From assembly GCF_014705615.1 (NCBI RefSeq), contig NZ_JACXJA010000019.1:62001-126000 (forward strand): 64,000 nucleotides of DNA, read 5' to 3'. Below the pieces are notes generated by a model. That model did not search any database. It saw nothing but the letters and a program-made list of their open reading frames with translations, and was not told the origin of the DNA. This DNA is from Paenibacillus oceani (lineage in GTDB: Bacteria > Bacillota > Bacilli > Paenibacillales > NBRC-103111). The position numbers were made by a program, and so were the translations under genes. Positions 1 to 64,000 of this stretch are shown piece by piece (the first letter of the stretch is position 1; each line of letters begins with the position of its first letter).

Positions 1-978
1 AACCCGGCGCTGCCGAAAGAAATCTTTTTGCCCTCGGCGGAGGAGAAGGAAGAACACGAAGCAGAACCAGCATCGGCCTCATCCGATACGAGCGAGCAGC
101 ACAGCGAGCGCGAAGTGGCCGAATTGCTGGAGTCGTGGCTGCGGGTCAAAGTGCATCAGCCGCAGCGCGGACAGAAAAAGAAGCTGCTCGGAATGGCCGC
201 CGACAACGCCCGTGTCGCGCTGGAGGAGAAGTTCCGGCTGATCGAACGCGACGAGGAGCGGACGGTCAAAGCGGTAGAGAGTCTGGGCGAATGGATCGGG
301 ACCGGAACGATCCGCCGGATCGAGGCGTTCGACAACTCGAACATTCAAGGGACCGACCCGGTATCGGCGATGGTCGTGTTCGTGGACGGCAAGCCGGACC
401 GCAAAGAATACCGCAAGTATAAAATTCGGACCGTGCAAGGACCGGACGACTACGAGACGATGCGCGAAGTAATCCGCCGCCGGTACGAGCGGGTGCTGAA
501 AGAGCAGCTGCCGATGCCGGATCTGGTCGTTGTCGACGGAGGCAAAGGACAAATATCGGCGGCTATAGACGTGCTGGAGAATGAGCTGGGCTTGTACATT
601 CCGGTGTGCGGTCTCGTCAAGGATGCGAAGCATAAGACTGCGCAGCTGATGATGGGCGATCCGCCGGACATCGTGCCGATTCGGCGCGACAGCCAGGAGT
701 TTTACTTGCTCCAGCGCATCCAGGAGGAAGTGCACCGGTTTGCGATCACGTTCCACCGGGAGACCCGGGCCAAGTCGATGGTCGCCTCCCAGCTGGATTC
801 GATTCCCGGGATCGGGGAGAAGCGGCGCAAGGCGCTGCTGAAACATTTCGGCTCACTTAAGAAGATTAAAGAAGCGGCTGTCGACGATTTTCGCCCGCTC
901 GGCATCGGCGACAAGCTGGCGCGCGACATCCTCGCCGCCCTGCACGGACCTGGGGAGACCGCCGATTCGGACGCTTAA
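1..978 (+). CDS. uvrC: UvrABC excinuclease subunit C, C-terminal part (5' end outside window)
   Basis: UvrC makes the two incisions around a DNA lesion in nucleotide excision repair. The reading frame is open from base 1, so the gene begins upstream and only about 325 C-terminal residues are visible. The segment holds the RNase H-like endonuclease domain, with [18 protein letters not shown] and [16 protein letters not shown], and ends in a helix-hairpin-helix DNA-binding pair, [19 protein letters not shown] followed by [12 protein letters not shown]. The N-terminal GIY-YIG nuclease and UVR regions are not in the window. A TTG at base 28 could be mistaken for a start, but it lies inside the conserved LPKEIFLPS stretch. 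A terminator follows the stop. In Firmicutes uvrC commonly sits just upstream of sdhCAB, as it does here. Confidence 0.96.
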
Positions 979-1030
979 TGCGCACGGCTGAACAGCAATA
1001 GCTCTATTAACATTCTTACTTCTGCAAAAC

Positions 1031-1083
1031 AAACCAACCTCCGAATGCCGCTGCAGTGCAGCTTCTCGAAGGTTGGTTTTTTG
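1031..1083. terminator. Terminator between convergent uvrC and CPBP protease genes
   Basis: A perfect 10-bp stem, AAACCAACCT paired with AGGTTGGTTT (1031-1040 with 1070-1079), closes a 29-nt loop and is followed by a T-rich run. The A-rich left flank lets it work on both strands, which fits its place between convergent genes. Confidence 0.8.
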
Positions 1084-1099
1084 TTCCTAGGGCAGCAGT

Positions 1100-2761
1100 C
1101 TAGACGAGGTCCGGTTTCGACGTCCGGAAGCCGCCTCCGGAATCCGGCGGCGGATCGTCCGCTCGCGGCCCGGGACGCCGTGCGACCGTTTTGCCGTGCA
1201 GCCACTTGATCACGATGGCGACGAGGGCAGGCAGCGCGATATAAAACGCGCCGAGACCGACATACCCGGCTCCTCCCATGCCCATCAGCGAAAAGCTCAT
1301 CAGGATGCTGTCCACGATGGCGTGGGCGAACAACGCCGTCGCAAACCCGTACTTCAGGAATGCGTAGCCGAACAAGATGCCGAGAATCGTCACTTCCACG
1401 AACCGGGTGTACACCGGGTAGATCGGATACTGCGTATGGCTGAACGCCCAGATGACGCTTGGTATAACGACGGCCAGAAACGTATTGCGAAGCAGTTTCT
1501 TAAACAGGGCGATGCCGAAAAAACGGTAAATCGCTTCCTCGGAAATCGCCGCCGTCCAGGCCATAAGCGGAAAGATCCCCGGAAGCAGCATGTTAAGCGG
1601 CGATCCGGACGGGTCGTTCACCGCCCACATATCGAACCGGTGTTCAGCGGTGAAAAACAGCAGCGACTGCACTCCTAGCAAACCGAAGGCGAGCAGGTAG
1701 CCCCGTTTCATGCTGGACAGCGTATGAGCCCCGAAGCCCGGCTCTCTCCATCGCGGCCACAGCCGTCTTCCTTGTTCCCGCCACAGCGGATCGCCGGCGG
1801 CGAACGAGAAGTAACAGATGATCGCCATGATCGTAACGACGACCGTCATCAGAATCATGGTGACGACGGCGGCTTCGGTTGAGAAGAAGGGGTCCATGCC
1901 TTCGGCTTCAAGTGTTTTGAAGGCGGGAATCATATTGATATTGTTGATCCAGTACAACACCAGAAAGGTGGCCGTTAAGCCGATCCCTCGGACGAACGAG
2001 ATCTGTTTCCGGTAAGCGATCGCAATGGCGATGGCGGCCAGCCCCATGACCGATGACAGGATCAAATTCCACTGCGTCATCGCCGAGGCCGCCTGGTCCT
2101 GCCGTTTGACCCAGTCGAGATGGCTTTGCGGAATTCGGAACTCGTTATAATAGGCGGTTGCCTGCCCGCCCCGGACCTCCACTACCTTCAGCAGCTTGGC
2201 GCCGCCGATCGTACCTGCGCGATGCTCGAATACGAACCTGTGGGGCGTAGCGGCGTTCGGCCGGAGCGAGCTGTAGTCAGAGAGGGAGAGTCCGTCCTTC
2301 CGCAGCACCTCTTCGGCAATCCGGCGGCCTACTTCGACCGACGGGGCGTTCTCCCGGCTGCTCTTCCTCCACCCGATGACGGCGCCGCTTGTCATATGTA
2401 CATCGACGACATATTCGGCTCCGCGCCCGTCCGTCAGATCGACGCGATAATAATCGATCGGAGCTCGTTCCTGAAACCGGGCTTTGTAATCCGCGACCCG
2501 CTTCTCCTTCTGGATATAGCCGCTCAGCAGCTTGTCGGACTGATAGACGACGAACGTGCTGGAAGCCGGATAACCGGTCAACTCTGCGATATGCGCCTTT
2601 GCGGCGTCCGCTGCCGCTTGCTTGGATACGGTCGGCATCGTCTCGGTTAGGATGTCGGGCTCTTTGTTTCCCGTAAAAAAAGACCACCAGTTGGTGATGA
2701 CGAATAAGAGGATGCCGATAACAGCAAAAGTTCCCAGCATGGATGAAAACGGGCGTTTCAT
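1100..2761 (-). CDS. CPBP-family intramembrane metalloprotease with N-terminal extracellular sensor-like region
   Basis: The C-terminal half is a multi-pass membrane domain with the three CPBP (CAAX protease / bacteriocin-processing) signatures: SEEAIYRFFG near residue 407, FSHTQYP near 441 and FAHAIVDS near 478, which supply the Glu and His residues expected for a metal-dependent intramembrane protease. The N-terminal 240 residues have one signal-anchor helix (about 10-26) and then a soluble, PepSY-like alpha/beta region, presumably outside the cell. ATG at 2761 is chosen because GGGAGGG lies just upstream on the coding strand; an upstream in-frame ATG at 2815 has no such site. The protein is 553 residues, longer than plain CPBP proteins because of the extra domain. 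Substrate unknown. Confidence 0.85.
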   Translation of the reverse strand: MKRPFSSMLGTFAVIGILLFVITNWWSFFTGNKEPDILTETMPTVSKQAAADAAKAHIAELTGYPASSTFVVYQSDKLLSGYIQKEKRVADYKARFQERAPIDYYRVDLTDGRGAEYVVDVHMTSGAVIGWRKSSRENAPSVEVGRRIAEEVLRKDGLSLSDYSSLRPNAATPHRFVFEHRAGTIGGAKLLKVVEVRGGQATAYYNEFRIPQSHLDWVKRQDQAASAMTQWNLILSSVMGLAAIAIAIAYRKQISFVRGIGLTATFLVLYWINNINMIPAFKTLEAEGMDPFFSTEAAVVTMILMTVVVTIMAIICYFSFAAGDPLWREQGRRLWPRWREPGFGAHTLSSMKRGYLLAFGLLGVQSLLFFTAEHRFDMWAVNDPSGSPLNMLLPGIFPLMAWTAAISEEAIYRFFGIALFKKLLRNTFLAVVIPSVIWAFSHTQYPIYPVYTRFVEVTILGILFGYAFLKYGFATALFAHAIVDSILMSFSLMGMGGAGYVGLGAFYIALPALVAIVIKWLHGKTVARRPGPRADDPPPDSGGGFRTSKPDLV

Positions 2762-3099
2762 GGATCCCTCCCGAACTTTTTTTCTAACGTAACATACTTT
2801 TTTTCGAAATGCCACTTAAACGGAAGCAACGGAGGTAGGGACAATGAAAAGTGGCAGGCACGCTTGTTATTCGGCGGGAAGCCGCCGATTCCTCCATGTT
2901 TTTAAGCGAATGCCGGCTTTGTGCAAGCGGGTGCGGCGGGATTATAATCGAGTTCGTCAAGTGTTATTCGCTTCTGCTTCAGAGCCGCTACTGCCAGCGC
3001 ACCATTATGCGAAGACCGGGCTCTAATCTGAAAAGCGGAATAAGAAACTCTACAATACGAGCCGTTTAAGGTGCGCGCATCGCAGCGGACTCTCATATC
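2762..3099 (+). other. Leader and promoter region upstream of the c-di-AMP riboswitch
   Basis: This stretch between the divergent protease gene and the riboswitch has only short ORFs without ribosome binding sites. The best promoter candidate for the ktr transcript is TTGTGC (2919-2924), 18 nt, TATAAT (2943-2948). It would give about 150 nt of RNA before the aptamer. Confidence 0.4.
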
Positions 3100-3271
3100 A
3101 AGCCGAATTTCTTAATGAAAACGGGGGAACCATTCAAGTAGAAGCAGCTTTGCGGTGTCCGAGAAAACCGCAAGTTTTGCTCATGGGGTGAATTTCGCAG
3201 CACCGTTCCCAGCAGCGGCAAGCGAATAGGGTGCCTTACAACCCGAATCCGTCAGCTAACCTCGTAGGCTT
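3100..3271 (+). ncRNA. Cyclic di-AMP riboswitch (ydaO/yuaA leader)
   Basis: Conserved blocks of the ydaO/yuaA class appear in order: CTTAATGAAAACGGGGGAACC at the 5' side (3111-3131), GGGTGAATTTCG in the middle (about 3186-3197) and AACCCGAATCCGTCAGCTAA then CCTCGTAGGC at the 3' side (3240-3269). AAGCC (3100-3104) can pair with GGCTT (3267-3271) to close the outer stem. An intrinsic terminator follows at 3298. This is the usual OFF-switch layout: high c-di-AMP ends transcription before the potassium-uptake genes. yuaA is the old name of B. subtilis ktrA, and an intact ktrA does follow. The unusual point is that the first gene after it, ktrB, is destroyed. Confidence 0.92.
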
Positions 3272-3297
3272 CAGTTTGGAAACCACACCGGACAAAC

Positions 3298-3324
3298 GGC
3301 ATTGGGATTCCAATGTCTTTTTTT
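3298..3324 (+). terminator. Riboswitch expression-platform terminator
   Basis: GGCATTGG (3298-3305), loop GATT and CCAATGTC (3310-3317) form an 8-bp stem with one G-T pair, followed at once by seven T. It lies 26 nt after the aptamer, the position expected for c-di-AMP-controlled termination. Confidence 0.85.
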
Positions 3325-3339
3325 GTTGTTCCTGCAAAC

Positions 3340-3630
3340 TACGAACATGCGTAACCGGGCTGGTTGTCGTGGACACGGGAACTTATTTTTCCGTATTCGG
3401 CCAAGTCGTCATTATGCGGATCTCGCTAAGGGAACGGCTGATTCTGCAGGAAGCGATGAATCAGGTTTCGATGGAAGGGATCGTGCAGCTGACCCGCAAA
3501 GTGTTGCTGTATTCCTTAACGATTGAGCTTGCGGCCGCTGTTCGGACCGATCACGCTTGCTTATGCATTGCAGCCTAAAACGGAGAGAGAATTATATAGA
3601 CATCCGGAAGGTAAAATTATTATCGGATAG
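3340..3630 (+). pseudogene. ktrB: Remnant of ktrB (potassium channel subunit), internally deleted and frameshifted
   Basis: Three islands of KtrB survive. CVTGLVVVDTGTYFSVFGQV is the first selectivity-filter region with its TGL motif. RISLRERLILQEAMNQVS through TIELAAAV (to about 3540) is the segment that normally follows the second membrane hairpin. In another frame, FGPITLAYALQPK then TERELYRHPEGKIIIG and a stop at 3628-3630 match the family's GPLTF...RYPDG C-terminus. The loop between the first two islands and roughly 300 residues before the last are missing, as is the N-terminus. A normal KtrB has about 440 residues, so no channel can be made. The C-terminal stop TAG overlaps the TAGGAG ribosome binding site of ktrA, so the old operon junction is intact. 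Family identity is from memory of KtrB sequences. Confidence 0.88.
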
Positions 3631-3644
3631 GAGTAGTTTTTATA

Positions 3645-4310
3645 ATGAAAATGAAACAATTTGGAGTGATCGGTCTGGGGAGATTCGGCTCCAGTCTCGC
3701 CCGGGAGCTGACCAACAACGGATTTGAGGTGCTCGGCGTCGACAGGGACGAAGAGGCTGTCAGCGAAATGTCTGAGGTGCTGACCCACGCGATCGTCGCG
3801 GACTCGACGGACGAAGAGACGCTGCGTTCGATCGGAATCCGCAACTTCGATTGCGTCATCGTTGCGATCGGAGACGATATTCAGGCAAGCATCATGACGG
3901 CGATTTTGCTGAAGGATCTCGGTGTCGAGATGGTCGTGGCGAAGGCGCTGTCCGTGCTGCACGGCAAAGTGCTGGAGCGGCTGGGCGTGGACCGGATCAT
4001 CTATCCCGAGCGCGATATGGGCATCCGGGTTGCGCACCAGCTCGTGAACCCAAATCTGCTCGACTACATCGAGCTGTCCAAAGACTACACGATCGCCGAG
4101 ATATCGGCGCCCAAATGTTTGAACGGCAAGACGCTCGAGGAGCTGAACCCGCGGGCCAAATACGGCTGCAGTGTGGTGGCGATCAACAAGAAGGACGGCG
4201 TCATTATAGCGCCGACTGCCACCGACGTTATTAATGAACGGGATGTCATGGTTATAATCGGGACGAACAAGCAGATCGAGTCGTTCGAGGAGGAGCTGGT
4301 TGGCTCATAA
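3645..4310 (+). CDS. ktrA: Potassium uptake regulatory protein KtrA (RCK domain)
   Basis: A 221-residue cytosolic ring-forming RCK protein that gates KtrB-type K+ channels in response to nucleotides; the C-lobe of the family also binds c-di-AMP. Residues 4-125 form a Rossmann RCK_N domain starting GVIGLGRFGSSLARELT, with the acidic end of the second strand in GVDRDEEAV. Residues about 135-221 form the RCK_C lobe (YTIAEISAP to VMVIIGTNKQIESFEEEL). ATG at 3645 follows GGATAGGAGTAG. The gene looks intact and stands behind the riboswitch and the dead ktrB. It may therefore serve a KtrB/KtrD encoded elsewhere, or be in decay. No downstream gene is co-oriented; the next gene is convergent. Confidence 0.93.
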   Translation: MKMKQFGVIGLGRFGSSLARELTNNGFEVLGVDRDEEAVSEMSEVLTHAIVADSTDEETLRSIGIRNFDCVIVAIGDDIQASIMTAILLKDLGVEMVVAKALSVLHGKVLERLGVDRIIYPERDMGIRVAHQLVNPNLLDYIELSKDYTIAEISAPKCLNGKTLEELNPRAKYGCSVVAINKKDGVIIAPTATDVINERDVMVIIGTNKQIESFEEELVGS

Positions 4311-4396
4311 GGCCGGGCCGGTTCGGTTCGATTGGGACCGCCGGATCGGCCGCGGGGATGCTGCGGTTGCTGCGGGACGCTGCCTCGCGAGCGGCT

Positions 4397-5302
4397 TCAG
4401 CCGAGCTCGCCTTTGACTGCGGCGTAATATTCCTTCGCCTTTTCGACCCAGCGGAGCGTGGAAGCGCTCTGCATCGATTCCCGGCCGAACAGCAGCGAGG
4501 TCGTTCGGGTCGTCTCCTCCAGCTCGGGGATGCTGCGGAGTACGAGGTCGTTGTTGTTCAGCACGGTCTGGCGCAAATACGATTTCGGCAGAAGCGTAGC
4601 CGCATTGCATGTGGAGACGAGCCGCAGGATCGCTTCGAACGAATCGATCTCCATTTTAACGTCGGGATAGACGGTATACCGGTGAAATAATTCATCCATT
4701 AATATGCGGTACCACGTTCCTTTGGAAAATAAGATCATCGGCAGCTTCTGCAGCTCGTTAATATCTATGGAAGGTTTGTCCGTCCACTTATGACTCGACG
4801 GCAGGACGAGACAGAGATGGTCGTCGAACAGCGGAACGCAGGTCAGCTCCGGATTGTCGATTTTGGAGGCTACGAGCCCGAGATCGACTTTTTTCTCTTT
4901 GACGAGCGTGACGATTTCATGCGTTTTGCCGGTGATCGCTTTAATGTCCGTTTCCGGAAAATCGCGCGTGTACAGGCCGATCAGATCAGGCAGCGTGGAT
5001 TGCAGTGTAGTCAGGCTTGCTCCGATCGTGATGCTTTTGCCGGACGAACGGTATTCGGCGAAGCGCTGCAGCAGCTTGCGCTCCATCTCGGCGACTTCCA
5101 GGGCGTATTCGTAACAAATCTGCCCGAGCCTCGTCAGCTCGAGCTTTTTGCCTTTCCGGTCGAACAGAAGCACGCCGAGCTCTTCCTCCAGCTGGGCGAT
5201 TTTGCGCGATAGCGCGGGCTGGGAGATGTTTAGGGTCTGGGCGGCCCGGTTCAGGCTTTTATGTTCGACGACAGCGGCGAAAGCGTCCAGATTCGGCAGC
5301 AT
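4397..5302 (-). CDS. LysR-family transcriptional regulator
   Basis: The first 60 residues are a LysR winged helix-turn-helix (FAAVVEHKSLNRAAQTLNIS, QPALSRKIAQLEEELGVLLF). The rest is a type 2 periplasmic-binding-like effector domain, SITIGASLTTLQSTLPDLIG to the end; the total of 301 residues is typical. The start at 5302 (MLPNLDAFAAV) is preferred over ATG 5323 because AAAGGAG lies 11 nt upstream of it. It is transcribed away from sdhCAB, the usual arrangement for a LysR regulator of its divergent neighbour. CcpC, a LysR regulator of TCA-cycle genes in Bacillus, is a tempting parallel, but I cannot show orthology. Confidence 0.88.
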   Translation of the reverse strand: MLPNLDAFAAVVEHKSLNRAAQTLNISQPALSRKIAQLEEELGVLLFDRKGKKLELTRLGQICYEYALEVAEMERKLLQRFAEYRSSGKSITIGASLTTLQSTLPDLIGLYTRDFPETDIKAITGKTHEIVTLVKEKKVDLGLVASKIDNPELTCVPLFDDHLCLVLPSSHKWTDKPSIDINELQKLPMILFSKGTWYRILMDELFHRYTVYPDVKMEIDSFEAILRLVSTCNAATLLPKSYLRQTVLNNNDLVLRSIPELEETTRTTSLLFGRESMQSASTLRWVEKAKEYYAAVKGELG

Positions 5303-5706
5303 GTGGCAGTCCGCTCCTTTCATAATCAGGGGACATCGTCATTCCCGAGGAAATAGATGTGCAGAAGTGGGCAGGTACGACTCGATGTCTGGCTTCGATA
5401 TAACTAAAACGCATAACGTTTAATAAAAAAACGGCACTTCCATTATAAGCTCTTTGGGAGTAACATGAAAGTTGTCAAACATTGTTCAAATTTTTAGGAG
5501 TCCCATTGTGATTTTAATCGTAGATCAGACTCTTGAAAAATCGCGGAACACGTTCGAGGCGACACGATTATTCCGCGAACCCGGGTTTAAACGGGCCTTA
5601 CATTGGCAAAATAGCCATATGTAAGGTGTGCGCCCAAGCCGTTTCGGCGTACGTGACGGGGCAATGAACCGTTGTGCGGAGCGATTGGCGAAAAGGTGAC
5701 ATTTTG
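5303..5706. other. Structured LysR-sdhC intergenic region
   Basis: No gene is seen in this stretch. Two inverted repeats stand out: CGCGGAA ... TTCCGCG (about 5541-5578) and CCTTACAT-TGGC ... GCCA-T-ATGTAAGG (about 5597-5625, 12 bp with one bulge). Both lie upstream of the sdh promoter, so on the + strand they would act as DNA sites rather than leader RNA. They could be regulator targets or RNA of the divergent LysR transcript. Confidence 0.4.
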
Positions 5707-5735
5707 TTGACGCTTGTCGAACTCGGGAGTACAAT
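5707..5735 (+). promoter_or_regulatory. Sigma-A promoter of sdhCAB
   Basis: TTGACG (5707-5712), 17 nt, TACAAT (5730-5735). Transcription would start near 5742 and leave a leader of about 50 nt before sdhC. Confidence 0.7.
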
Positions 5736-5792
5736 GAGAGATGGTTTGTTTTGCACACGTTGTCATATTTCAGTAAGGGGGAACTCGTTTCC

Positions 5793-6458
5793 ATGACCGG
5801 TAATTCGTATTACTACCGCAAGCTTCACTCGTTGCTGGGTGTCATACCCGTCGGCTTCTTTCTGGTCGAGCATCTGATAACGAACTATGAAGCGTTTAAC
5901 GGCGGGCATCAGGCGTTTATCGATTCCGTGATGTGGTTGAACAACTTGCCGCTCATCTTCTTCCTGGAGCTGTTCGGCATCTGGATCCCGATCCTGTACC
6001 ATGGCGTCTACGGCTTGTACGTGGCGTTCCAGTCGCGCAACAACGCATCCCGTTACGGATATTTCCGCAACCTGATGTTTACGCTGCAGCGGGTAACCGG
6101 CGTCGTGACGCTGATTTTCATCGGGTGGCACTTTTTCCAGACGCGCTTCCAGGTTACGCTCGGCAATGAAACGCACGAAGGTTTGGGCGTAGTTATGCAT
6201 GAAATTTTCACGAACCCCGTTTTCTTCACGTTGTACCTGATCGGCGTTCTGGCCGCGACGTTCCACTTCAGCAACGGCATGTGGTCGTTCCTGGTCAGCT
6301 GGGGCATTACCGTCGGACCTCGTGCGCAGCGCGTATCGAGCGTCATTTGGCTGGGCGTATTCGTGATCATGTCCATCATGTTCGTTCTGACGATGGTGGC
6401 GTTCACCGACGCTTCGTTCCAGGATACTTCCGTGTTGGATTTGACGAGCAAACATTAA
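5793..6458 (+). CDS. sdhC: Succinate dehydrogenase cytochrome b558 subunit
   Basis: This is the membrane anchor of complex II; it carries two hemes and reduces menaquinone. The 221 residues form five helices, with candidate heme-ligand histidines in RKLHSLLGV, LVEHLITNY, ILYHGVYGLY, GWHFFQTRF and ATFHFSNGMW, as in the B. subtilis-type single-subunit anchor. ATG 5793 (MTGNSYYYRKLHSL) follows TAAGGGGG; the in-frame ATG at 5751 has no ribosome binding site and would add 14 residues. It is the first gene of the operon; sdhA begins 16 bases after the stop with GGGGGAG in between. Confidence 0.95.
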   Translation: MTGNSYYYRKLHSLLGVIPVGFFLVEHLITNYEAFNGGHQAFIDSVMWLNNLPLIFFLELFGIWIPILYHGVYGLYVAFQSRNNASRYGYFRNLMFTLQRVTGVVTLIFIGWHFFQTRFQVTLGNETHEGLGVVMHEIFTNPVFFTLYLIGVLAATFHFSNGMWSFLVSWGITVGPRAQRVSSVIWLGVFVIMSIMFVLTMVAFTDASFQDTSVLDLTSKH

Positions 6459-6474
6459 GGGGGAGTGAACTGAC

Positions 6475-8232
6475 ATGGCGAAATCGAAAGTTATCGTAGT
6501 GGGCGGAGGACTTGCCGGTCTCATGGCTACTGTAAAAGCCGCCGAAGCCGGTGTTCACGTCGACCTATTCTCATTAGTACCCGTTAAACGTTCCCACTCC
6601 GTATGCGCGCAAGGCGGCATTAACGGAGCGGTTAATACGAAGGGCGAAGGCGACTCCCCTTGGGAGCACTTCGACGATACGGTATACGGCGGGGACTTCC
6701 TTGCCAACCAGCCGCCGATCAAAGCGATGTGCGAAGCGGCGCCGGGTATTATTCACCTGATGGACCGGATGGGCGTTATGTTCAACCGGACGCCGGAAGG
6801 TTTGCTCGATTTCCGCCGGTTCGGCGGAACGAAGCATCACCGTACCGCGTTCGCGGGCGCCACGACCGGCCAGCAGCTGCTGTATGCGCTGGACGAGCAA
6901 GTACGTCGCTGGGAAGCGGCGGGTCTCGTTACGAAGTATGAGCATTCGGAGTTTTTGTCTGCCGTCATCGACGAGGAGGGCGTTTGCCGCGGAGTTTGCG
7001 CGCAAAACCTGCGCTCGATGGAAGTGGAGACGTTCCGTGCCGATGCCGTTATTTTGGCTACCGGCGGTCCTGGCATCATTTTCGGCAAAACGACCAACTC
7101 GGTCATCAACACCGGTACGGCTGCCAGTGCGGTTTATCAGCAAGGCGTTACTTACGCGAACGGCGAGTTCATCCAAATTCACCCGACGGCGATTCCGGGA
7201 GACGACAAGCTGCGGCTCATGTCCGAATCGGCGCGCGGAGAAGGCGGACGGATCTGGACGTACAAAGACGGGAAGCCTTGGTACTTCCTCGAAGAAAAAT
7301 ACCCGGCATACGGCAACCTGGTTCCGCGCGATATCGCGACCCGGGAAATTTTCCACGTCTGCGTAGACATGAAGCTCGGCGTCAACGGCGAGAACATGGT
7401 TTATCTCGATCTCTCGCATAAAGATCCGAAGGAGCTGGATGTCAAGCTCGGCGGTATTATCGAGATTTACGAGAAGTTCATGGGCGACGACCCGCGGAAA
7501 ATTCCGATGAAGATTTTCCCTGCGGTTCACTATTCGATGGGCGGCATGTGGGTCGACTACAACCAGATGACGAACATTCCGGGCTTGTTTGCAGCCGGTG
7601 AGTGCGAATACCAGTATCACGGCGCGAACCGTCTGGGCGCCAACTCGCTCCTGTCCGCGATCTTCGGCGGTATGGTAGCCGGACCGAAAGCGATCGAATA
7701 TATCAAAGGCCTGAGCAAGTCTTCCGAAGACGTTTCGAGCGGCGCTTTCGACCGCGAGAAGCAGAAAAACGTCGACAAGTATGAAGGTCTGCTCAAAATG
7801 GACGGAACCGAGAACGCGTATGTGCTGCACAAGGAACTCGGCGAAATCATGATCGACAACATGACGGTCGTCCGCTACAATGACAGACTTGAAGCTACGA
7901 TCAGCAAAATCAAAGAGCTGAAGCAGCGTTACAAGAAAATCAACATGACGGATACGGCCCGCTGGAACAACCAGGGCGTCGCGTTTACCCGCCAGTTGTG
8001 GAATATGTTCGAGCTTGCCGAAGCGATGACGAAGGGCGCCCTGATGCGCGACGAAAGCCGCGGAGCGCACTACAAGCCGGATTTCCCGGATCGCGACGAC
8101 GACAAATTCATGAAGACGACGCTGGCGAAATGGACGCCGGACGGCCCGCAAATTTCGTACGAAGACATCGACGTTTCGCTCATCGCTCCGCGTAAACGCG
8201 ACTATACGACGGACAAGAAGGGTGGTCACTGA
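6475..8232 (+). CDS. sdhA: Succinate dehydrogenase flavoprotein subunit
   Basis: SdhA oxidises succinate to fumarate with covalently bound FAD. The 585 residues start with the dinucleotide-binding VVGGGLAGLMATVKAAEAG. Next comes the flavinylation site SHSVCAQGGINGA, where His41 is the expected FAD attachment residue. The substrate-site region includes HPTAIPG, SESARGEGGR and HYSMGGMWVDYNQMT, and the C-terminal helical domain ends in LIAPRKRDYTTDKK. Length and motif order match B. subtilis-type SdhA. It is the middle gene of sdhCAB; sdhB follows after 2 bases, so translation is probably coupled. No damage is visible. Confidence 0.97.
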   Translation: MAKSKVIVVGGGLAGLMATVKAAEAGVHVDLFSLVPVKRSHSVCAQGGINGAVNTKGEGDSPWEHFDDTVYGGDFLANQPPIKAMCEAAPGIIHLMDRMGVMFNRTPEGLLDFRRFGGTKHHRTAFAGATTGQQLLYALDEQVRRWEAAGLVTKYEHSEFLSAVIDEEGVCRGVCAQNLRSMEVETFRADAVILATGGPGIIFGKTTNSVINTGTAASAVYQQGVTYANGEFIQIHPTAIPGDDKLRLMSESARGEGGRIWTYKDGKPWYFLEEKYPAYGNLVPRDIATREIFHVCVDMKLGVNGENMVYLDLSHKDPKELDVKLGGIIEIYEKFMGDDPRKIPMKIFPAVHYSMGGMWVDYNQMTNIPGLFAAGECEYQYHGANRLGANSLLSAIFGGMVAGPKAIEYIKGLSKSSEDVSSGAFDREKQKNVDKYEGLLKMDGTENAYVLHKELGEIMIDNMTVVRYNDRLEATISKIKELKQRYKKINMTDTARWNNQGVAFTRQLWNMFELAEAMTKGALMRDESRGAHYKPDFPDRDDDKFMKTTLAKWTPDGPQISYEDIDVSLIAPRKRDYTTDKKGGH

Positions 8233-8234
8233 TC

Positions 8235-8987
8235 ATGGCTGAGACGAAGACGATTAGACTGCAAGTCACCCGTCAGGACGGCCCGGATTCGAAGCCGTAT
8301 ACGGAAGAATTCGAAATTCCATACCGTCCGAACATGAACGTCATCAGCGCGCTCATGGAAATTCAGCGGAATCCGAAAAATGCCGGCGGTTCCAAAACGA
8401 CGCCGGTATGCTGGGAGTCCAACTGTCTGGAGGAAGTATGCGGCGCCTGCTCGATGGTCATTAACGGCAAGCCCCGCCAGGCTTGCTCGGCGCTGATCGA
8501 CAAGCTGGAGCAGCCGGTTCGCGTCGCTCCGATGAGCACGTTCCCGGTCGTGCGCGACCTCGTCATCGACCGCCAGCGGATGTTTAATGCGCTCAAGCGC
8601 GTAAAAGCGTGGATTCCGATCGACGGCACGTACGATCTCGGACCAGGTCCGCGGATGGCGGAATCGAAGCGCCAATGGGCTTACGAGCTGTCCAAATGTA
8701 TGACCTGCGGCGTCTGCCTCGAAGCGTGCCCGAACGTCAACGACCGTTCTGACTTTATCGGACCGGCGCCGTTGTCCCAGGTACGCCTGTTCAACGCTCA
8801 TCCGACAGGAGAGATGAACAAGGAAGAACGTCTCGACACGCTGATGGAATCCGGCGGCATCGAAGGCTGCGGCAACTCGCAAAACTGCGTCCGCTCCTGC
8901 CCGAAAGGCATCCCGCTTACGACTTCGATCGCGGCGCTTAACGGTGACACGACGAAACAGCTGTTCAAAAAATGGCTCGGCATGTAA
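8235..8987 (+). CDS. sdhB: Succinate dehydrogenase iron-sulfur subunit
   Basis: SdhB passes electrons from FAD to the heme anchor through three Fe-S clusters. CWESNCLEEVCGACSMVING with a later Cys (PRQAC) forms the N-terminal [2Fe-2S] site. CMTCGVCLEACPNV and CGNSQNCVRSCPKGIP form the C-terminal [4Fe-4S] and [3Fe-4S] sites. The length of 250 residues is normal for the family. ATG 8235 follows GGTGGTCACTGATC at the end of sdhA. The gene is last in the operon and is followed by a strong terminator. Confidence 0.97.
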   Translation: MAETKTIRLQVTRQDGPDSKPYTEEFEIPYRPNMNVISALMEIQRNPKNAGGSKTTPVCWESNCLEEVCGACSMVINGKPRQACSALIDKLEQPVRVAPMSTFPVVRDLVIDRQRMFNALKRVKAWIPIDGTYDLGPGPRMAESKRQWAYELSKCMTCGVCLEACPNVNDRSDFIGPAPLSQVRLFNAHPTGEMNKEERLDTLMESGGIEGCGNSQNCVRSCPKGIPLTTSIAALNGDTTKQLFKKWLGM

Positions 8988-9034
8988 GACGGATGCTCCG
9001 TCTGGCCCGGCCTTCATAGATTGGCATGGCAGAG

Positions 9035-9076
9035 AACCTCTGATCACCGGCAGTTGCGGTGGTTGGAGGTTTTTTT
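9035..9076 (+). terminator. Terminator of sdhCAB
   Basis: A 15-bp stem with three G-T pairs (9035-9049 with 9057-9071: AACCTC...CACCG and CGGTG...GAGGTT) is followed by seven T. Confidence 0.85.
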
Positions 9077-9164
9077 GCTTATCGTGCTGGTATGTGTCGT
9101 GCGACGCAGGCCGTTTATCGCGGCATCTCAAATGTCCCCCGATTTGGGGCAGGAGGGAACCGTA

Positions 9165-9400
9165 TAAGAGCGGTTTGTAACCTCAATTTTGCCCGAAAAC
9201 TTGCTTGGGCACGAATTAAGAGCGGTTTGGAGCCGCTAATATCCTCGAAAAGGAAGGGTGCAGACGCTGCCCGTGGCTGAAATAAGCGGTACAAACCGCT
9301 TCTATTCATCTCTGTCCTCCTCATATGCCGAATATAGAGGGCGCCAGAGACTCTTATTGTACTGAAGCCCGCACGTATGAGCGGCGCGATCAACGAAGTA
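9165..9400. repeat. Dispersed intergenic repeat, copy 1
   Basis: This non-coding block shares ordered motifs with 28851-29075 and 57074-57227: AAGAGCGGTTTG...CCGCT, then GGCTGAAATAAG.GGT.CAAA, then CCGCTTCTATTCATCTCT, with CTCTTATTG and GCGGCG.GATCAACG near the end. The AGCGGTTTG and CAAACCGCT elements are inverted relative to one another, so the unit can fold. No ORF or transposase is present. The remaining gap to the next gene (to 9613) has A/T-rich DNA including the 12-bp palindrome ATTATATATAAT at 9556-9567, a possible promoter or operator site. Confidence 0.7.
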
Positions 9401-9613
9401 AAAGTGAAGGGGCTTGCAGGAGCGATGCTTTCACAGAAAACCATCCTCTTGCGGTTTTTTTCATTCAATTGACAGGTCACGCGGAGGCTGTGAAGCCTGC
9501 CGGATATCGACTCCCGCCCGATGTCCGGATGGTCTCAAAAAAGAATTGCGTTGTCATTATATATAATGTATTGTGTATATTATATGGAACATAGCCTTCG
9601 GGAGGGGTTTCCT

Positions 9614-11743
9614 TTGAGCGAGAAACAGTACGAGTTCCGCAGAAGACTGGAAGAGGTACATAAGCCCAACCGGCGCGATCCGGAAGCGTTGCCCGGTGAG
9701 GACGAGCTGGAGATTGACGGGAGCTGGCAGATCGTCATCCCTTCGTTCGCAAGTCCGCAGTTGCTGCATGTGGCGAAAGATTTGCAGGATTATTTTTTTA
9801 CCAGCATGGGCGTATCGGTATTGCTTCGGCGCGTGGAGCGGATCGAAGAGGTTGCGTCCACCGGCAAGCAAGTGATCGTCCTGGCCGCGAAGGCGGAGCT
9901 TCCCGGAGTCGGTCATGCGCTGACGAAGACTCGGAGTTATCGTATCGTAGCGGAACGCGAGCGGATCGTCGTCTGCGGCAACGAGGACCGGGGAACCGGT
10001 CAAGGAAGCTACTTTCTGGAAGATGTGATGAATCTGCGCGAGGCGCCGTTCGTCCGTCTCCAGGATCTGACCCGCGAGCCGTTGTTTTCCCCGCGGATGA
10101 TCCATTCGGGATGGGGACTCGATCATTTCCCGGATGCTCACCTGAACGCGATGGCGCATGCCGGCATCGACGCGATCCTCGTGTTCGTGAAAGGGATCGA
10201 CGAGACGCCGTTCGGCTATCAGGACTTCAATCATACGATCGATCGTGCGGAACTGTTTGGACTCGACGTGTATATGTACAGCTATGTGGCCAGCCGCAAA
10301 CACCCGGAGGACGAGGACGCGCTCGACTATTACGAAAGCACCTACGGCCGGATACTGGAGAAATATTCCCGGTTCAAAGGCATTATTTTCGTCGGCGAAT
10401 CGTGCGAGTTTCCGAGCAAGGACCCGAACACGACCGGCATGCTCCGGCTGGAATGGCCGAAAGACAAGCCGCGGACGAAGCCGAGCCCGGGCTGGTGGCC
10501 GTGTTACGACTATCCGCAATGGCTGGAGATGATCAAGAAAGTTACCCGCAAGCACAATCCCGAGCTTGACATCGTGTTCTGGACGTACAATTGGGGCTAC
10601 GTCGGCGAGGAGCAGCGGTTGAAGCTGATCGAATCGCTGCCGACGGATATTACGCTGATGGCTACGTTTGAGATGTTCGAAGTGTATGAAAAAGATGGAG
10701 TGACGTTCCGCTGTGCGGATTATACGGCTTCCTTCGAAGGGCCGGGCAAATATTTTGCCAGCGAAGCCAAAGCGGCGCATGACCGGGGAATCCGTCTGTA
10801 TACGATGGCGAATACCGGAGGGCTTACCTGGGATATCGGAGTTATTCCGTATGAGCCGATCCCGTACCAATGGGCGCGCCGACATGCGGGCTTGCTGCGG
10901 TCGAGACGGGACTGGGGACTAGCGGGACTTATGGAGTCGCATCATTTCGGCTGGTGGCCTTCTTTCGTCAGCGATCTGACCAAATGGGCGTACTGGAGCC
11001 CGTCCCCTTTGCAGGAGGAGACGTTTGCGGCCGTGGCCCGGCGCGACTTCAGCGAACAGGCGGTGCCGCTTGTGCTGGAAGCCTGGAGGCACTGGAGCGA
11101 GGGAATTCGGCATATTATTCCGAGCAATTACGACCAGTACGGTCCGTTTCGGATCGGTCCGTCCTATCCGCTTGTTTTTCGCGAAAAGGTAGAAATTCCG
11201 GCGGCCTGGTACGCCCATTTCGGCAATCAGATTATCGCTCCGAATTATGGGCAGGGAAACGAGCTCGAGTCCTATAAACGGGTCGATACGGAGATCCGAA
11301 GCTTGCAGCAGATGGCCTCGCTGTGGGAGCAAGGCAACGCGAGCATCGAACGGGCGCTGGAGCAAACTCCGCCGCGGAAGCGGGAGGAAGGCATGCTGCT
11401 GCTGAACTTGAACCGGTTTATTCACCGCACCGTCTTGACCGGCATTCACACGAAGGTGTGGTGGAAGCTGCGGCATCAGCTGCTGAACAACACGGATCAG
11501 GCGCAAACGGCGGTGTTGCTGGAACAGCTGGAGCAAGTAGCGCTGCAGGAGATTGCCAACGCGGAGGCGACGATCCCGCTCGTGGAAGCCGATTCGCGTC
11601 TCGGCTGGGAGCCGAGCATGGAGTATATGACCGATCCGGAACATCTGCGCTGGAAGATCGCCCAGGTGCGGAGGGTGCTTGAGCATGAACTGCCTAATTA
11701 TCGTGAGGGGTTAGGGAACAGTAGTATGTTCGCTAGTTCTTGA
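9614..11743 (+). CDS. Cytoplasmic glycoside-hydrolase-like protein (GH20/GH67-type N-terminal fold plus TIM-barrel-like region)
   Basis: A 709-residue protein without signal peptide. TTG 9614 is chosen because GGGAGGGG sits 7 nt upstream; the frame stays open to 9521. Residues about 20-145 (DGSWQIVIPS, LLHVAKDLQDYFFTSMGVSV, VVCGNEDRGTGQGSYFLEDV) look like the alpha/beta domain that precedes the barrel in GH20, GH67 and GH84 enzymes. The following 450 residues (FSPRMIHSGWGLDHFPDAHL, FKGIIFVGESCEFPS, IVFWTYNWGYVGEEQ, GLMESHHFGWWPS) have the Trp/Tyr and Asp/Glu-rich look of a sugar-cleaving barrel. I cannot name a family or catalytic acid with certainty. The gene stands alone with its own terminator, so an intracellular oligosaccharide is the likely substrate. 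Confidence 0.55.
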   Translation: MSEKQYEFRRRLEEVHKPNRRDPEALPGEDELEIDGSWQIVIPSFASPQLLHVAKDLQDYFFTSMGVSVLLRRVERIEEVASTGKQVIVLAAKAELPGVGHALTKTRSYRIVAERERIVVCGNEDRGTGQGSYFLEDVMNLREAPFVRLQDLTREPLFSPRMIHSGWGLDHFPDAHLNAMAHAGIDAILVFVKGIDETPFGYQDFNHTIDRAELFGLDVYMYSYVASRKHPEDEDALDYYESTYGRILEKYSRFKGIIFVGESCEFPSKDPNTTGMLRLEWPKDKPRTKPSPGWWPCYDYPQWLEMIKKVTRKHNPELDIVFWTYNWGYVGEEQRLKLIESLPTDITLMATFEMFEVYEKDGVTFRCADYTASFEGPGKYFASEAKAAHDRGIRLYTMANTGGLTWDIGVIPYEPIPYQWARRHAGLLRSRRDWGLAGLMESHHFGWWPSFVSDLTKWAYWSPSPLQEETFAAVARRDFSEQAVPLVLEAWRHWSEGIRHIIPSNYDQYGPFRIGPSYPLVFREKVEIPAAWYAHFGNQIIAPNYGQGNELESYKRVDTEIRSLQQMASLWEQGNASIERALEQTPPRKREEGMLLLNLNRFIHRTVLTGIHTKVWWKLRHQLLNNTDQAQTAVLLEQLEQVALQEIANAEATIPLVEADSRLGWEPSMEYMTDPEHLRWKIAQVRRVLEHELPNYREGLGNSSMFASS

Positions 11744-11772
11744 GTCATTGATTAATGGTTGAATGAATGCGG

Positions 11773-11811
11773 GCCGCTATGTCTCTTTACGGGGATTTAG
11801 CGGCTTGTTTG
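11773..11811 (+). terminator. Terminator after the glycoside-hydrolase-like gene
   Basis: GCCGCTA (11773-11779) pairs with TAGCGGC (11798-11804), followed by TTGTTTGTG. The loop of 18 nt is long and the T run is interrupted. Confidence 0.55.
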
Positions 11812-11948
11812 TGATATTGGAGGTACACATCGATTTTGGAATGGGATGTTATGATTCAGCGAATTATTAGGGATTGTCGGATTATGCCGAAAATGAGAAA
11901 ATAAAATGAGTATAGAAATAAGGGAGAAGATTTAATGAAAGGATCAGA

Positions 11949-14900
11949 ATGAGAACTACCGGAACAAGGTATAGATATAAGCGATTGTTGCTGCCTGCCC
12001 TTATTTTACTTTTTACGATTACGGCTTTAGCCGCAATCGTGTATCCGTCGACCAAACTGAAACCGTCCGGGCCAATACCGAAAATCTCGGAGGGTGTGCT
12101 GGATTTGACTGACTGGGACGAAGATCGGGACGGGACGGTGAAACTGTCGGGAGACTGGGCTTTTTATTGGAATCGATTACTTTACGATCGCGATGTGGCG
12201 GATGGCGGTTCTTCAGCGAAGCCGGACGGTTATTTTGCCGTTCCGAATGTGTGGAACAACTACAAAATAAACGAAAAATCGCTCCCCGGCTACGGATACG
12301 CCACTTATCGGCTTCAGGTCAAACTGAGAGAGGCGCCGAAAGAGATGGCACTGAATATTCCCACCTTATCGACGGCATATCGGGTCATGATCGACGGAGA
12401 AACGGTTGCCGTTGGCGGTCAAGTCGCCGAAACAAGCCTTTGGGCTGAAGCGGATTATGCGCCGCAAACCGTCGTCTTTCAACCATCTGCCGCTGAGTTT
12501 GACATCATCGTTCAAATTTCCAACTTTTTGTACGCCCGCGGCGGGATGTGGTACGAGCTGGAACTCGGTACGGATCGGCAGATCGCCATTTTGAACCGGG
12601 GAGAATACGGAATGGACATGATCGTTTTAGGCAGCGCATTTATGATCGGCATCTACCATTTCGTTATCTATCTGTTCCGGCGGACGAACCGCTCGGCTCT
12701 CTATTTCAGCATTTGCTGTCTCTTTGTTGTGCTTCGGATGCTGGTGGTAGACGAGCTTTATATCACGTTTCCGTTCCCGGATATTCCGGTCCGTCTCCTT
12801 ATTTCGCTTGAGTATCTGACCTATTATGGCGGGGTCCTGTTAACAGCTCTATTTATTCGCGAGTTATACCCTCTGGAGTTTCGGTGGCGATATGTTAATG
12901 CGGTTATCGGGATTGCTGGCGCTTTTCTGCTTGGCGCCTTCGTTTTTCCGGCAGAGGTCTATACGCAATGGATCGTCTTCTTCCATTATTTCGCTTTCCT
13001 CTGCTGCTTATATTTCATTTCCGGCATCGTCCTGGCGGTCGGACGGAAGCGCGAAGGGGCCCTGCTGCAACTGGTTGGCGTGTTGTTGTTTATACTGACG
13101 ATGATCCACGATATTTTGTACAACGCAAACCTGATTCAATGGATCGACAATCAGATGGTTCCGTTTGGCATGTTTTTGCTCATTTTTATTGAAGCCGCGG
13201 AATTGGCCCGGCGATTTTCAAACGCTTACCGGACCATTGAAACGATGTCGGCCAAACTCGTATCCGTGGACAAGCTCAAGGATGAATTTCTGGCTAATAC
13301 TTCCCATGAGCTGAAAACGCCAATCCACGGTGTAATGAATTTATCGCAATCGGTTCTGGACAAAGCTTCGGATCGGCTAACGTTGGCGGAAGCGGAAAAT
13401 TTGAAAACAGTCGTATCGGTTTCGCGGAGGTTGTCCCATCTCATTAACGATATTCTCGATTGGTCCAAACTGAAAAACAAAGAAATAGCTCTAAGGCGAA
13501 AAGCGGTCGGATTGCAGCCTCTCGTAAGCGTTGTACTGGACATGTTTCGTCACCTTGCCGGAGGGAAGCCAGTCGTATTTGTCGATCAATTACCGAAAGA
13601 TCTGCCAGACGCGGATGCCGATGAAGATAGACTGACGCAGATTTTGTATAATTTGATCGGCAATGCGGTCAAGTTTACTTCGGAAGGCGAGATCGGAGTT
13701 AGCGCCCGGGAGCAGGACGGCTGGATTGAAATTTCCGTCCGCGATACCGGCATCGGAATCCCCCAGAACATGAGGGGCATTATTTTTGAATCGTTCGAGC
13801 AAACAGGCAAAGCAATTGCAGCGGAATATGGAGGTACGGGCCTAGGACTCAGTATTACCAAAAGGCTTGTCGAGCTGCATGGCGGGAAGCTTGGCGTGGA
13901 ATCGGTCGAGGGCATCGGATCGGTCTTTACTTTCACCGTTCCGGCAATGGCCGGGACGCGTCCTCGCCTGAACTCCCCTCTTCCACCCCTTGCCGGTGAT
14001 CGGCTAAGGGCCATGTCGGAGCTGTCCGTCAGCTCCGACATGGCTGCAGAACCCGCAAACTCTAAACGTGATTCGATACCGCTGGAAAGGGAGAGCGAAT
14101 ACACGATACTTGTTGCGGATGACGACCCTGTCAACCGGCAGGTGCTGATTAGCCTCCTTTCGGACGGCAATTGTTCGGTCGTCGCCGCAAGCGACGGGAT
14201 CGAAGCGATTGATGCACTGCAGCGCCGACGATTTGATCTCGCGGTTATTGACTTGATGATGCCCGGCAAGTCCGGATACGAAGTTTGCCGAAGCATCCGC
14301 GAACGTTTTTCGTTATCCGAATTGCCTGTACTGCTGCTAACGGCACGAAATCAGTCGGAGGATATTTTGACCGCTTTTCAAGCCGGGGTCAACGATTTTG
14401 TAAGCAAGCCGGTGGAATCCGGCGAACTGAAAGCGCGCATCCGGACGCTGCTGGAACTCAAAACATCCGCGGCCGAAATGGTCCATTCCGAAATGGCCTT
14501 TCTGCAGGCCCAGATCAAGCCGCACTTTTTGTTCAACGCCCTTACGACGATCATGTCCGTCAGTTATACGGATGTCGATAAAGCTCAAGAACTGCTCGGC
14601 AGTCTGAGCGAATATTTGCGGAACAGCTTTGACTTTCATAATCGCGAGAAACTTGTCCCACTTCGCAAGGAGCTTCAGCTAATAGAATCCTACTTAAAAA
14701 TCGAGCATGCCCGATTCGGCAACCGCCTCGAAACGGTGCTGAATATGGAAGCAGATACTGGTACTCTCGTCCCCCCGCTCGTAATTCAGCCTATCGTGGA
14801 GAATGCCGTCAGGCACGGGGCCATGGGTCAGGCGAGGGGCGGTACCGTCAAGGTTTCGATCAAGAGCTGCCCGGATCATATCGAAGTTATCGTGACCGAC

Positions 14901-15086
14901 GATGGTCCGGGCATGCCGCAGGAAAAGTTGGCTATGCTGAAGGAGCAAAGAATCGATCTTGGCGGAGTAGGTCTCCTCAACATTGAAAGACGCTTGCTGA
15001 ATATGTACGGTCAAGGCCTGGAAATCGCAAGTCGCGCGGGGCAAGGAACCTCGGTCACCTTGCGCATCCCGGAAAGGAGCAACTGA
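11949..15086 (+). CDS. Hybrid sensor histidine kinase: 7TMR-DISM, HisKA, HATPase, REC, then LytS-type kinase
   Basis: This 1045-residue membrane sensor has two kinase modules. After one N-terminal helix (about 17-37) comes an extracellular beta-sandwich like the 7TMR-DISM ligand domain (LSGDWAFYWNRLL, GYGYATYRLQV), then seven helices (about 220-420). The first kinase has the phospho-acceptor SHELKTP with His453, and N and G boxes in LIGNAVKFTSEG, DTGIGIP and GGTGLGLSI. A receiver domain has Asp768 in VIDLMMPGKSG and a Lys in VSKPVE. The second kinase starts at QIKPHFLFNAL (His859) and ends with QPIVENAVRHG and the DDGPGMP ATP lid, the LytS/YesM type. The response regulator starts 5 bases downstream. 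It is clearly paralogous to the kinase at 41280. Confidence 0.92.
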   Translation: MRTTGTRYRYKRLLLPALILLFTITALAAIVYPSTKLKPSGPIPKISEGVLDLTDWDEDRDGTVKLSGDWAFYWNRLLYDRDVADGGSSAKPDGYFAVPNVWNNYKINEKSLPGYGYATYRLQVKLREAPKEMALNIPTLSTAYRVMIDGETVAVGGQVAETSLWAEADYAPQTVVFQPSAAEFDIIVQISNFLYARGGMWYELELGTDRQIAILNRGEYGMDMIVLGSAFMIGIYHFVIYLFRRTNRSALYFSICCLFVVLRMLVVDELYITFPFPDIPVRLLISLEYLTYYGGVLLTALFIRELYPLEFRWRYVNAVIGIAGAFLLGAFVFPAEVYTQWIVFFHYFAFLCCLYFISGIVLAVGRKREGALLQLVGVLLFILTMIHDILYNANLIQWIDNQMVPFGMFLLIFIEAAELARRFSNAYRTIETMSAKLVSVDKLKDEFLANTSHELKTPIHGVMNLSQSVLDKASDRLTLAEAENLKTVVSVSRRLSHLINDILDWSKLKNKEIALRRKAVGLQPLVSVVLDMFRHLAGGKPVVFVDQLPKDLPDADADEDRLTQILYNLIGNAVKFTSEGEIGVSAREQDGWIEISVRDTGIGIPQNMRGIIFESFEQTGKAIAAEYGGTGLGLSITKRLVELHGGKLGVESVEGIGSVFTFTVPAMAGTRPRLNSPLPPLAGDRLRAMSELSVSSDMAAEPANSKRDSIPLERESEYTILVADDDPVNRQVLISLLSDGNCSVVAASDGIEAIDALQRRRFDLAVIDLMMPGKSGYEVCRSIRERFSLSELPVLLLTARNQSEDILTAFQAGVNDFVSKPVESGELKARIRTLLELKTSAAEMVHSEMAFLQAQIKPHFLFNALTTIMSVSYTDVDKAQELLGSLSEYLRNSFDFHNREKLVPLRKELQLIESYLKIEHARFGNRLETVLNMEADTGTLVPPLVIQPIVENAVRHGAMGQARGGTVKVSIKSCPDHIEVIVTDDGPGMPQEKLAMLKEQRIDLGGVGLLNIERRLLNMYGQGLEIASRAGQGTSVTLRIPERSN

Positions 15087-15091
15087 CATCT

Positions 15092-16048
15092 ATGTTGCGA
15101 GTTGTATTGGTTGACGACGAGGAACCGGCTATCCGTTTATTGGAAATACGGCTTGGGACTTATAAGGGGGTGATAGTCGCGGGAACGTTTATGGACGCCG
15201 AAGAAGCCATGGAGGCGATTCGCAAGGGAGGCATCGATGCCGTATTTCTGGATATTCATATGCCGGGAATCAATGGTATGGTTGCGTCGGAGATCATTAC
15301 TGGGGCTTTCCCGGACATTGATATCATTTTTGTCACGGCTTTTGAACAGTATGCGATCGAAGCATTCGAAAGGAATGCGGTTGATTATGTGCTCAAGCCC
15401 CCCGTGCCGGGAAGGCTGGATATGACGATCGAACGATTGCTGTGGCGGCAAAAGGCCCGCCGAAACGAAGTCGCGGTTATAGGAAATGCTGTGGCCCTGC
15501 CCTTTAAGGAGCAAGCCGGCGAATCGGCATTATATTGTTTCGGGCGGTTTAGGTGGGTTGTTGACGGGCGAGAGGGAGAACCTGTCAAATGGAGAAGAAC
15601 GAAAGATCGCGAGCTAATGGCCTATTTAACTCATAACCGAAACTCCTTTGTACCGAAGGAAACGTTGCTTGAAGCATTATGGCCCGGTGCCGATCCGGAG
15701 CAAAGCACAGCCTACTTATATACTTGCTTCCATCATATAAGAAAGTTGATGAAGAGGTTCGGCTGCCGCGAAACTTTGGAATCCGGCACCGACGGCTACC
15801 AGCTCTTGCCGAATCAAGCGATTTCTTGCTTGCAGCGTGCGCTGCAAGTGAATCCGTTCCCGGACGATCTTAATGAGACTTTGTTGACGGCTTATGCCCA
15901 AGCGGGCGACAGGTACGCCATGATCCGCCATTATACACAATTTGTTAACTTGCTTCATGTCGAATTGGACATTCGGCCGATGGAATCCACTGTGCGACTT
16001 TATCAGCATTACAGTGAAGGCAGTGCGTTCTTCGAAGCTTCCACATAA
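15092..16048 (+). CDS. Response regulator with REC, winged-helix-like and shortened BTAD domain
   Basis: A 318-residue cytoplasmic partner of the preceding kinase. REC covers residues 1-120 with VDDEE, Asp54 in FLDIHMPGING, Thr in FVTAFEQYA and Lys in VLKPPV. Residues about 155-240 resemble the OmpR-like DNA-binding domain of SARP/BTAD regulators (KDRELMAYLTHNRNSFVPKE, TLLEALWPGADPEQ, HHIRKLMKRFG). The C-terminus (LNETLLTAYAQAGDRYAMIR, HYTQFVNLLHVELDIRP) is the distal part of a BTAD helical repeat. Against its paralog at 44398 about 50-70 residues between the two are missing, which removes the first half of BTAD in frame. ATG 15092 follows GAAAGGAGC. It overlaps nothing and ends the operon. 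Confidence 0.88.
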   Translation: MLRVVLVDDEEPAIRLLEIRLGTYKGVIVAGTFMDAEEAMEAIRKGGIDAVFLDIHMPGINGMVASEIITGAFPDIDIIFVTAFEQYAIEAFERNAVDYVLKPPVPGRLDMTIERLLWRQKARRNEVAVIGNAVALPFKEQAGESALYCFGRFRWVVDGREGEPVKWRRTKDRELMAYLTHNRNSFVPKETLLEALWPGADPEQSTAYLYTCFHHIRKLMKRFGCRETLESGTDGYQLLPNQAISCLQRALQVNPFPDDLNETLLTAYAQAGDRYAMIRHYTQFVNLLHVELDIRPMESTVRLYQHYSEGSAFFEAST

Positions 16049-16379
16049 ACCGGTTCTTCATGTGGTTAGAAATTAATTAGTTTGTCCTGTTATGATGAAA
16101 CATGTCGGTTGGTCCCGAAGTATCTGTAGGAAGGAAGACTTATACTTCCATGAAATCGAGATCTCATGGTTGGCAGACGAAGTGCTAACTCGCTCGATTT
16201 GTTTAAAAAACCGTTGCTGCGATGATCCGGAGGTGATTTGCCATCCTACAATCCGTCGTTCGGATTTGGCTGATTTCGGCGGCCAAAAGGCAGATTCGCA
16301 TCCGAGAGGAGGCCGGAAAAATCGCAAACGGATAAATGACTTTTGCAAACTATCATCATGTAGGAGGTTCCAAACGATA
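16049..16379 (+). other. Region between response regulator and SLH-collagen gene
   Basis: No gene is supported here, although the SLH frame stays open back to 16092. GGAAG-7 nt-CTTCC near 16133-16149 is a small inverted repeat that could be a regulator site. TAGGAGGT just before 16380 is the ribosome binding site of the next gene. I could not match the 5' region to a known riboswitch class. Confidence 0.3.
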
Positions 16380-18623
16380 ATGAAAGAAAAAGCCAAATTT
16401 AACAGTCGGATTAAGGGTTCCATGTTCAAAAAGCTGTCCGTCCTTTCACTCAGTTTTGCTATCGTAACGGGTGGCGCGGGAACTGCACAGGCCTACGGAT
16501 CATTCTCCGATGTGTCGGCAGATTCATGGGCATACAAGTACATAACCAAAATTGCCGCACTCGGGATTGCGGAAGGCGACGATGCGGGGAATTTCAATGC
16601 GGAAGCCCCTATCTCCCATCAGGAGGCCGTCATTATGGCGCTCCGATTCATGGGGTATGATCAGGTTCCGGACGCGAACGGCAATGACTCGTTCCCTCAT
16701 AAGGCGGATGAGTGGGCTGACGATTGGGCGGAATTTGCCGCTTCCGCCGGGCTTCTTGTGGCTTCGGAAGAGAATGAAACCGGTTATTGGGGACGCGAAC
16801 AGGCTTCACGCGAATGGATTGTCAAGCTGGTTATTCGCGTCTTGGGCGAGCAGCAAACAGCCGATACGCTGGCCGCATCCCCGACCCGTTTCGCTGACGA
16901 CAACGAAATCTCGGCACAGTCCAGAGGGTATATCAATGCCGCTTATCAAATGGATATCATAGGCGGATTTCCGGACGGAACGTTTCAGCCGCAGGCAATG
17001 GTAACGCGTGCGCAGATGGCGGCGATCCTCGGCAATGCGGAGAAACTAATGGCACAACCGGCCAATCGGGCAATACGCGGCAAAGTGATCGGCTATTCTC
17101 CGAAAGAGATCGAAGTGATTTCGAGCGGTGGAGCGGCCGAAGCGTATACACTGAGCCCGAATGCCGTCATCTACGGCTCCGAAGGTTTAGGAAGCGAGCC
17201 TCACATCGGCGAGAACGTGCTCGTTATTCACAATAATGGGTTAGCTTATTTCGTGGAAGCCTCCGCCGTATCCGAAGAGGCTTTGCCGCGCTTGCCAGGT
17301 CCTCAAGGCCCGAAGGGGTCTCAAGGCGACAAGGGAGATAAAGGCGAGCAAGGCGAAAAGGGGGACAAGGGCGAGCGAGGAGATAAGGGAGACACGGGGG
17401 ATCAGGGATCTACAGGGCCACAGGGGATTCAGGGTGCCAAAGGTGACAAAGGCGACAAAGGCGATCCAGGCACCGGCTTGATCGGCACTGCAATTTATAA
17501 TGCGGCAAATGCCAGTGGTTACGCTGTGAATCAAGTGATCACTTATCAAGGCGCCACTTATATGGTCACCAACTCTCCGCCGGCCTGGAATCCGGATGTT
17601 TCCTCCGACTACATCGTATTGGCCGCCAAGGGTGATCAGGGAGCTCAAGGAATTCAGGGGATTCAAGGAGTTCAGGGACCTCAAGGAATTCAGGGAGTTC
17701 CTGGAGTCAAGGGCGATCCAGGTGCCGGTTTGAGCGGCACTGCAATTTATAATGCGGCAAATGCCAGTAGTTATGCCGTGAATCAAGTGGTCACTTATCA
17801 AGGCGCCACTTATATGGTCACCAACTCTCCGCCGGCCGGGAATCCGGATGTTTCCTCCGACTACATCATGTTGGCCGCCAAGGGTGATCAGGGAGCTCAA
17901 GGAATTCAGGGGATTCAAGGAGTTCAGGGACCTCAAGGAATTCAGGGAGTTCCTGGAGTCAAGGGCGATCCAGGTGCCGGTTTGAGCGGCACTGCAATTT
18001 ATAATTCGGCAAATGCCAGTAGTTATGCCGTAAATCAAGTGGTCACCTATCAAGGAGCCACTTATATGGTCATCAACTCTCCGCCGGCCGGGAATCCGGA
18101 TGTTTCTTCCGACTACATGGTGTTGGCCGCGAAGGGCGATGCGGGCAGCGGAAGTACGGCGGCCGAAGGCTTCTCGGCCAAACTTACAAATATGAACACG
18201 TCAGCATCAGGCCAATTAACCGGATGGAGCGTAGCGACTCCCAATTATGATGCATCAGGATTTAATGAAGCGACTGGTGACTATATCGTTCCCGCAACAG
18301 GAAAATATGCGATCAAGGCCACTCTAAATTACCAAACGGTGACAGCTGTTACCACAAGTTTGGGAGCAGGCATAGATCCCCGATTCACAATCAAGCAAAA
18401 CGGTACAGACTTGCTATCCGGATATTTGCCGGTCTTGAATGTCAACATTGCGTTGGTCCTAACTCTGAGGAGTGTACTTGGCAGCGGAACGGTTACGTTG
18501 GAAGGCGAAGCCTTGCTGATGGCAGGCGATATGATCAACCTGAACTATGATGCGGACGGAATGAACATTGCTCTTAATGTCGGACCTGTAAACTGGTCCA
18601 TTCGCCAGCTTTCGTCGGAATAA
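16380..18623 (+). CDS. SLH-anchored collagen-like surface protein with three carbohydrate-binding-like inserts and a C1q/BclA-like tip
   Basis: A 747-residue secreted protein. The signal peptide ends near GGAGTAQAYGS. Residues about 38-230 hold three S-layer-homology repeats (FSDVSADSWAYKYITKIAAL, FNAEAPISHQEAVIMALRF, INAAYQMDIIGGFPDGTFQP), which bind cell-wall polymer. Gly-X-Y collagen repeats follow (GPQGPKGSQGDKGDKGEQGE and on). These alternate with three copies of a 50-residue module, YNAANASSYAVNQVVTYQGA then TYMVTNSPPAGNPDVSS, whose spaced aromatics resemble CBM5/12. The last 150 residues (FSAKLTNMNTSASGQLTG, TGDYIVPATGKYAIKATLNY) look like a C1q/TNF-type trimer head as in BclA. ATG 16380 is chosen for TAGGAGGT upstream; an alternative start is ATG 16422. 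It follows the kinase/regulator pair. Confidence 0.88.
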   Translation: MKEKAKFNSRIKGSMFKKLSVLSLSFAIVTGGAGTAQAYGSFSDVSADSWAYKYITKIAALGIAEGDDAGNFNAEAPISHQEAVIMALRFMGYDQVPDANGNDSFPHKADEWADDWAEFAASAGLLVASEENETGYWGREQASREWIVKLVIRVLGEQQTADTLAASPTRFADDNEISAQSRGYINAAYQMDIIGGFPDGTFQPQAMVTRAQMAAILGNAEKLMAQPANRAIRGKVIGYSPKEIEVISSGGAAEAYTLSPNAVIYGSEGLGSEPHIGENVLVIHNNGLAYFVEASAVSEEALPRLPGPQGPKGSQGDKGDKGEQGEKGDKGERGDKGDTGDQGSTGPQGIQGAKGDKGDKGDPGTGLIGTAIYNAANASGYAVNQVITYQGATYMVTNSPPAWNPDVSSDYIVLAAKGDQGAQGIQGIQGVQGPQGIQGVPGVKGDPGAGLSGTAIYNAANASSYAVNQVVTYQGATYMVTNSPPAGNPDVSSDYIMLAAKGDQGAQGIQGIQGVQGPQGIQGVPGVKGDPGAGLSGTAIYNSANASSYAVNQVVTYQGATYMVINSPPAGNPDVSSDYMVLAAKGDAGSGSTAAEGFSAKLTNMNTSASGQLTGWSVATPNYDASGFNEATGDYIVPATGKYAIKATLNYQTVTAVTTSLGAGIDPRFTIKQNGTDLLSGYLPVLNVNIALVLTLRSVLGSGTVTLEGEALLMAGDMINLNYDADGMNIALNVGPVNWSIRQLSSE
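17484..18137 (+). repeat. 252-bp in-gene tandem repeat, two full units and one partial
   Basis: Units begin at 17484, 17736 and 17988, exactly 252 bp (84 codons) apart. Each codes for one carbohydrate-binding-like module plus a collagen stretch. The collagen half is identical at DNA level between units 1 and 2 (17629-17735 and 17881-17987). The third unit stops after the module. Confidence 0.95.
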
Positions 18624-18756
18624 CGAGATTATCCGGATCGGAAGGGCCGATATGCTTGAGCGGGCTCATTGGTCAGGCCCGGTCCCAAAGACCGCACACT
18701 TTTTTAACATAATGTGTTATGACCTATATCCATTCGTTTAAGGGAGGCTGACAACG

Positions 18757-20628
18757 GTGAATCTATTGAAGCACAGAAGGAAGCTTTCCATGGTCCTGAG
18801 TGTCGGCTTGCTTGCACTATTATTCATTCCGTTTCAAGTCTCGAGGGAGATTGCGGCCATAGGGCCCGATCTGGCCGTCGTCGCTTCCACACCGGAAATG
18901 CAAGCAGGCGGTGTTTCGACCGAATCTCATATGACCCTTGTGTTTAATCAAGCGCTCCATAACGAACCTGTGCTCGAGTTTCTGACATTGGAGGAAGTGA
19001 ACGGCAGCCGGGTCAGTGTCACGGCGTCGGTGTACGCGAATGTGATGGATATCTTTCCCATAACGGCACTAAAATCAGGCACGTCCTATAGGTTATCGGT
19101 CGCCCCGGGGAGTATAACAAGCCTTGCGGGCGAAACGCTGCCGCACGCTTTCGGGCTGGAGTTCGTTACGGAACCGAACCATGCGCCGATGCTGCTCCAT
19201 TCGAACCCCGTTCAGGATCAGAAGAACGTTGCGCCGAACCAGACGATCGAGCTTGTCTTTAATCAAGACGTTGTTGCGGGCGGTCAATATGCGAATATCC
19301 GGCTAAGCCGTGACGATCAATCAATACCGTATGCCGCCCATTTGTCGGGGGCCGCACTTTATATCGATCCGGCAACCGACCTGGAGCCTTCGGTAACATA
19401 TTCGGTCTACTTGCCCCCAGGCAGCGTCATGGGGGTGCTTGGAAGCAAACTTGAACAAGGAACCGGGTTAACCTTTACCGTCTGTTCCTGCAGGCAGAAA
19501 CAGGACAAGCCGGCTAAAATCTCTGCAAATACTTTTCACAATGTGCTGCTCGATTCGGACGGAACGCTGCTGGCGTGGGGGCTGAATTCGTTTGGCCAAC
19601 TCGGAAATGGGACTACCGCTTCCAGCCGCACGCCCGTCCGCGTTTTGGACAGCGTCTCGCATCAGCCGTTAAACGACATTAGCGAAGTCGGAGCCGGCTA
19701 TTACTACAGTTTGGCTTTGAAAAAAGACGGGACAGTATGGAGCTGGGGGAACAACGACTACGGACAGTTGGGTGATGGAACAAAGACTTCTCGGTCAGCC
19801 CCCGTTCAAGTTAAAACGGGGCCGTATTCCGGTTTGAGCCATATCGTTGCCATATCGGCGGGAGATTATCATGCCGTCGCGCTGAAGTCGGACGGAACGG
19901 TCTGGGCTTGGGGCTACAACAGCCAGGGTCAGCTAGGAGTCGGAACAACGGAGGACGAATATTATGCCGTTCAGGTTCACGGACCGGGAAATACTGGCGG
20001 CTTGGGTCAGATCGCGGCCGTAGCGGCCGGAGCCTATCATACGGCAGCCTTAAAATCAGACGGAACGGTATGGACTTGGGGTTATAACGAGGTAGGTTCG
20101 CTGGGGAACGGGACCACGGAAAACCAAGCCAGTCCGGTTCAAGTTGTCGGGGCTGACGGACAAGGGGGATTAGGTGGTATCGCAGCCATATCGGCCGGCT
20201 ATCATACAGTAGCGTTAAGCGGCGACGGAACCGTTTGGAGCTGGGGCTATAACAAAGACGGACAGCTTGGCGACGGCACGAGCCGAAATCAGGCGACGCC
20301 GGTACGCGTCCGCAGCGAAACGGGTTCGGGCGAGCTTGGCGATATTGCAATTATATCGGCTGGAGCCTTCCATACGACCGTTCAAAAAAACGACGGCACT
20401 CTCTGGAACTGGGGAAGCAACCAATACGGCCAGTTGGGTGACGGCACCGCCTCAAACCGCAATTTGCCGGCACAGGTGACCGGTATAGGGGCCGCAGAAG
20501 GCGGAAGCGAAGTTGTAGCTTTTGCAAGTGGAGGCTACCATACGATCGGGTTAGTATCGGGCGGAAGAGTGCAAGCTTTGGGAAATAACAGCTACGGGCA
20601 ATGGGGGGACGGCTCCTTGTGGGACTGA
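18757..20628 (+). CDS. Secreted RCC1-type beta-propeller protein with two bacterial Ig-like domains
   Basis: A 623-residue exported protein: signal peptide or anchor at residues 9-30, two Big_5-like Ig domains (about 37-135 and 138-245, each with SNPVQDQKNVAPNQTIELVF-type motifs), then seven RCC1 repeats to the end. The repeats carry the signature WSWGNNDYGQLGDGT in variants (WAWGYNSQGQLGVGT, WNWGSNQYGQLGDGT); seven is the number that closes one propeller. There is no SLH domain or LPXTG, so it is either released or held by its N-terminus. GTG 18757 follows AAGGGAGG. It lies 133 bp after the SLH-collagen gene in the same direction and may be transcribed with it. Ligand unknown. Confidence 0.88.
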   Translation: MNLLKHRRKLSMVLSVGLLALLFIPFQVSREIAAIGPDLAVVASTPEMQAGGVSTESHMTLVFNQALHNEPVLEFLTLEEVNGSRVSVTASVYANVMDIFPITALKSGTSYRLSVAPGSITSLAGETLPHAFGLEFVTEPNHAPMLLHSNPVQDQKNVAPNQTIELVFNQDVVAGGQYANIRLSRDDQSIPYAAHLSGAALYIDPATDLEPSVTYSVYLPPGSVMGVLGSKLEQGTGLTFTVCSCRQKQDKPAKISANTFHNVLLDSDGTLLAWGLNSFGQLGNGTTASSRTPVRVLDSVSHQPLNDISEVGAGYYYSLALKKDGTVWSWGNNDYGQLGDGTKTSRSAPVQVKTGPYSGLSHIVAISAGDYHAVALKSDGTVWAWGYNSQGQLGVGTTEDEYYAVQVHGPGNTGGLGQIAAVAAGAYHTAALKSDGTVWTWGYNEVGSLGNGTTENQASPVQVVGADGQGGLGGIAAISAGYHTVALSGDGTVWSWGYNKDGQLGDGTSRNQATPVRVRSETGSGELGDIAIISAGAFHTTVQKNDGTLWNWGSNQYGQLGDGTASNRNLPAQVTGIGAAEGGSEVVAFASGGYHTIGLVSGGRVQALGNNSYGQWGDGSLWD

Positions 20629-20684
20629 TCGACTTTCGCCCCAAACGCGGCTCATAATTGGTTCGATCCCTATTGGACATTTGG

Positions 20685-20719
20685 ACAGAAAAACCCTTGG
20701 ATATCAAGGGTTTTTCTGT
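20685..20719. terminator. Bidirectional terminator between RCC1 and GNAT genes
   Basis: A perfect 15-bp stem with loop GATAT: ACAGAAAAACCCTTG with CAAGGGTTTTTCTGT. The A and T tracts inside the stem serve both strands, which fits the convergent genes. Confidence 0.88.
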
Positions 20720-20793
20720 ATCATTCGACAAGCACGAAACCAGACGGGCATGAGAGGAATGGGCAGGGTCATGCATCGTGGCAAAGGCTTCGT

Positions 20794-21432
20794 TTAGGAG
20801 CCTTTCTTAATATATGCCATACTATACACGGGTAATCCGCACACCAGTACTTCCTTGTTTAAAGTAAATCCAAATCGCTCATACAAGGTTACATTGTCCG
20901 TGTTTTCGGTATCCAGCGCAACGCCTTGCGACCGGGAGTCGGCCTGTACCTCGGCTAAGAGATGCAGCAGCAAGGCTTTGCCGATTCCTCTGCCCCGAGC
21001 CTCCGGCTCTACCCCAATCAGGATCAGATAACGGTGGGGGAAGGAAGGGGCGATGGAACGGGTGACTCGCATATAAGAATTAAGGAATCCGAATGTTTTG
21101 CCGGGCAATCGGAAGAGCAGAGGGATTGTCCTCCAAGCCAACTGAACCATCTGTCGGATCGGAAGCTTTCCTTCCTGCGGGTTTTCGGCGATATAAAGGC
21201 CCAGCAGGCGATCACCGTCAAAATACCCCCACACGTCTTCATCGAGCAAAAAGCTTTTTTCAAAAAGAAAGGAGACAAAAACGTTCACCCGGCTTCGCGC
21301 TTTGCGATCGACGGACGTATCGCCAAATGCATGGAGGAATAAAGGATCCCGGGCGAACGCTTTGCTCACGAGGGCGACGAATAAAGGTTTGTCGGCGTAC
21401 GTCAGCTTCGAGATCCGGAAAGAGGCGCTCAT
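20794..21432 (-). CDS. GNAT-family N-acetyltransferase
   Basis: A 212-residue cytoplasmic acyl-CoA transferase. The acetyl-CoA pyrophosphate loop is GVEPEARGRGIGKALLLHLL, preceded by the strand RYLILIG and followed by ALDTENTDNVTLYERFGF, all typical of GNAT motifs A and B. ATG 21432 overlaps the stop of the upstream membrane-protein gene as ATGA, so the two are translationally coupled. The group is divergent from a TetR regulator, which probably controls it. Substrate unknown; small molecules such as amines or antibiotics are usual for such TetR-linked pairs. Confidence 0.88.
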   Translation of the reverse strand: MSASFRISKLTYADKPLFVALVSKAFARDPLFLHAFGDTSVDRKARSRVNVFVSFLFEKSFLLDEDVWGYFDGDRLLGLYIAENPQEGKLPIRQMVQLAWRTIPLLFRLPGKTFGFLNSYMRVTRSIAPSFPHRYLILIGVEPEARGRGIGKALLLHLLAEVQADSRSQGVALDTENTDNVTLYERFGFTLNKEVLVCGLPVYSMAYIKKGS

Positions 21433-21998
21433 GCTTTTTTACCGCGGTTCGTTGCGGCTGCTCCATAATGATCGACGGCGAAGCTGAATAACACTTTGAG
21501 CATGAAGAGGCTGCAAGCAATCAGCATATACGGGGGCAATCCGGGCAATAAGGGCATACAGCCCAAGCCGACTGACAAGAGCAAGCCCGCTGCGAAAGGC
21601 TGAGACGGTTTGCCGATCATGGCGTTAACCAGAATCGTTCCAGCGATCGTATAAGCCCACACCGCCGCCGACTGCCAGATGCTGGTCTGGAGCAATAACG
21701 CGACAGCCACGATATGAAAGTGGATCGAGATGAATACGATCCGATTCGTTCGGCGGGCGGCGTAATAATTGCTGGTGGAAGCCGTAAAATTAGCCAGGCA
21801 GCCGGCAAATATATCGAACATCAGCAGTAAAGCCACAATGCAACGCCACAGCGGGAGACGATCCGTCATCTCCGGGAACATCCCATACAAGACGACCGTC
21901 AGCAAGCCGCCGAACAGCAGAATAGCGGTAATGGAGCCGAGCGGCTGTCTCTCCCCAAAAACATCATGCAAAAACGAAGGAATCCGTACGGTTTTCAT
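21429..21998 (-). CDS. Conserved membrane protein, five or six helices, unknown function
   Basis: A 189-residue hydrophobic protein with helices around residues 20-40, 50-70, 88-105, 110-130, 135-150 and 155-175 (for example SITAILLFGGLLTVVLYGMF and MLIACSLFMLKVLFSFAV). I recognise no catalytic motif. ATG 21998 follows GGGAGTGG. It is the first gene of a two-gene operon with the GNAT enzyme and is divergent from the TetR gene. The context suggests a transport or detoxification accessory role, but this is a guess. Confidence 0.75.
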   Translation of the reverse strand: MKTVRIPSFLHDVFGERQPLGSITAILLFGGLLTVVLYGMFPEMTDRLPLWRCIVALLLMFDIFAGCLANFTASTSNYYAARRTNRIVFISIHFHIVAVALLLQTSIWQSAAVWAYTIAGTILVNAMIGKPSQPFAAGLLLSVGLGCMPLLPGLPPYMLIACSLFMLKVLFSFAVDHYGAAATNRGKKA

Positions 21999-22153
21999 GT
22001 CTTTCCACTCCCTGTTCCATAAAGTTTTATAGTTTATATACCAAATGACTACAAAGTGATTATAACTTTAAAAACCTCAAATGACAAATGTTTTATACTT
22101 ATTATGTTGAAATACTCTAAAACTTCGGATACACTTCAAGAGAGGTGGAGTTG

Positions 22154-22753
22154 ATGAACGGTTACGAACGAAGGAAACAGAAAAAAATCGATCAGATCTA
22201 CAACGTCTCCCAGCAGCTTTTCTTTAAGCATGGATTTTCGAAGGTCAGTGTGAATGAAATTGCCCAGATGGCAAACGTTTCTCCGGCTACGATCTACAAC
22301 TACTTTGGAACCAAAGAGCGGCTTTACGCCGATATGCTGATGGATTGGATGGACAAGCAGTTGGAATTGTATGAGGATATTCTCCAATCCGGGCTTTCCT
22401 TTCCCGACAAAACGAAAAAGCTGATGCTGCTGGAGGCCAAAAATTTAAAGATGTTATCCGAGGAGTTTCTGAACGTCCCGTCTTCCGAACTCGGCGGACT
22501 GTCGGAAATGATGGAAAGCTACAGCGGGAATCAGGTGATGCGGTTTTTTATAAAATTTGTCGCCATGGGCAAGCAGGAAGGCTTCATTCATCAGGATCAG
22601 ACCGAGGAGACGACCCTCCTGTATTTTACAATGTTCAAAAAGGAACTGGGACGGCAATGGGAGGCGGGCAATCAGGAGCTCGTACACCGCAGCATGGATG
22701 TTCTTATGGAGTTGTTTTTTTTCGGGCTGGTCGGGCAGGGGCGGGGTTCATAA
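22154..22753 (+). CDS. TetR-family transcriptional regulator
   Basis: The N-terminal 50 residues are a TetR helix-turn-helix (IDQIYNVSQQLFFKHGFSKV, SVNEIAQMANVSPATIYNYF, GTKERLYADML). The remaining 150 residues are a helical ligand/dimerisation domain of no named subtype. ATG 22154 is preferred over GTG 22145 because GAGGTGG lies directly before it; with this start the protein has 199 residues. The 155-bp A/T-rich gap to the divergent operon at 21998 is the likely operator region, though no clean palindrome was found in it. Confidence 0.88.
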   Translation: MNGYERRKQKKIDQIYNVSQQLFFKHGFSKVSVNEIAQMANVSPATIYNYFGTKERLYADMLMDWMDKQLELYEDILQSGLSFPDKTKKLMLLEAKNLKMLSEEFLNVPSSELGGLSEMMESYSGNQVMRFFIKFVAMGKQEGFIHQDQTEETTLLYFTMFKKELGRQWEAGNQELVHRSMDVLMELFFFGLVGQGRGS

Positions 22754-22783
22754 AATCCACTCCTGGAAGCGACATCCTCTTTC

Positions 22784-22812
22784 TTGACACGGCTAAGGAC
22801 GATATTTATACT
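22784..22812 (+). promoter_or_regulatory. Sigma-A promoter of the LacI-family gene
   Basis: TTGACA (22784-22789), 17 nt, TATACT (22807-22812), close to consensus at both boxes with ideal spacing. Confidence 0.85.
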
Positions 22813-22817
22813 TTGGT

Positions 22818-22831
22818 TTTAAACGTTTAAA
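22818..22831. promoter_or_regulatory. LacI-type palindromic operator
   Basis: A perfect 14-bp palindrome, TTTAAACGTTTAAA, with the central CG typical of LacI/PurR sites. It lies 5 bp after the -10 box and over the expected start point, so binding would block initiation. Autorepression by the downstream LacI protein is the simplest reading. Confidence 0.75.
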
Positions 22832-22855
22832 CGAATCGCAAAGGGAGTGGACCGT

Positions 22856-23941
22856 GTGACGGAGCATCGGCAAGCTACCGTGTTTGATGTCGCCAAAGAA
22901 GCGGGCGTATCGACGGCGACCGTCTCCAATGTGCTGAACCGCCGCAACGTTCCGCTTTCGAAAGAGACGATCCGGAAAGTCGAGGAAGCAGCAGCCAGGC
23001 TCGGCTACCGGCGCAACGGGATGGCGGCCTCGCTCAGCCAGCGCAAAACGTACGAGCTCGGCCTGCTGCTGCCGAGCCTCTTCGGCTATTACGGCTTGTT
23101 TGCGGAGCAGATGGAACGGACGGCTTATGCTTACGGCTACCATCTGTCGGTATTTTCAACCGACATGGATTCGAAGATTGAGCGAAGGCTGCTGGAGAAG
23201 CTGCTGGAGCGGCGCGTGGACGGGGTGTTCAGCCATGGGCTGGCGATGTCATCGGATTCGGTACGCAAAATTGTTAACGACGGGACGCCGATCCTTTTTT
23301 TCAATTGCTGGAACGAGGCGAAGGATATGGCGATCGGCACCGTCAATCTGAACGTTTATCAGGCGACTCTCGATGCGGTCGTTCATTTGCGATCCCAAGG
23401 ATGCCGGTCGATTTATTATTACGGCTACCGCAAGGCGTTTGCGACGAACGAGCAGCGGAAGATGGGGTTCTGCGATGGGCTGCGGCTAGTCGGGGAAGGG
23501 CTGCGAAGCGGGATGATCGATGCGGACGATCTGCCGCCCGAATCGCTCCCCGGCTGGCTGGCGGAACAAAGCGCCGGTGCGGAGCCTGCGGGCGTCGTCT
23601 GCTTTGACGACTGGAAGGCTTTCGTTTGTTTGAACCGGCTGATGGAGCACGGTTATGCGGTGCCCGGGCGGTTTAAGGTGGTAGGCATCAATAACGAGTT
23701 TATTGCCGAGCATTCGTACCCCGGCTTGTCTTCCTTCAGCATCCCGTACGAGTTGCATGCGGACATTTCATTCCGCTGGATGCTGACGCATCTGGGGGAA
23801 CAGGCGAAGCTGGCGGCGGACGGTGAGGCGGATTTTCCGCCGCCGCAATCGGGCGGCGTGCTGAAGATTCCACTAACGCTGGTCGAGCGGCTGTCGTCGG
23901 CAAGGTCGGATTCAGGTGCAATCGTCGCCGTGCAAGGATAG
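22856..23941 (+). CDS. LacI-family transcriptional repressor
   Basis: The DNA-binding domain is at residues 5-55: TVFDVAKEAGVSTATVSNVL, NRRNVPLSKETIRKVEEAA. The hinge and periplasmic-binding-like sugar-sensor domain fill the rest (YELGLLLPSLFGYYGLFAEQ, RVDGVFSHGLAMSSD, VVCFDDWKAFVCLNRLMEHG). It has 361 residues from GTG 22856, chosen because AAAGGGAG sits about 9 nt upstream; GTG 22847 would lie inside that site. It has its own strong promoter and an overlapping palindrome. No sugar gene follows directly; targets may be the GH-like or heparinase-like genes nearby or lie elsewhere. Confidence 0.9.
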   Translation: MTEHRQATVFDVAKEAGVSTATVSNVLNRRNVPLSKETIRKVEEAAARLGYRRNGMAASLSQRKTYELGLLLPSLFGYYGLFAEQMERTAYAYGYHLSVFSTDMDSKIERRLLEKLLERRVDGVFSHGLAMSSDSVRKIVNDGTPILFFNCWNEAKDMAIGTVNLNVYQATLDAVVHLRSQGCRSIYYYGYRKAFATNEQRKMGFCDGLRLVGEGLRSGMIDADDLPPESLPGWLAEQSAGAEPAGVVCFDDWKAFVCLNRLMEHGYAVPGRFKVVGINNEFIAEHSYPGLSSFSIPYELHADISFRWMLTHLGEQAKLAADGEADFPPPQSGGVLKIPLTLVERLSSARSDSGAIVAVQG

Positions 23942-23959
23942 TGGGGATCGGGCGTGACT

Positions 23960-24165
23960 CGGATGTTAGAGGAAGCCTGACTTCCTTTATTGGGGTTTTG
24001 CAGCCGCTCGTGGGGGGTTAGCGGAACGATTATTTCCTTTATTTTCATGAAAATGGGTAAATCGGCTCCCAATTGCTTCAGTAACGGAACAAAAACTTCC
24101 TCTAGTGCTCTTTGAAGGCCATATCTCCAAAAATAAAGGAAGTAAAACTTCCGCAAGTCAGCCCA
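23960..24165. repeat. Intergenic repeat-like region with inverted CTTCCTTTATT elements
   Basis: ACTTCCTTTATT (about 23980) and ATTTCCTTTATTTTCATG (about 24030) face AATAAAGGAAGTAAAACTTCC (about 24132), so the outer elements are inverted over about 150 bp. It has no coding potential and sits between convergent genes. It resembles the kind of foldable repeat often seen between Paenibacillus genes, but no second copy was found in this window. Confidence 0.4.
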
Positions 24166-24278
24166 AGGATGCGAGGAGCTTTCTGCGGCAGGCAACAGTG
24201 TTACTCTAACGCCAGCCGTGCTCGTTCTGCTGGCGGTAAACGCCTGCAGGCTATGGATTTGGTTCGCAGCATCGCCAG

Positions 24279-25148
24279 TTATTTAGCAGCCGGCTCCCCT
24301 TTTCCAAGCGTCACGACGACCAACTCCGGCCGATTCCAGATTCTTACCGGAATGATGCTGTTCCCGAGCCCACGGCTTACGATCATCGAAGTGTGGCCCT
24401 CTGTGTGAAGGCCGCTCGTATACCGGGGAAACAGCCCTTGATCGGGAGCGATCAGGCCGCCGACGTACGGAATCCGGAATTGACCGCCGTGGGCATGTCC
24501 GGCGAATACCAGATCGATGCCGGCGTTTGCGTACAGCTGGAGCTTCTCCGGCCGGTGGGACAGCAGCAGCGTGAGAGAGTCCGATTGGTTCGGGCGAAGC
24601 GCCGCCAGCTTCCGCTCCAGCTCGCGATCGCTGACGGACGGTGTGAAGGCAGGATCTTTCAGGCCGAGTAAATCGATCGTACCGCCGTCCTTCGCCAGCT
24701 CGATACGACGATCGTCCATGAGGACAACGCCGGCCCCGAGCAGTCTTTCGGACAGCTCCGCGTACATGCCGGACCATTTCTCGTGGTTGCCTGTGACGTA
24801 ATACGTCGGCGCCAAAGCTGCCGCTTGCTTGATGTAATTCATGGCGGCATCGATATCCGTCCGTTTGCTGTCGATCAAGTCTCCTGTAATAACGATCAGA
24901 TCCGGGCTTGCTCGCTCGGTGGCCCGTACCAGCCGTTTCTGATTGGCGCCGAACGATTTGTTATGCAGATCCGAGACGTGCACGATGGTAAAGTCATCAA
25001 AGGAATCCGGCAGCCCGGGGTGGACATAGCGGATCGCAGTCGTCACGAGGTGGTTGTTCTGCCAATAAATAAAGCCGGATAAGCAGACGGCCGCTACCGC
25101 GATCGCCAGAACGAGCCGCTTCCCGTTTCTTTTTCTTCCCGAAGTCAT
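24279..25148 (-). CDS. Membrane-anchored calcineurin-like metallophosphoesterase
   Basis: A 289-residue protein with one N-terminal helix (about 9-27) and a metallophosphoesterase fold with the full two-metal motif set in order: VHVSDLHNKSFG, VITGDLIDS, YVTGNHEKW, LLSHRP and FAGHAHGGQFRIP. It resembles the YkuE/YaeI group, which cleave lipid-linked phosphoesters at the membrane; the exact substrate cannot be read from sequence. ATG 25148 is favoured because the longer reading frame to 25253 adds a hydrophilic stretch without a convincing ribosome binding site, though the site for 25148 (GCGGGGCTGG) is itself mediocre. It is monocistronic. Confidence 0.88.
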   Translation of the reverse strand: MTSGRKRNGKRLVLAIAVAAVCLSGFIYWQNNHLVTTAIRYVHPGLPDSFDDFTIVHVSDLHNKSFGANQKRLVRATERASPDLIVITGDLIDSKRTDIDAAMNYIKQAAALAPTYYVTGNHEKWSGMYAELSERLLGAGVVLMDDRRIELAKDGGTIDLLGLKDPAFTPSVSDRELERKLAALRPNQSDSLTLLLSHRPEKLQLYANAGIDLVFAGHAHGGQFRIPYVGGLIAPDQGLFPRYTSGLHTEGHTSMIVSRGLGNSIIPVRIWNRPELVVVTLGKGEPAAK

Positions 25149-25385
25149 AACCAGCCCCGCTTTCAAGAGAAGGATCGGTAACCTTGCATGTTTCTTCCAG
25201 TATACCATGGGCTGTACTCTCTTATTGCCGCTAGAGCGGCTATTCAACAGCAACGCCCCCCCTGCTAATAACGATATAGATACGAAACAAGTTACGGAAA
25301 TTACTGGTCAAATCCCGGTTGACACCGCATAATGTAGATCATTAACAGGCAATCCATTCCATGCAGCGGGGAAGGGTTAGAGTTT

Positions 25386-28300
25386 ATGGCGGTCAAACAA
25401 CGAACCACGTATTATACGTCCCGGAAAGTCGAGGCAATGCGCCGGAATGCAAACGTTTACGAATGGGCAAAGCGGGAGAAGGAACGGGCAGTGGCGCTCG
25501 GCGACGTCTATGTGCGGCTCGGCTGGGAATGGCTGTGGAACGTGCCGACGCCCCAGTCGGTGCCGCGCAGCTATGCGGTGAACCAGCAGGCGGGCTGTCC
25601 CGTGTGCGGCGAGAGGCATCATGCGTACGGCCGCTGGCCGTGGCTGGCCGATCCGCTCGTGAGCCCGTGGAAGCTGGAATGCCCGAGCTGCCGCTCGGTG
25701 TTCCCTTCCAACGATTTTGCCGCTTATTACGAGAGCGGTAAAGACGAGAATGGACTGTTCCGCCGCGAGCTTGCGGACGACCGGTATTTGCGCAATGAGC
25801 TGTACCCGGATCGGGGAGAGAAGTGGGGCGTAGACGACAGTCTCGGCTGGATCGCTGATGACGGGACCCGGTATACGTTCGTCGCTTTTTATAACCATTG
25901 GAAAGTATGGATCGGGATGATCGATCCGCTCGGCAACCGGTTTCCGAAGACGGATGCTCCGTGGGGGCACGGCGGGATCGTCGACAATGCGCTGGCCCAG
26001 CTTCGCGACGCTTATCTGTATACGGGGGAGCCGAAGTACGCCCGTGCCGGGATCGTACTGCTGGACCGGGTGGCCGACCTGTATCCGGACATGGATGCGG
26101 CCGTCTATCTGTGGGAGGATGGCTTCCTCAATTCGCACGGCTTAACCGGGCAGGGCAAAATCGTAGGCAGCATCTGGGAGACGGCGATCGTCAGGACGTT
26201 TATATCCGCCTACGATGCCTTTTACACGGAGATGACAGCCGAGGATCAGGAGCTGGCCGCTTTTTTGCTGGACAAGGCGGCACGGGGATATCCGCCTGAT
26301 GGGAAAAGCAGGATGGTACAGATCCGGACCCATATAGAGGACGGCATCCTTCGGCCGGTCTACGGCGCGGTCCGCAAGGCGCAGATTAAAGGCAACAACG
26401 GCATGCACCAAAGCGCGCTGGCCCTCGCCGCCGTCGTGCTAGACGAACCGGGGACGACAGAGGAGTGGCTCGATTTCGTTTTTCAGGACGGCGGGGTCGA
26501 GCGGACGGAGCAGGGCGGGTGGAGGGTGACCGGCGGCAACATCACGCGCTCGCTTCTTCGCGATGTAGACCGTGACGGCTTCGGGGACGAGGCGGCGCCG
26601 GATTACAATTATTTGTGGGTGGAGGCGTTCCGGCAGCTTGCGGACATGCTGCACGGTTACGACCGCTACCCGCAAGGGGACTTTTACTGCAACCCGAAGT
26701 TTCTGCAAATGCTTCGGGCCAATTCCCGCCTGTACATGCTGGACCGGTTCGTACCGTCGATCGGAGACAGCGCCTCGGCAGGCAATCCCGGCCTGACCGG
26801 CAGGCTCGAGACGTTCGTGGAAGCGTTTGAGAAGACGGGCGAGCCGTTGTTCGCACAGATGGCGTATACGCTGAACGGCTGCACTTTCGAAGGGCTGCGC
26901 GGGGGCATTTATTCCCCGGACCCGGAAGGCTTGCGGTCCGGCATCGAGAACGCGGTAGCTGAACACGGTCCGCTACCGCATCGAAGCGTCAATCTGGGCG
27001 AATACGGCTTCAGCGCTTTAAGGGACGGTGCCGGCGACGCCCGGCGCGGCTTATGGATGTATTACGGCCGCAACTTCGGGCACGGTCATAAAGATACGCT
27101 CACGATCGGGTTGTTCGCCTTCGGTCTTGATCTGCTGCCCGATCTGGGGTACCCGGAGAAATGCGACAATTCGCATCAAAAAACGCATCATTGGGACCGG
27201 AATACAGTTTGTCATAACACGGTTGTGGTGGACAGCGGGAAGCAGCGAAATTCGATTGTAGGCGCGACCCGGCTGTTTGTCGGGGAAGGTCCGGTCCAGT
27301 TGATCGAGGCGGAAGCCAAGCAGGTGTATCCGCAAACGGACGTATACCGACGCTGTACGGCGCTTGTGAAGGTGGACGAGGCGAACAGTTACGCGATCGA
27401 CGTGTTTCGCGTAAGAGGCGGCGGCGAGCACCATTACATGTTTCACGGCCCGGAAGGGAGCGTATCGGCCGAAGGACTGCGGCTGATCGATCAGCCGACC
27501 GGCACGTATGCGGGACCGGATATCGCCTACGCGGAGCCGTATGACGCCGATCCGTCCGAACCGCTTCCAGCCTACTGCGGCAGCGGGTTCCATTACTTGA
27601 CGGACGTGGAACGGGACAGCGCGCCTCCCGGACAGTTCGCCGTGGAATGGGCCGTTCGCGATACATGGGGCGTGCTGGAGCGGCCGGATGACAATATCCG
27701 GCTCCGGCTCACGATGCTGGGGCAGGCGGACGAGGCGGCGCTCGCCGACGGCCGTCCGTCGCAAAACCGGCCGGGCAATCCGCAGCGGCTCCGCCAACTG
27801 ATCGTGAAACGCCGGGCTGAGGGAGAGGCCAGCCGCTTTGTATCGCTGATCGAGCCTTACCGGAACGAGCGCCTGATCCGCTCGGTATCGGAGGTCGAGC
27901 TGGATGGGGAGGGCAGTCCCGACGCGGTCGTTTTGAAGATCGAGCGGTCGGACGACCGCACCGATTATTACATCCATTCGACGGATGCCGAGGTGAGGCT
28001 GCGCTTCGTCACCGGCTCCGGGAGCCGAATCGTGTTCCAGGGCAAGGCGGGGTTGTACGCGGAAAGCGGCGGCACCTCCGTCTATGCATTTGTAGCCGGC
28101 GGGAGCTGTATCGGTCCGGAGGAAGCGCCGTGCATCCATGAGGCGGTGGGTTCCCTGGCGGGAACTGTGACCGGATTTACGCGGGAGCCGTCCGAGAGCA
28201 ACAAGATTCGCATACGGTTGAGGCCCCATCCAGGCGCTGCCGATCTGCTGGCCGGCAAGCACATCCATGTCGGAGGAAGCGGGCGCAACCCGGTATACCG

Positions 28301-28490
28301 GATCGAGCGGTGCGTATCCGGCGGCCCGGACGAGTATGAGCTGGATATCGGGTACACGACGCTGATCGAGGACATGGAGGAACCGGCTAGTACCGGGACA
28401 GGAACATCCGGCGAAGCCGTTTCCTACCGGTATGCGATCGCGGAGGGTGACCCGTTTACGATTCCTTTGTATACGGAATGGCACGGCTAA
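25386..28490 (+). CDS. Heparinase II/III-like polysaccharide lyase family protein, cytoplasmic
   Basis: A 1034-residue protein without signal peptide. Residues about 60-110 hold a CPVCG...CPSC zinc-ribbon-like pair. An alpha/alpha barrel follows (WLADPLVSPWKLECPSCRS, WKVWIGMIDPLGNRFP, QIKGNNGMHQSALALAAVVL). From about 555 comes the heparinase II/III beta-sandwich with YGRNFGHGHKDTLTIGLFAF and HHWDRNTVCHNTVVVDSG; these His-rich motifs mark the family's active and metal site. The final 350 residues are beta-rich. Such lyases eliminate uronate-containing chains. ATG 25386 follows GGGAAGGG at 9 nt. The gene stands alone, so intracellular breakdown of imported oligouronides is the likely role. The substrate could be heparin-like, alginate-like or another uronate. 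Confidence 0.82.
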   Translation: MAVKQRTTYYTSRKVEAMRRNANVYEWAKREKERAVALGDVYVRLGWEWLWNVPTPQSVPRSYAVNQQAGCPVCGERHHAYGRWPWLADPLVSPWKLECPSCRSVFPSNDFAAYYESGKDENGLFRRELADDRYLRNELYPDRGEKWGVDDSLGWIADDGTRYTFVAFYNHWKVWIGMIDPLGNRFPKTDAPWGHGGIVDNALAQLRDAYLYTGEPKYARAGIVLLDRVADLYPDMDAAVYLWEDGFLNSHGLTGQGKIVGSIWETAIVRTFISAYDAFYTEMTAEDQELAAFLLDKAARGYPPDGKSRMVQIRTHIEDGILRPVYGAVRKAQIKGNNGMHQSALALAAVVLDEPGTTEEWLDFVFQDGGVERTEQGGWRVTGGNITRSLLRDVDRDGFGDEAAPDYNYLWVEAFRQLADMLHGYDRYPQGDFYCNPKFLQMLRANSRLYMLDRFVPSIGDSASAGNPGLTGRLETFVEAFEKTGEPLFAQMAYTLNGCTFEGLRGGIYSPDPEGLRSGIENAVAEHGPLPHRSVNLGEYGFSALRDGAGDARRGLWMYYGRNFGHGHKDTLTIGLFAFGLDLLPDLGYPEKCDNSHQKTHHWDRNTVCHNTVVVDSGKQRNSIVGATRLFVGEGPVQLIEAEAKQVYPQTDVYRRCTALVKVDEANSYAIDVFRVRGGGEHHYMFHGPEGSVSAEGLRLIDQPTGTYAGPDIAYAEPYDADPSEPLPAYCGSGFHYLTDVERDSAPPGQFAVEWAVRDTWGVLERPDDNIRLRLTMLGQADEAALADGRPSQNRPGNPQRLRQLIVKRRAEGEASRFVSLIEPYRNERLIRSVSEVELDGEGSPDAVVLKIERSDDRTDYYIHSTDAEVRLRFVTGSGSRIVFQGKAGLYAESGGTSVYAFVAGGSCIGPEEAPCIHEAVGSLAGTVTGFTREPSESNKIRIRLRPHPGAADLLAGKHIHVGGSGRNPVYRIERCVSGGPDEYELDIGYTTLIEDMEEPASTGTGTSGEAVSYRYAIAEGDPFTIPLYTEWHG

Positions 28491-28743
28491 GTGAAGCGGA
28501 AGGTTGTCCTCAGGCACATTTGGGATGTGAGGGAGCGGGGGCGGCCTTGTAGTTTAAGTTGCCGGAACGTTTAAGTTTTTCACCGTGCTAAGTGGAGGGG
28601 ATTTCCTACTTGTCGAGCCAGTAAATGCCGCAATTGTGCATGTGTCGAACGTGCAAGTCTCGCAAGTTCGAAAGTAAGTAGATGTCGAAGGTCGCTTTTC
28701 GTGGGCGGCCGTTTATAGCTGGGAGGGGCGCGGAAACTGGAAA

Positions 28744-28855
28744 GCGTAAACCGGAGAGCGTAAACCGGAGAGCGTAAACCGGAGAGCGTAAACCGGAGAG
28801 CGTAAACCGGAGAGCGTAAACCGGAGAGCGTAAACCATAAACCATAAACCGGATA
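28744..28855. repeat. 14-bp tandem repeat, six full copies plus a degenerate tail
   Basis: GCGTAAACCGGAGA repeats perfectly from 28744 to 28827. It then decays into GCGTAAACC-ATAAACC-ATAAACCGGATA, where the tail runs into the dispersed repeat. It is not CRISPR: there are no spacers. Confidence 0.95.
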
Positions 28856-29075
28856 GGAGCGGTTTATACCCTCTATTTTGTGCTAACTCCGCATGGATGG
28901 GGAAATAAGAGCGGTTTGGGACCGTTAATATTCGCGAAAAGGGTGCGGACCCTACCAGATGGCAGAAATAAGGGGTACAAATCGCCTCTATTCGTCTCTC
29001 TCATCCCTTTATGAGGAAAATAAAGGGTACCAAAGGCTCTTATTGGTGCTAGAGCCTGCACACATGGGCGGCGTG
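28851..29075. repeat. Dispersed intergenic repeat, copy 2
   Basis: This copy has the same motif order as copy 1 at 9165: AGGAGCGGTTTATA, AATAAGAGCGGTTTGGGACCG, GCAGAAATAAGGGGTACAAA, CGCCTCTATTCGTCTCTC, GGCTCTTATTG and GCGGCGTGATCAACG. No gene was found between 28491 and 29361; the rest is the 14-bp tandem array and a terminator. Confidence 0.75.
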
Positions 29076-29236
29076 ATCAACGCAGCCGAGTAGCCGAGTA
29101 CAAGTTGCTCGCAAGAATGAGGTTCACGGTTTTACGGGCTCGCGGGCTTACGGTTCTACAGACTCCCGGACTTCACCTGAAGTCGAGCGGGTATCCCAAA
29201 ATCGATCAACGAAACACCCCGATCGATTTCCAAACG

Positions 29237-29280
29237 AAAGGAACGCAACTTCCACGGTAAAGTGGAAGTTGCGTTCCTTT
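29237..29280. terminator. Strong bidirectional hairpin downstream of the sigma/SBP operon
   Basis: A perfect 19-bp stem (29237-29255 with 29262-29280), loop GGTAAA, AAAGGAACGC... with ...GCGTTCCTTT. It would end the minus-strand operon whose last stop is at 29362. Confidence 0.85.
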
Positions 29281-29361
29281 TCTCGAGGAAAACCGTTTCT
29301 AAGCGGGCGCGCCAAATCGCTAAATGTCCTTGGACAGCCCCTTACTTACTAACTTAGTTAC

Positions 29362-30792
29362 TTACTTGGCCGGCGGAGGAGTACCTCCTGCCCAAGCTTG
29401 ATCGAGCAGCTTTTGGCCTTCGGTCTGAATCGTGTAGATCGCTTCCTCGATCGTTTTGCGGCCGTTCACCGCTTCATCGATTTCGCGGATGTACAACAGC
29501 TGGAACGGAGTGCTGAACACCGGATAAAACGTATCCGGCACGGTGATGGTAAGATCCAGCTCCTCTTTCTTTCGCTTCAGCATATAAAAGGGCTCCAGGC
29601 TTTGCCCGTCTTTCGTCGTGGCGAAGGCGGTCCGGCTGGAGAACACGTCGTCCATTTTCATCTTGACCTTAGCCGCTTCCTCGCTGTTGAAATATTGGAC
29701 GATACTCCATGCCGTATCCGGGTTATCCGCGTTAGCCGGTATGACGAAAATCGTATCAACGTCAAAGTTGTTCGTGTACTCCGGATTCGCCGGATCGACG
29801 GGAACCGTAACGACGTCCCAATTAAAATCTTGGGTGCCCCACTGTTTCATCCGAAACAGCTGTTCGACACCGCTAACCGTCATCGCCGCTTTGCCCCGGC
29901 TGAACAGATCCATCTCTTTCGTCTCGTCCGGGCCGTAACGAACCGGTTTACCGTCCTTATAGTAGTAATACAGATTTTTGCTGCGAAAGCCTTCGATAAT
30001 ATGCTTAAACGATTTCTTCCATATGTCGGATTCGAATGTCAAACGTTTCATGTCGGGGCTTATATAAGAGGCGTTCTCTGTAGCCGCCAACGTTTGAATG
30101 AAATCGAAAGTCGTCCAATATTTAAGATGAATGCCGTAGATCCGTTTTTCCGGATCGGGATCGACCGGAAAACGCCGGGACAACTCCATCGTCTCCTCCC
30201 ACGACATCTGGTTTTTCGGATACGGGACGCCATACTTGTCGAACAGATCTTTGTTGTAATACAGCCCCGAGCTTGTAAGCTCGGGCGCCAGCCCGAACAG
30301 CTTGCCTTCGTCGTTCTCCTTCAGGCGCGCGATCGCGGCGGGGACGAACTGGCTCAGATCGAAGCCGCTATTGCGGACGAACGGTTCGAGATCGAGCAGC
30401 ATTCCTTTGTTTGCCCAGCGGAAATAAAACGATGGGTGCGTAATGACCAGATCCGGCTTTTGTTCGCGTACTAATTTTTCAAATTCATCAAAGTAATTAT
30501 TTCCCGTTTTGTGCAAATCTTCGGTTGAAATAATCTCTACCTCTACGTCGGGAAATTTGAAGGCGAAGTAGTCTCCATAGGTCGAATAAAACGATTCCTC
30601 GCTGCCGAACGGTATCCGGACTACTTTCCGGGTCTGCTCGTCGGCAGGTTTTGCCGTGCAGCCGGCCAGCAGCAGAGAGACGGCCAGCACCGAGGCCAGC
30701 GCTCCGCGAGCCAACTGCCGGCCCGGCGCCGGATGGCGGCTTTTCTTTCCAACGTTATTCCACTTCATCGGTTTTCTTGCCTCCATCCCCAT
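29362..30792 (-). CDS. Lipoprotein solute-binding protein, family 1, last gene of sigma operon
   Basis: A 476-residue extracellular binding protein held to the membrane by lipid: the lipobox is LAVSLLLAGC. The mature part has the family-1 SBP pattern, with LYYNKDLFDKYGVPYPK then NQMSWEETMELSRRFP in the hinge lobe, and DVDTIFVIPANADNPDTAWS near the C-terminus. It is paralogous to the two other SBPs of this locus. ATG 30792 shares one base with the upstream TGA stop, so translation is coupled; a GTG at 30795 and an ATG 27 bases further in are alternative starts. No permease or ATPase gene is nearby, which suggests a sensing rather than a transport role. Confidence 0.85.
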   Translation of the reverse strand: MGMEARKPMKWNNVGKKSRHPAPGRQLARGALASVLAVSLLLAGCTAKPADEQTRKVVRIPFGSEESFYSTYGDYFAFKFPDVEVEIISTEDLHKTGNNYFDEFEKLVREQKPDLVITHPSFYFRWANKGMLLDLEPFVRNSGFDLSQFVPAAIARLKENDEGKLFGLAPELTSSGLYYNKDLFDKYGVPYPKNQMSWEETMELSRRFPVDPDPEKRIYGIHLKYWTTFDFIQTLAATENASYISPDMKRLTFESDIWKKSFKHIIEGFRSKNLYYYYKDGKPVRYGPDETKEMDLFSRGKAAMTVSGVEQLFRMKQWGTQDFNWDVVTVPVDPANPEYTNNFDVDTIFVIPANADNPDTAWSIVQYFNSEEAAKVKMKMDDVFSSRTAFATTKDGQSLEPFYMLKRKKEELDLTITVPDTFYPVFSTPFQLLYIREIDEAVNGRKTIEEAIYTIQTEGQKLLDQAWAGGTPPPAK

Positions 30793-32303
30793 CACGGTTT
30801 TTTCTCCACTTTCGCCTGCTCGATCGCCGTTTGTCCGCGCTGCTGTATGGCGCCGATCGCGTCGTCCAGACTTTTGGTCCCGGCTGCCGCGGATTTCATT
30901 TCCTCGTTAACGATCGCCGACAGCGAGGTGTACAAAGGCCGATCCATAATGGCCAGGCTGCTCGCCTGATCATCGGGCCTTAGCATCGTGAAAGCTTCCA
31001 GTCTGTACGTAATCGGAGTCCGCGATTCGAACTTGCGGGAGTACAACCCGAAATTGCCGGTATAGGAGGAGGAAACCTTCCTTGTCATCGCTTCGCTGTG
31101 GATCGACTTGATCAGCTCCCAGCCGTCCCTTGCATTTTCTGAATTTGCAGGAATTGCATAAATTTCGTCAATCCGAAACGTGGACGAGACATTCGGTTTC
31201 GCCGGGTCGACCGGCTCCGTCACAATATCCCAGGCGAAATCGGCGAGATTATACCGCTGCTTGGCCTGGATCAGGTCGTTTGCCGTACTGTTCGTTGAAA
31301 CCATCATCGCCGCGTTGCCGGTCAGGAACGGGTTGCGTTTGTAAAAATCGGCTCCGGATATGCTGCCCGTCAAAGGCTTCGATTCATAGAGCCAGCCTTT
31401 CTTCACGCCGTCGGCGACGAACTGGAAGATGGAGCGCCAGGCGTCCGTATTCGCCGTCATCTTGCTGACGTCGGCATCGGTCAGGCCGATTCCCTTCGTA
31501 CGTCCTATACTCTCGGCCGTGCCGTAAGGGGACGCCGAATACGGGATCAATCCGTATACGCGATCTTCTCCCTGCCCGTTTGCCGGAAACCTTTGGGCCA
31601 GAGCGAGTACATCCTCCCAGCTCATCTGGTCAGTCGGATACGGGACGCCGTATTTATCGAATAGCGACTTGTTGTAATAAAGAGCCTGGGTCGAGAAGTT
31701 GGGAGCCATTCCGTATAACTTGCCCCCGCCGGAATCCCGGATTGTTTCGACTACACTTTCCTGGAAAACGCCGAGATCGTATTTTTCCTTTTGGATGAAC
31801 GGGTCGAGCGGCAGCAGCAGTCCTTTGTCCGCTAACTTCTTATAGACCTCCATCGGGACGTACACGACATCCGGTTTTTCTTTCTCGATCAATTCCTCGA
31901 ACTGGACCGCCCGGTCCTTCTGCGGGTCGTAAGGCGGGGAGTTGATGGCGTCCACGTCCATATTCGGATATTGGATGATGAAGGCATTGCCATAACGGCT
32001 CATAAAGGACATGCCATCGACCCATTGTACTTTGATCGACCTTTCCGTCTTGACGTCGAACTGGGGCGTCTTGACCTCTTGCTTGAACAAGCCCAGTATC
32101 GGCTCCCGCTGGGTAAAAAGGATGGCAGAAGCAAGCAGCAGCGCGGCGGCGGCAACCCACACTTTACCGCGGGATCGTTTCGTTGTCGCTTCCATGGCGA
32201 TTCGTTCCTCCACGCTATTCATTAATTTGGGCGGTACGCCCTTCGGATTTAAAGGGAAATGTTTAAGCTCTTTTTCCCAATCTGGGAATCGTTTCGGTCT
32301 CAC
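30792..32303 (-). CDS. Transmembrane-tethered solute-binding protein in anti-sigma position
   Basis: A 503-residue protein that is not a lipoprotein. Residues 1-46 are a charged cytoplasmic tail (FPDWEKELKHFPLNPKG, PPKLMNSVEERIAMEATTK), residues about 47-64 one transmembrane helix (VWVAAAALLLASAILF), and the rest an extracellular family-1 solute-binding domain (LYYNKSLFDKYGVPYPTDQM, IDEIYAIPANSENARDGWEL). It starts 23 bp after the ECF sigma stop; GTG 32303 follows AAGGAGG at 7 nt. Short cytoplasmic tail, single helix and external domain directly after an ECF gene is the classical anti-sigma arrangement. The inference is that ligand binding outside frees the sigma factor. The tail shows no anti-sigma zinc motif (HxxxCxxC), so direct binding is untested. 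Confidence 0.8.
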   Translation of the reverse strand: MRPKRFPDWEKELKHFPLNPKGVPPKLMNSVEERIAMEATTKRSRGKVWVAAAALLLASAILFTQREPILGLFKQEVKTPQFDVKTERSIKVQWVDGMSFMSRYGNAFIIQYPNMDVDAINSPPYDPQKDRAVQFEELIEKEKPDVVYVPMEVYKKLADKGLLLPLDPFIQKEKYDLGVFQESVVETIRDSGGGKLYGMAPNFSTQALYYNKSLFDKYGVPYPTDQMSWEDVLALAQRFPANGQGEDRVYGLIPYSASPYGTAESIGRTKGIGLTDADVSKMTANTDAWRSIFQFVADGVKKGWLYESKPLTGSISGADFYKRNPFLTGNAAMMVSTNSTANDLIQAKQRYNLADFAWDIVTEPVDPAKPNVSSTFRIDEIYAIPANSENARDGWELIKSIHSEAMTRKVSSSYTGNFGLYSRKFESRTPITYRLEAFTMLRPDDQASSLAIMDRPLYTSLSAIVNEEMKSAAAGTKSLDDAIGAIQQRGQTAIEQAKVEKKP

Positions 32304-32326
32304 TTCGTCGCCTCCTTGCTCTCCGG

Positions 32327-32875
32327 TTAGTATGAATCGGACAACTGTTCCTTCAGCAATAACGGCACCTTCGCCCGCGCCCGGTGAAGCCGGGACTTGA
32401 CGGTGCCTTGGGAGATATTCAGCATGGAGGCGATCTCGGGTACGGTCAACTGGTGGTGGGCGTATAAGAGCAGCACTTCCCGCAGCTTCTCAGGCAGGTC
32501 CATAACCGCCTTCCAGACATCGCCGCTGACCATCCGGCTCAGCACTTCCTTTTCCGTGGAGGAAGCCGTTTCCGACCTGCGGATCGTAGCCATCAGAAGC
32601 ACCCGGCGGGCCCATGCCGATTTGCGGTGATCTTTGGCGACGTTTCGCGTAATCGCGAGCAGCCATGTCTTGACGCTCGATTCCCCGCGGAACGAGAACA
32701 TGCTGCGGTACACCTTGATAAAGACGTCCTGGAAGATGTCGTCCGCCTGATCGAAACGGCTCGTCAGGAAAAACGCGTAGTTCCACACATCATTGCCGTA
32801 ACGTTCCATCAAGTCGCGCAGAATGACGTTTTTGTCCGTACTGTCGGACAGCGTGCTCAAATAGTCCAAACCCAC
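32327..32875 (-). CDS. ECF-type RNA polymerase sigma factor
   Basis: A 182-residue sigma-70-family regulator. Region 2 is at residues 20-90 (YGNDVWNYAFFLTSRFDQAD, DIFQDVFIKVYRSMFSF, SSVKTWLLAITRNVAKDHRK). Region 4 is at residues 125-175 (LPEKLREVLLLYAHHQLTVP, EIASMLNISQGTVKSRLHRA). GTG 32875 is preferred, with GAGGTGA 9 nt upstream; the open frame reaches 32974, but that stretch holds the putative promoter. It heads an operon with the tethered SBP and the lipoprotein SBP. A candidate self-activated promoter lies directly upstream. Specific ECF group not assigned. Confidence 0.92.
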   Translation of the reverse strand: MGLDYLSTLSDSTDKNVILRDLMERYGNDVWNYAFFLTSRFDQADDIFQDVFIKVYRSMFSFRGESSVKTWLLAITRNVAKDHRKSAWARRVLLMATIRRSETASSTEKEVLSRMVSGDVWKAVMDLPEKLREVLLLYAHHQLTVPEIASMLNISQGTVKSRLHRARAKVPLLLKEQLSDSY

Positions 32876-32897
32876 TTTTCGTTCACCTCGATTATTG

Positions 32898-32923
32898 GAC
32901 GACGCGCTGAATAAAAGGGTTCC
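32898..32923 (-). promoter_or_regulatory. Putative ECF-dependent autoregulatory promoter
   Basis: On the minus strand, GGAACC (32923-32918), 16 nt, CGTC (32901-32898). This is the -35 GAAC / -10 CGT layout and spacing of ECF promoters such as those of sigma-W. It ends about 23 bp before the sigma start codon. No comparable sigma-A promoter is apparent between the upstream terminator and the gene. Confidence 0.6.
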
Positions 32924-32975
32924 GTTGAAGTTGAACCTATGGTAATCTTTCTCATGGATATAGTGGTAGCGCATT

Positions 32976-33006
32976 AAAAACCCCCTCCAACGGTTGTTGG
33001 AAGGGG
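32976..33006 (-). terminator. Terminator of the upstream SBP gene
   Basis: On the minus strand, CCCCTTCCAAC, loop AACC, GTTGGAGGGGG, then TTTTT. It separates the SBP at 33046-34335 from the sigma operon and leaves the latter to its own promoter. Confidence 0.85.
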
Positions 33007-33045
33007 TCGGTGCCTGCGAGCGTTCCGATTAGCGGCGGACAAACG

Positions 33046-34335
33046 TCAGTTGCCCTTGCCTTTCTCCGTTACGATGTGCTGCCGGATCTGCTCTTCTGCG
33101 TCGCGAAGCGCCGTATTGACATCCTTGACATTTTTGACGGCATTCGTATATTCGGCGGTCAGGAGGCTGTAAGCTTTCGAATAATAATTCGAGTTAGGCG
33201 GTGCGGCGGCGGATTTGCTCTTGAATACGCCTTCGATATGTTTGCCTTTCAGCTCGGGCAGGTCTTGGCCGAACGCTTGCCTGAATTTCGGATCTTTCAT
33301 GACCGACAGTTTGGCCGATTTTCTGGACATGACGGTCTGCACTTCCTCGGAGAACAACACCTCGAGCACCCGCATCTGATCATCCCGGTTTTTGCTCATT
33401 GCCATCGGAATCATGCAATGCAGGTCGTACATGCCGTATGTATCCGGTTTCTCCTTGTAGCTGGGGAATTGGGCCACGTCCCAGTTCAGATCCGGGGTTT
33501 GTCTAAGCCGCAGAAACAGATTGATCGTCGGGATCATCGCAACGGTTTTATCTTTCAGGAACCGGTCGATCGGAGAGCCGCCGATAAACTCGTTGCCTGG
33601 GATGGAATAGATTTGTTTGCCGATGTCAAACGCCCTTTTGTACGGGTCGCTGTTCACCAGCACTTTATCGGTTTTCTGATCGATGATGTTGAGAGACAGG
33701 GGGAAAAGGAGGCGGTTGAGGTCGTCAACTTCGATGCCGCGGTATTGAATGTCATTGTCCTTGCGGGTTACTTTCTTGGCAAGCTCGATAGCGTCTTCCC
33801 ATAGCATGCCGTCCTTCGGGTAGGGGACGCCGAATTTATCGAATATGTCTTTATTGTAGTAGAGGGCGTTTAAGTTGTTGGCGTAAGGGAGGGCGTACAG
33901 TTCGCCTTTCTCCGAGTTCGCAATGATCGTATCCAGAGCGCCCTGGTCGAACCGGCCGAGATCGAAATTGTACTGCTTGGCGAGCGGAAGCAAATCGAGA
34001 TACACGCCTAAATCCTTATAAGCGGTCAGGCGGCCGTGGTAAGTAACGAGGAAGTCGATCGATTCGCCCTTGGAGAGCAGCTCCGGCAAGTCTTCCGTCG
34101 TTTTGTCCATCTCCACGGTCAGGTGGGGATACTTCTTCTTGACCGGTTCGGCAATCAGCTCGTTGAAATCCTGATCCGTAAAATATCCCCCCAGCTGATG
34201 GACCCGGATTTTGACGGGATCGAGCGGCTTTTCCGCCGGTTTGACCGAGACGTCAGTTGGTTGTTGACTGTTAGAGCACCCAGCGAAAACGATTACAAAG
34301 GCGGAAAGAAAAAATACGAACCTTTTTCTTCTCAC
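33046..34335 (-). CDS. Lipoprotein solute-binding protein, family 1
   Basis: A 429-residue lipoprotein with lipobox FVIVFAGC and a family-1 SBP body (ALYYNKDIFDKFGVPYPKDG, PLSLNIIDQKTDKVLVNSD, YDLHCMIPMAMSKNRDDQMR). GTG 34335 is chosen because GGAGGT lies 8 nt upstream; the longer open frame to 34506 lacks a signal peptide. It is paralogous to the two SBPs of the adjacent sigma operon, with the shared signature YYNKD.FDK.GVPYP, but is transcribed separately and ends at its own terminator. No ABC permease is adjacent. Confidence 0.87.
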   Translation of the reverse strand: MRRKRFVFFLSAFVIVFAGCSNSQQPTDVSVKPAEKPLDPVKIRVHQLGGYFTDQDFNELIAEPVKKKYPHLTVEMDKTTEDLPELLSKGESIDFLVTYHGRLTAYKDLGVYLDLLPLAKQYNFDLGRFDQGALDTIIANSEKGELYALPYANNLNALYYNKDIFDKFGVPYPKDGMLWEDAIELAKKVTRKDNDIQYRGIEVDDLNRLLFPLSLNIIDQKTDKVLVNSDPYKRAFDIGKQIYSIPGNEFIGGSPIDRFLKDKTVAMIPTINLFLRLRQTPDLNWDVAQFPSYKEKPDTYGMYDLHCMIPMAMSKNRDDQMRVLEVLFSEEVQTVMSRKSAKLSVMKDPKFRQAFGQDLPELKGKHIEGVFKSKSAAAPPNSNYYSKAYSLLTAEYTNAVKNVKDVNTALRDAEEQIRQHIVTEKGKGN

Positions 34336-34812
34336 TACATCATACCTCCGTTCGTTCGAATGGTTGTTCCGCTTTAGAACCGGACGCAGGCGCAAAAAAG
34401 CGAGCAATGCGGAGAAAGGCGGCCGGCAATAAATTACCTTATTATATAGCGGTAAAGCAAACGGAAACAAGGTTCGTTTGGTTGCGTTTTTCCTCTTTTT
34501 ATGCAAAATATCTAGTGAATCGTTGTGGAATCTCTTTTTATCTTTTGTTTTGCTGTTTCTTGTGTAAAAATATGTAATTTATTCGGTCCATATGTCGGAT
34601 ATACCCGCACGATTGTCGAGCGATATCCGTCGGTTGCATGCTTTGCGACGTTTCCTTTTTCTCTGCAAAGGAATATTGAGATATCTCGAGATATCTCGAG
34701 ATATCCTAAGGGAAAGCGATGAAAATACCGATAACCATGAAAAAAGTTTGAAATATCGCTTTTTTCTATGATAAAATGAGGATATGCTATCCGGAAAGGA
34801 GGTAAGGACAAC
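34336..34812. other. Divergent regulatory region with palindromes
   Basis: A likely minus-strand sigma-A promoter for the SBP is TTGTTT (34470-34465), 18 nt, TATAAT (34446-34441). In the middle lie an inverted repeat CGGATAT ... ATATCCG (about 34594-34631) and the tandem palindrome at 34678. On the plus strand TTGAAA (34748-34753), 18 nt, TAAAAT (34772-34777) is the candidate promoter of the small membrane protein. A minus ORF at 34512-34928 has no ribosome binding site and is not credited. Confidence 0.5.
34678..34705. repeat. Tandem decameric palindrome
   Basis: GAGATATCTC, GAGATATCTC, GAGATATC in direct succession. Each decamer is its own reverse complement, so the 28-bp block gives binding faces one helical turn apart. 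It lies about 45 bp upstream of the plus-strand -35 box. Confidence 0.9.
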
Positions 34813-35163
34813 TTGATTAAACGCGAGAAATCCCGGGTAACGATTAAGCTGCTCGTTATGTTCGCCCTTGTATGGTCGTTTCTTATGCCGACCGCCGAGC
34901 TTGTTGTTACTCCCGTATCCAAAACCATTCCCGCCGTATCGGCATCCGCAACGATTCATTCGCCTTTAAGCTCTCCTGCGCATATGCTGACCAAGCTGCG
35001 CATGTTTTTGCCGGCTCTCGTCGTGACATTGTTTGTCGGCTGCATCGTATCTCTTGAAAATCGTATCCGCAATCGGCTGGACCGTTTTGCGCCCCCCATA
35101 CCGCTTCTTCGCAAGCAGTTGCTTTTGCGTCCCCTGAAATTCACATCCCATTATGTAATTTGA
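34813..35163 (+). CDS. Small membrane protein of unknown family, paralog of 39690-40034
   Basis: A 116-residue protein with two helices (about 10-30 and 62-80) and a basic C-terminal tail. It shares with the 114-residue protein at 39690 an N-terminal block, WSFLMPTAELVVTPVS then IPAVS, and a C-terminal block, QLLLRPLKFTSHYV; the middle is divergent. Two such blocks in otherwise variable proteins point to a real family. TTG 34813 follows GGAAAGGAGG. It lies upstream of the khtT/khtU/yitT genes, where Bacillus has the small gene khtS, but I see no basis to call it khtS. Function unknown. Confidence 0.75.
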   Translation: MIKREKSRVTIKLLVMFALVWSFLMPTAELVVTPVSKTIPAVSASATIHSPLSSPAHMLTKLRMFLPALVVTLFVGCIVSLENRIRNRLDRFAPPIPLLRKQLLLRPLKFTSHYVI

Positions 35164-35446
35164 CATTTTCGGTCATACTAATCACTCCAAGCCAATTGTT
35201 ATTTTTTTACGTTCGGCACAGAGTGTTGTTTGGCATGTCCGAAAATCGTGTTCATTTCTATGTAAGTTGTCTGACGTATGGGCGGAACCCATCTTTTCCT
35301 TTTGGAAAAGGCCGTTTATGCAGGATGTTGATAGGTGGCAGCAGGCTGCCGTTCCGCAGTAGTGGGCCCCGCTTGTCAAACTTATATAGCAAGGGCATGC
35401 CGCATCCGGAAAGTGCCGATCGAATATAGAGATCGGAGGCGGATGG
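35164..35446 (+). other. Possible structured leader of the khtTU-yitT operon
   Basis: No gene is credited. CTTTTCC-TTTT-GGAAAAG (about 35293-35310) and GGCAG-CAGG-CTGCC (about 35337-35350) are small hairpins in an otherwise unassigned 283-nt stretch. It does not contain the conserved blocks of the c-di-AMP class seen at 3100, and I could not match another riboswitch. Confidence 0.3.
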
Positions 35447-35944
35447 ATGAAACCAGTAAGAGAATCAGATTTGCCGGGAATCGGCCGCAAGTATGAAATG
35501 GAGACGCGCTCCAGAGACAAATTGGTGATTGTCGTCCATGATGACGGCAGAAGAGAAATGTATCATTTCGATAACGAGGATCTGGACGACAGCGTCTCGA
35601 TGGTTACGCTGGAGGACGACGAGGCGCGAGCCGCCGCAGCGATCCTGGGCGGGATGAACTATAAGCCGAAAGCGCTCGAAACGATCGAGATGGCGCTGAA
35701 CGATCTGGTTATCGAGTGGTACCGGATCGAGCCGAATGCGAGCTGCATCGGGCGGACGATCGGAGAGCTCGACATACGTCAGAAGACAGGGGCGAGCATC
35801 ATTGCCGCGATTGAGCGGAGTAACGCCCATCATATCAGTCCGGGACCGGAGTATGCCTTGATGGCCGACAGCACGCTGATTGTGGCGGGCGAGCGGGTTC
35901 ATCTGAAGGCATTGAAACAACTTCTTCTGCACGGGAGTGATTAA
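35447..35944 (+). CDS. khtT: K+/H+ antiporter regulatory subunit KhtT-like
   Basis: A 165-residue cytosolic protein. The N-terminal half ([37 protein letters not shown]) and the C-terminal RCK_C lobe ([53 protein letters not shown]) match KhtT/YhaT. In B. subtilis this subunit holds the KhtU antiporter shut until pH, nucleotide or c-di-AMP signals open it. ATG 35447 follows GATCGGAGGCGG. It ends 2 bases before khtU, so the two are coupled. Together with ktrA at 3645 this window holds c-di-AMP-linked functions for both K+ entry and exit. Confidence 0.9.
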
Positions 35945-35946
35945 TT

Positions 35947-37191
35947 ATGGATCACATCGTGCTAGAGATCGGTCTCGCTGTCGTGCTTATTGCCGTGGCC
36001 GGAATACTGTCGGCCAAACTGAAATTTTCAGTCATTCCGTTTTATATTTTGATCGGAATGGCGGTTGGCCCGCACGCTCCCAAAATCGGCGTATTCGACT
36101 TCCGTTTCATAGAAAGCGCCCCGTTCATCGAATTTTTGGGCAGACTTGGCGTCTTGTTTCTACTGTTTTATCTCGGACTGGAATTTTCGGTCGGGCGTCT
36201 GATCAAGTCGGGCAAATCGATTGCCGTCGGCGGCACGATTTATATCGCCATCAACTTTACGCTCGGCCTGCTGTTTGCTTACTTCGCCGGCCTGCCCTTT
36301 AAAGAAATCCTTGTCGTTGCGGGCATTACGACGATATCTTCAAGCGCTATCGTGGCGAAGGTGCTCGTAGATCTCAAACGAACGGCCAACTCCGAGACGG
36401 AGATGATTCTTGGCATCATCATGTTTGAGGACGTGTTTTTGGCCGTATATATATCCATTTTGTCGGGTCTTGTGCTCAGCGGTTCGACTTCGCTGGCAGG
36501 CGTAGCCCTATCGGCGCTTATCGCACTAGGTTTTATGCTCGCCGTACTTATTATCGGACGCAAAGCGGTCCCGCTGCTGAATAAGGTGCTCGACATCCGG
36601 TCCAACGAGCTGTTTCTGCTCGTCATCTTCGGCGGCCTGATGGTCGTAGCGGGTTTCTCCGAAACGATCCACGTAGCCGAGGCGATCGGCGCGCTGCTGG
36701 TCGGTCTCGTATTGGCCGAAACCGAGCATATGAAGCGGATCGAGCATCTGATCCTGCCGTTTCGCGACTTCTTCGGGGCGATGTTTTTCTTCAGCTTCGG
36801 TCTTACGATCGATCCGACTACGCTCGGAGGCGCGGTCTGGCTGTCGCTCGGCGCCGTCGTGGTGACGCTGATCGGCAACTTTGCAGCAGGGATGCTCGCA
36901 GGCAAAAGCGCGGGACTGTCCAAGAAGGCGTCGGTTAATATCGGTCTGACGATCGTTTCACGCGGTGAATTTTCGATCGTAATGGCGAATTTGGGCAAAG
37001 CGGGCTCGCTGCTGCCGCTGTTGCAGCCTTTTGCGGCGCTGTACGTACTCATCCTTGCCATTTTGGGCCCGCTGCTTACCAAGGAGTCGAAAACGATCTA
37101 CAAGCTGATTTACGGACGGAAGGAGCGTTTGCAGCCCAAAGATAACGCTCAGCCGGCCGATCGTGTCCAGTCTGCCGAACGGGAGGGCTGA
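35947..37191 (+). CDS. khtU: K+/H+ antiporter KhtU-like (CPA2 family)
   Basis: A 414-residue membrane protein with about twelve helices and the cation:proton antiporter-2 fold, from LEIGLAVVLIAVAGILSAKL to MANLGKAGSLLPLLQPFAAL. Conserved patches include FLLFYLGLEFS, TTISSSAIVAKVL and EAIGALLVGLVLAETEH; the acidic residues needed for exchange lie in MILGIIMFEDVFLAVYISIL. It exports K+ in exchange for protons. It follows khtT by 2 bases and precedes yitT by 5, forming an operon of three. The length is typical for KhtU. Confidence 0.92.
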   Translation: MDHIVLEIGLAVVLIAVAGILSAKLKFSVIPFYILIGMAVGPHAPKIGVFDFRFIESAPFIEFLGRLGVLFLLFYLGLEFSVGRLIKSGKSIAVGGTIYIAINFTLGLLFAYFAGLPFKEILVVAGITTISSSAIVAKVLVDLKRTANSETEMILGIIMFEDVFLAVYISILSGLVLSGSTSLAGVALSALIALGFMLAVLIIGRKAVPLLNKVLDIRSNELFLLVIFGGLMVVAGFSETIHVAEAIGALLVGLVLAETEHMKRIEHLILPFRDFFGAMFFFSFGLTIDPTTLGGAVWLSLGAVVVTLIGNFAAGMLAGKSAGLSKKASVNIGLTIVSRGEFSIVMANLGKAGSLLPLLQPFAALYVLILAILGPLLTKESKTIYKLIYGRKERLQPKDNAQPADRVQSAEREG

Positions 37192-37196
37192 GACCG

Positions 37197-38090
37197 ATGC
37201 GGGGCGCCATGAAAGGACCTCGTCCGAACCGGTTTCACCGTCAGCCGATTAGGATCGATTGGCTCGCCGTCTTGTCCTTTTGTGCCGGAGCCGTGCTGAT
37301 CGCAGTCGGGCTCGAGCTGTTTCTGAAGCCGAACCGGCTTGTGACGGGCGGCGCCCAAGGCATTTCCATTATGCTGTCGCACATGACCGAGATGCAGCTG
37401 GGACTGTTTTTGTTTCTGATCAACGTCCCGTTCCTGTTTCTGGCCGTTCCCCGGCGCGGGCAAAACTCCGCCGTTGTGCGGCTGGCCGCCCTCGGCGTCA
37501 CGGCGGCCGTAACGCTGCTGCTGGACCCGATCCCGCCGCTGACCGAGCATCCGCTGGCCGCTTCGGTACTGGGAGGGCTGGCGCTTGGCGGAGGAGCTGG
37601 CCTGATCCTTCGCATCGGCGGTTATACGGACGGCGTGAATGAAGCCGCCCATTGGGTGAAGCGGAAAGTTCCGCTGTCGGTGGCCGAACTGATCATGCTG
37701 TTTAATCTGCTCGTGCTCGCGGTCGCCGGTTTTCTGTTTGGCTGGGAGCAGGCGCTGTACTCGGTTATCGCTTATTACTTGGCGTACCGCTCGCTGCGGT
37801 ATATGATAAGAGGCTACCACAAGTACACACTGGTGCGGATTCACAGTCTCCAATCGGCTGCTGCACTTTGTGCCGATATGAAGGAACAGCTGGGTCCGGC
37901 TGTTTCGTTCCTCCAGGCCAAGTCCGCCCCCTCGGCTTCCAGAGAGGCGAGAGGCGATCTGCTGGCGGTCATCGCCAAAAAGGACGAAGGCCGTTTCCGG
38001 GAAGCGCTGCATGCTATCGATCCTGCCGCAGTAGTGAATATGATGCCGTTCGACAGTCCGGAGCAGTCCGAATATAAATATTTGCACTAA
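37197..38090 (+). CDS. YitT-family membrane protein (DUF161 plus DUF2179)
   Basis: A 297-residue protein with five or six helices in the DUF161 region (IDWLAVLSFCAGAVLIAVGL, PNRLVTGGAQGISIML, ASVLGGLALGGGAGLILRIG, YTDGVNEAAHW) and a C-terminal cytoplasmic DUF2179 ferredoxin-like domain (GDLLAVIAKKDEGRFREALH, IDPAAVVNMMPFD). ATG 37197 follows GGGAGGG. The family's role is not established. Co-transcription with the K+/H+ antiporter suggests an ion-related task here. It is a paralog of 40172-41077. Confidence 0.88.
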   Translation: MRGAMKGPRPNRFHRQPIRIDWLAVLSFCAGAVLIAVGLELFLKPNRLVTGGAQGISIMLSHMTEMQLGLFLFLINVPFLFLAVPRRGQNSAVVRLAALGVTAAVTLLLDPIPPLTEHPLAASVLGGLALGGGAGLILRIGGYTDGVNEAAHWVKRKVPLSVAELIMLFNLLVLAVAGFLFGWEQALYSVIAYYLAYRSLRYMIRGYHKYTLVRIHSLQSAAALCADMKEQLGPAVSFLQAKSAPSASREARGDLLAVIAKKDEGRFREALHAIDPAAVVNMMPFDSPEQSEYKYLH

Positions 38091-38234
38091 TTCTGTCCAT
38101 TCCTTATTTAAAATGATTCCTCAAACCGGCCTTTGCAGTCAGCCGCCCAAAAAAGTGCAAAACATCGGACCGGAAAGACAAAGATCGCTTGCCCCGATCC
38201 CGTTATGATGGAGCTAGGAAAGAGAACAGACCTA

Positions 38235-38306
38235 AGGCGCGATCAAAAAAACGGCTAACCTATGTTGGCCGATCTTACGGTTCACTATGCTTTTTTGATC
38301 GCGCCT
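38235..38306. repeat. Long inverted repeat enclosing a second hairpin
   Basis: AGGCGCGATCAAAAAA (38235-38250) and TTTTTTGATCGCGCCT (38291-38306) are a perfect 16-bp inverted repeat. Inside, CGGCTAAC-CTAT-GTTGGCCG (38252-38271) forms an 8-bp hairpin. It lies between yitT and the Gfo/Idh gene, 35 bp before the latter's start. It could end transcription, shape the leader of the next gene or be a small mobile unit. Confidence 0.85.
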
Positions 38307-38341
38307 AATAGCGCCGCAAAGCGGGGGAAGGGAAGATCATC

Positions 38342-39403
38342 ATGAGCAAAGTTCGTCTTGGAGTTATCGGCTGCGGAGGAATGGCCGGATCGCACTCGGG
38401 AGGTTTTCAGTATTTGGGAGAACGGGTCGAGATTACAGCTACGTGCGATATCGAGCTGGAGCGCGCACAGAAAGCGGCCGAGTTGACAGGAGCGAAGCAT
38501 GCCGTCAGCGATTACCGCGATCTGCTGGAGCATGTCGACGCCGTACTGGTCGTACTGCCGCATGACCTTCACTATGAAGTCGGCAAAACTTGCCTGGAAG
38601 CGGGCAAGCACGTGCTGATGGAGAAGCCGATGTGCAATACCGAGGAGGAATGCCTCGATCTGATCGAGACGTCGGAGAGGGTCGGCAAAGTGCTGATGAC
38701 CGCCTATCCGGTGCGCTTCTGGCCGATCATCCTGAAGCTGAAAGAGCTGATCGACTCCAAAGAATACGGCGAATGCTTCCAGATGTCAGTCTGGACCGAA
38801 CAATATACGCGTTACCAGCCGGGACACTGGGCGCTGTCCGCGAAGCGGCTGGGCGGAGGGCAATTTTTCAGTCATGGCTGCCACTACGTGGATTTGCTGC
38901 TCTGGTTTCTGGGACGCCCTGTCCGCGGAACGCATCTGGGTACGAATTTCGGAACCCCGTGGATGGAGAAGGAAGGAACGAGCAACGTTACGATCGAGTT
39001 TGAAAGCGGTGCGCTAGGTTATCACTTCGGAACGTGGGGAGCCCGCGGGACGAGGCTCGGCTGGAGTCTCCACGCGCACTGTACCAACGGAATGCTGGAA
39101 ATCAACCTTGCCGAGAACAAGCTGTACGCCCATACGGCGATCAAGGAAGAGAAGGCGAATCTGGATTCGGAGTCGCGGAAGAAAGTATTGTACGAAGCCG
39201 GAGCTTCGGGCAAAATGACCAACCATGAACTCGAACATTTTCTCGATTGCATACGTGACGGCACGCGTCCGATTACGGACGGGCCGACCAGCCTCCAAGG
39301 ACTGCGCGTCATCTGGAAGCTGTACGAGGCGGAACGCAACCATACGGTCGCGGATCTGCGCGGATTGGGTCTTGACCAGGAATGGAGAACGTTGAAGGCG
39401 TAA
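38342..39403 (+). CDS. Gfo/Idh/MocA-family oxidoreductase
   Basis: A 353-residue NAD(P)-dependent dehydrogenase. The N-terminal Rossmann fold opens GVIGCGGMAGSHSGGFQYLG. The family's catalytic EKP is in VLMEKPMCNTEEECLDLIE, and GCHYVDLLLWFLG carries the conserved His and Asp of the substrate domain. It oxidises a sugar, inositol or sugar derivative; which one is not visible. ATG 38342 follows GGGAAGGGAAG. It is strikingly close to 58050-59093 in the opposite orientation (both contain MTAYPVRFWPI, GTPWME.EGTS, GYHFGTWGARGTR). A terminator follows, and the gene is monocistronic behind a large inverted repeat. Confidence 0.92.
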   Translation: MSKVRLGVIGCGGMAGSHSGGFQYLGERVEITATCDIELERAQKAAELTGAKHAVSDYRDLLEHVDAVLVVLPHDLHYEVGKTCLEAGKHVLMEKPMCNTEEECLDLIETSERVGKVLMTAYPVRFWPIILKLKELIDSKEYGECFQMSVWTEQYTRYQPGHWALSAKRLGGGQFFSHGCHYVDLLLWFLGRPVRGTHLGTNFGTPWMEKEGTSNVTIEFESGALGYHFGTWGARGTRLGWSLHAHCTNGMLEINLAENKLYAHTAIKEEKANLDSESRKKVLYEAGASGKMTNHELEHFLDCIRDGTRPITDGPTSLQGLRVIWKLYEAERNHTVADLRGLGLDQEWRTLKA

Positions 39404-39419
39404 ATGTAAAGGGGATCGG

Positions 39420-39477
39420 AAAACCCGGTATTTATCCGGCGGGGAAGTTGCTCTCGTGCGGATCATGCCGGGTTTTG
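39420..39477 (+). terminator. Terminator of the Gfo/Idh/MocA gene
   Basis: AAAACCCGG (39420-39428) pairs with CCGGGTTTT (39468-39476). The loop is long (39 nt) and holds further G/C-rich pairs. Confidence 0.6.
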
Positions 39478-39625
39478 TCGTCCTTTAAAAGAGGATTGCA
39501 ATAAAGCGGTATAATGGCGAAGCAGCACATGGATAAAGGAAAAAGAAGCGGTTCATTTCATTAATGCGATATCGGAAGAAAAACGGAGGGAAAGGGGGGA
39601 AATGGCAATACCAGGGTAAAAAATT

Positions 39626-39654
39626 TTGAAATTTGCGTGAATTTGTGATATTCT
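39626..39654 (+). promoter_or_regulatory. Promoter of the second small membrane protein
   Basis: TTGAAA (39626-39631), 17 nt, TATTCT (39649-39654). The paralog at 34813 also has a TTGAAAT-type -35 box at a similar distance. Confidence 0.55.
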
Positions 39655-39689
39655 GCCTATAGAGAGATAGTTAGAAAGGGGGAGAAACG

Positions 39690-40034
39690 ATGACTTTGGA
39701 CAGAGGCGCGCGGATTTTTGTTAAGCTGATTTCCGCATTCCTTTTAATCTGGTCGTTTCTCATGCCCACGATCGAAACGGTCGTCACTCCTGTCTCCAGC
39801 GCGATCCCCGCCGTATCTTCGGGAGCTCCAGGCTGCACCAGCGCAGCCGTTCTCGGACAAAACTACGATAAGCCGGAATCAGACGTCCCCTATGCGGCCT
39901 TTTCCGTAACGCTGCTCGCATTAGGATTGGCCCTACCGGTCCGGATGCCCCACTTTTCCTTTATAATCCCTCTCCTGATGAAGAGTCTGCTGCTTCGTCC
40001 GATCAAATTCACATCCAATTACGTATCCGTCTAG
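39690..40034 (+). CDS. Small membrane protein of unknown family, paralog of 34813-35163
   Basis: A 114-residue protein with helices around residues 10-28 and 68-88. It shares with the 116-residue protein at 34813 the N-terminal WSFLMPTIETVVTPVS and IPAVSS, and the C-terminal SLLLRPIKFTSNYV. Hydrophobicity and size agree too, while the central part differs. ATG 39690 follows AAAGGGGGAGAA. The next gene downstream is a yitT paralog, 137 bp away; the other copy also lies upstream of a yitT, with khtTU in between. No known domain was recognised. Confidence 0.75.
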   Translation: MTLDRGARIFVKLISAFLLIWSFLMPTIETVVTPVSSAIPAVSSGAPGCTSAAVLGQNYDKPESDVPYAAFSVTLLALGLALPVRMPHFSFIIPLLMKSLLLRPIKFTSNYVSV

Positions 40035-40171
40035 ACGTTTTTGTTAAGGCTCTTATTGAAGTGCGTTTATTTGGCCTGATTACAATTTAGGGCGGTTATT
40101 TGTTGTGACCATTTGTTCGGGACGCACGGGAACCCGGCGTTCTTGCAAGCCATGATACAGGGAGGTTCTCG

Positions 40172-41077
40172 ATGAAAACAGACACAGTAGAGCTGCATGC
40201 AACGCAGCCCAAAACCAAATCGCATACCCATATTACGCGGATGAAGCTGCTCCAGCGAATATGCTTCCTGACGTTCGGGGCCGCGTTATTCTCGGTCGGC
40301 CTGGAGATTTTTCTTGTACCCAACAGTATAATTGACGGCGGTATCGTAGGCATCTCGATCATTACGTCCGCATTGACTCATGTTCCGCTTGGCGTCTTTT
40401 TATTGTTGTTTAATTTACCCTTCTTGTATTTGGGATATAAGCAGATCGGCAAGACGTTTGCCTTGTCCACGTTATATGCGGTATCAATCATGTCCCTCGG
40501 CACCTGGCTCCTTCACCCGGTGAGTCCGCTAACGGACGATCCGCTGCTTGCTTCGGTGTTCGGCGGCATTATTCTCGGCGTCGGCGTGGGCATGGTCATC
40601 CGCTTCGGCGGCTCGCTCGACGGAACGGAGATCGTTGCGATTTTATTTACAAAGAAGTCTCCGTTTTCGGTTGGCGAGATCGTCATGTTTTTCAATATTT
40701 TCATCTTGGCCGGAGCGGGTTTCGTATTCGGCTGGGACCGCGCGATGTATTCGCTGATCGCTTACTTTATCGCCTACAAGATGATCGATGTAACGGTGGA
40801 AGGGTTCGACGAATCGAAATCGGTCTGGATCATAAGTGAGAAGCACGAAGAGATCGGGCAGGCGATTATTCAGCGTCTGGGACGGGGGGTTACGTACCTG
40901 CACGGGGAAGGAGCCTTTACGGGCGGAGAGAAACGGGTCATTTTCTGCGTTATTACCCGGCTGGAAGAAGCGAAGATGAAGTCGATTGTGGAAGAGCTGG
41001 ACAGCTCCGCATTCCTCGCGGTAGGCAACATTCACGACGTGAAGGGCGGACGGTTCAAGAAGAAGGACATCCATTAA
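40172..41077 (+). CDS. YitT-family membrane protein (DUF161 plus DUF2179), second copy
   Basis: A 301-residue paralog of 37197-38090 with the same order: DUF161 helices (FGAALFSVGLEIFLVPNSI, DGGIVGISIITSAL, GGIILGVGVGMVIRFGGSLD) and a C-terminal DUF2179 domain (GEKRVIFCVITRLEEAKMKS, ELDSSAFLAVGNIHDVKGG). ATG 40172 follows ACAGGGAGG. It ends at a terminator. Its role in the cell is unknown; the pairing with the small membrane protein is repeated at both sites. Confidence 0.9.
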   Translation: MKTDTVELHATQPKTKSHTHITRMKLLQRICFLTFGAALFSVGLEIFLVPNSIIDGGIVGISIITSALTHVPLGVFLLLFNLPFLYLGYKQIGKTFALSTLYAVSIMSLGTWLLHPVSPLTDDPLLASVFGGIILGVGVGMVIRFGGSLDGTEIVAILFTKKSPFSVGEIVMFFNIFILAGAGFVFGWDRAMYSLIAYFIAYKMIDVTVEGFDESKSVWIISEKHEEIGQAIIQRLGRGVTYLHGEGAFTGGEKRVIFCVITRLEEAKMKSIVEELDSSAFLAVGNIHDVKGGRFKKKDIH

Positions 41078-41130
41078 TTCGAAAATAACCGGGCGCAGAT
41101 CAGCCACCATTGCTGCTGCCGCCTATCCGG

Positions 41131-41174
41131 ACATCCTGAACCGATTAATGAGCGGTCGGGATGTTTGTTTTTTA
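41131..41174 (+). terminator. Terminator of the second yitT gene
   Basis: ACATCCTGAACCG (41131-41143) pairs with CGGTCGGGATGT (41153-41164), with one bulged base, followed by TTGTTTTTT. Confidence 0.8.
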
Positions 41175-41279
41175 CAGGCGCTGACCGCTCCGCATCCGGC
41201 AAACCTCAGCTTTTGGAGGGAAATGAAGGATTTTGTCGAATTAGTTTTCATAACTAAGAGGTTGCGAGGAGCCGATCCA

Positions 41280-44200
41280 TTGCTCAGAAGAATTGTACTT
41301 GTGTGCTTTGTCGCATTGTTGGCCAGTTCGTTAATACCGTTATCCATCCTAATGAATCGTGACGACCAGCCGGGGGAGCTGAGGGTTCGCAGCGGTATCA
41401 TGGACCTCTCCGGTTGGGATTACCAGCGTAATGAGCGAATCAGGCTGGACGGCGAATGGGAGTTTTATTGGAATCGATTGCTGACCCCGGAGGAATTCCG
41501 GCGGGCGGGAGCGGACACACCGTCGCTTCCCGATCTAATCAAGGTGCCCTCCATATGGAACGGCAAAACGGTCAACGGAGAACAGCTACCCGCTCACGGA
41601 TACGCGACGTACCGGATGGTGCTGAAAAACGTGCCGTTCGACGGGGGAGTCGCGTTGAAGAAGACGAACATCCGGTTTTCGAGCGACGTCTATGCGAACG
41701 GGCACAAGCTGTTCGAGGACGGCAATCCCTCCGACGCGGCGGCAGACTACAGAGCCGGCAACGTCCCGCAGATCGGCTTTTTCTCCGCCCGGAAAGGGAG
41801 CGATATCGAGATCGTCGTTCACGTGGCTAATTTCGATTACGCCAATTCGGGCATTCCGGCTTCCCTTTATTTCGGCGAGCAGGCCGCGATGCTGGCGACC
41901 CAGCAGAAGAGCAAGGCGCACGAGCTGGGGACGTTTGCGATCCTTGCTACGCTTGCGTTCATTTTCGCGATTTGCTTCGTAACGGCGGCCTGGTACCGGA
42001 GCCAAGACTACTCGCTGCTGCTGTACGCTTTGCTTTGCCTGTTTTATGCGATATACAACGGCTTGGTCGGGGAACGGGTTCTCCTCATGTATGCTCCGGA
42101 CTTGCCGTTTGAGCTTATGTTCAAGATCAAAGACTTTTGCTCGCTGGCCTGCTTCATCGTATTGGCTGCCTTATTTTATCGGTTAAAGCGGAATATCATC
42201 TCGCTTACGTTCGCCCGGTTGTTCATCCTTGTGCTTGGCGTTTATACGGCGCTGGTGGTCGTACTGCCGATCCCTGTTTATTCGAAGGTCGAACCGTTTA
42301 TTATTTTAGTATATGAATCGTTGACGATCTGGCTCGTACTGAGGACGGCCGTCCTGTATGTCCGAAGCGGCAAGGGCGACCGCTTGAAGTCTTTGCTGCT
42401 CTTTTCGGCCATCCTGTGCGCGCTGCTGTATTCGGTCGACATGATCCTGTTTTCGTTTTCCTTGAAGGAGCATGCATGGCTGGGGCAGTTTTATATCGTC
42501 TGGTTCAATCTGATGATGCTCGTTCTGGTTGTGCTCCGCTTCTTCGAAGCGTACCATACGATCGACGGGATGAGAAGCCGGCTTCTCGAGCTGGACAAGA
42601 TCAAGGACGACTTCCTGTCCAATACGTCCCACGAGCTGAAAACGCCGCTAAGCGCCATCGTGAGCATAACCGATACGCTTCTCCGGGGGGTGGAAGGACC
42701 GGTAACCGCCAAGCAGGCGCGCCATCTGGCCATCGTATACGAAAGCGGCAAACGTTTGTCTCATCTGGTCAACGAATTGCTCGATTATTCAAAAATGAAA
42801 CATGGAGACATCTCGCTTCATCGGAGCGGTGTCGATCTGAAGGCGGTCGTCGATTCGGTCGTTCAGATTCATGCGTTCCTGCTGGAAGGAAAAGAAATCG
42901 AGATCGTGAACGACGTATCCGGGGATTTGCCCGTCGTTTATGCGGACAGCAACCGTTTGATTCAGATTCTGCATAACCTGATCGGCAACGCAGTCAAATT
43001 CACCGACACGGGCCGGGTGCGAATCAGCGCCAAAGCGGGCGGAGATCAGGTCGAGGTACTCGTGGAGGATACGGGGATCGGCATCGAGGCGTCCATGCGC
43101 GAGCGCATCTTTCAACCGTTCGAGCAGGCGGACAGCTCGGAGACGAAAGCTTACGGCGGTACGGGACTCGGACTGAGCATTACGAAAAAGTTGGTGGAGC
43201 TGCAAGGGGGAGCGATCCGGGTTGAATCGAGCCCGGGACAAGGGTCGGCGTTTTCGTTTACGATTCCGGTGTCGCCGGAGCCGGCTTCGGGCGACAGCCG
43301 GGAATGGGAAGGGAACCGGCCGTACGCGCAGACGTCTCTAATGCCGGGAGAGTACCCGGTCTACATCGCGGGGGAACAAGAAGAGCGCATTCTCGTCGTG
43401 GACGACGATCACGCCAATCTGCAGTCGATGATCAATTTGCTGCGGCTGGAGGGGTATTCCGTCATCGCGGTTCATCGCGGCCGGCTGGCGCTGGACGAGC
43501 TGTCCCGTGCCGCGGACATTGCGCTCGTCGTACTCGATATGATGATGCCCGATATGTCCGGGTACGAGGTGCTGAACCAAATCCGGGAACGGTACTCCGC
43601 ATTCGAGATGCCGGTTCTGATGCTAACGGCCAAAAACCGGGCGGCCGAGACGAAACGGTCGATGGACAGCGGAGCGAATGATTTTGTCGGGAAGCCGTAT
43701 GAACCGGAGGAGCTTATGGCGCGCGTCCGGAGCTTGACCCGGCTGAAGGCATCCGTGAAGACAGCCAAGGAGGCGGAGATTGCGTTTTTGCGTTCCCAGA
43801 TCAAGCCTCATTTTTTGTACAACGCGCTGAATTCCATCGCTACGCTGTGTATGGTCGATCCCCGGAAGGCGGAGGAGCTGACGCTGCAGCTTTCGCAATA
43901 TTTAAGGGGCAGCTTCGATTTTAAACAATTGGAGTCGGTTACGACGCTGGACCGGGAAATGGAGCTGGTGAAGGCGTATATCCATATCGAGCGGGCGCGC
44001 TTCGGCGCCAGACTGCAAGTGGAATACGACGTGGACGAGTTCCCGGCGGCTATGCGGATGCCGCCTCTGCTCCTGCAGCCGCTTGTGGAGAACGCGATCC
44101 GGCACGGTGTCATGTCGAGATCGTCGGGAGGGACCGTGCGCCTCTCCGTCAAGAAGGAAGGGAATGCAGCAGTCCGCTGCACCGTGGAGGACAACGGACG

Positions 44201-44423
44201 CGGAATGAGCGAACAAACGCTGGAGGCCGTGCAAAGCATGGATACGGACAAGAGGGGAGTTGGGCTGTGGAATATCGACCGCCGCCTCAGGCTGATGTAT
44301 GGAGAGGGCATACGGATCGAAAGCGCGGAGGAGAGCGGGACGAAGGTTTCCTTCGTTATTCCGGTGCAGCCGAACGGACGAAAGGAGGAGATCAGATATG
44401 CTGCGGGCGATGATCGTGGATGA
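41280..44423 (+). CDS. Hybrid sensor histidine kinase: 7TMR-DISM, HisKA, HATPase, REC, LytS-type kinase (second copy)
   Basis: Paralog of the kinase at 11949 with identical domain order. The external beta-sandwich has LDGEWEFYWNRLLTPEEF and HGYATYRMVLKN, and seven helices follow. HisKA has SHELKTP (His451), and its ATPase domain has LIGNAVKFTDTG, DTGIGIE and GGTGLGLSI. The receiver has Asp753 in VLDMMMPDMSG. The second kinase starts QIKPHFLYNAL (His844) and ends QPLVENAIRHG and DNGRGM. TTG 41280 is chosen: GAGGAG lies 8 nt upstream, and the start gives an immediate signal anchor. ATG 41223 has a site only 3 nt away, and the open frame back to 41148 crosses a terminator. The gene overlaps the response-regulator gene by 26 bases. 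Confidence 0.9.
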   Translation: MLRRIVLVCFVALLASSLIPLSILMNRDDQPGELRVRSGIMDLSGWDYQRNERIRLDGEWEFYWNRLLTPEEFRRAGADTPSLPDLIKVPSIWNGKTVNGEQLPAHGYATYRMVLKNVPFDGGVALKKTNIRFSSDVYANGHKLFEDGNPSDAAADYRAGNVPQIGFFSARKGSDIEIVVHVANFDYANSGIPASLYFGEQAAMLATQQKSKAHELGTFAILATLAFIFAICFVTAAWYRSQDYSLLLYALLCLFYAIYNGLVGERVLLMYAPDLPFELMFKIKDFCSLACFIVLAALFYRLKRNIISLTFARLFILVLGVYTALVVVLPIPVYSKVEPFIILVYESLTIWLVLRTAVLYVRSGKGDRLKSLLLFSAILCALLYSVDMILFSFSLKEHAWLGQFYIVWFNLMMLVLVVLRFFEAYHTIDGMRSRLLELDKIKDDFLSNTSHELKTPLSAIVSITDTLLRGVEGPVTAKQARHLAIVYESGKRLSHLVNELLDYSKMKHGDISLHRSGVDLKAVVDSVVQIHAFLLEGKEIEIVNDVSGDLPVVYADSNRLIQILHNLIGNAVKFTDTGRVRISAKAGGDQVEVLVEDTGIGIEASMRERIFQPFEQADSSETKAYGGTGLGLSITKKLVELQGGAIRVESSPGQGSAFSFTIPVSPEPASGDSREWEGNRPYAQTSLMPGEYPVYIAGEQEERILVVDDDHANLQSMINLLRLEGYSVIAVHRGRLALDELSRAADIALVVLDMMMPDMSGYEVLNQIRERYSAFEMPVLMLTAKNRAAETKRSMDSGANDFVGKPYEPEELMARVRSLTRLKASVKTAKEAEIAFLRSQIKPHFLYNALNSIATLCMVDPRKAEELTLQLSQYLRGSFDFKQLESVTTLDREMELVKAYIHIERARFGARLQVEYDVDEFPAAMRMPPLLLQPLVENAIRHGVMSRSSGGTVRLSVKKEGNAAVRCTVEDNGRGMSEQTLEAVQSMDTDKRGVGLWNIDRRLRLMYGEGIRIESAEESGTKVSFVIPVQPNGRKEEIRYAAGDDRG

Positions 44424-45504
44424 CGAGGAGCTGTCGGTGCAGCGGCTGGGCATTTTGCTGTCGGAGAGCGGAGAGCTCGGATTGTGCGCGGCTTTCTTGA
44501 ACCCGGCCGAGGCGTATGAATTCGCCAAGACGAATCCGGTAGACGTAGCGTTTCTCGATATTTCCATGCCGGATATTGACGGTATGCTCCTTTCCACCCT
44601 GCTGCACGACTTGGACGACTCGATCGATATCGTATTCGTAACCGGCCATGACGAATATGCGGTTCAGGCGTTCGATCGAAACGCGCTGGATTATTTGCTG
44701 AAGCCCGTAACCGCCGAGCGGCTGTCCCGGACACTGGATAAAATCCGGAAGCGGCATCGGTTCGCGGCTGCAGCCGGCTCCTCCGCTCAGGTCCTTCTGT
44801 TTAACGGGTTGAAACTATACCGGCGAGAGCGGGACCAGGTGCAGGTGAAGCTGAGAAGTCCCAAAACCGAGGAGCTGTTCGCTTTTCTCGTATGCAAAGG
44901 AACGGTCAGCCGGGAAGAAATCGTCGATACGTTATGGAGCGGTCTGGACAAGAACAAAGCGCTGAAAAATTTGAACTCGACCTTGTATTACATTCGCAAA
45001 GCGTTCGACAACGGCGAGTCCGATTCGTTCCTCGCGGCCGGCAAACACGAAATCAGCATCAGGGAGGGCGCCCTTCGCTGCGATCTGTACGAGTTCGAGC
45101 GATTGCTCAAGCAAGTCCGGCAGGCTCCGGAGAAACAGGCCGATCTGTTCAGACGGGCGGAGGCGCTGTATACGGGACGATTGCTGCAGGGAAAGGACTA
45201 CGAATGGGCGGCGGAGCTGGCGCGTTCGCTCGAACGGCAGTATATCGAGCTGCTGGAAGCGGGCGCGAGATTCCATATCGGGATCAACAAACCGCAGCAG
45301 GCGCTGCATTACTTTAGCGAAATATTAAAGCTGGACGCGATGAGGGAAGATATCCATCATGAGGCGATCCGCCTTTACGCGGAGCTGGGAAGAAAAAACG
45401 AGGCGTTCCGGCAATACCGGATGATGGAGGAGATGCTGGAGAAGGAGCTTGGGGCGAAGCCTGATCTGCGGATGAAACATTTTATAACGAAAATGGGGCC
45501 ATAA
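44398..45504 (+). CDS. Response regulator with REC, winged-helix-like and full BTAD domain
   Basis: A 368-residue regulator. REC at residues 1-120 has VDDEE, Asp54 in FLDISMPDIDG, FVTGHDEYA and LLKPVT. The DNA-binding-like segment at about 140-225 has SPKTEELFAFLVCKGTVSRE, EIVDTLWSGLDKNKALKNLN and STLYYIRKAFDNG. The complete helical BTAD repeat at about 240-365 has CDLYEFERLLKQVRQAPEKQ, YIELLEAGARFHIGINKPQQ and AFRQYRMMEEMLEKELGAKP. BTAD and winged helix together are the SARP architecture, here placed behind REC. ATG 44398 is chosen for AAAGGAGGAG upstream; an upstream in-frame start would run far into the kinase gene. It is followed by a terminator, then a giant surface protein gene. Confidence 0.9.
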   Translation: MLRAMIVDDEELSVQRLGILLSESGELGLCAAFLNPAEAYEFAKTNPVDVAFLDISMPDIDGMLLSTLLHDLDDSIDIVFVTGHDEYAVQAFDRNALDYLLKPVTAERLSRTLDKIRKRHRFAAAAGSSAQVLLFNGLKLYRRERDQVQVKLRSPKTEELFAFLVCKGTVSREEIVDTLWSGLDKNKALKNLNSTLYYIRKAFDNGESDSFLAAGKHEISIREGALRCDLYEFERLLKQVRQAPEKQADLFRRAEALYTGRLLQGKDYEWAAELARSLERQYIELLEAGARFHIGINKPQQALHYFSEILKLDAMREDIHHEAIRLYAELGRKNEAFRQYRMMEEMLEKELGAKPDLRMKHFITKMGP

Positions 45505-45519
45505 GCAAGGACTGTCGAG

Positions 45520-45560
45520 AGCCGTTGGAGTCGATCCGATTCCAATGGCTTTTTGTTGTT
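45520..45560 (+). terminator. Terminator of the second kinase/regulator operon
   Basis: AGCCGTTGGA (45520-45529) pairs with TCCAATGGCT (45541-45550), then TTTTTGTTGTTT. Confidence 0.85.
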
Positions 45561-45670
45561 TATTTTCCGTTTATCGCAGGCTTGTATAATGAACCCGAAT
45601 GCCGTCGAATGAGTTCGAAATCCGGCGAATATCGCCGGTAGGCTACTATTCATGCGGGAGGATGCCAACG

Positions 45671-48600
45671 ATGTGGTCAAGAAAGGCAAAATATGAGATG
45701 GGGAAGATGTGCGCGGCTAGTCTGGTCTTGTTTATCGTATGGACAATCGCGCTTGGCATTCCGGCGCATGCGGCGGAGACGTGGAGTCAATACGGCCGGA
45801 TCGGGCCGAAGGCAGGCTCCGATGCGGGGGCGTTTAATTCCCCGATCGGGATGACGACGGACAGCCACGGGAATATATATGTGGCCGATAGCGGCAACCA
45901 GCGTGTTCAAAAGCTGGATAAGGCGACCGGCAACTGGCAGACGGTCAGCAGCAATCTGGGCTTTAACGGACCTGTCGGGGTGACGGTGGACGTTGCGGGG
46001 AACCTGTATGTGTCGGAATTTTACGGCAATCGCGTTCAGAAGCTGGACGCCTCGACGAATACATGGAGTTCGTGGACCGGTTTCAATAAACCGTACGGGA
46101 TCGCGGTAGACAGCGTCGGTACGGTTTATGTGGCCGATAGCGGGAACAATCGGATCCAAGTGCTGGCGGCCGGGGGCAACGTCTGGAACGAGCTGGCCGG
46201 ATCGGGGAGCACCTCCGGTAAAGTCAAGGAACCGCGAGGGCTGGCGGTAGACAGCCACGACAATCTGTATGTGGCCGACAGCGGCAACAACCGGATCCAG
46301 AAAATGTCGGGCGGCACATGGAGCCAGTGGGGGAACGGCACTTCGGTGGGAGACCTGATCGGTCATTTCAGCGCTCCGTTCGGGGTGATGGTGGATCAGT
46401 ATGGGAACGTCTACGTCGCGGATACCGGCAACAATCGCATCCAGAAACTGGCGGCCGGGGGCGGATGGAGCGAGTGGAAAAAAACCGGCGGAGCAGTAGG
46501 GACCGGCCTCGGCGAGTTTAACTCGCCGATGGGCGTTACGGTGGACCAGGAAGGCACGATGTATGTCGCCGATTCGAACAGCCACCGCGTGCAGAAGCTC
46601 GCTGGTACGACATGGAGCGAATGGGTTGCGACAGGTTCGTCAGCGGGCACCGGGTTGGGCGAATTCAATAAACCGTACAGCTTGGCGGTCAACGGCGGCG
46701 GAGATCTGTTCGTGGCCGATCTTCTGAACAAACGTATCCAGAAGCTGACGGCTTCCGGCACATGGAGCAGCTTTGGAACGGGCGTCACATTTACTAACCC
46801 GGCCGGAGTGGCTATAGACAAAAACGGGAATCTGTATGTCGCCGATATGGGCAACAATTACGGCGGTCATAAAGTGTACAAGCTGTCGGCAGCAGGAGCT
46901 CTGCTCACCTCGTGGGGAAAAAGCGATACCCAATCCGGAACCGCGCCGGGCCAGTTTAAAGGCGCGGAAGGCGTGGCGGTCGACAAGGACGGGAATGTGT
47001 ATGTGGCCGATACGGGTAACCACCGGATTCAGAAATTGCAGGTGTCCAACAACACATGGAGCGCTTGGGGAAAAAGCGGCAATGTATCCGGCACCGGCCT
47101 TGGCGAATTTAATCAGCCGACCGGAGTAGCGGTAGACAGCGAAGGAAACGTGTACGTCGGGGATACGAATAACAACCGGATTCAGAAGTTTACGGTATCT
47201 ACAGGCGAATGGAGCGAATGGAAAAATGGCGGCAGCGCCCTGGGAACCTTCAGCTTTCCGCGCCAAGTAACGGTAGACGGCAGCGGCAACTTGTACGTAG
47301 CCGATGTCGGCAAAAGTCGGATTTTAAAGCTGACGGCGGCCACGAACACGTGGAAGGCGTGGGGCAAGAGCGGCGGCGGGCAGGGAAGCGGCTTGGGCGA
47401 GTTTTTTAATCCGTATGGCGTGGCGGTGGCGGACACAAGCGGCGTGCTTTATGTGGCGGATATGAACAATCATCGCGTGCAGAAGCTTGTCATTACCATA
47501 GAGAAGCCGGGAGCGCCGACCGGGGCGGCAGCAGCTGCCGGCAACGGAAAAGCGACGATCAGCTTCACTCCGCCGGCGGATGACGGCGGAAGTCCGATTA
47601 CCGGCTACACGGTAACGTCCAGTCCGGGCGGGCTGGTGGAGACGGGAAGTGCCAGTCCGATCACGGTAACGGGGTTAACGAATTTGACGGAATATACGTT
47701 CACGGTCGTAGCTACGAACGCGAAAGGGGATTCGGTGCCATCCGCGCCAACGGCAAGCGTAACGCCCGCCGCCGAGCCTGACGCCCCGACAGGGGGGACG
47801 GCCACGGCGGGCAACGCCCAGGCGGCAGTGACCTTCACGCCGCCGGCGAGCGACGGAGGAAGCCCGATCACGGGGTATAAGGTAATATCCAGTCCGGGCG
47901 GCAAGATTGGAACCGGATTGACCAGTACGATCTCGGTATACGGGCTGACGAACGGCACGGCGTACACGTTCACGGTGGTCGCGATGAACGCTATCGGCTC
48001 TTCGGAGGCATCCGCGCCATCGGAGAGCGTGACGCCGATCGGGGAGCCGGGTGCGCCGACCGGTGTAACAGCAGTGGTTCTATACGGCACCGCTCTTGTC
48101 AGCTTCACGCCGCCGGTGAACGACGGGGGCAGTCCGATCACGGAGTATACGGTAACGTCCAGTCCGGACGGGAAGACGGGAACCGGAGCGACAAGCCCGA
48201 TCGCCGTAACCGGCTTGACGGTCGGCACAGTGTACACGTTCACGGTGGTGGCGACGAATGCGGAAGGCGACTCCTTACCGTCGGCTCCGTCAGGGAGCGT
48301 AACGCCGACGATCCCGCCGGCGCCGGCACCGCTATTGCAGTCGGCGGCGTCCGGCGACGGGCAAGTCACGCTGGCCTGGATTCCTGCTCCGGGTGCGACC
48401 GGGTACAAAATATTCCAAAGCTTGGCGTTCGGAACGGAAGGCAATGAAGTAACGACTGTCGGCGCGGCCGTGTACGGTTATACGGCAACCGGATTGACCA
48501 ACGGCGTAACGTACTATTACGTCGTGAAGTCTGTTAATGCCGGCGGAGACAGCCTGGCTTCCAATCAAGTTAGCGCCGTGCCGCAGGTCCCCGCACCGGG

Positions 48601-50473
48601 GGCGCCGGTGCTGCAAGCGACCGAAGCCGGTAACGGACAAGTCACGCTGGCTTGGAGTCCCGTGCCGGGCTCGACCGGGTACAAAGTATTCCAAAGCGTC
48701 ACTTCCGGCACGTATGGAAGCGAAGTCGCAACCGTAAGCGGTGCGGTGTACGGTTACACGGCTACGGGCTTGACCAACGGCACCGCGTATTATTTTGTCG
48801 TGAAGGCCGCAGGTCCGGGCGGAGATAGTCCGGCGTCCAATCAGGTCAGCGCGATCCCGGTGACGGTGCCTGCAGCGCCGACGGACGTCATAGCTACGGA
48901 AGGTGACGGAGAAGCGACAGTGGCGTTCACACCGCCCGCAGATAACGGCGGCAGCTCGGTAACCGGCTACGAAGTGACGGCCTCGCCGGGGAACATGACG
49001 GCGACAGGGGCCGCCAGTCCGATCCGGGTAACGGGCTTGCAGAACGGGACGACATATACGTTTACCGTAAAGGCGATTAACTCGGTAGGCGGCAGCCTGC
49101 CGTCCGCGCCTTCCAATGCGGTCCAGCCGACCCCGTCACCGTCTGATGACGATGGAGGCGCCGGAAACGGCAGCGGAACGCCTTCGGTGCCGACCGTTCC
49201 GGGTTCTCCGGATAAGTCAGGCACGGGAGTCGATGTCTGGATTAACGGCAAGGCAGAGCATATAGGCGCGGCGACAACCGCTATCGTAAATGAACGGACG
49301 GTTACGACGGTTACGGTCGATCCGGGCAAGCTGGAGGAGAAGCTCGCGGCGCAAGGTGAGCATGCGGTCATTGTTATTCCGGTCTTGGCGGATACGGATG
49401 TGGCGATCGGCGAATTGAACGGCCAAATGGTACAAAGCATGGAGCGGAAGCAAGCGGTTGTGGAGATCAAAACCGACCATGCGGTCTATACGCTGCCCGC
49501 CCGGCAAATCAACATCCGGTCGATCTCGGAGCAGCTAGGGAAAAATGTGGCGCTATCGGATATCAAAGTGCGCATCGAAATCGGCGCACCGCCGGCAGAC
49601 GCCGTGAAGGCGATGCAGAACGCTGCGGGAGAAGAATCGTATACGATTGTCGTTCCGCCGCTCGACTTTGCGGTTAAGGCGATCTATGGCAATGCGACAG
49701 TCGAGGTAACCCGATTTGACGCATATGTGGAAAGAATGATCGCGATCCCGGATGGAGTCGACCCGGGCAAAATCACTACAGGCGTCGTAGCGGATGCGGA
49801 TGGAACGGTCCGCCACGTGCCGACCAAGATTGTGAAGGTGGACGGCAAATACTATGCCAAAATCAACAGCCTGACGAACAGCGCTTACTCCGTCATCTGG
49901 AATCCGCTGGAGTTCAGGGATGTCGCCGGACATTGGGCCAAGGACACGGTGAACGACATGGGCTCGCGTCTGATTGTCGGCGGGATCGGCGATAGCCTGT
50001 TCAACCCGGACATGGATATTACCCGCGCGGAATTTGCCGCGATCCTGGTCAAAGGGCTCGGGTTGAAGCCCGAGAAAGGAACTGTGCCGTTCCCGGACGT
50101 GCACGCTGCGGATTGGTACAGCGAAGCGATCCTGACGGCGTACGCGAATAAACTGATCAGCGGGTTCGATGACGGAACCTTCCGTCCGACAGACAAGATT
50201 ACACGCGAACAAGCTATGGTGATCATCGCAAATGCGATGAAGATAACCGGTCTGAAGGCGAAGCAGACGTCTCAAGCAGACGGAGTGCTGCCGGGTTCGT
50301 TTGCGGATGCCCATCGTGTGGCGGAATGGGCGGCAAGCGGCGTAACCGATAGTCTGCAGGCGGGCATCGTCACCGGACGGAACGATTCTCTGCTTGCACC
50401 GGAAGCCTTCATTACGAGGGCCGAGGTTGTCGTTATGATTCGGAAGCTGTTGCAGCGCTCGGATCTGATTTAA
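45671..50473 (+). CDS. Giant SLH-anchored surface protein with NHL propeller repeats and six FN3 domains
   Basis: A 1600-residue secreted protein. The signal peptide ends GIPAHAAET. Residues about 40-605 hold a dozen or so NHL-type repeats with the signature GVAVDSEGNVYVGDTNNNRI, enough for two six-bladed propellers. Residues about 610-1155 hold six FN3 domains (PGAPTG..., ISFTPPADDGGSPITGYTV, GLTNGTAYTFTVVA). An acidic Gly/Ser/Pro linker and a 200-residue beta-rich domain follow. The final 190 residues are three SLH repeats (FRDVAGHWAKDTVNDMGSRL, ILTAYANKLISGFDDGTFRP, ITRAEVVVMIRKLL) for wall attachment. ATG 45671 follows GGGAGG at 9 nt. It stands behind the kinase/regulator operon but after its terminator, so it has its own promoter. 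Probably adhesive or polymer-binding. Confidence 0.9.
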   Translation: MWSRKAKYEMGKMCAASLVLFIVWTIALGIPAHAAETWSQYGRIGPKAGSDAGAFNSPIGMTTDSHGNIYVADSGNQRVQKLDKATGNWQTVSSNLGFNGPVGVTVDVAGNLYVSEFYGNRVQKLDASTNTWSSWTGFNKPYGIAVDSVGTVYVADSGNNRIQVLAAGGNVWNELAGSGSTSGKVKEPRGLAVDSHDNLYVADSGNNRIQKMSGGTWSQWGNGTSVGDLIGHFSAPFGVMVDQYGNVYVADTGNNRIQKLAAGGGWSEWKKTGGAVGTGLGEFNSPMGVTVDQEGTMYVADSNSHRVQKLAGTTWSEWVATGSSAGTGLGEFNKPYSLAVNGGGDLFVADLLNKRIQKLTASGTWSSFGTGVTFTNPAGVAIDKNGNLYVADMGNNYGGHKVYKLSAAGALLTSWGKSDTQSGTAPGQFKGAEGVAVDKDGNVYVADTGNHRIQKLQVSNNTWSAWGKSGNVSGTGLGEFNQPTGVAVDSEGNVYVGDTNNNRIQKFTVSTGEWSEWKNGGSALGTFSFPRQVTVDGSGNLYVADVGKSRILKLTAATNTWKAWGKSGGGQGSGLGEFFNPYGVAVADTSGVLYVADMNNHRVQKLVITIEKPGAPTGAAAAAGNGKATISFTPPADDGGSPITGYTVTSSPGGLVETGSASPITVTGLTNLTEYTFTVVATNAKGDSVPSAPTASVTPAAEPDAPTGGTATAGNAQAAVTFTPPASDGGSPITGYKVISSPGGKIGTGLTSTISVYGLTNGTAYTFTVVAMNAIGSSEASAPSESVTPIGEPGAPTGVTAVVLYGTALVSFTPPVNDGGSPITEYTVTSSPDGKTGTGATSPIAVTGLTVGTVYTFTVVATNAEGDSLPSAPSGSVTPTIPPAPAPLLQSAASGDGQVTLAWIPAPGATGYKIFQSLAFGTEGNEVTTVGAAVYGYTATGLTNGVTYYYVVKSVNAGGDSLASNQVSAVPQVPAPGAPVLQATEAGNGQVTLAWSPVPGSTGYKVFQSVTSGTYGSEVATVSGAVYGYTATGLTNGTAYYFVVKAAGPGGDSPASNQVSAIPVTVPAAPTDVIATEGDGEATVAFTPPADNGGSSVTGYEVTASPGNMTATGAASPIRVTGLQNGTTYTFTVKAINSVGGSLPSAPSNAVQPTPSPSDDDGGAGNGSGTPSVPTVPGSPDKSGTGVDVWINGKAEHIGAATTAIVNERTVTTVTVDPGKLEEKLAAQGEHAVIVIPVLADTDVAIGELNGQMVQSMERKQAVVEIKTDHAVYTLPARQINIRSISEQLGKNVALSDIKVRIEIGAPPADAVKAMQNAAGEESYTIVVPPLDFAVKAIYGNATVEVTRFDAYVERMIAIPDGVDPGKITTGVVADADGTVRHVPTKIVKVDGKYYAKINSLTNSAYSVIWNPLEFRDVAGHWAKDTVNDMGSRLIVGGIGDSLFNPDMDITRAEFAAILVKGLGLKPEKGTVPFPDVHAADWYSEAILTAYANKLISGFDDGTFRPTDKITREQAMVIIANAMKITGLKAKQTSQADGVLPGSFADAHRVAEWAASGVTDSLQAGIVTGRNDSLLAPEAFITRAEVVVMIRKLLQRSDLI

Positions 50474-50490
50474 CCGACAGGAACGTCTAA

Positions 50491-50539
50491 AGGTCCCTCC
50501 CGATTCGTTGAAGTAACGATTCGGGGGGACCTTTTTTTG
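50491..50539. terminator. Terminator between the NHL-FN3-SLH and AraC genes
   Basis: AGGTCCCTCCCGATTCGTT pairs with AACGATTCGGGGGGACCT, with one mismatch or bulge, and ends in TTTTTTT on the plus strand. It separates convergent genes. Confidence 0.88.
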
Positions 50540-50567
50540 TGGAGTTTGCGGGCCTTGGGCCTGCTCT

Positions 50568-52808
50568 TTATTTTTGCGGATTGACGATCCGGTCTCTCCG
50601 GTACTCGCCGGGCGTCAGTCCGGTCAGGCGCCGGAACATCCGGGTAAACGAATTGGCGTTCTGATAGCCGACTCTGGCGGCGATATCCTGAATTTTCTCC
50701 TCGGTTTCCTCGAGCATTTCCTTTGCTTTTCCGATCCGGATCTCGTTTAAGTAGTCGCTTAAGTTTTGACCGGTCTTCTCCTTGAAATAGTTGCGCAAAT
50801 AACCGGTCGAGATGTTCAGCTTGCCTGCGATCAGATCCTGGTAGATGTCGTCCCCGTAATGCTTCTCGATAAACCCGACGACGAAGTCGACGATCGGGTC
50901 GCGGGCGTCCCGCTTCTGGCGGATCAGCAGCGCCGCCTGCCCGAGCAGCCGCTCGAACAGCTCGATGTACTGCGCCTCCGAGACGAACCGCTCCATCTCG
51001 TCATAGGGCGAATATTCCGCATACAGCGAATTCGTATCGATCTGGTGCGCCATCAGCGTCATCAGCAGCTTGGAGAGCAGATCGCCGGCATACTGGCGGT
51101 AATGCCAGGCGGTCGCCTGACGCCGCGTCAGCCGCTGCATCGAGCTATGGACGAGCGCGGTCAGCTGCGGCTCGTTGCCCGCCTCCAGATGGGCGGCGAA
51201 GCTTCGCTCTTCCTCGGGCGTCCAGAATATGACCGGTTCGAGCGGACCGGGAGTATCGATGATTTGCGTTTCGCCGCTCAGCATGCGCCGCCGCAGCATC
51301 TCGCCGGCCGTCTCATAGGCGGATGTGAACCCGGAAGGCTCCCACAGCTTCGGACAGCAGGCGATGGTGAGCTGGTAGTAGGCGCTGTCGCGGTCGAAAA
51401 TCTGCTTCAGGTAGCGCAGCATTTCCGTAAGCGCTTCGGACTCGTCGCGGTCGGTGAACACGATGGACAAGATCCGGTCCTTTTCGACCTGCATCGTAAC
51501 GGAATCGGCGAACGTCTGGGTCATGTTCAGGTTGATGAATTCGAGAAAATAAGTCGCTTTTAGCGGACGGTCACGGCCCAGCAGCTCGTATTCCCGCGTG
51601 TAATGAATGTGAAACATGATGAAGTGGAACGTCCGCTTCGTATCGGCCAGCGCCTGCACCTCGGTATCGAGCGCCTGGATGCTTTTGATTTTGTCCAGGT
51701 AGCCGTATTTTTGCAGCAGCGAGTTTTTCCGGTGAACCGATTGGATCATATGCTGCAAGCTTTCGCTGATCACGTTGAACTCGTGGATCGTGCTCGTCTG
51801 CCGGATGACCGGATTCATCTGGCGAAGCGCCTCCAGGATGCGCTGGACCGGGTTTTTGAAGCGGACGCTCAGCAGAACGGAGATCGCGATGCTGATCAGC
51901 ACCGACAGGGCGAACAATGTAAGCAGCAGCACATTCATCTTGGTCATCTGGCTCGCGATCGTCTCGTACGGAATGACGCTGACGTAAGTTTGTCCGGACA
52001 GCTCGCCGGTTTTGTAGAAGTAATAGTCGCTTCCGTGCAGCACGAACGATTTGCCGGCATCCGCAGGAGCGGCCGGCATCGCAGCCGGAACGGCTCCGGC
52101 GCTGTAGAACAGCTGTCCCGCGCTTCCCGTCATATAGAACGGATTGTCTTCACGCTGCACTTGAGCGGAGAACATCCGGTCCGCATCGATCAGCGCGCCT
52201 ACATAAAATTGGCTGCCGATCTGGCTTTTGACGATGACGGGGACGAAGCGGGACGACCCTGGATTCATCAGCTCAATCCGGTGGCGGTCAAACTCGGCGG
52301 ACGGAAACGTGCGGAAGTGAAAATCTTCGGCAAATTGTTCGGCCCAAAACTCCGGCCCGTAATCGCGGCTGACGTAATATTTGCCGAACATTTCTTCGAC
52401 CCGCGTATACCCGTTTTTGTCAATGACGAAACCTTGCTCCTTAAAATAGATGAACACGTTCTCCAGATCGAGATTGTAATTGCTGACAATCGTACGGAAC
52501 TCGTCGGCCAGCTCGTTGACGATCGGGAAGTCGGAGCCGATATTCCCTTTCTTGAGTGCCGCGACCGAATTGTCGAAATAGTACCGGGTAAGCAAATCGT
52601 CCAGCTGGAGCAGCTGCGTCTCGTAACCATCGACCGTATTGGCGAGGGCGGTCGTATTGGAGCGGATCAGTTCGTCGCGCATCTGATTGTAAAAAAAGTT
52701 ATAGGCGAATAAATTGAATGCAAACGAAATGAGAATGACGACCATAAATCCGAGAAGCAGTTTGGCGAATAGCGAGTTTCCGTTGAATCGGATGCGTCGT
52801 CGTTCCAC
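50568..52808 (-). CDS. YesN-like membrane-bound AraC-family regulator
   Basis: A 746-residue protein. There are two transmembrane helices (about 17-38 and 283-305) around an extracellular sensor region (TVDGYETQLLQLDDLLTRYY, FKEQGFVIDKNGYTRVEEMF, GDSDYYF-type strands). A cytoplasmic linker leads to a C-terminal HTH_18 pair (IYQDLIAGKLNISTGYLRNY, IQDIAARVGYQNANSFTRMF, RRLTGLTPGEYRRD). This is the membrane-anchored AraC type that in Paenibacillus usually controls adjacent sugar ABC genes. GTG 52808 follows GGAGGGAG at 8 nt. It is divergent from the SBP/permease operon, its likely target. Confidence 0.88.
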   Translation of the reverse strand: MERRRIRFNGNSLFAKLLLGFMVVILISFAFNLFAYNFFYNQMRDELIRSNTTALANTVDGYETQLLQLDDLLTRYYFDNSVAALKKGNIGSDFPIVNELADEFRTIVSNYNLDLENVFIYFKEQGFVIDKNGYTRVEEMFGKYYVSRDYGPEFWAEQFAEDFHFRTFPSAEFDRHRIELMNPGSSRFVPVIVKSQIGSQFYVGALIDADRMFSAQVQREDNPFYMTGSAGQLFYSAGAVPAAMPAAPADAGKSFVLHGSDYYFYKTGELSGQTYVSVIPYETIASQMTKMNVLLLTLFALSVLISIAISVLLSVRFKNPVQRILEALRQMNPVIRQTSTIHEFNVISESLQHMIQSVHRKNSLLQKYGYLDKIKSIQALDTEVQALADTKRTFHFIMFHIHYTREYELLGRDRPLKATYFLEFINLNMTQTFADSVTMQVEKDRILSIVFTDRDESEALTEMLRYLKQIFDRDSAYYQLTIACCPKLWEPSGFTSAYETAGEMLRRRMLSGETQIIDTPGPLEPVIFWTPEEERSFAAHLEAGNEPQLTALVHSSMQRLTRRQATAWHYRQYAGDLLSKLLMTLMAHQIDTNSLYAEYSPYDEMERFVSEAQYIELFERLLGQAALLIRQKRDARDPIVDFVVGFIEKHYGDDIYQDLIAGKLNISTGYLRNYFKEKTGQNLSDYLNEIRIGKAKEMLEETEEKIQDIAARVGYQNANSFTRMFRRLTGLTPGEYRRDRIVNPQK

Positions 52809-53123
52809 AGGTTCTCCCTCCGAATCGTCTTGGCGATCGTTTCCGGTACAACCGGATCACACCTTTCAGTATAATCGATGTAATCGGTTTCAACTATAGA
52901 TGCGGATTATTCATTTCCGCCACTCTTATTCCGCACGGTATAAATCGGCCATTTTCGGAGGGAAAGCTTCGATTCGGAATAGGAAATTCGAAACGGTTTC
53001 TTGTTCCAGGCAGCGGCGCCGGGATAAGATGGGCATACGAAAGGCGAACGGTGCGAACGGCCGGCCGTTTGCGATTCGCCATATTCATCGATCACGAGAT
53101 GACGAAAGGGGCCAAAGTTCAGT
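52809..53123. other. Divergent promoter region of AraC regulator and ABC operon
   Basis: No gene is seen. TATAAT at 52870-52875 and a minus-strand TTGAAA/TATACT pair nearby are possible promoter elements, but spacing is poor in both. AAAGGGG near 53106 is the site for the SBP gene. I see no clean palindrome for the AraC protein. Confidence 0.3.
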
Positions 53124-54809
53124 ATGACAAAAAACAAAATGGTAAAGATGCTGGTCAGCCTAAGTTTGGTAGCGGTTCCACTGCTAGCTGCCTGCGGCAA
53201 AACGGAGCCGGCGGGGGATGCGTCCGGGAAAACGCCTGCAGAGACGGGGCAGCAGACGAGCGGGCCGAAGACGGTGCCGGAGAAGTACGATCCTCCGATC
53301 GAGCTGACGACGGTGAATTACAGCTTCCCGACGACCAAGTTTTTTAACGGCGAAGATATTAACAATAATATATGGACGCGGACGCTGGAGGAGAAATACG
53401 GCATTAAAGTGAAAACCCAGTGGTACGTCCCCTCGACCGAATACGATAAAAAGTCGAACCTGATGATCGCGTCCGGCGAGATTCCCGATTTTTTCGCGGC
53501 GACGCCACAGCAGTTCAAGCAGCTGCAGGAAGCCGGCATGCTTGAGGATTTGACGAAGGTATATAACGATCACGCCCCGGAATCGCTCAAGAAAGTGATG
53601 CAGGGCGCCGGGGATACGGTGCTGAAGTCGGCGACGTTCGACGGCAAGCTGATGGCGATTCCGTGGTCAGGTGTTGCCAAGGAAGGACCTGCGATATTGT
53701 GGATTCGCAAAGACTGGAAAGAGAAGCTGAGCCTGCCCGATCCGAAAACGATCGACGATCTGTTCGCGATTGCGGATGCGTTCACCAAAAAAGATCCGGA
53801 CGGCAACGGGAAGGACGATACGTTCGGGCTGGCGATGGAGAAGGAGCTCAGCATGGCCGCCGGTCTGATGAACGGCTATGGGGCTTATACCGACGCGAGC
53901 ACCGGATTTTGGGTGAAGGACAGTTCGGGAAGCCTGGTGAACGGCGATATTCAGCCGCAGATGAAGCAGGCGCTGACGAAGCTGAGCGAGATGTACAAGG
54001 CCGGACACTTCGATCCGGAGTTTATCGTCAAGGACGCCAATAAAGTATACGAGACGATCGGCGCGAACAAAATCGGGATGATGATCGGCGGCCGGGGCTC
54101 GGCCAACTTCCCGCTCGTCACGCTGACGCCGAATCAGGAATGGCAGGCATATCCGATGCCGACGGTGGACGGTAAGCCGTTTCAGGCGCAGCTTCCGCTC
54201 AACATTTTCAGCTATTACTGGGTCGTAAAGAAAGGGACGAAACACCCGGAAGCGATATTCAAGTTGATGGACTTCTGGCTGCAGACGTATTATTACAACA
54301 AATCCGAAGAAGTGTACTACAAGTACATCGTTCCGAGCAAGGAGGACCCTTCGGCGGTATGGACGTATTCGCCGGTCAAAATTTATTTGCCGGACAACAA
54401 TATCGAGAACTACCGCCAGGCTACCGCTGTGCTGGACGGGAAAATAAAACCGGAGGAACTCTCGCCGGAGCGCAAGAAAGTGTATGACCGGATCATGCTG
54501 TACAAGGGCGGACAGAAAAACTTGTGGGGCGAATTCGCCCAGAATGGCCCCGGCGGCTCGGCAGGCATCATCGATCAGATTATTAAGGAAGACCGGTTCG
54601 TCTCGAACGAATATTATACGACCCCGACGGCGACGATGGCGGAGCGGAACGAGCAGCTCAAGAAGCTGAAAAACGAAACGTTCGTCAAAATCGTCACAGG
54701 CAACCTGCCGATCGACGCGTTCGACAAGTTCGTAGCCGATTGGAAGAAGCAAGGCGGAGACCTGATCACCAAAGAAGTGAACGACTGGTACGCCAAGCAG
54801 AAGAAGTAA
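53124..54809 (+). CDS. Lipoprotein solute-binding protein of a LplB/LplC-type sugar ABC transporter
   Basis: A 561-residue lipoprotein with signal VSLSLVAVPLLAACG and a type-1 SBP body of the LplA/YtcQ kind. Markers are YGIKVKTQWYVPSTEYDKKS, NLMIASGEIPDFFA and the calcium-loop-like DPDGNGKDDTFGLA. It delivers an oligosaccharide to the two permeases encoded directly downstream. ATG 53124 follows AAAGGGG at a rather long 12-13 nt; ATG 53139 is an alternative. A hairpin after the stop probably lowers read-through into the permease genes, so the binding protein is made in excess. No ATPase gene is nearby, as usual for MsmX-served systems. Confidence 0.92.
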   Translation: MTKNKMVKMLVSLSLVAVPLLAACGKTEPAGDASGKTPAETGQQTSGPKTVPEKYDPPIELTTVNYSFPTTKFFNGEDINNNIWTRTLEEKYGIKVKTQWYVPSTEYDKKSNLMIASGEIPDFFAATPQQFKQLQEAGMLEDLTKVYNDHAPESLKKVMQGAGDTVLKSATFDGKLMAIPWSGVAKEGPAILWIRKDWKEKLSLPDPKTIDDLFAIADAFTKKDPDGNGKDDTFGLAMEKELSMAAGLMNGYGAYTDASTGFWVKDSSGSLVNGDIQPQMKQALTKLSEMYKAGHFDPEFIVKDANKVYETIGANKIGMMIGGRGSANFPLVTLTPNQEWQAYPMPTVDGKPFQAQLPLNIFSYYWVVKKGTKHPEAIFKLMDFWLQTYYYNKSEEVYYKYIVPSKEDPSAVWTYSPVKIYLPDNNIENYRQATAVLDGKIKPEELSPERKKVYDRIMLYKGGQKNLWGEFAQNGPGGSAGIIDQIIKEDRFVSNEYYTTPTATMAERNEQLKKLKNETFVKIVTGNLPIDAFDKFVADWKKQGGDLITKEVNDWYAKQKK

Positions 54810-54815
54810 CGGGAG

Positions 54816-54840
54816 AGGGGCGGCTTACCGCCCCTTTGCT
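54816..54840 (+). terminator. Attenuating hairpin between binding protein and permease genes
   Basis: AGGGGCGG, loop CTTA, CCGCCCCT, then TTGCTT. The stem is strong and the T run weak, so partial termination or mRNA 3'-end protection is likely. Confidence 0.75.
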
Positions 54841-54895
54841 TCCGCCGCAGGGCGGGGCCCGTCAAGACGTAAGCGGATAGGAAGGAGGAGCTGCG

Positions 54896-55807
54896 GTGTT
54901 TAATAAACTGCTGACAGGAAAAAGGCTTAGGGAGCTGCCGCTCCACTTGATGTTACTGCCGGGCGCCATTATTGTGTTTATTTATCATTACATCCCGATG
55001 GGCGGCCTGACGATGGCGTTTCAGAAGTTCATCCCGATCAAAGGCATCTGGGGTTCGGAATGGGTCGGCTTGCGCAATTTTACGTACGTATTCAGCCTTC
55101 CGAGCACGATGGAGGTATTCTGGAACACCATCTACATCGCCTTGATGAAAATCGTCGCAGGACTCATCGTCCCGATCGTAACCGCACTGTTGCTGAACGA
55201 AATACGCAAGGCGGTGTTCAAGCGGACGGTGCAGACGCTGATATACTTGCCGCACTTTTTATCGTGGACGATTCTCGCCGGCATTCTGATCGATATTTTG
55301 TCGCCAGGGCAGGGGATCGTTAATAAAGTTCTCGCTTCGATCGGGATCGATCCGATCTTTTTCCTCGGTGACAATACCTGGTTCCCTTATACGGTTGTCG
55401 TCTCCAACGAATGGAAGGAGTTCGGCTTCAGCACGATCGTGTACTTGGCCGCGCTCTCCAGCGTCGACCCGGCGCTTTACGAATCGGCCGTCATCGACGG
55501 GGCGAACCGGTGGCGCCAGACGTGGCATATTACGCTGCCCGGCATCCGGCCGGTGATCATACTGCTTATGACGCTTAGCCTCGGACAAGTGTTAAATGCC
55601 GGATTCGAGCAAATTTTTAACCTGTACAGCCCTTACGTGTACGAAAGCGGCGATATTATCGACACGATGGTATACCGGATGGGTCTGGAGGATGCGCAGT
55701 ACAGCCTCGCCACCGCAGTCGGCCTGCTGAAGTCGATCGTGTCGCTCGTATTGATCTCGGTGTCGTACCTGCTCGCCTACCGGCTGGCGAATTACCGGAT
55801 TTTCTAA
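54896..55807 (+). CDS. Sugar ABC transporter permease, LplB/YtcP-type first subunit
   Basis: A 303-residue inner-membrane permease with six helices (LPLHLMLLPGAIIVFIYHYI and on) and the cytoplasmic EAA loop ALYESAVIDGANRWRQTWHI then TLPGIRPVIIL, which docks to the shared ATPase. GTG 54896 follows AAGGAGGAG at 5 nt. The partner permease starts 29 bases downstream. The sequence type (FFNTI-like FWNTIYIALMKIVAGL) is the LplB group found with YesN regulators. Confidence 0.92.
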   Translation: MFNKLLTGKRLRELPLHLMLLPGAIIVFIYHYIPMGGLTMAFQKFIPIKGIWGSEWVGLRNFTYVFSLPSTMEVFWNTIYIALMKIVAGLIVPIVTALLLNEIRKAVFKRTVQTLIYLPHFLSWTILAGILIDILSPGQGIVNKVLASIGIDPIFFLGDNTWFPYTVVVSNEWKEFGFSTIVYLAALSSVDPALYESAVIDGANRWRQTWHITLPGIRPVIILLMTLSLGQVLNAGFEQIFNLYSPYVYESGDIIDTMVYRMGLEDAQYSLATAVGLLKSIVSLVLISVSYLLAYRLANYRIF

Positions 55808-55836
55808 TGCCAACTTAGACAGGAGGAGGGATCAAC

Positions 55837-56721
55837 GTGGTTGAGAATCCATCGTTCGGCCGTAAATTATTCGTTGCCGGGAACTATACGTTTATGATTT
55901 TTCTAGCGTTCGTGTGCCTGTTTCCGCTCATCCACGTGCTGGCGGTATCGTTCAGCTCGAGCGGCGCCGCGGCGGCGGGCAAGGTGGGGCTGTGGCCGGT
56001 CGAATTTACGACGAAAGCGTACCAATACGTCATGAACAAAGAGGAGTTCGTCCGCTCGTTCGGCATCTCGCTGCAGCGGCTCGGGCTGGGCACCGTGATC
56101 AACATGGTCATGTGCGTGCTGATCGCATATCCGCTGTCCAAGGAGACGCGCGATTTCAAGCTTCGCACCGTGTATGTCTGGTATTTCTTCGTCACGATCC
56201 TGTTCGGCGGCGGACTCATTCCGACCTATATGACGGTCAAAAATACCGGGCTGATGGACACGATCTGGGCACTCGTGCTGCCGAATGCGGTGCCAGTGTT
56301 TAACGTGATATTGCTGCTCAACTTTTTCCGGGCGTTGCCGAAAGAGCTGGAGGAGGCCGCCTTTATCGACGGAGCGGGGCATATGCGGACGCTGTGGAGC
56401 GTATTTATTCCGCTGTCCAAGCCGGTGCTGGCGACGGTGCTGCTGTTTACGATGGTTGGGCACTGGAACGCCTGGTTCGACGGGCTAATCTACATGAACG
56501 ACCCGGCACATTATCCGCTGCAAAGCTATTTGCAGACCGTCATCATCCAGCAGGACATGAGCGCGATGTCCGACAACGAAGTCGAGATGATGAAGGAGCT
56601 GTCCAACCAGACCGTCAAGGCGGCGCAAATTTTCCTCGGCGCTCTGCCGATCATCGCGGTATATCCGTTTCTGCAAAAGTTTTTTGTCAAAGGGATCGTG
56701 CTGGGTAGTGTGAAGGGCTGA
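55837..56721 (+). CDS. Sugar ABC transporter permease, LplC/YtcP-type second subunit
   Basis: A 294-residue permease with six helices and the EAA loop ELEEAAFIDGAGHMRTLWSV then FIPLSKPVLATVLLF. The family C-terminus is intact: YPFLQKFFVKGIVLGSVKG. GTG 55837 follows GGAGGAGGG at 6 nt. It is the last gene of the operon; a repeat-rich spacer follows. With 53124 and 54896 it forms a complete importer apart from the ATPase. Confidence 0.93.
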   Translation: MVENPSFGRKLFVAGNYTFMIFLAFVCLFPLIHVLAVSFSSSGAAAAGKVGLWPVEFTTKAYQYVMNKEEFVRSFGISLQRLGLGTVINMVMCVLIAYPLSKETRDFKLRTVYVWYFFVTILFGGGLIPTYMTVKNTGLMDTIWALVLPNAVPVFNVILLLNFFRALPKELEEAAFIDGAGHMRTLWSVFIPLSKPVLATVLLFTMVGHWNAWFDGLIYMNDPAHYPLQSYLQTVIIQQDMSAMSDNEVEMMKELSNQTVKAAQIFLGALPIIAVYPFLQKFFVKGIVLGSVKG

Positions 56722-56871
56722 GTGGGTCTGCGTTTAGCGGCGAGTTCTGGAGCTGGGCGCATCTTCTGATGCGGAGAGGGGTGGCAGCGGGCGGCCGCCA
56801 GCTGCAGGCAGCCCGATGGGGCGCTAACAAAACATAGCACATCGTATCCCGTACCGCGCGGCTTCACACCT

Positions 56872-56911
56872 TACCGCACTATACCGCACTATACCGTACT
56901 ATACCGTACCT
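56872..56911. repeat. 10-bp tandem repeat, four copies
   Basis: TACCGCACTA, TACCGCACTA, TACCGTACTA, TACCGTACCT in direct succession, one helical turn each. Confidence 0.9.
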
Positions 56912-57073
56912 ATCGCATCGAACCGCACCTCTTCGCACCATGCCGCTCGGACGGTTTGGTTTCTCTATGTGCCGTTCGGTGTGCGTGTGGGGCGGCGGAG
57001 TTCCCACTCCGTATGGGAGCCGAGGCGATAAGGGTGGTATGTACCTCTTGTTTTGTCCAAATCCGGGTTTGAA

Positions 57074-57227
57074 GCGAAAATAGGAGCGGTTTGTAGCTGC
57101 TATTTCGCTTGGAAGGTACGTTTTCCCGGCCGATTGGCTGAAATAAGAGGTTCAAACCGCTTCTATATCCCAACAAGTGGGCGAAGATTGTTTTTTAAGA
57201 GCTGCAAATCGCTCTTATTTGGTCGGG
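57074..57227. repeat. Dispersed intergenic repeat, copy 3
   Basis: AAAATAGGAGCGGTTTGTAG, GGCTGAAATAAGAGGTTCAA then ACCGCTTCTAT, and AAGAGCTGCAAATCGCTCTTATT are shared with copies 1 and 2. Its arms are inverted (AGCGGTTTG with CAAACCGCT), so it folds. Confidence 0.7.
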
Positions 57228-57258
57228 ATAACGCCACGACGATTCTACTCTGTTCCTG

Positions 57259-57696
57259 TTATTTTAACAGGTCCTGATAGTTTGGAGGGAAATCCTTTTT
57301 GTCCGGTCCTTTTAAATGTTCAAATTTTATAAGCTTTACACCGGACGCGTTTATTTCAAAAGTAAAGAGGTCTTTACCAGCAGGAATGTGCGGGCCGACT
57401 GTCGGAGTAGCCTCAAGTTTGATCAGAAAATGGAATCCTCGAAATCCGTTCAAAAGTTCCGCTTGAACAACATCAACGAAGTAAGGGTATAGATCCGGTG
57501 TGCCATGCAGGACATTGGAATAAGCCTCAGCAAGTTTGTCATCCATATATGGCAATAAAAATAGAACCAACATATCTTGAAATTGCAGTTCTCTGGAATC
57601 TACTTGAGGCTTATTATTTGCATTTGTAACACAATAACATGGCCATGTAACAAGTAAAATAAGGACTAACACAGAAATAATAAGTTTAACTCGCAT
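57259..57696 (-). CDS. Small secreted protein, DUF3888-like
   Basis: A 145-residue protein with an N-terminal signal peptide (VKLIISVLVLILLVTWPCYC) and a compact body (LQFQDMLVLFLLPYMDDKLA, VVQAELLNGFRGFHFLIKLE). The layout resembles DUF3888 proteins of spore formers; this is from memory of the pattern. A Cys near the signal end could be a lipobox variant (WPCYC) but fits poorly. ATG 57696 follows GGAGGGG at 5 nt. Its base composition is more A/T-rich than its neighbours, a hint of separate origin. A small palindrome, CCTGTTA-TTT-TAACAGG (57255-57271), covers the stop. Function unknown. Confidence 0.7.
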   Translation of the reverse strand: MRVKLIISVLVLILLVTWPCYCVTNANNKPQVDSRELQFQDMLVLFLLPYMDDKLAEAYSNVLHGTPDLYPYFVDVVQAELLNGFRGFHFLIKLEATPTVGPHIPAGKDLFTFEINASGVKLIKFEHLKGPDKKDFPPNYQDLLK

Positions 57697-58049
57697 CGTA
57701 TCCCCTCCGGTATATAGATAAGGTTTCCAAAGGTAGGAGATTCATGCATTAATCCATTCAATGATACGGAAATACAGAGAGGTAACCGGATCTATACCAA
57801 TCATACAGCGCCTAAGAAAGCTTAAAGCTGGTTCATATGGCCTTTATCATGAAAAACTAATAGTGGCCAGCCGAGAAAAGATTGCCGGCCCCGTCGACAT
57901 GTTTGTTTAGATATTCGACTTCGGGAATCAGATTCAGGTGACGGAGCAGTTCGCTATGCAAGCTTTCCATAACCCTAAGAAAGGAGCCGCCCGAAAGCAA
58001 GCTCCTCATCGTTCTCCGTCTGGTTTCATGTAGGCCGGAACTTTCAGGC
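57697..58049. other. Spacer with a weak 50-codon ORF
   Basis: On the minus strand 57857-58009 codes for 50 residues (MRSLLSGGSFLRVMESLHSE, then LLRHLNLIPEVEYLNKHVDG). Codons look plausible and GGAG lies 4 nt before the ATG, but the protein is not recognised. It may be a small gene or a relic of a 3' end. The rest of the gap is A/T-rich and featureless. Confidence 0.25.
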
Positions 58050-59093
58050 TCAACGCACAGCGAGCCCCAACCCCCTCAAATCAGCGATCGTACCGGCGCG
58101 TTCCGCTTCGTACAGTTTCCAGATGACGCGAAGCCCTTGCAGGCTGTCGTAGCCGTCGGTATCGGGTTGCTGACCCGCATCGATGCAGTCGAGGAAATGC
58201 TCCAGCTCATATTGCGTCTTTTTGCCAGGAGCGTTGTCTTCCATCAATACTCTCGTTCTCGACGCCGTATCCAGATTGGCCCGTTCCTCGACGATATGCG
58301 AATGAAGGTACAGCTTGCCTTCGGCGCGATTGAATTCCAGCATCCCTTCCGTGCAATGGATATGGATGGCGTAGCCGATCCGCGTCCCGCGCGCTCCCCA
58401 AGTACCGAAATGGTAACCGACCGCGCCGCTCTCGAACTCGATCGCCAGATCGCTTGTGCCCTCCCGCTCCATCCAAGGCGTACCCAGCCGCGTGCCGAGA
58501 TGAAATCCTTTGACCGGACGGCCCAAAAACCAGAGCAGCAGGTCGATGTAATGACAGCCGTGGCTGAACAGCTGCCCGCCCCCGAGCTTGTCCGCCGATT
58601 CGGTCCAGTGCCCCGCCGGGAAGCGGGTGAACTGTTCGGTATAGATCGACATATGGAACGGTTCGCCGTAGGTTCGGTTGTCGATCAGTTCTTTCATTTT
58701 CCGGACGATCGGCCAGAACCGGACCGGATAGGCGGTCATCAGCACGTTGCCGTTCCGCTCTGCGGCCTCGATCAGTCCGATGCATTGCTCCTCCGTATTG
58801 CACATCGGTTTCTCCATCAGCACATGCTTGCCGGCTTCCAGACAGGCAAGGCCCACTTCGTAGTGAAGATGATGGGGAAGAGCGATCAGCACCGCGTCGA
58901 CATCGTCCAGCAGATCGCGGTAATCGGTCACCGCAGAGGCGGCCCCCATCGATTGCGCAGCCCGGTCGGCACGCTCCGGCTCGATATCGCATACCGCCGT
59001 CACCTTCAGCCGCCCGGAAAGCGACGCTGCGCCAAGCACGTGTCCGCCCCCCATGCCGCCGCAGCCTATTAATCCCATTCGGATTGGATTCAT
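58050..59093 (-). CDS. Gfo/Idh/MocA-family oxidoreductase, second copy
   Basis: A 347-residue paralog of 38342-39403, clearly similar along its whole length. It has GLIGCGGMGGGHVLGAASLS for NAD(P), VLMEKPMCNTEEQCIGLIEA with the catalytic Lys, and SHGCHYIDLLLWFLGRPVKG for the substrate domain. ATG 59093 follows GGGACGGGG. It lies 158 bp downstream of the GntR-SBP regulator in the same direction and near an MDR dehydrogenase. This grouping suggests a pathway that oxidises an imported sugar derivative, perhaps with the ABC system at 53-57 kb. The exact substrate cannot be read from the sequence. Confidence 0.92.
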   Translation of the reverse strand: MNPIRMGLIGCGGMGGGHVLGAASLSGRLKVTAVCDIEPERADRAAQSMGAASAVTDYRDLLDDVDAVLIALPHHLHYEVGLACLEAGKHVLMEKPMCNTEEQCIGLIEAAERNGNVLMTAYPVRFWPIVRKMKELIDNRTYGEPFHMSIYTEQFTRFPAGHWTESADKLGGGQLFSHGCHYIDLLLWFLGRPVKGFHLGTRLGTPWMEREGTSDLAIEFESGAVGYHFGTWGARGTRIGYAIHIHCTEGMLEFNRAEGKLYLHSHIVEERANLDTASRTRVLMEDNAPGKKTQYELEHFLDCIDAGQQPDTDGYDSLQGLRVIWKLYEAERAGTIADLRGLGLAVR

Positions 59094-59250
59094 GGTATCC
59101 CCGTCCCTCTTCTAAAGGTAAGTTGTGGTCTTGTACTCCATAATAGGGGGCGACGGGGACGAAGTCTTTGCGGGATCGGGCCGGAAATGTGCGAATTTGG
59201 CCGGGGCTTGGTAAGGAACGTTTCCATCGGTTACGGTTCGGTTCATATAC

Positions 59251-60684
59251 TCAGGCAAGAGGCCGATCGGCCCTCGCCTCTTCGTCTTGGCCGGACCCCG
59301 GACGCAACCGGCGAAGCTCGGACAGAAGCGTCTGCCGGTCAATCATCTCCGACCAGTACAGCTTGAGCGGATGGTGCAAAGCGCCGAGCAGGCGGATCGG
59401 TACGCCGAGATCCGTATGCCACCGGTAGGACGGCATAATCTCGCGAAAAATCTGGTCATGTTGCGGGCGATTCAGCCCCGTATCCTCCTGCGGCGGCGCT
59501 TCGGCGACTGGCTTGCATGCGGGAACCGTCAGCGTACGGCTGCGTATCCACTGCTGGGCTTGGACGGAAGCGGTGTAGTCGACGAACAGCTTGACCGCCT
59601 CTTTGGCTTTGGAGCGCCGGCTCGCCATCAGTCCGATCGCGATAAGAAGCGTCGCCGGCACGTCCATATAGGGAACAGGGGCAATGTCGTACCGGACGGC
59701 GGAATGCTTCAAATCGTTCAAACTGTTATACGTGGCGAGCTGCATCGAGATTTTGCCGGAAATAAACAGCTGGCTCGCCTCGGGTTCGCTTTCGGACAAA
59801 TAGGGCGGGAAGGCATGGCGGTTCTGAATGATCGACCCGCACAAATCGATGCCGTCCATCATCCGCTCCCAGTCCGGCTCGTCCGGGCGCGCTCTGCGTT
59901 TTCCGCCCTGCAGCAGGAATAGCGGCCAGCGGTTTTCCGATACTTGGTAAAAGTGAAAGCCGTGACGGCTTCCCGGAACCGTCAGTTTCTCGGCGGCGTC
60001 AATCAGGCGCTCCCACGTCCAGCCGGAATCCGGCTCGGGCAATCCCGCCTCGGCGAAATGGTCTTTGTTGTAGCAAAGCACGACGGGGGAGAAGACGACC
60101 GGTTGGGCATACAGGTTCCCGTCTGCGGAGAAAGCGTCGGTCAGAAACCGATACGTGCCCTCCGCGTAATCAAGCGGTTCCAACAAATCGGCGCAGCCGT
60201 TCTCGATTAATTGGATGAAATGGTTGTGATTGATCGTAATCAGATCGGCCGTTCCGTCCTCGAGGTAAGTGCGAATCGTATCGAGCGGTGAAGAACGCAG
60301 CGAAGAATCCAGCATGCTCCAGGCTACGGGCTTGACGTGAATGGACGGATGCAGCTTGTGGAAGTCTTCCAGCAGCCGGGAAAATTCGAGATCCCGTTCG
60401 ATGGAAGGCATGCAGATGATCGTAATCGTCGTTTTCGGCCTGACGGCCGGGGCGGTTACTCTGCTTCCCACTTTGTCCAGCTTGACGATCAGCCCTTCCG
60501 CGGCCAGAGTGTCCAGCCCTTTGCGCACCGAATTGTTGCTCAGCTCAAACTGCTTGGCAAGCGAGCTTTCCGAGGGCAGAAAGTCGCCTTCGGCGTAAGT
60601 GCCGTCCATAATCCGTCTGCGCAGCTCGTCCGTAAGGCGTTCCAGCCGGGCCGCAAACGATTTACGGCTTATTCGTTTCGTCAT
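59251..60684 (-). CDS. GntR-type regulator fused to a solute-binding-protein domain
   Basis: A 477-residue cytoplasmic protein with no signal peptide. Residues 1-80 are a GntR winged helix (LTDELRRRIMDGTYAEGDFL, PSESSLAKQFELSNNSVRKG, LDTLAAEGLIVKL). Residues about 90-440 are a family-1 extracellular SBP fold used as effector domain (LLEDFHKLHPSIHVKPVAW, VLCYNKDHFAEAGLPEPDSG, WTWERLIDAAEKL). ATG 60684 follows GGGAGAG at 8 nt; the TTG at 60690 is too close to it. It is divergent from the MDR gene across a gap with inverted GTTGAT/ATCAAC sites and precedes the second Gfo/Idh gene, so both are likely targets. A sugar ligand is plausible. Confidence 0.88.
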   Translation of the reverse strand: MTKRISRKSFAARLERLTDELRRRIMDGTYAEGDFLPSESSLAKQFELSNNSVRKGLDTLAAEGLIVKLDKVGSRVTAPAVRPKTTITIICMPSIERDLEFSRLLEDFHKLHPSIHVKPVAWSMLDSSLRSSPLDTIRTYLEDGTADLITINHNHFIQLIENGCADLLEPLDYAEGTYRFLTDAFSADGNLYAQPVVFSPVVLCYNKDHFAEAGLPEPDSGWTWERLIDAAEKLTVPGSRHGFHFYQVSENRWPLFLLQGGKRRARPDEPDWERMMDGIDLCGSIIQNRHAFPPYLSESEPEASQLFISGKISMQLATYNSLNDLKHSAVRYDIAPVPYMDVPATLLIAIGLMASRRSKAKEAVKLFVDYTASVQAQQWIRSRTLTVPACKPVAEAPPQEDTGLNRPQHDQIFREIMPSYRWHTDLGVPIRLLGALHHPLKLYWSEMIDRQTLLSELRRLRPGSGQDEEARADRPLA

Positions 60685-60721
60685 AACCAATCTCTCCCGT
60701 TAGATGTCCTAATGGATATCT

Positions 60722-60749
60722 TAGTTGATTTGGTTGATGTTATCAACTA
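60722..60749. promoter_or_regulatory. Candidate operator of the GntR-SBP regulator
   Basis: TAGTTGAT (60722-60729) and ATCAACTA (60742-60749) are a perfect inverted repeat. A nested GTTGAT-GTT-ATCAAC (60733-60747) is a second one sharing the right arm. They lie 38 bp from the regulator's start and between the divergent genes. Confidence 0.6.
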
Positions 60750-60839
60750 CAACTTTAAACAAACAACTTCTATTTATCGTCATGCATTAGATTGGGCAAA
60801 ATTAATAATAGTTATGAACTAATAAACCCGAAAAATACG

Positions 60840-60867
60840 TTGACTTTGCCGTATTATGAACTATAAA
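60840..60867 (+). promoter_or_regulatory. Promoter of the MDR dehydrogenase gene
   Basis: TTGACT (60840-60845), 16 nt, TATAAA (60862-60867). The leader would be about 80 nt. Confidence 0.6.
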
Positions 60868-60951
60868 ATGAATTAAGGTTAAAAGTTAAAATATGAAACT
60901 ACAGGCGTGTCGCAGCAAGGCGAGACACCGCCATAGCGGAGGAGAGCGACC

Positions 60952-61944
60952 ATGAGAGCGGCAAGAAGCGTTGGAGGGTTATTGGAGATTACCGACATAC
61001 CGGTGCCGGCTGTTACAGATACGTCGGTGCTGGTGGAAACATCCTATTCTGCGGTGAGCACAGGTACCGAGCTGATGGTGCTGCGCAACGGGGGCACCGC
61101 TTTTCTCGGATACAGCGCGACAGGGATCGTCAGGGAAGCGGGCAAGGACGTCGATCATGTGAAGGCGGGAGACCGGATCGTATGTTACGGAGCGCATACG
61201 CATGCCGATTATTTTCTGGCCGGCCGCAACCACGTCGCTCCGATTCCGGACCATGTAGATCCGCAGGAGGCGGCCTTTGCAGGAATCGCCACGATCGCGC
61301 TGCAAGGTCTCCGGCAAGCCGATCTGCGTTTCGGAGAAACGGTCGTCGTGCTCGGGCTCGGCATCGTCGGCCAACTTGCTGCGCAAATCGCTCATGCGGC
61401 GGCATACCGCGTCATTGCGATGGATTTGATGGAGACGCGTTGTCAGATGCTGGAGCAAGCCGGTCTGCAAAACGTATGCCGTTCGCCGGAGCAGGTGCAG
61501 GAGCGGGTCCGTGAAGCAACCCGCGGACACGGGGCCGATTGCGTGCTCATTTGCGCCAATACGAAGGAGCACCGGCTGATCGACCAGGCTTTGGATTGGA
61601 TTCGCGACAAAGGCAAAATCGTAATCGTCGGCGATACGAATACGGAATTTACCCGCAACAAGCTGTTCGCGAAGGAAGCGCAAATTACGATTTCCCGCGC
61701 CGGCGGGCCGGGACGTTACGATAAAGAGTACGAGCAGGAAGGCCGCGACTATCCGTACGGCTATATCCGCTGGTCGCTGCAGCGCAACCTGGATGAGTTT
61801 GCCCGGTTGCTCGCGTCGGGCCGGATGAACTTGAAGCCGCTCGTAACCGGCGTCTACAAGCTCGAACAGCTGGAGGCGGCTTACGAGCGCGCCAAGCAAG
61901 CCCCGTCGGAAACGATGGGAACGCTGATCCGCTTCGGCGAATGA
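60952..61944 (+). CDS. Medium-chain dehydrogenase/reductase without zinc ligands
   Basis: A 330-residue cytoplasmic enzyme with a GroES-like N-domain and a Rossmann C-domain (ETVVVLGLGIVGQLAAQIAH). The usual catalytic-zinc Cys position is occupied by YSAVSTGTELMVL, the pattern of the BchC-like MDR branch, so zinc-dependent alcohol oxidation is unlikely. The cofactor-specificity strand ends AMDLMETR, where the acidic residue favours NAD. ATG 60952 follows GGAGGAG. It is divergent from the GntR-SBP regulator and monocistronic, ending at a terminator. It probably works on the same carbohydrate derivative as the Gfo/Idh enzyme at 58050. Confidence 0.88.
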   Translation: MRAARSVGGLLEITDIPVPAVTDTSVLVETSYSAVSTGTELMVLRNGGTAFLGYSATGIVREAGKDVDHVKAGDRIVCYGAHTHADYFLAGRNHVAPIPDHVDPQEAAFAGIATIALQGLRQADLRFGETVVVLGLGIVGQLAAQIAHAAAYRVIAMDLMETRCQMLEQAGLQNVCRSPEQVQERVREATRGHGADCVLICANTKEHRLIDQALDWIRDKGKIVIVGDTNTEFTRNKLFAKEAQITISRAGGPGRYDKEYEQEGRDYPYGYIRWSLQRNLDEFARLLASGRMNLKPLVTGVYKLEQLEAAYERAKQAPSETMGTLIRFGE

Positions 61945-62297
61945 GCGGACGACGCCGGATCGTTTGATCCGGGAGCGGTACTTCCAGCTCCAGCAGTGCC
62001 GGCAGACCGTTTCCAATCGATTATGAGACGCCGCTTTACCCGTTTAAGATGCGGGAACGGCGTCTTTTTGCGTGCAAGCGCAAGTGGCGTAGTTCCGGAC
62101 GATTTCCGGATCGGGATAACGTTGGGGGAGAAGGCAAGCGACTCGGTCTGAACGGTTTTCTTGCACCGTCATACTCGCATACTGTGTAAAACCCGATGGG
62201 ATAAAATATCATTTTTTCCCAGACAAGTCATATCCGCGCCCATGGAAAGTTGGTATAATGAGGACATGTTGGAATTTATCCCAGGGGGAACTTATAT
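61945..62297 (+). other. Spacer with terminator and promoter
   Basis: No gene is seen. It contains the MDR terminator at 62026-62069 and an extended -10 box TGGTATAAT (TATAAT at 62254-62259) for the next gene. The -35 region is poor. Confidence 0.5.
62026..62069 (+). terminator. Terminator of the MDR gene
   Basis: AGACGCCG (62026-62033) pairs with CGGCGTCT (62058-62065), with an inner CCCG/CGGG pair, then TTTT. Confidence 0.85.
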
Positions 62298-63665
62298 ATG
62301 AAGCAAAGTACAAAGCGGGAGGCGGCGGCCGGGAGAGGAGCAGCCGATATCGCAAGATCCGGTCAGACGGGGACGGCGGCGATGAACCCGTTTCACCGCT
62401 CCGGGACTGCTGAGCTGCATAATGCCCATCGGACGGTCGGCAATCGCGCCGTGCAGCGGATGGTGGCGAAGACGATGAGCCCGGATACGGATACGGAGGC
62501 TCGAAGCGGGACCGGCAGGGCCGTCGTACAGCGGATGCCGGATGTAAGCAGCTTTAAAAAAAGCACGGCTGTCACGTTCATGAGACGGAGCAAAATTAAA
62601 CAAGTCGACCAGGCGCTTGCCGCCTATAACGCGCTCGGCGAGCGGGAATTTGCGAATCGGAGCGCCGGACTGGGCGCGATTATTCAAGAGTGCGATACGT
62701 ATCTCGCTCATCCGAAAGCCCATCCGGGGCGGGTTTCCGGCGTAACCGACTTGAAGGAGCACGCCTGTAAAGAGCTTGTCATTATGGACATCTTGACCGA
62801 GGCGGATACTCTGGAAGGGGCCGACAAGTTTTTGAAACTGTATGAAGCCCACGACGCCTGGCTCCTCGTCAAAGATGCCGTGCCCAGATTGGATAAATAC
62901 GATATCAATCAAATTTTATTCAGTAGTTTGCAGGAGCTGCGGAGTGCGCCCGGCGAAACCGAGAAAGTGCTGGAGCATGAGCTCGCTCAGCTCCAAGAAA
63001 TTATGAACGACGGCGACACCCCGGAAATTACAAGGAAGGCGCTCCAGGAAATACTCGACAATGTGAACAAGATTCATATGAACGCGATGCTGCCGGGGGC
63101 CCGGTTCACGAACGAGAAAGAGAAGCAATCGGGCATTGCGGAGAAGTATGTCGTCAATCATAACTTGAATGCGCCGGGAGGATCGGCGGAAAGGCTCGGA
63201 TCGCTTGCGCACGAATTGACGCATGTCTCGATATCCGAGCAATTCGGCAATACCGCGCTTTTCTTTGCTTTTGACCCCGGGACGAGCGACGACGACGTTA
63301 TGGCCTTGGTGGAGAAGCGCCACCGGGCCTTGGACGCATTGATTGCCGCTATGGATGTGGGCGGATTTAGCAAGGAGCAGGCCGACTTGCTGCGGATGAA
63401 GCTCGAATATCCGCGCAAAGGCGGCAGCGGCGGCGTGTTGAAGTACGTTTCTTCGTTTTTCCAAAGCAATAAAATTACGCGGGAAGAGAAGGAGAAGGCC
63501 GAGGCGCTTGTAGCCAAAGGAATGGATAATACGGTCATCGAATTCGACACGGTTATCAACCAGATGCTGATTTATATGCATCAATGGAAAATTCCGCAGG
63601 ACAACCCGTTTTATGTGCTCCTGCAAACGGTCGCTCAAGACGCCTACGATCATCGTATGGGGTAG
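62298..63665 (+). CDS. Putative HExxH metallopeptidase with N-terminal VQR motifs (toxin/effector-like)
   Basis: A 455-residue protein without signal peptide. The first 80 residues are polar and disordered-looking and contain NRAVQRMVAK and GRAVVQRMPD, the short VQR repeats known from eCIS/DUF4157-type cargo proteins. A helical middle follows (about 90-260). Residues 300-315 have SLAHELTHVSISEQFGN, a zinc-protease HExxH with His305, Glu306 and His309. A further helical part ends HRMG. The DUF4157 core motif (EQEAD) is not seen. ATG 62298 follows AGGGGGA. No structural phage-tail or eCIS gene is in the window. Peptidase activity is inferred from the motif alone. Confidence 0.65.
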   Translation: MKQSTKREAAAGRGAADIARSGQTGTAAMNPFHRSGTAELHNAHRTVGNRAVQRMVAKTMSPDTDTEARSGTGRAVVQRMPDVSSFKKSTAVTFMRRSKIKQVDQALAAYNALGEREFANRSAGLGAIIQECDTYLAHPKAHPGRVSGVTDLKEHACKELVIMDILTEADTLEGADKFLKLYEAHDAWLLVKDAVPRLDKYDINQILFSSLQELRSAPGETEKVLEHELAQLQEIMNDGDTPEITRKALQEILDNVNKIHMNAMLPGARFTNEKEKQSGIAEKYVVNHNLNAPGGSAERLGSLAHELTHVSISEQFGNTALFFAFDPGTSDDDVMALVEKRHRALDALIAAMDVGGFSKEQADLLRMKLEYPRKGGSGGVLKYVSSFFQSNKITREEKEKAEALVAKGMDNTVIEFDTVINQMLIYMHQWKIPQDNPFYVLLQTVAQDAYDHRMG

Positions 63666-63719
63666 AGGCGGGACAGTTGTTCATCTCCGTCTTACAGCCC
63701 GTTCCTATCAAGCGAGAGC

Positions 63720-63755
63720 AGCCTCCCTTCATTTGCCGGGAGGCTTTACTTTTGA
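63720..63755 (+). terminator. Terminator of the HExxH protein gene
   Basis: AGCCTCCC (63720-63727) pairs with GGGAGGCT (63738-63745), followed by TTACTTTTG. Confidence 0.8.
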
Positions 63756-63923
63756 TTTTGCAGGGGATTCCGAATGTCCGGTCATGCATAAATTAACATA
63801 AAAACATATATTTACATCCCGGAGGATCATTGCTACTATTTGGATAACCGCATCAGGATCGTGTGTGGAAGGCGCGACGAAAACCAATATTTCAGGGAAT
63901 TTGAAATCAGGGAGGGGAGTACA

Positions 63924-64000
63924 ATGAGCCGCACAATAGGAAAAGTAATATTGGCAGCGCTTGCAATCGCTTTGCCGGCCGCCGCTTGCAGCAAAGCAGC
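63924..64000 (+). CDS. Lipoprotein, N-terminal fragment (continues beyond window)
   Basis: Only 25 codons are visible. ATG 63924 follows GGGAGGGGAG. The peptide MSRTIGKVILAALAIALPAA ends in a lipobox-like PAAAC with Cys after a hydrophobic stretch, so a surface lipoprotein is expected. What it does cannot be told. Confidence 0.75.
   Translation, partial: MSRTIGKVILAALAIALPAAACSKA

Follow-up and report, generated by a model that had tools for sequence, protein, structure and literature searches.

Organization of the locus

The window, by which is meant the whole stretch of 64,000 nucleotides of Paenibacillus oceani DNA that was analysed, contains a reverse-strand operon in which one conserved ECF-type promoter is followed by a sigma factor gene, a gene for a single-pass transmembrane solute-binding protein (TM-SBP) and, as is usual in related cassettes, a gene for a free SBP lipoprotein. 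The features assigned were as follows.

32895..32923 (genome C11:94895-94923), (-) strand: predicted ECF-type operon promoter, GGAACC-N16-CGTCCAA; the same element precedes the sigma gene in 24/24 SBP-type cassettes examined
32327..32875, (-) strand: ECF sigma factor gene, 182 aa, GTG start at 32875 preceded by an AGGTGA-like ribosome site; assigned by Pfam, conservation and promoter position
30792..32303, (-) strand: TM-SBP gene encoding a putative anti-sigma sensor, GTG start, 503 aa
32169..32303, (-) strand: cytoplasmic tail, residues 1-45, predicted sigma-binding (anti-sigma) module; assigned by hydropathy and by a tail profile common to 65 proteins, each encoded immediately after an ECF gene
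32112..32168, (-) strand: transmembrane helix, residues 46-64, N-in/C-out; assigned by hydropathy and the positive-inside rule, alike in 27/27 SBP-type relatives
30804..32054, (-) strand: extracytoplasmic family 1 SBP domain, approximately residues 84-500; assigned by Pfam SBP_bac_1/8 and the nearest solved chains
29362..30795, (-) strand: partner lipoprotein SBP, 477 aa; Pfam SBP_bac_1 2.5e-22, lipobox LLAGC, clade kept in the cassette
33046..34335, (-) strand: upstream lipoprotein SBP, probable GTG start at 34335 (TTG 34506 according to the ORF tool); Pfam SBP_bac_1 2.2e-10

The sigma factor was matched by the Pfam families Sigma70_r2 (9.1e-16) and r4_2 (1.4e-15). An ORF of 215 aa was rejected as too long; because the conserved promoter sits within this longer frame, the conserved GTG at 32875 was taken as the most likely start. 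The sigma gene stops at 32327 and the TM-SBP gene starts at 32303, leaving the gap of 23 bp that the earlier note on this DNA had reported, and the TM-SBP and partner SBP genes overlap by 4 bp (GTGA). The upstream SBP is close by and outside the predicted operon; no copy of the promoter was found before it, and a homologue lies upstream of the P. ginsengarvi cassette too.

Neighbouring genes were assigned by Pfam to a heparinase II/III-like protein, a calcineurin-like phosphoesterase, a TrkA-C protein and a Na/H exchanger, and no ABC importer permease was found among the window neighbours scanned in this way. The permease EAA motif was found in 0/16 neighbourhoods, a count made by regular expression on a simple ORF list rather than by domain search and including one neighbourhood that is not of SBP type. 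Elsewhere in the window, 34813-35163 and 39690-40034 (both + strand) encode paralogous small membrane-type proteins, 44% identical, which had no Pfam match and share the C-terminal end LLRP(L/I)KFTS.YV, and 41148-44423 (+) encodes a hybrid protein of 1091 aa with a receiver domain between two histidine-kinase modules.

Architecture and topology of TM-SBP

The earlier note had described a charged inside tail of 46 residues and a single helix anchoring a family 1 SBP domain outside the cell. The tail was upheld, at a length of 45 residues, the helix starting at residue 46, and hydropathy, charge and the SBP_bac_1 match agree on the remainder. Among 19-residue windows, hydropathy is highest in the one beginning at residue 46 (mean 1.84), whose inner flank has a net charge of +4 and outer flank a net charge of 0, and no second helix was detected by hydropathy (best later window 0.90). 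No Cys occurs before the helix or within it and a lipobox is absent, in agreement with the earlier view that this is not a standard lipoprotein SBP.

Pfam matched the protein to SBP_bac_1 (4.8e-18, residues 141-399) and SBP_bac_8 (8.6e-17); no Pfam family other than SBP was found on the ectodomain, so that an RsiV-type ectodomain is absent. The SBP core motifs are kept. The nearest solved chains are sugar-binding SBPs, for example 1eu8 (7.5e-30), and a carbohydrate is therefore a likely ligand. AlphaFold modelling of TM-SBP from 7 alignment rows was of low confidence (mean pLDDT 46.4, tail 33-46). An amphipathic helix after the transmembrane segment, as in RsiV, was weakly suggested (mean moment 1.61 vs 1.27, sd 0.36).

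The same topology was predicted, by hydropathy and the positive-inside rule, in 27/27 SBP-type relatives, each with one helix starting at residue 40-54 and a more positive inner side; mean hydropathy of the helix was above 1.6 in 23 and above 1.2 in all 27. A lipobox-like match was seen in 1/27 of these proteins, and a Pfam SBP domain was found in each of the 25 that were scanned.

The tail is linked to ECF sigma factor genes

When the whole protein was used as a query, the tail was present at 7 of the 30 best-match loci (L009-L014 and L027), each with an ECF gene upstream; no ECF gene was seen upstream at the remaining 23, which are without the tail. A profile of the tail only gave matches in 56/104 genomes of the family and 76/296 of the order. 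Among the matches fetched, at least 65 distinct tail proteins were recovered, 27 with an SBP ectodomain and 38 with another; a weak tail locus (L110) that was not recovered by a second profile is outside the 65. Immediately upstream of each of the 65, in the same orientation, lay an ECF gene, with -23 to 163 nt between the sigma stop and the start of the tail profile, and Pfam Sigma70_r2 and r4_2 were found in every one of these upstream sigma factors, which are thus not of SigI type. Untailed SBP ORFs with enough upstream sequence (~700 nt inspected) had an ECF gene upstream in 0/41 cases; outside this set, at L175, an SBP gene does follow an ECF gene and a separate anti-sigma-like gene. The linkage of tail-SBP genes to ECF genes anticipated earlier was in this way borne out, with sigma factors confirmed by Pfam. 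Sigma region 2 was matched 47 times in the 8 Mb of the own genome, and chance ECF neighbours should therefore be rare.

A wider tail profile matched 51/299 genomes of the class, and an ECF gene lay upstream at 29 of the 30 loci read, the window's own included, with L164 giving no clear call; sigma calls at these loci were made with a home-made profile and not with Pfam. The wider motif is roughly WEK.L...P....GF...L...(I/V).ER. The FPLNPKG-like tails that had been proposed as conserved are a feature of the near genus only, and beyond it the wider motif holds.

Ectodomains on the 29 non-SBP proteins scanned from the order included DUF4850 (8 proteins) and DUF4871 (3 proteins), while those on 10 proteins scanned from the wider profile included a signal-peptidase-like domain, SecD P1 domains and YcdB repeats. 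As non-SBP ectodomains carry the same tail, its conservation tracks the sigma factor and not the SBP. Judged from the sequences, the tail is a module that accompanies sigma factors whatever domain is outside.

Several of these loci are of separate note. At L147, 1000-1725 (-), the gene that immediately follows the ECF gene encodes the tail and helix joined to an ectodomain resembling signal peptidase (S26), in which a catalytic serine motif of the usual kind could not be made out by eye. L154, 886-1719 (-), also located behind an ECF gene, encodes a putative anti-sigma factor with a SecD P1 ectodomain, which may sense protein export. The own genome has, on C7 (L176, 1091-2611, (-)), a tail protein of 506 aa behind an ECF gene with an ectodomain that appears SH3-like by eye, and, outside the window (L175, 1029-3742; C11:148500-154500), a second ECF operon that is an unfused counterpart: behind the ECF gene, one gene encodes an anti-sigma-like protein of 265 aa with a single helix and another a lipoprotein SBP.

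Evidence on a proposed anti-sigma role

The suggestion of the earlier note, that TM-SBP is an anti-sigma factor and sensor in one, is supported by the ECF linkage and by the architecture, and the plainest reading of these is that the tail would do the anti-sigma binding. The designation as a putative anti-sigma factor accordingly draws on genetics and architecture. No Pfam anti-sigma model matched the tail in the window protein or in the SBP-type and non-SBP relatives scanned. The model NF052375 ('anti-sigma factor') was found in 4/29 non-SBP relatives, scoring well short of its cut-off (21 vs 100 bits), and not on the window protein; no curated anti-sigma model reaches cut-off on the tail. 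A search of the tail profile against the PDB gave chance-like matches only. AlphaFold modelling of the sigma factor with the tail (10 rows) was of low confidence (mean pLDDT 54.0, pTM 0.38), and tail pLDDT with the sigma factor (31-46) was no better than without it (33-46). Within the SBP type, tail and sigma distances were correlated (r=0.88, 351 pairs), a value from which relatedness is not removed. An M50 protease gene is present in the own genome (3.8e-65).

A conserved promoter and the predicted regulon

The element GGAAC-N15..18-CGTC[CT]A was located at most 130 nt upstream of the sigma gene in 24/24 SBP-type cassettes with a placeable sigma start (3/27 were not placeable), compared with 0.002 expected from shuffles. 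Of the 38 non-SBP cassettes 14 were examined, and these had the strict form in 0/14 and a looser GAAC...CGTC in 12/14. The strict form GGGAACCT-N14..15-CGTCCAA occurred exactly once in 20/21 other genomes and was absent from G117; the reversed control gave one match in total across the same 21 genomes. Each of the 20 strict sites was followed by a sigma ORF and then a tail-SBP ORF. Because there is one strict promoter per genome, at the cassette, the own operon, SBP lipoprotein included, is the best-predicted output.

A relaxed pattern gave one site in the own genome, that of the cassette. In the 27 genomes searched with it a few extra sites were found overall; G001 had three sites and G002 two, while G003-G005, of which G005 is from a neighbouring genus code, had none. 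The promoter picture is less clean in the window's own genus than in the other genomes. An exact promoter search of five genomes gave 8 sites vs 3 for the reversed control, while a search of the window's own genus allowing two mismatches gave no excess (14 sites vs 18). At the site on G002:C123 the next same-strand gene listed is more than 1 kb away. P. ginsengarvi has a second perfect promoter site before an orphan partner SBP, the frame of which opens with the apparent last residues of a TM-SBP; the orphan is therefore probably a deletion derivative. No target beyond the own operon was firmly predicted by the strict, relaxed or two-mismatch searches.

Inheritance of the SBP-type cassette

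At least 27 SBP-type tail proteins were found, in 7 genus codes and 3 family codes. Their sigma factors form one clade of 27 against 37 others (support 99/95) in a final tree from which row L102, badly cut in an earlier quick tree, was left out, and the 26 TM-SBP ectodomains of sufficient length for tree building likewise group in one clade (support 100/98). The two clades together indicate that the cassette has been inherited as a unit.

An SBP gene lies right after TM-SBP in 13 of the 16 SBP-type cassettes viewed, and is absent from this position in L111, L116 and L117. The 11 SBPs designated operon partners fall on one supported branch, which also includes an SBP from a short contig and the P. 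ginsengarvi orphan. In the L120 cassette, 7115-11215 (+), three closely related lipoprotein SBP genes are in tandem after TM-SBP; these fall outside the partner clade, and they had been labelled FREE in the tree although they lie behind TM-SBP.

Comparison with known systems

In Bacillus subtilis, RsiV is the lysozyme-sensing membrane anti-sigma factor of the ECF sigma factor sigmaV, which is activated by site-1 and site-2 proteolysis (PMC6066255). In the RsiV family the first cut is made by signal peptidase and the second by RasP. TM-SBP resembles RsiV as a putative membrane anti-sigma factor of an ECF sigma factor with an extracellular sensor part, and differs in having a family 1 SBP as its ectodomain and, usually, a second SBP in the operon. 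The RsgI-sigmaI systems of Clostridium thermocellum have an outside carbohydrate sensor, one helix and an inside inhibitory domain, encoded in a sigma-anti-sigma operon, and SigI is described as being without sequence homology to sigma4 (PMC10575876). A putative outside sensor of carbohydrate type, one helix, a predicted inside inhibitory part and an operon with the sigma gene are shared with RsgI. In contrast to SigI/RsgI, Sigma70_r4_2 is found in 65/65 sigma factors here, and while the RsgI sensors are carbohydrate-binding modules plus an autoproteolytic periplasmic domain, the window protein matches only SBP families.

Class I anti-sigma domains (ASDI) regulate ECF sigma factors and are often joined to other domains; they average ~100 aa, about half have a Zn motif, and domains below 50 aa were set aside as possible class II (PMC7406223). 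The TM-SBP tail, at ~45 aa, without Cys and with no Pfam anti-sigma match, is unlike ASDI and nearer in size to class II domains such as CnrY. As in the case of Tt-TolB, the anti-sigma factor of Tt-RpoE1, the putative anti-sigma gene is downstream of its ECF gene; Tt-TolB is named after another exported protein and not an SBP. With SBP_bac_1 proteins of ABC importers TM-SBP has the ectodomain family and core motifs in common, but it is without a lipobox, has a retained helix and an inside tail, and no permease genes were found next to it.

No anti-sigma factor with an SBP ectodomain was found in open-access titles and the opening parts of abstracts, a body of literature in which the 2021 ECF reclassification is not covered. 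The membrane-bound kind of ECF anti-sigma factor is already known; what appears to be new is the proposed use of an SBP as sensor, its pairing with a lipoprotein SBP and a circuit with a single promoter.

A proposed mechanism and its alternatives

Taken as a whole, the locus is likely to be a self-contained, autoregulated ECF sigma/anti-sigma switch with an SBP as its sensor. The tail would very probably bind the sigma factor and keep it from RNA polymerase. With somewhat less assurance, the SBP ectodomain is probably the sensor, its occupancy changing the membrane-proximal part, and what it binds would be either a small solute, with a carbohydrate the likeliest, or a ligand-loaded partner SBP. 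By analogy with RsiV and RsgI, the chances are about even that release occurs by regulated intramembrane proteolysis, with a site-1 cut outside followed by a RasP-type M50 site-2 protease. The freed sigma factor would transcribe chiefly its own operon, so that sigma factor, sensor and SBP lipoprotein rise together.

It is highly improbable that TM-SBP is a mere membrane-anchored SBP of an ABC importer, lying by chance in a sigma operon with its tail as an anchor only. TM-SBP does match SBP_bac_1 well and its gene adjoins that of a second SBP lipoprotein, but the same tail is found on non-SBP ectodomains behind ECF genes, neither the Pfam-scanned window neighbours nor the 16 neighbourhoods searched by regular expression yielded a permease, and the 41 untailed SBPs are without an ECF gene close upstream.

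Two other explanations retain the anti-sigma factor or the circuit and assign them a different purpose. The SBP domain may be a docking surface by which another protein is sensed, for example a cell-wall factor or the lipoprotein SBP of the same operon, instead of a solute binder. This appears unlikely: partner SBPs are co-inherited with TM-SBP and usually encoded next to it, and known ectodomains of such a kind can bind proteins, as RsiV binds lysozyme (PMC6066255), but three of the 16 cassettes have no SBP after TM-SBP, and the SBP core motifs are retained. We regard it as rather doubtful that the locus is a private positive-feedback module, the sole function of which is to express the SBP lipoprotein for a shared permease elsewhere. 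The single strict promoter in 20/21 genomes, always at the cassette, and the orphan promoter with its partner SBP in P. ginsengarvi are in keeping with such a module; against this, the strict pattern would miss weaker sigma targets, the relaxed pattern gave a few extra sites, and the same three cassettes have no SBP gene for it to express at that position.

The autoregulated switch with an SBP sensor may, more tentatively, be extended to a two-receptor switch. A transport-type SBP would have been captured as a ligand-gated anti-sigma ectodomain, and the free lipoprotein SBP, binding the same ligand, would present it to the anchored SBP or compete with it. The circuit would be self-closed, each genome having a single strict promoter, and of long standing in the bacterial order, and the tail would be a plug-in anti-sigma module repeatedly given exported domains (SBP, signal-peptidase-like, SecD P1, YcdB repeats) as sensors.

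If the proposed switch is correct, it would add a new type of sensor to a familiar class of bacterial switches, and would be a compact converter of solute to transcription in one protein. SBPs are the main solute catchers in such large-genome bacteria, which have many per genome, mostly with the ligand unknown. An SBP wired to a sigma factor would be a read-out: the ligand could be found with a reporter placed behind a single promoter that is short and well defined. The fusing of exported domains to one short anti-sigma tail would be a route to new sensors.
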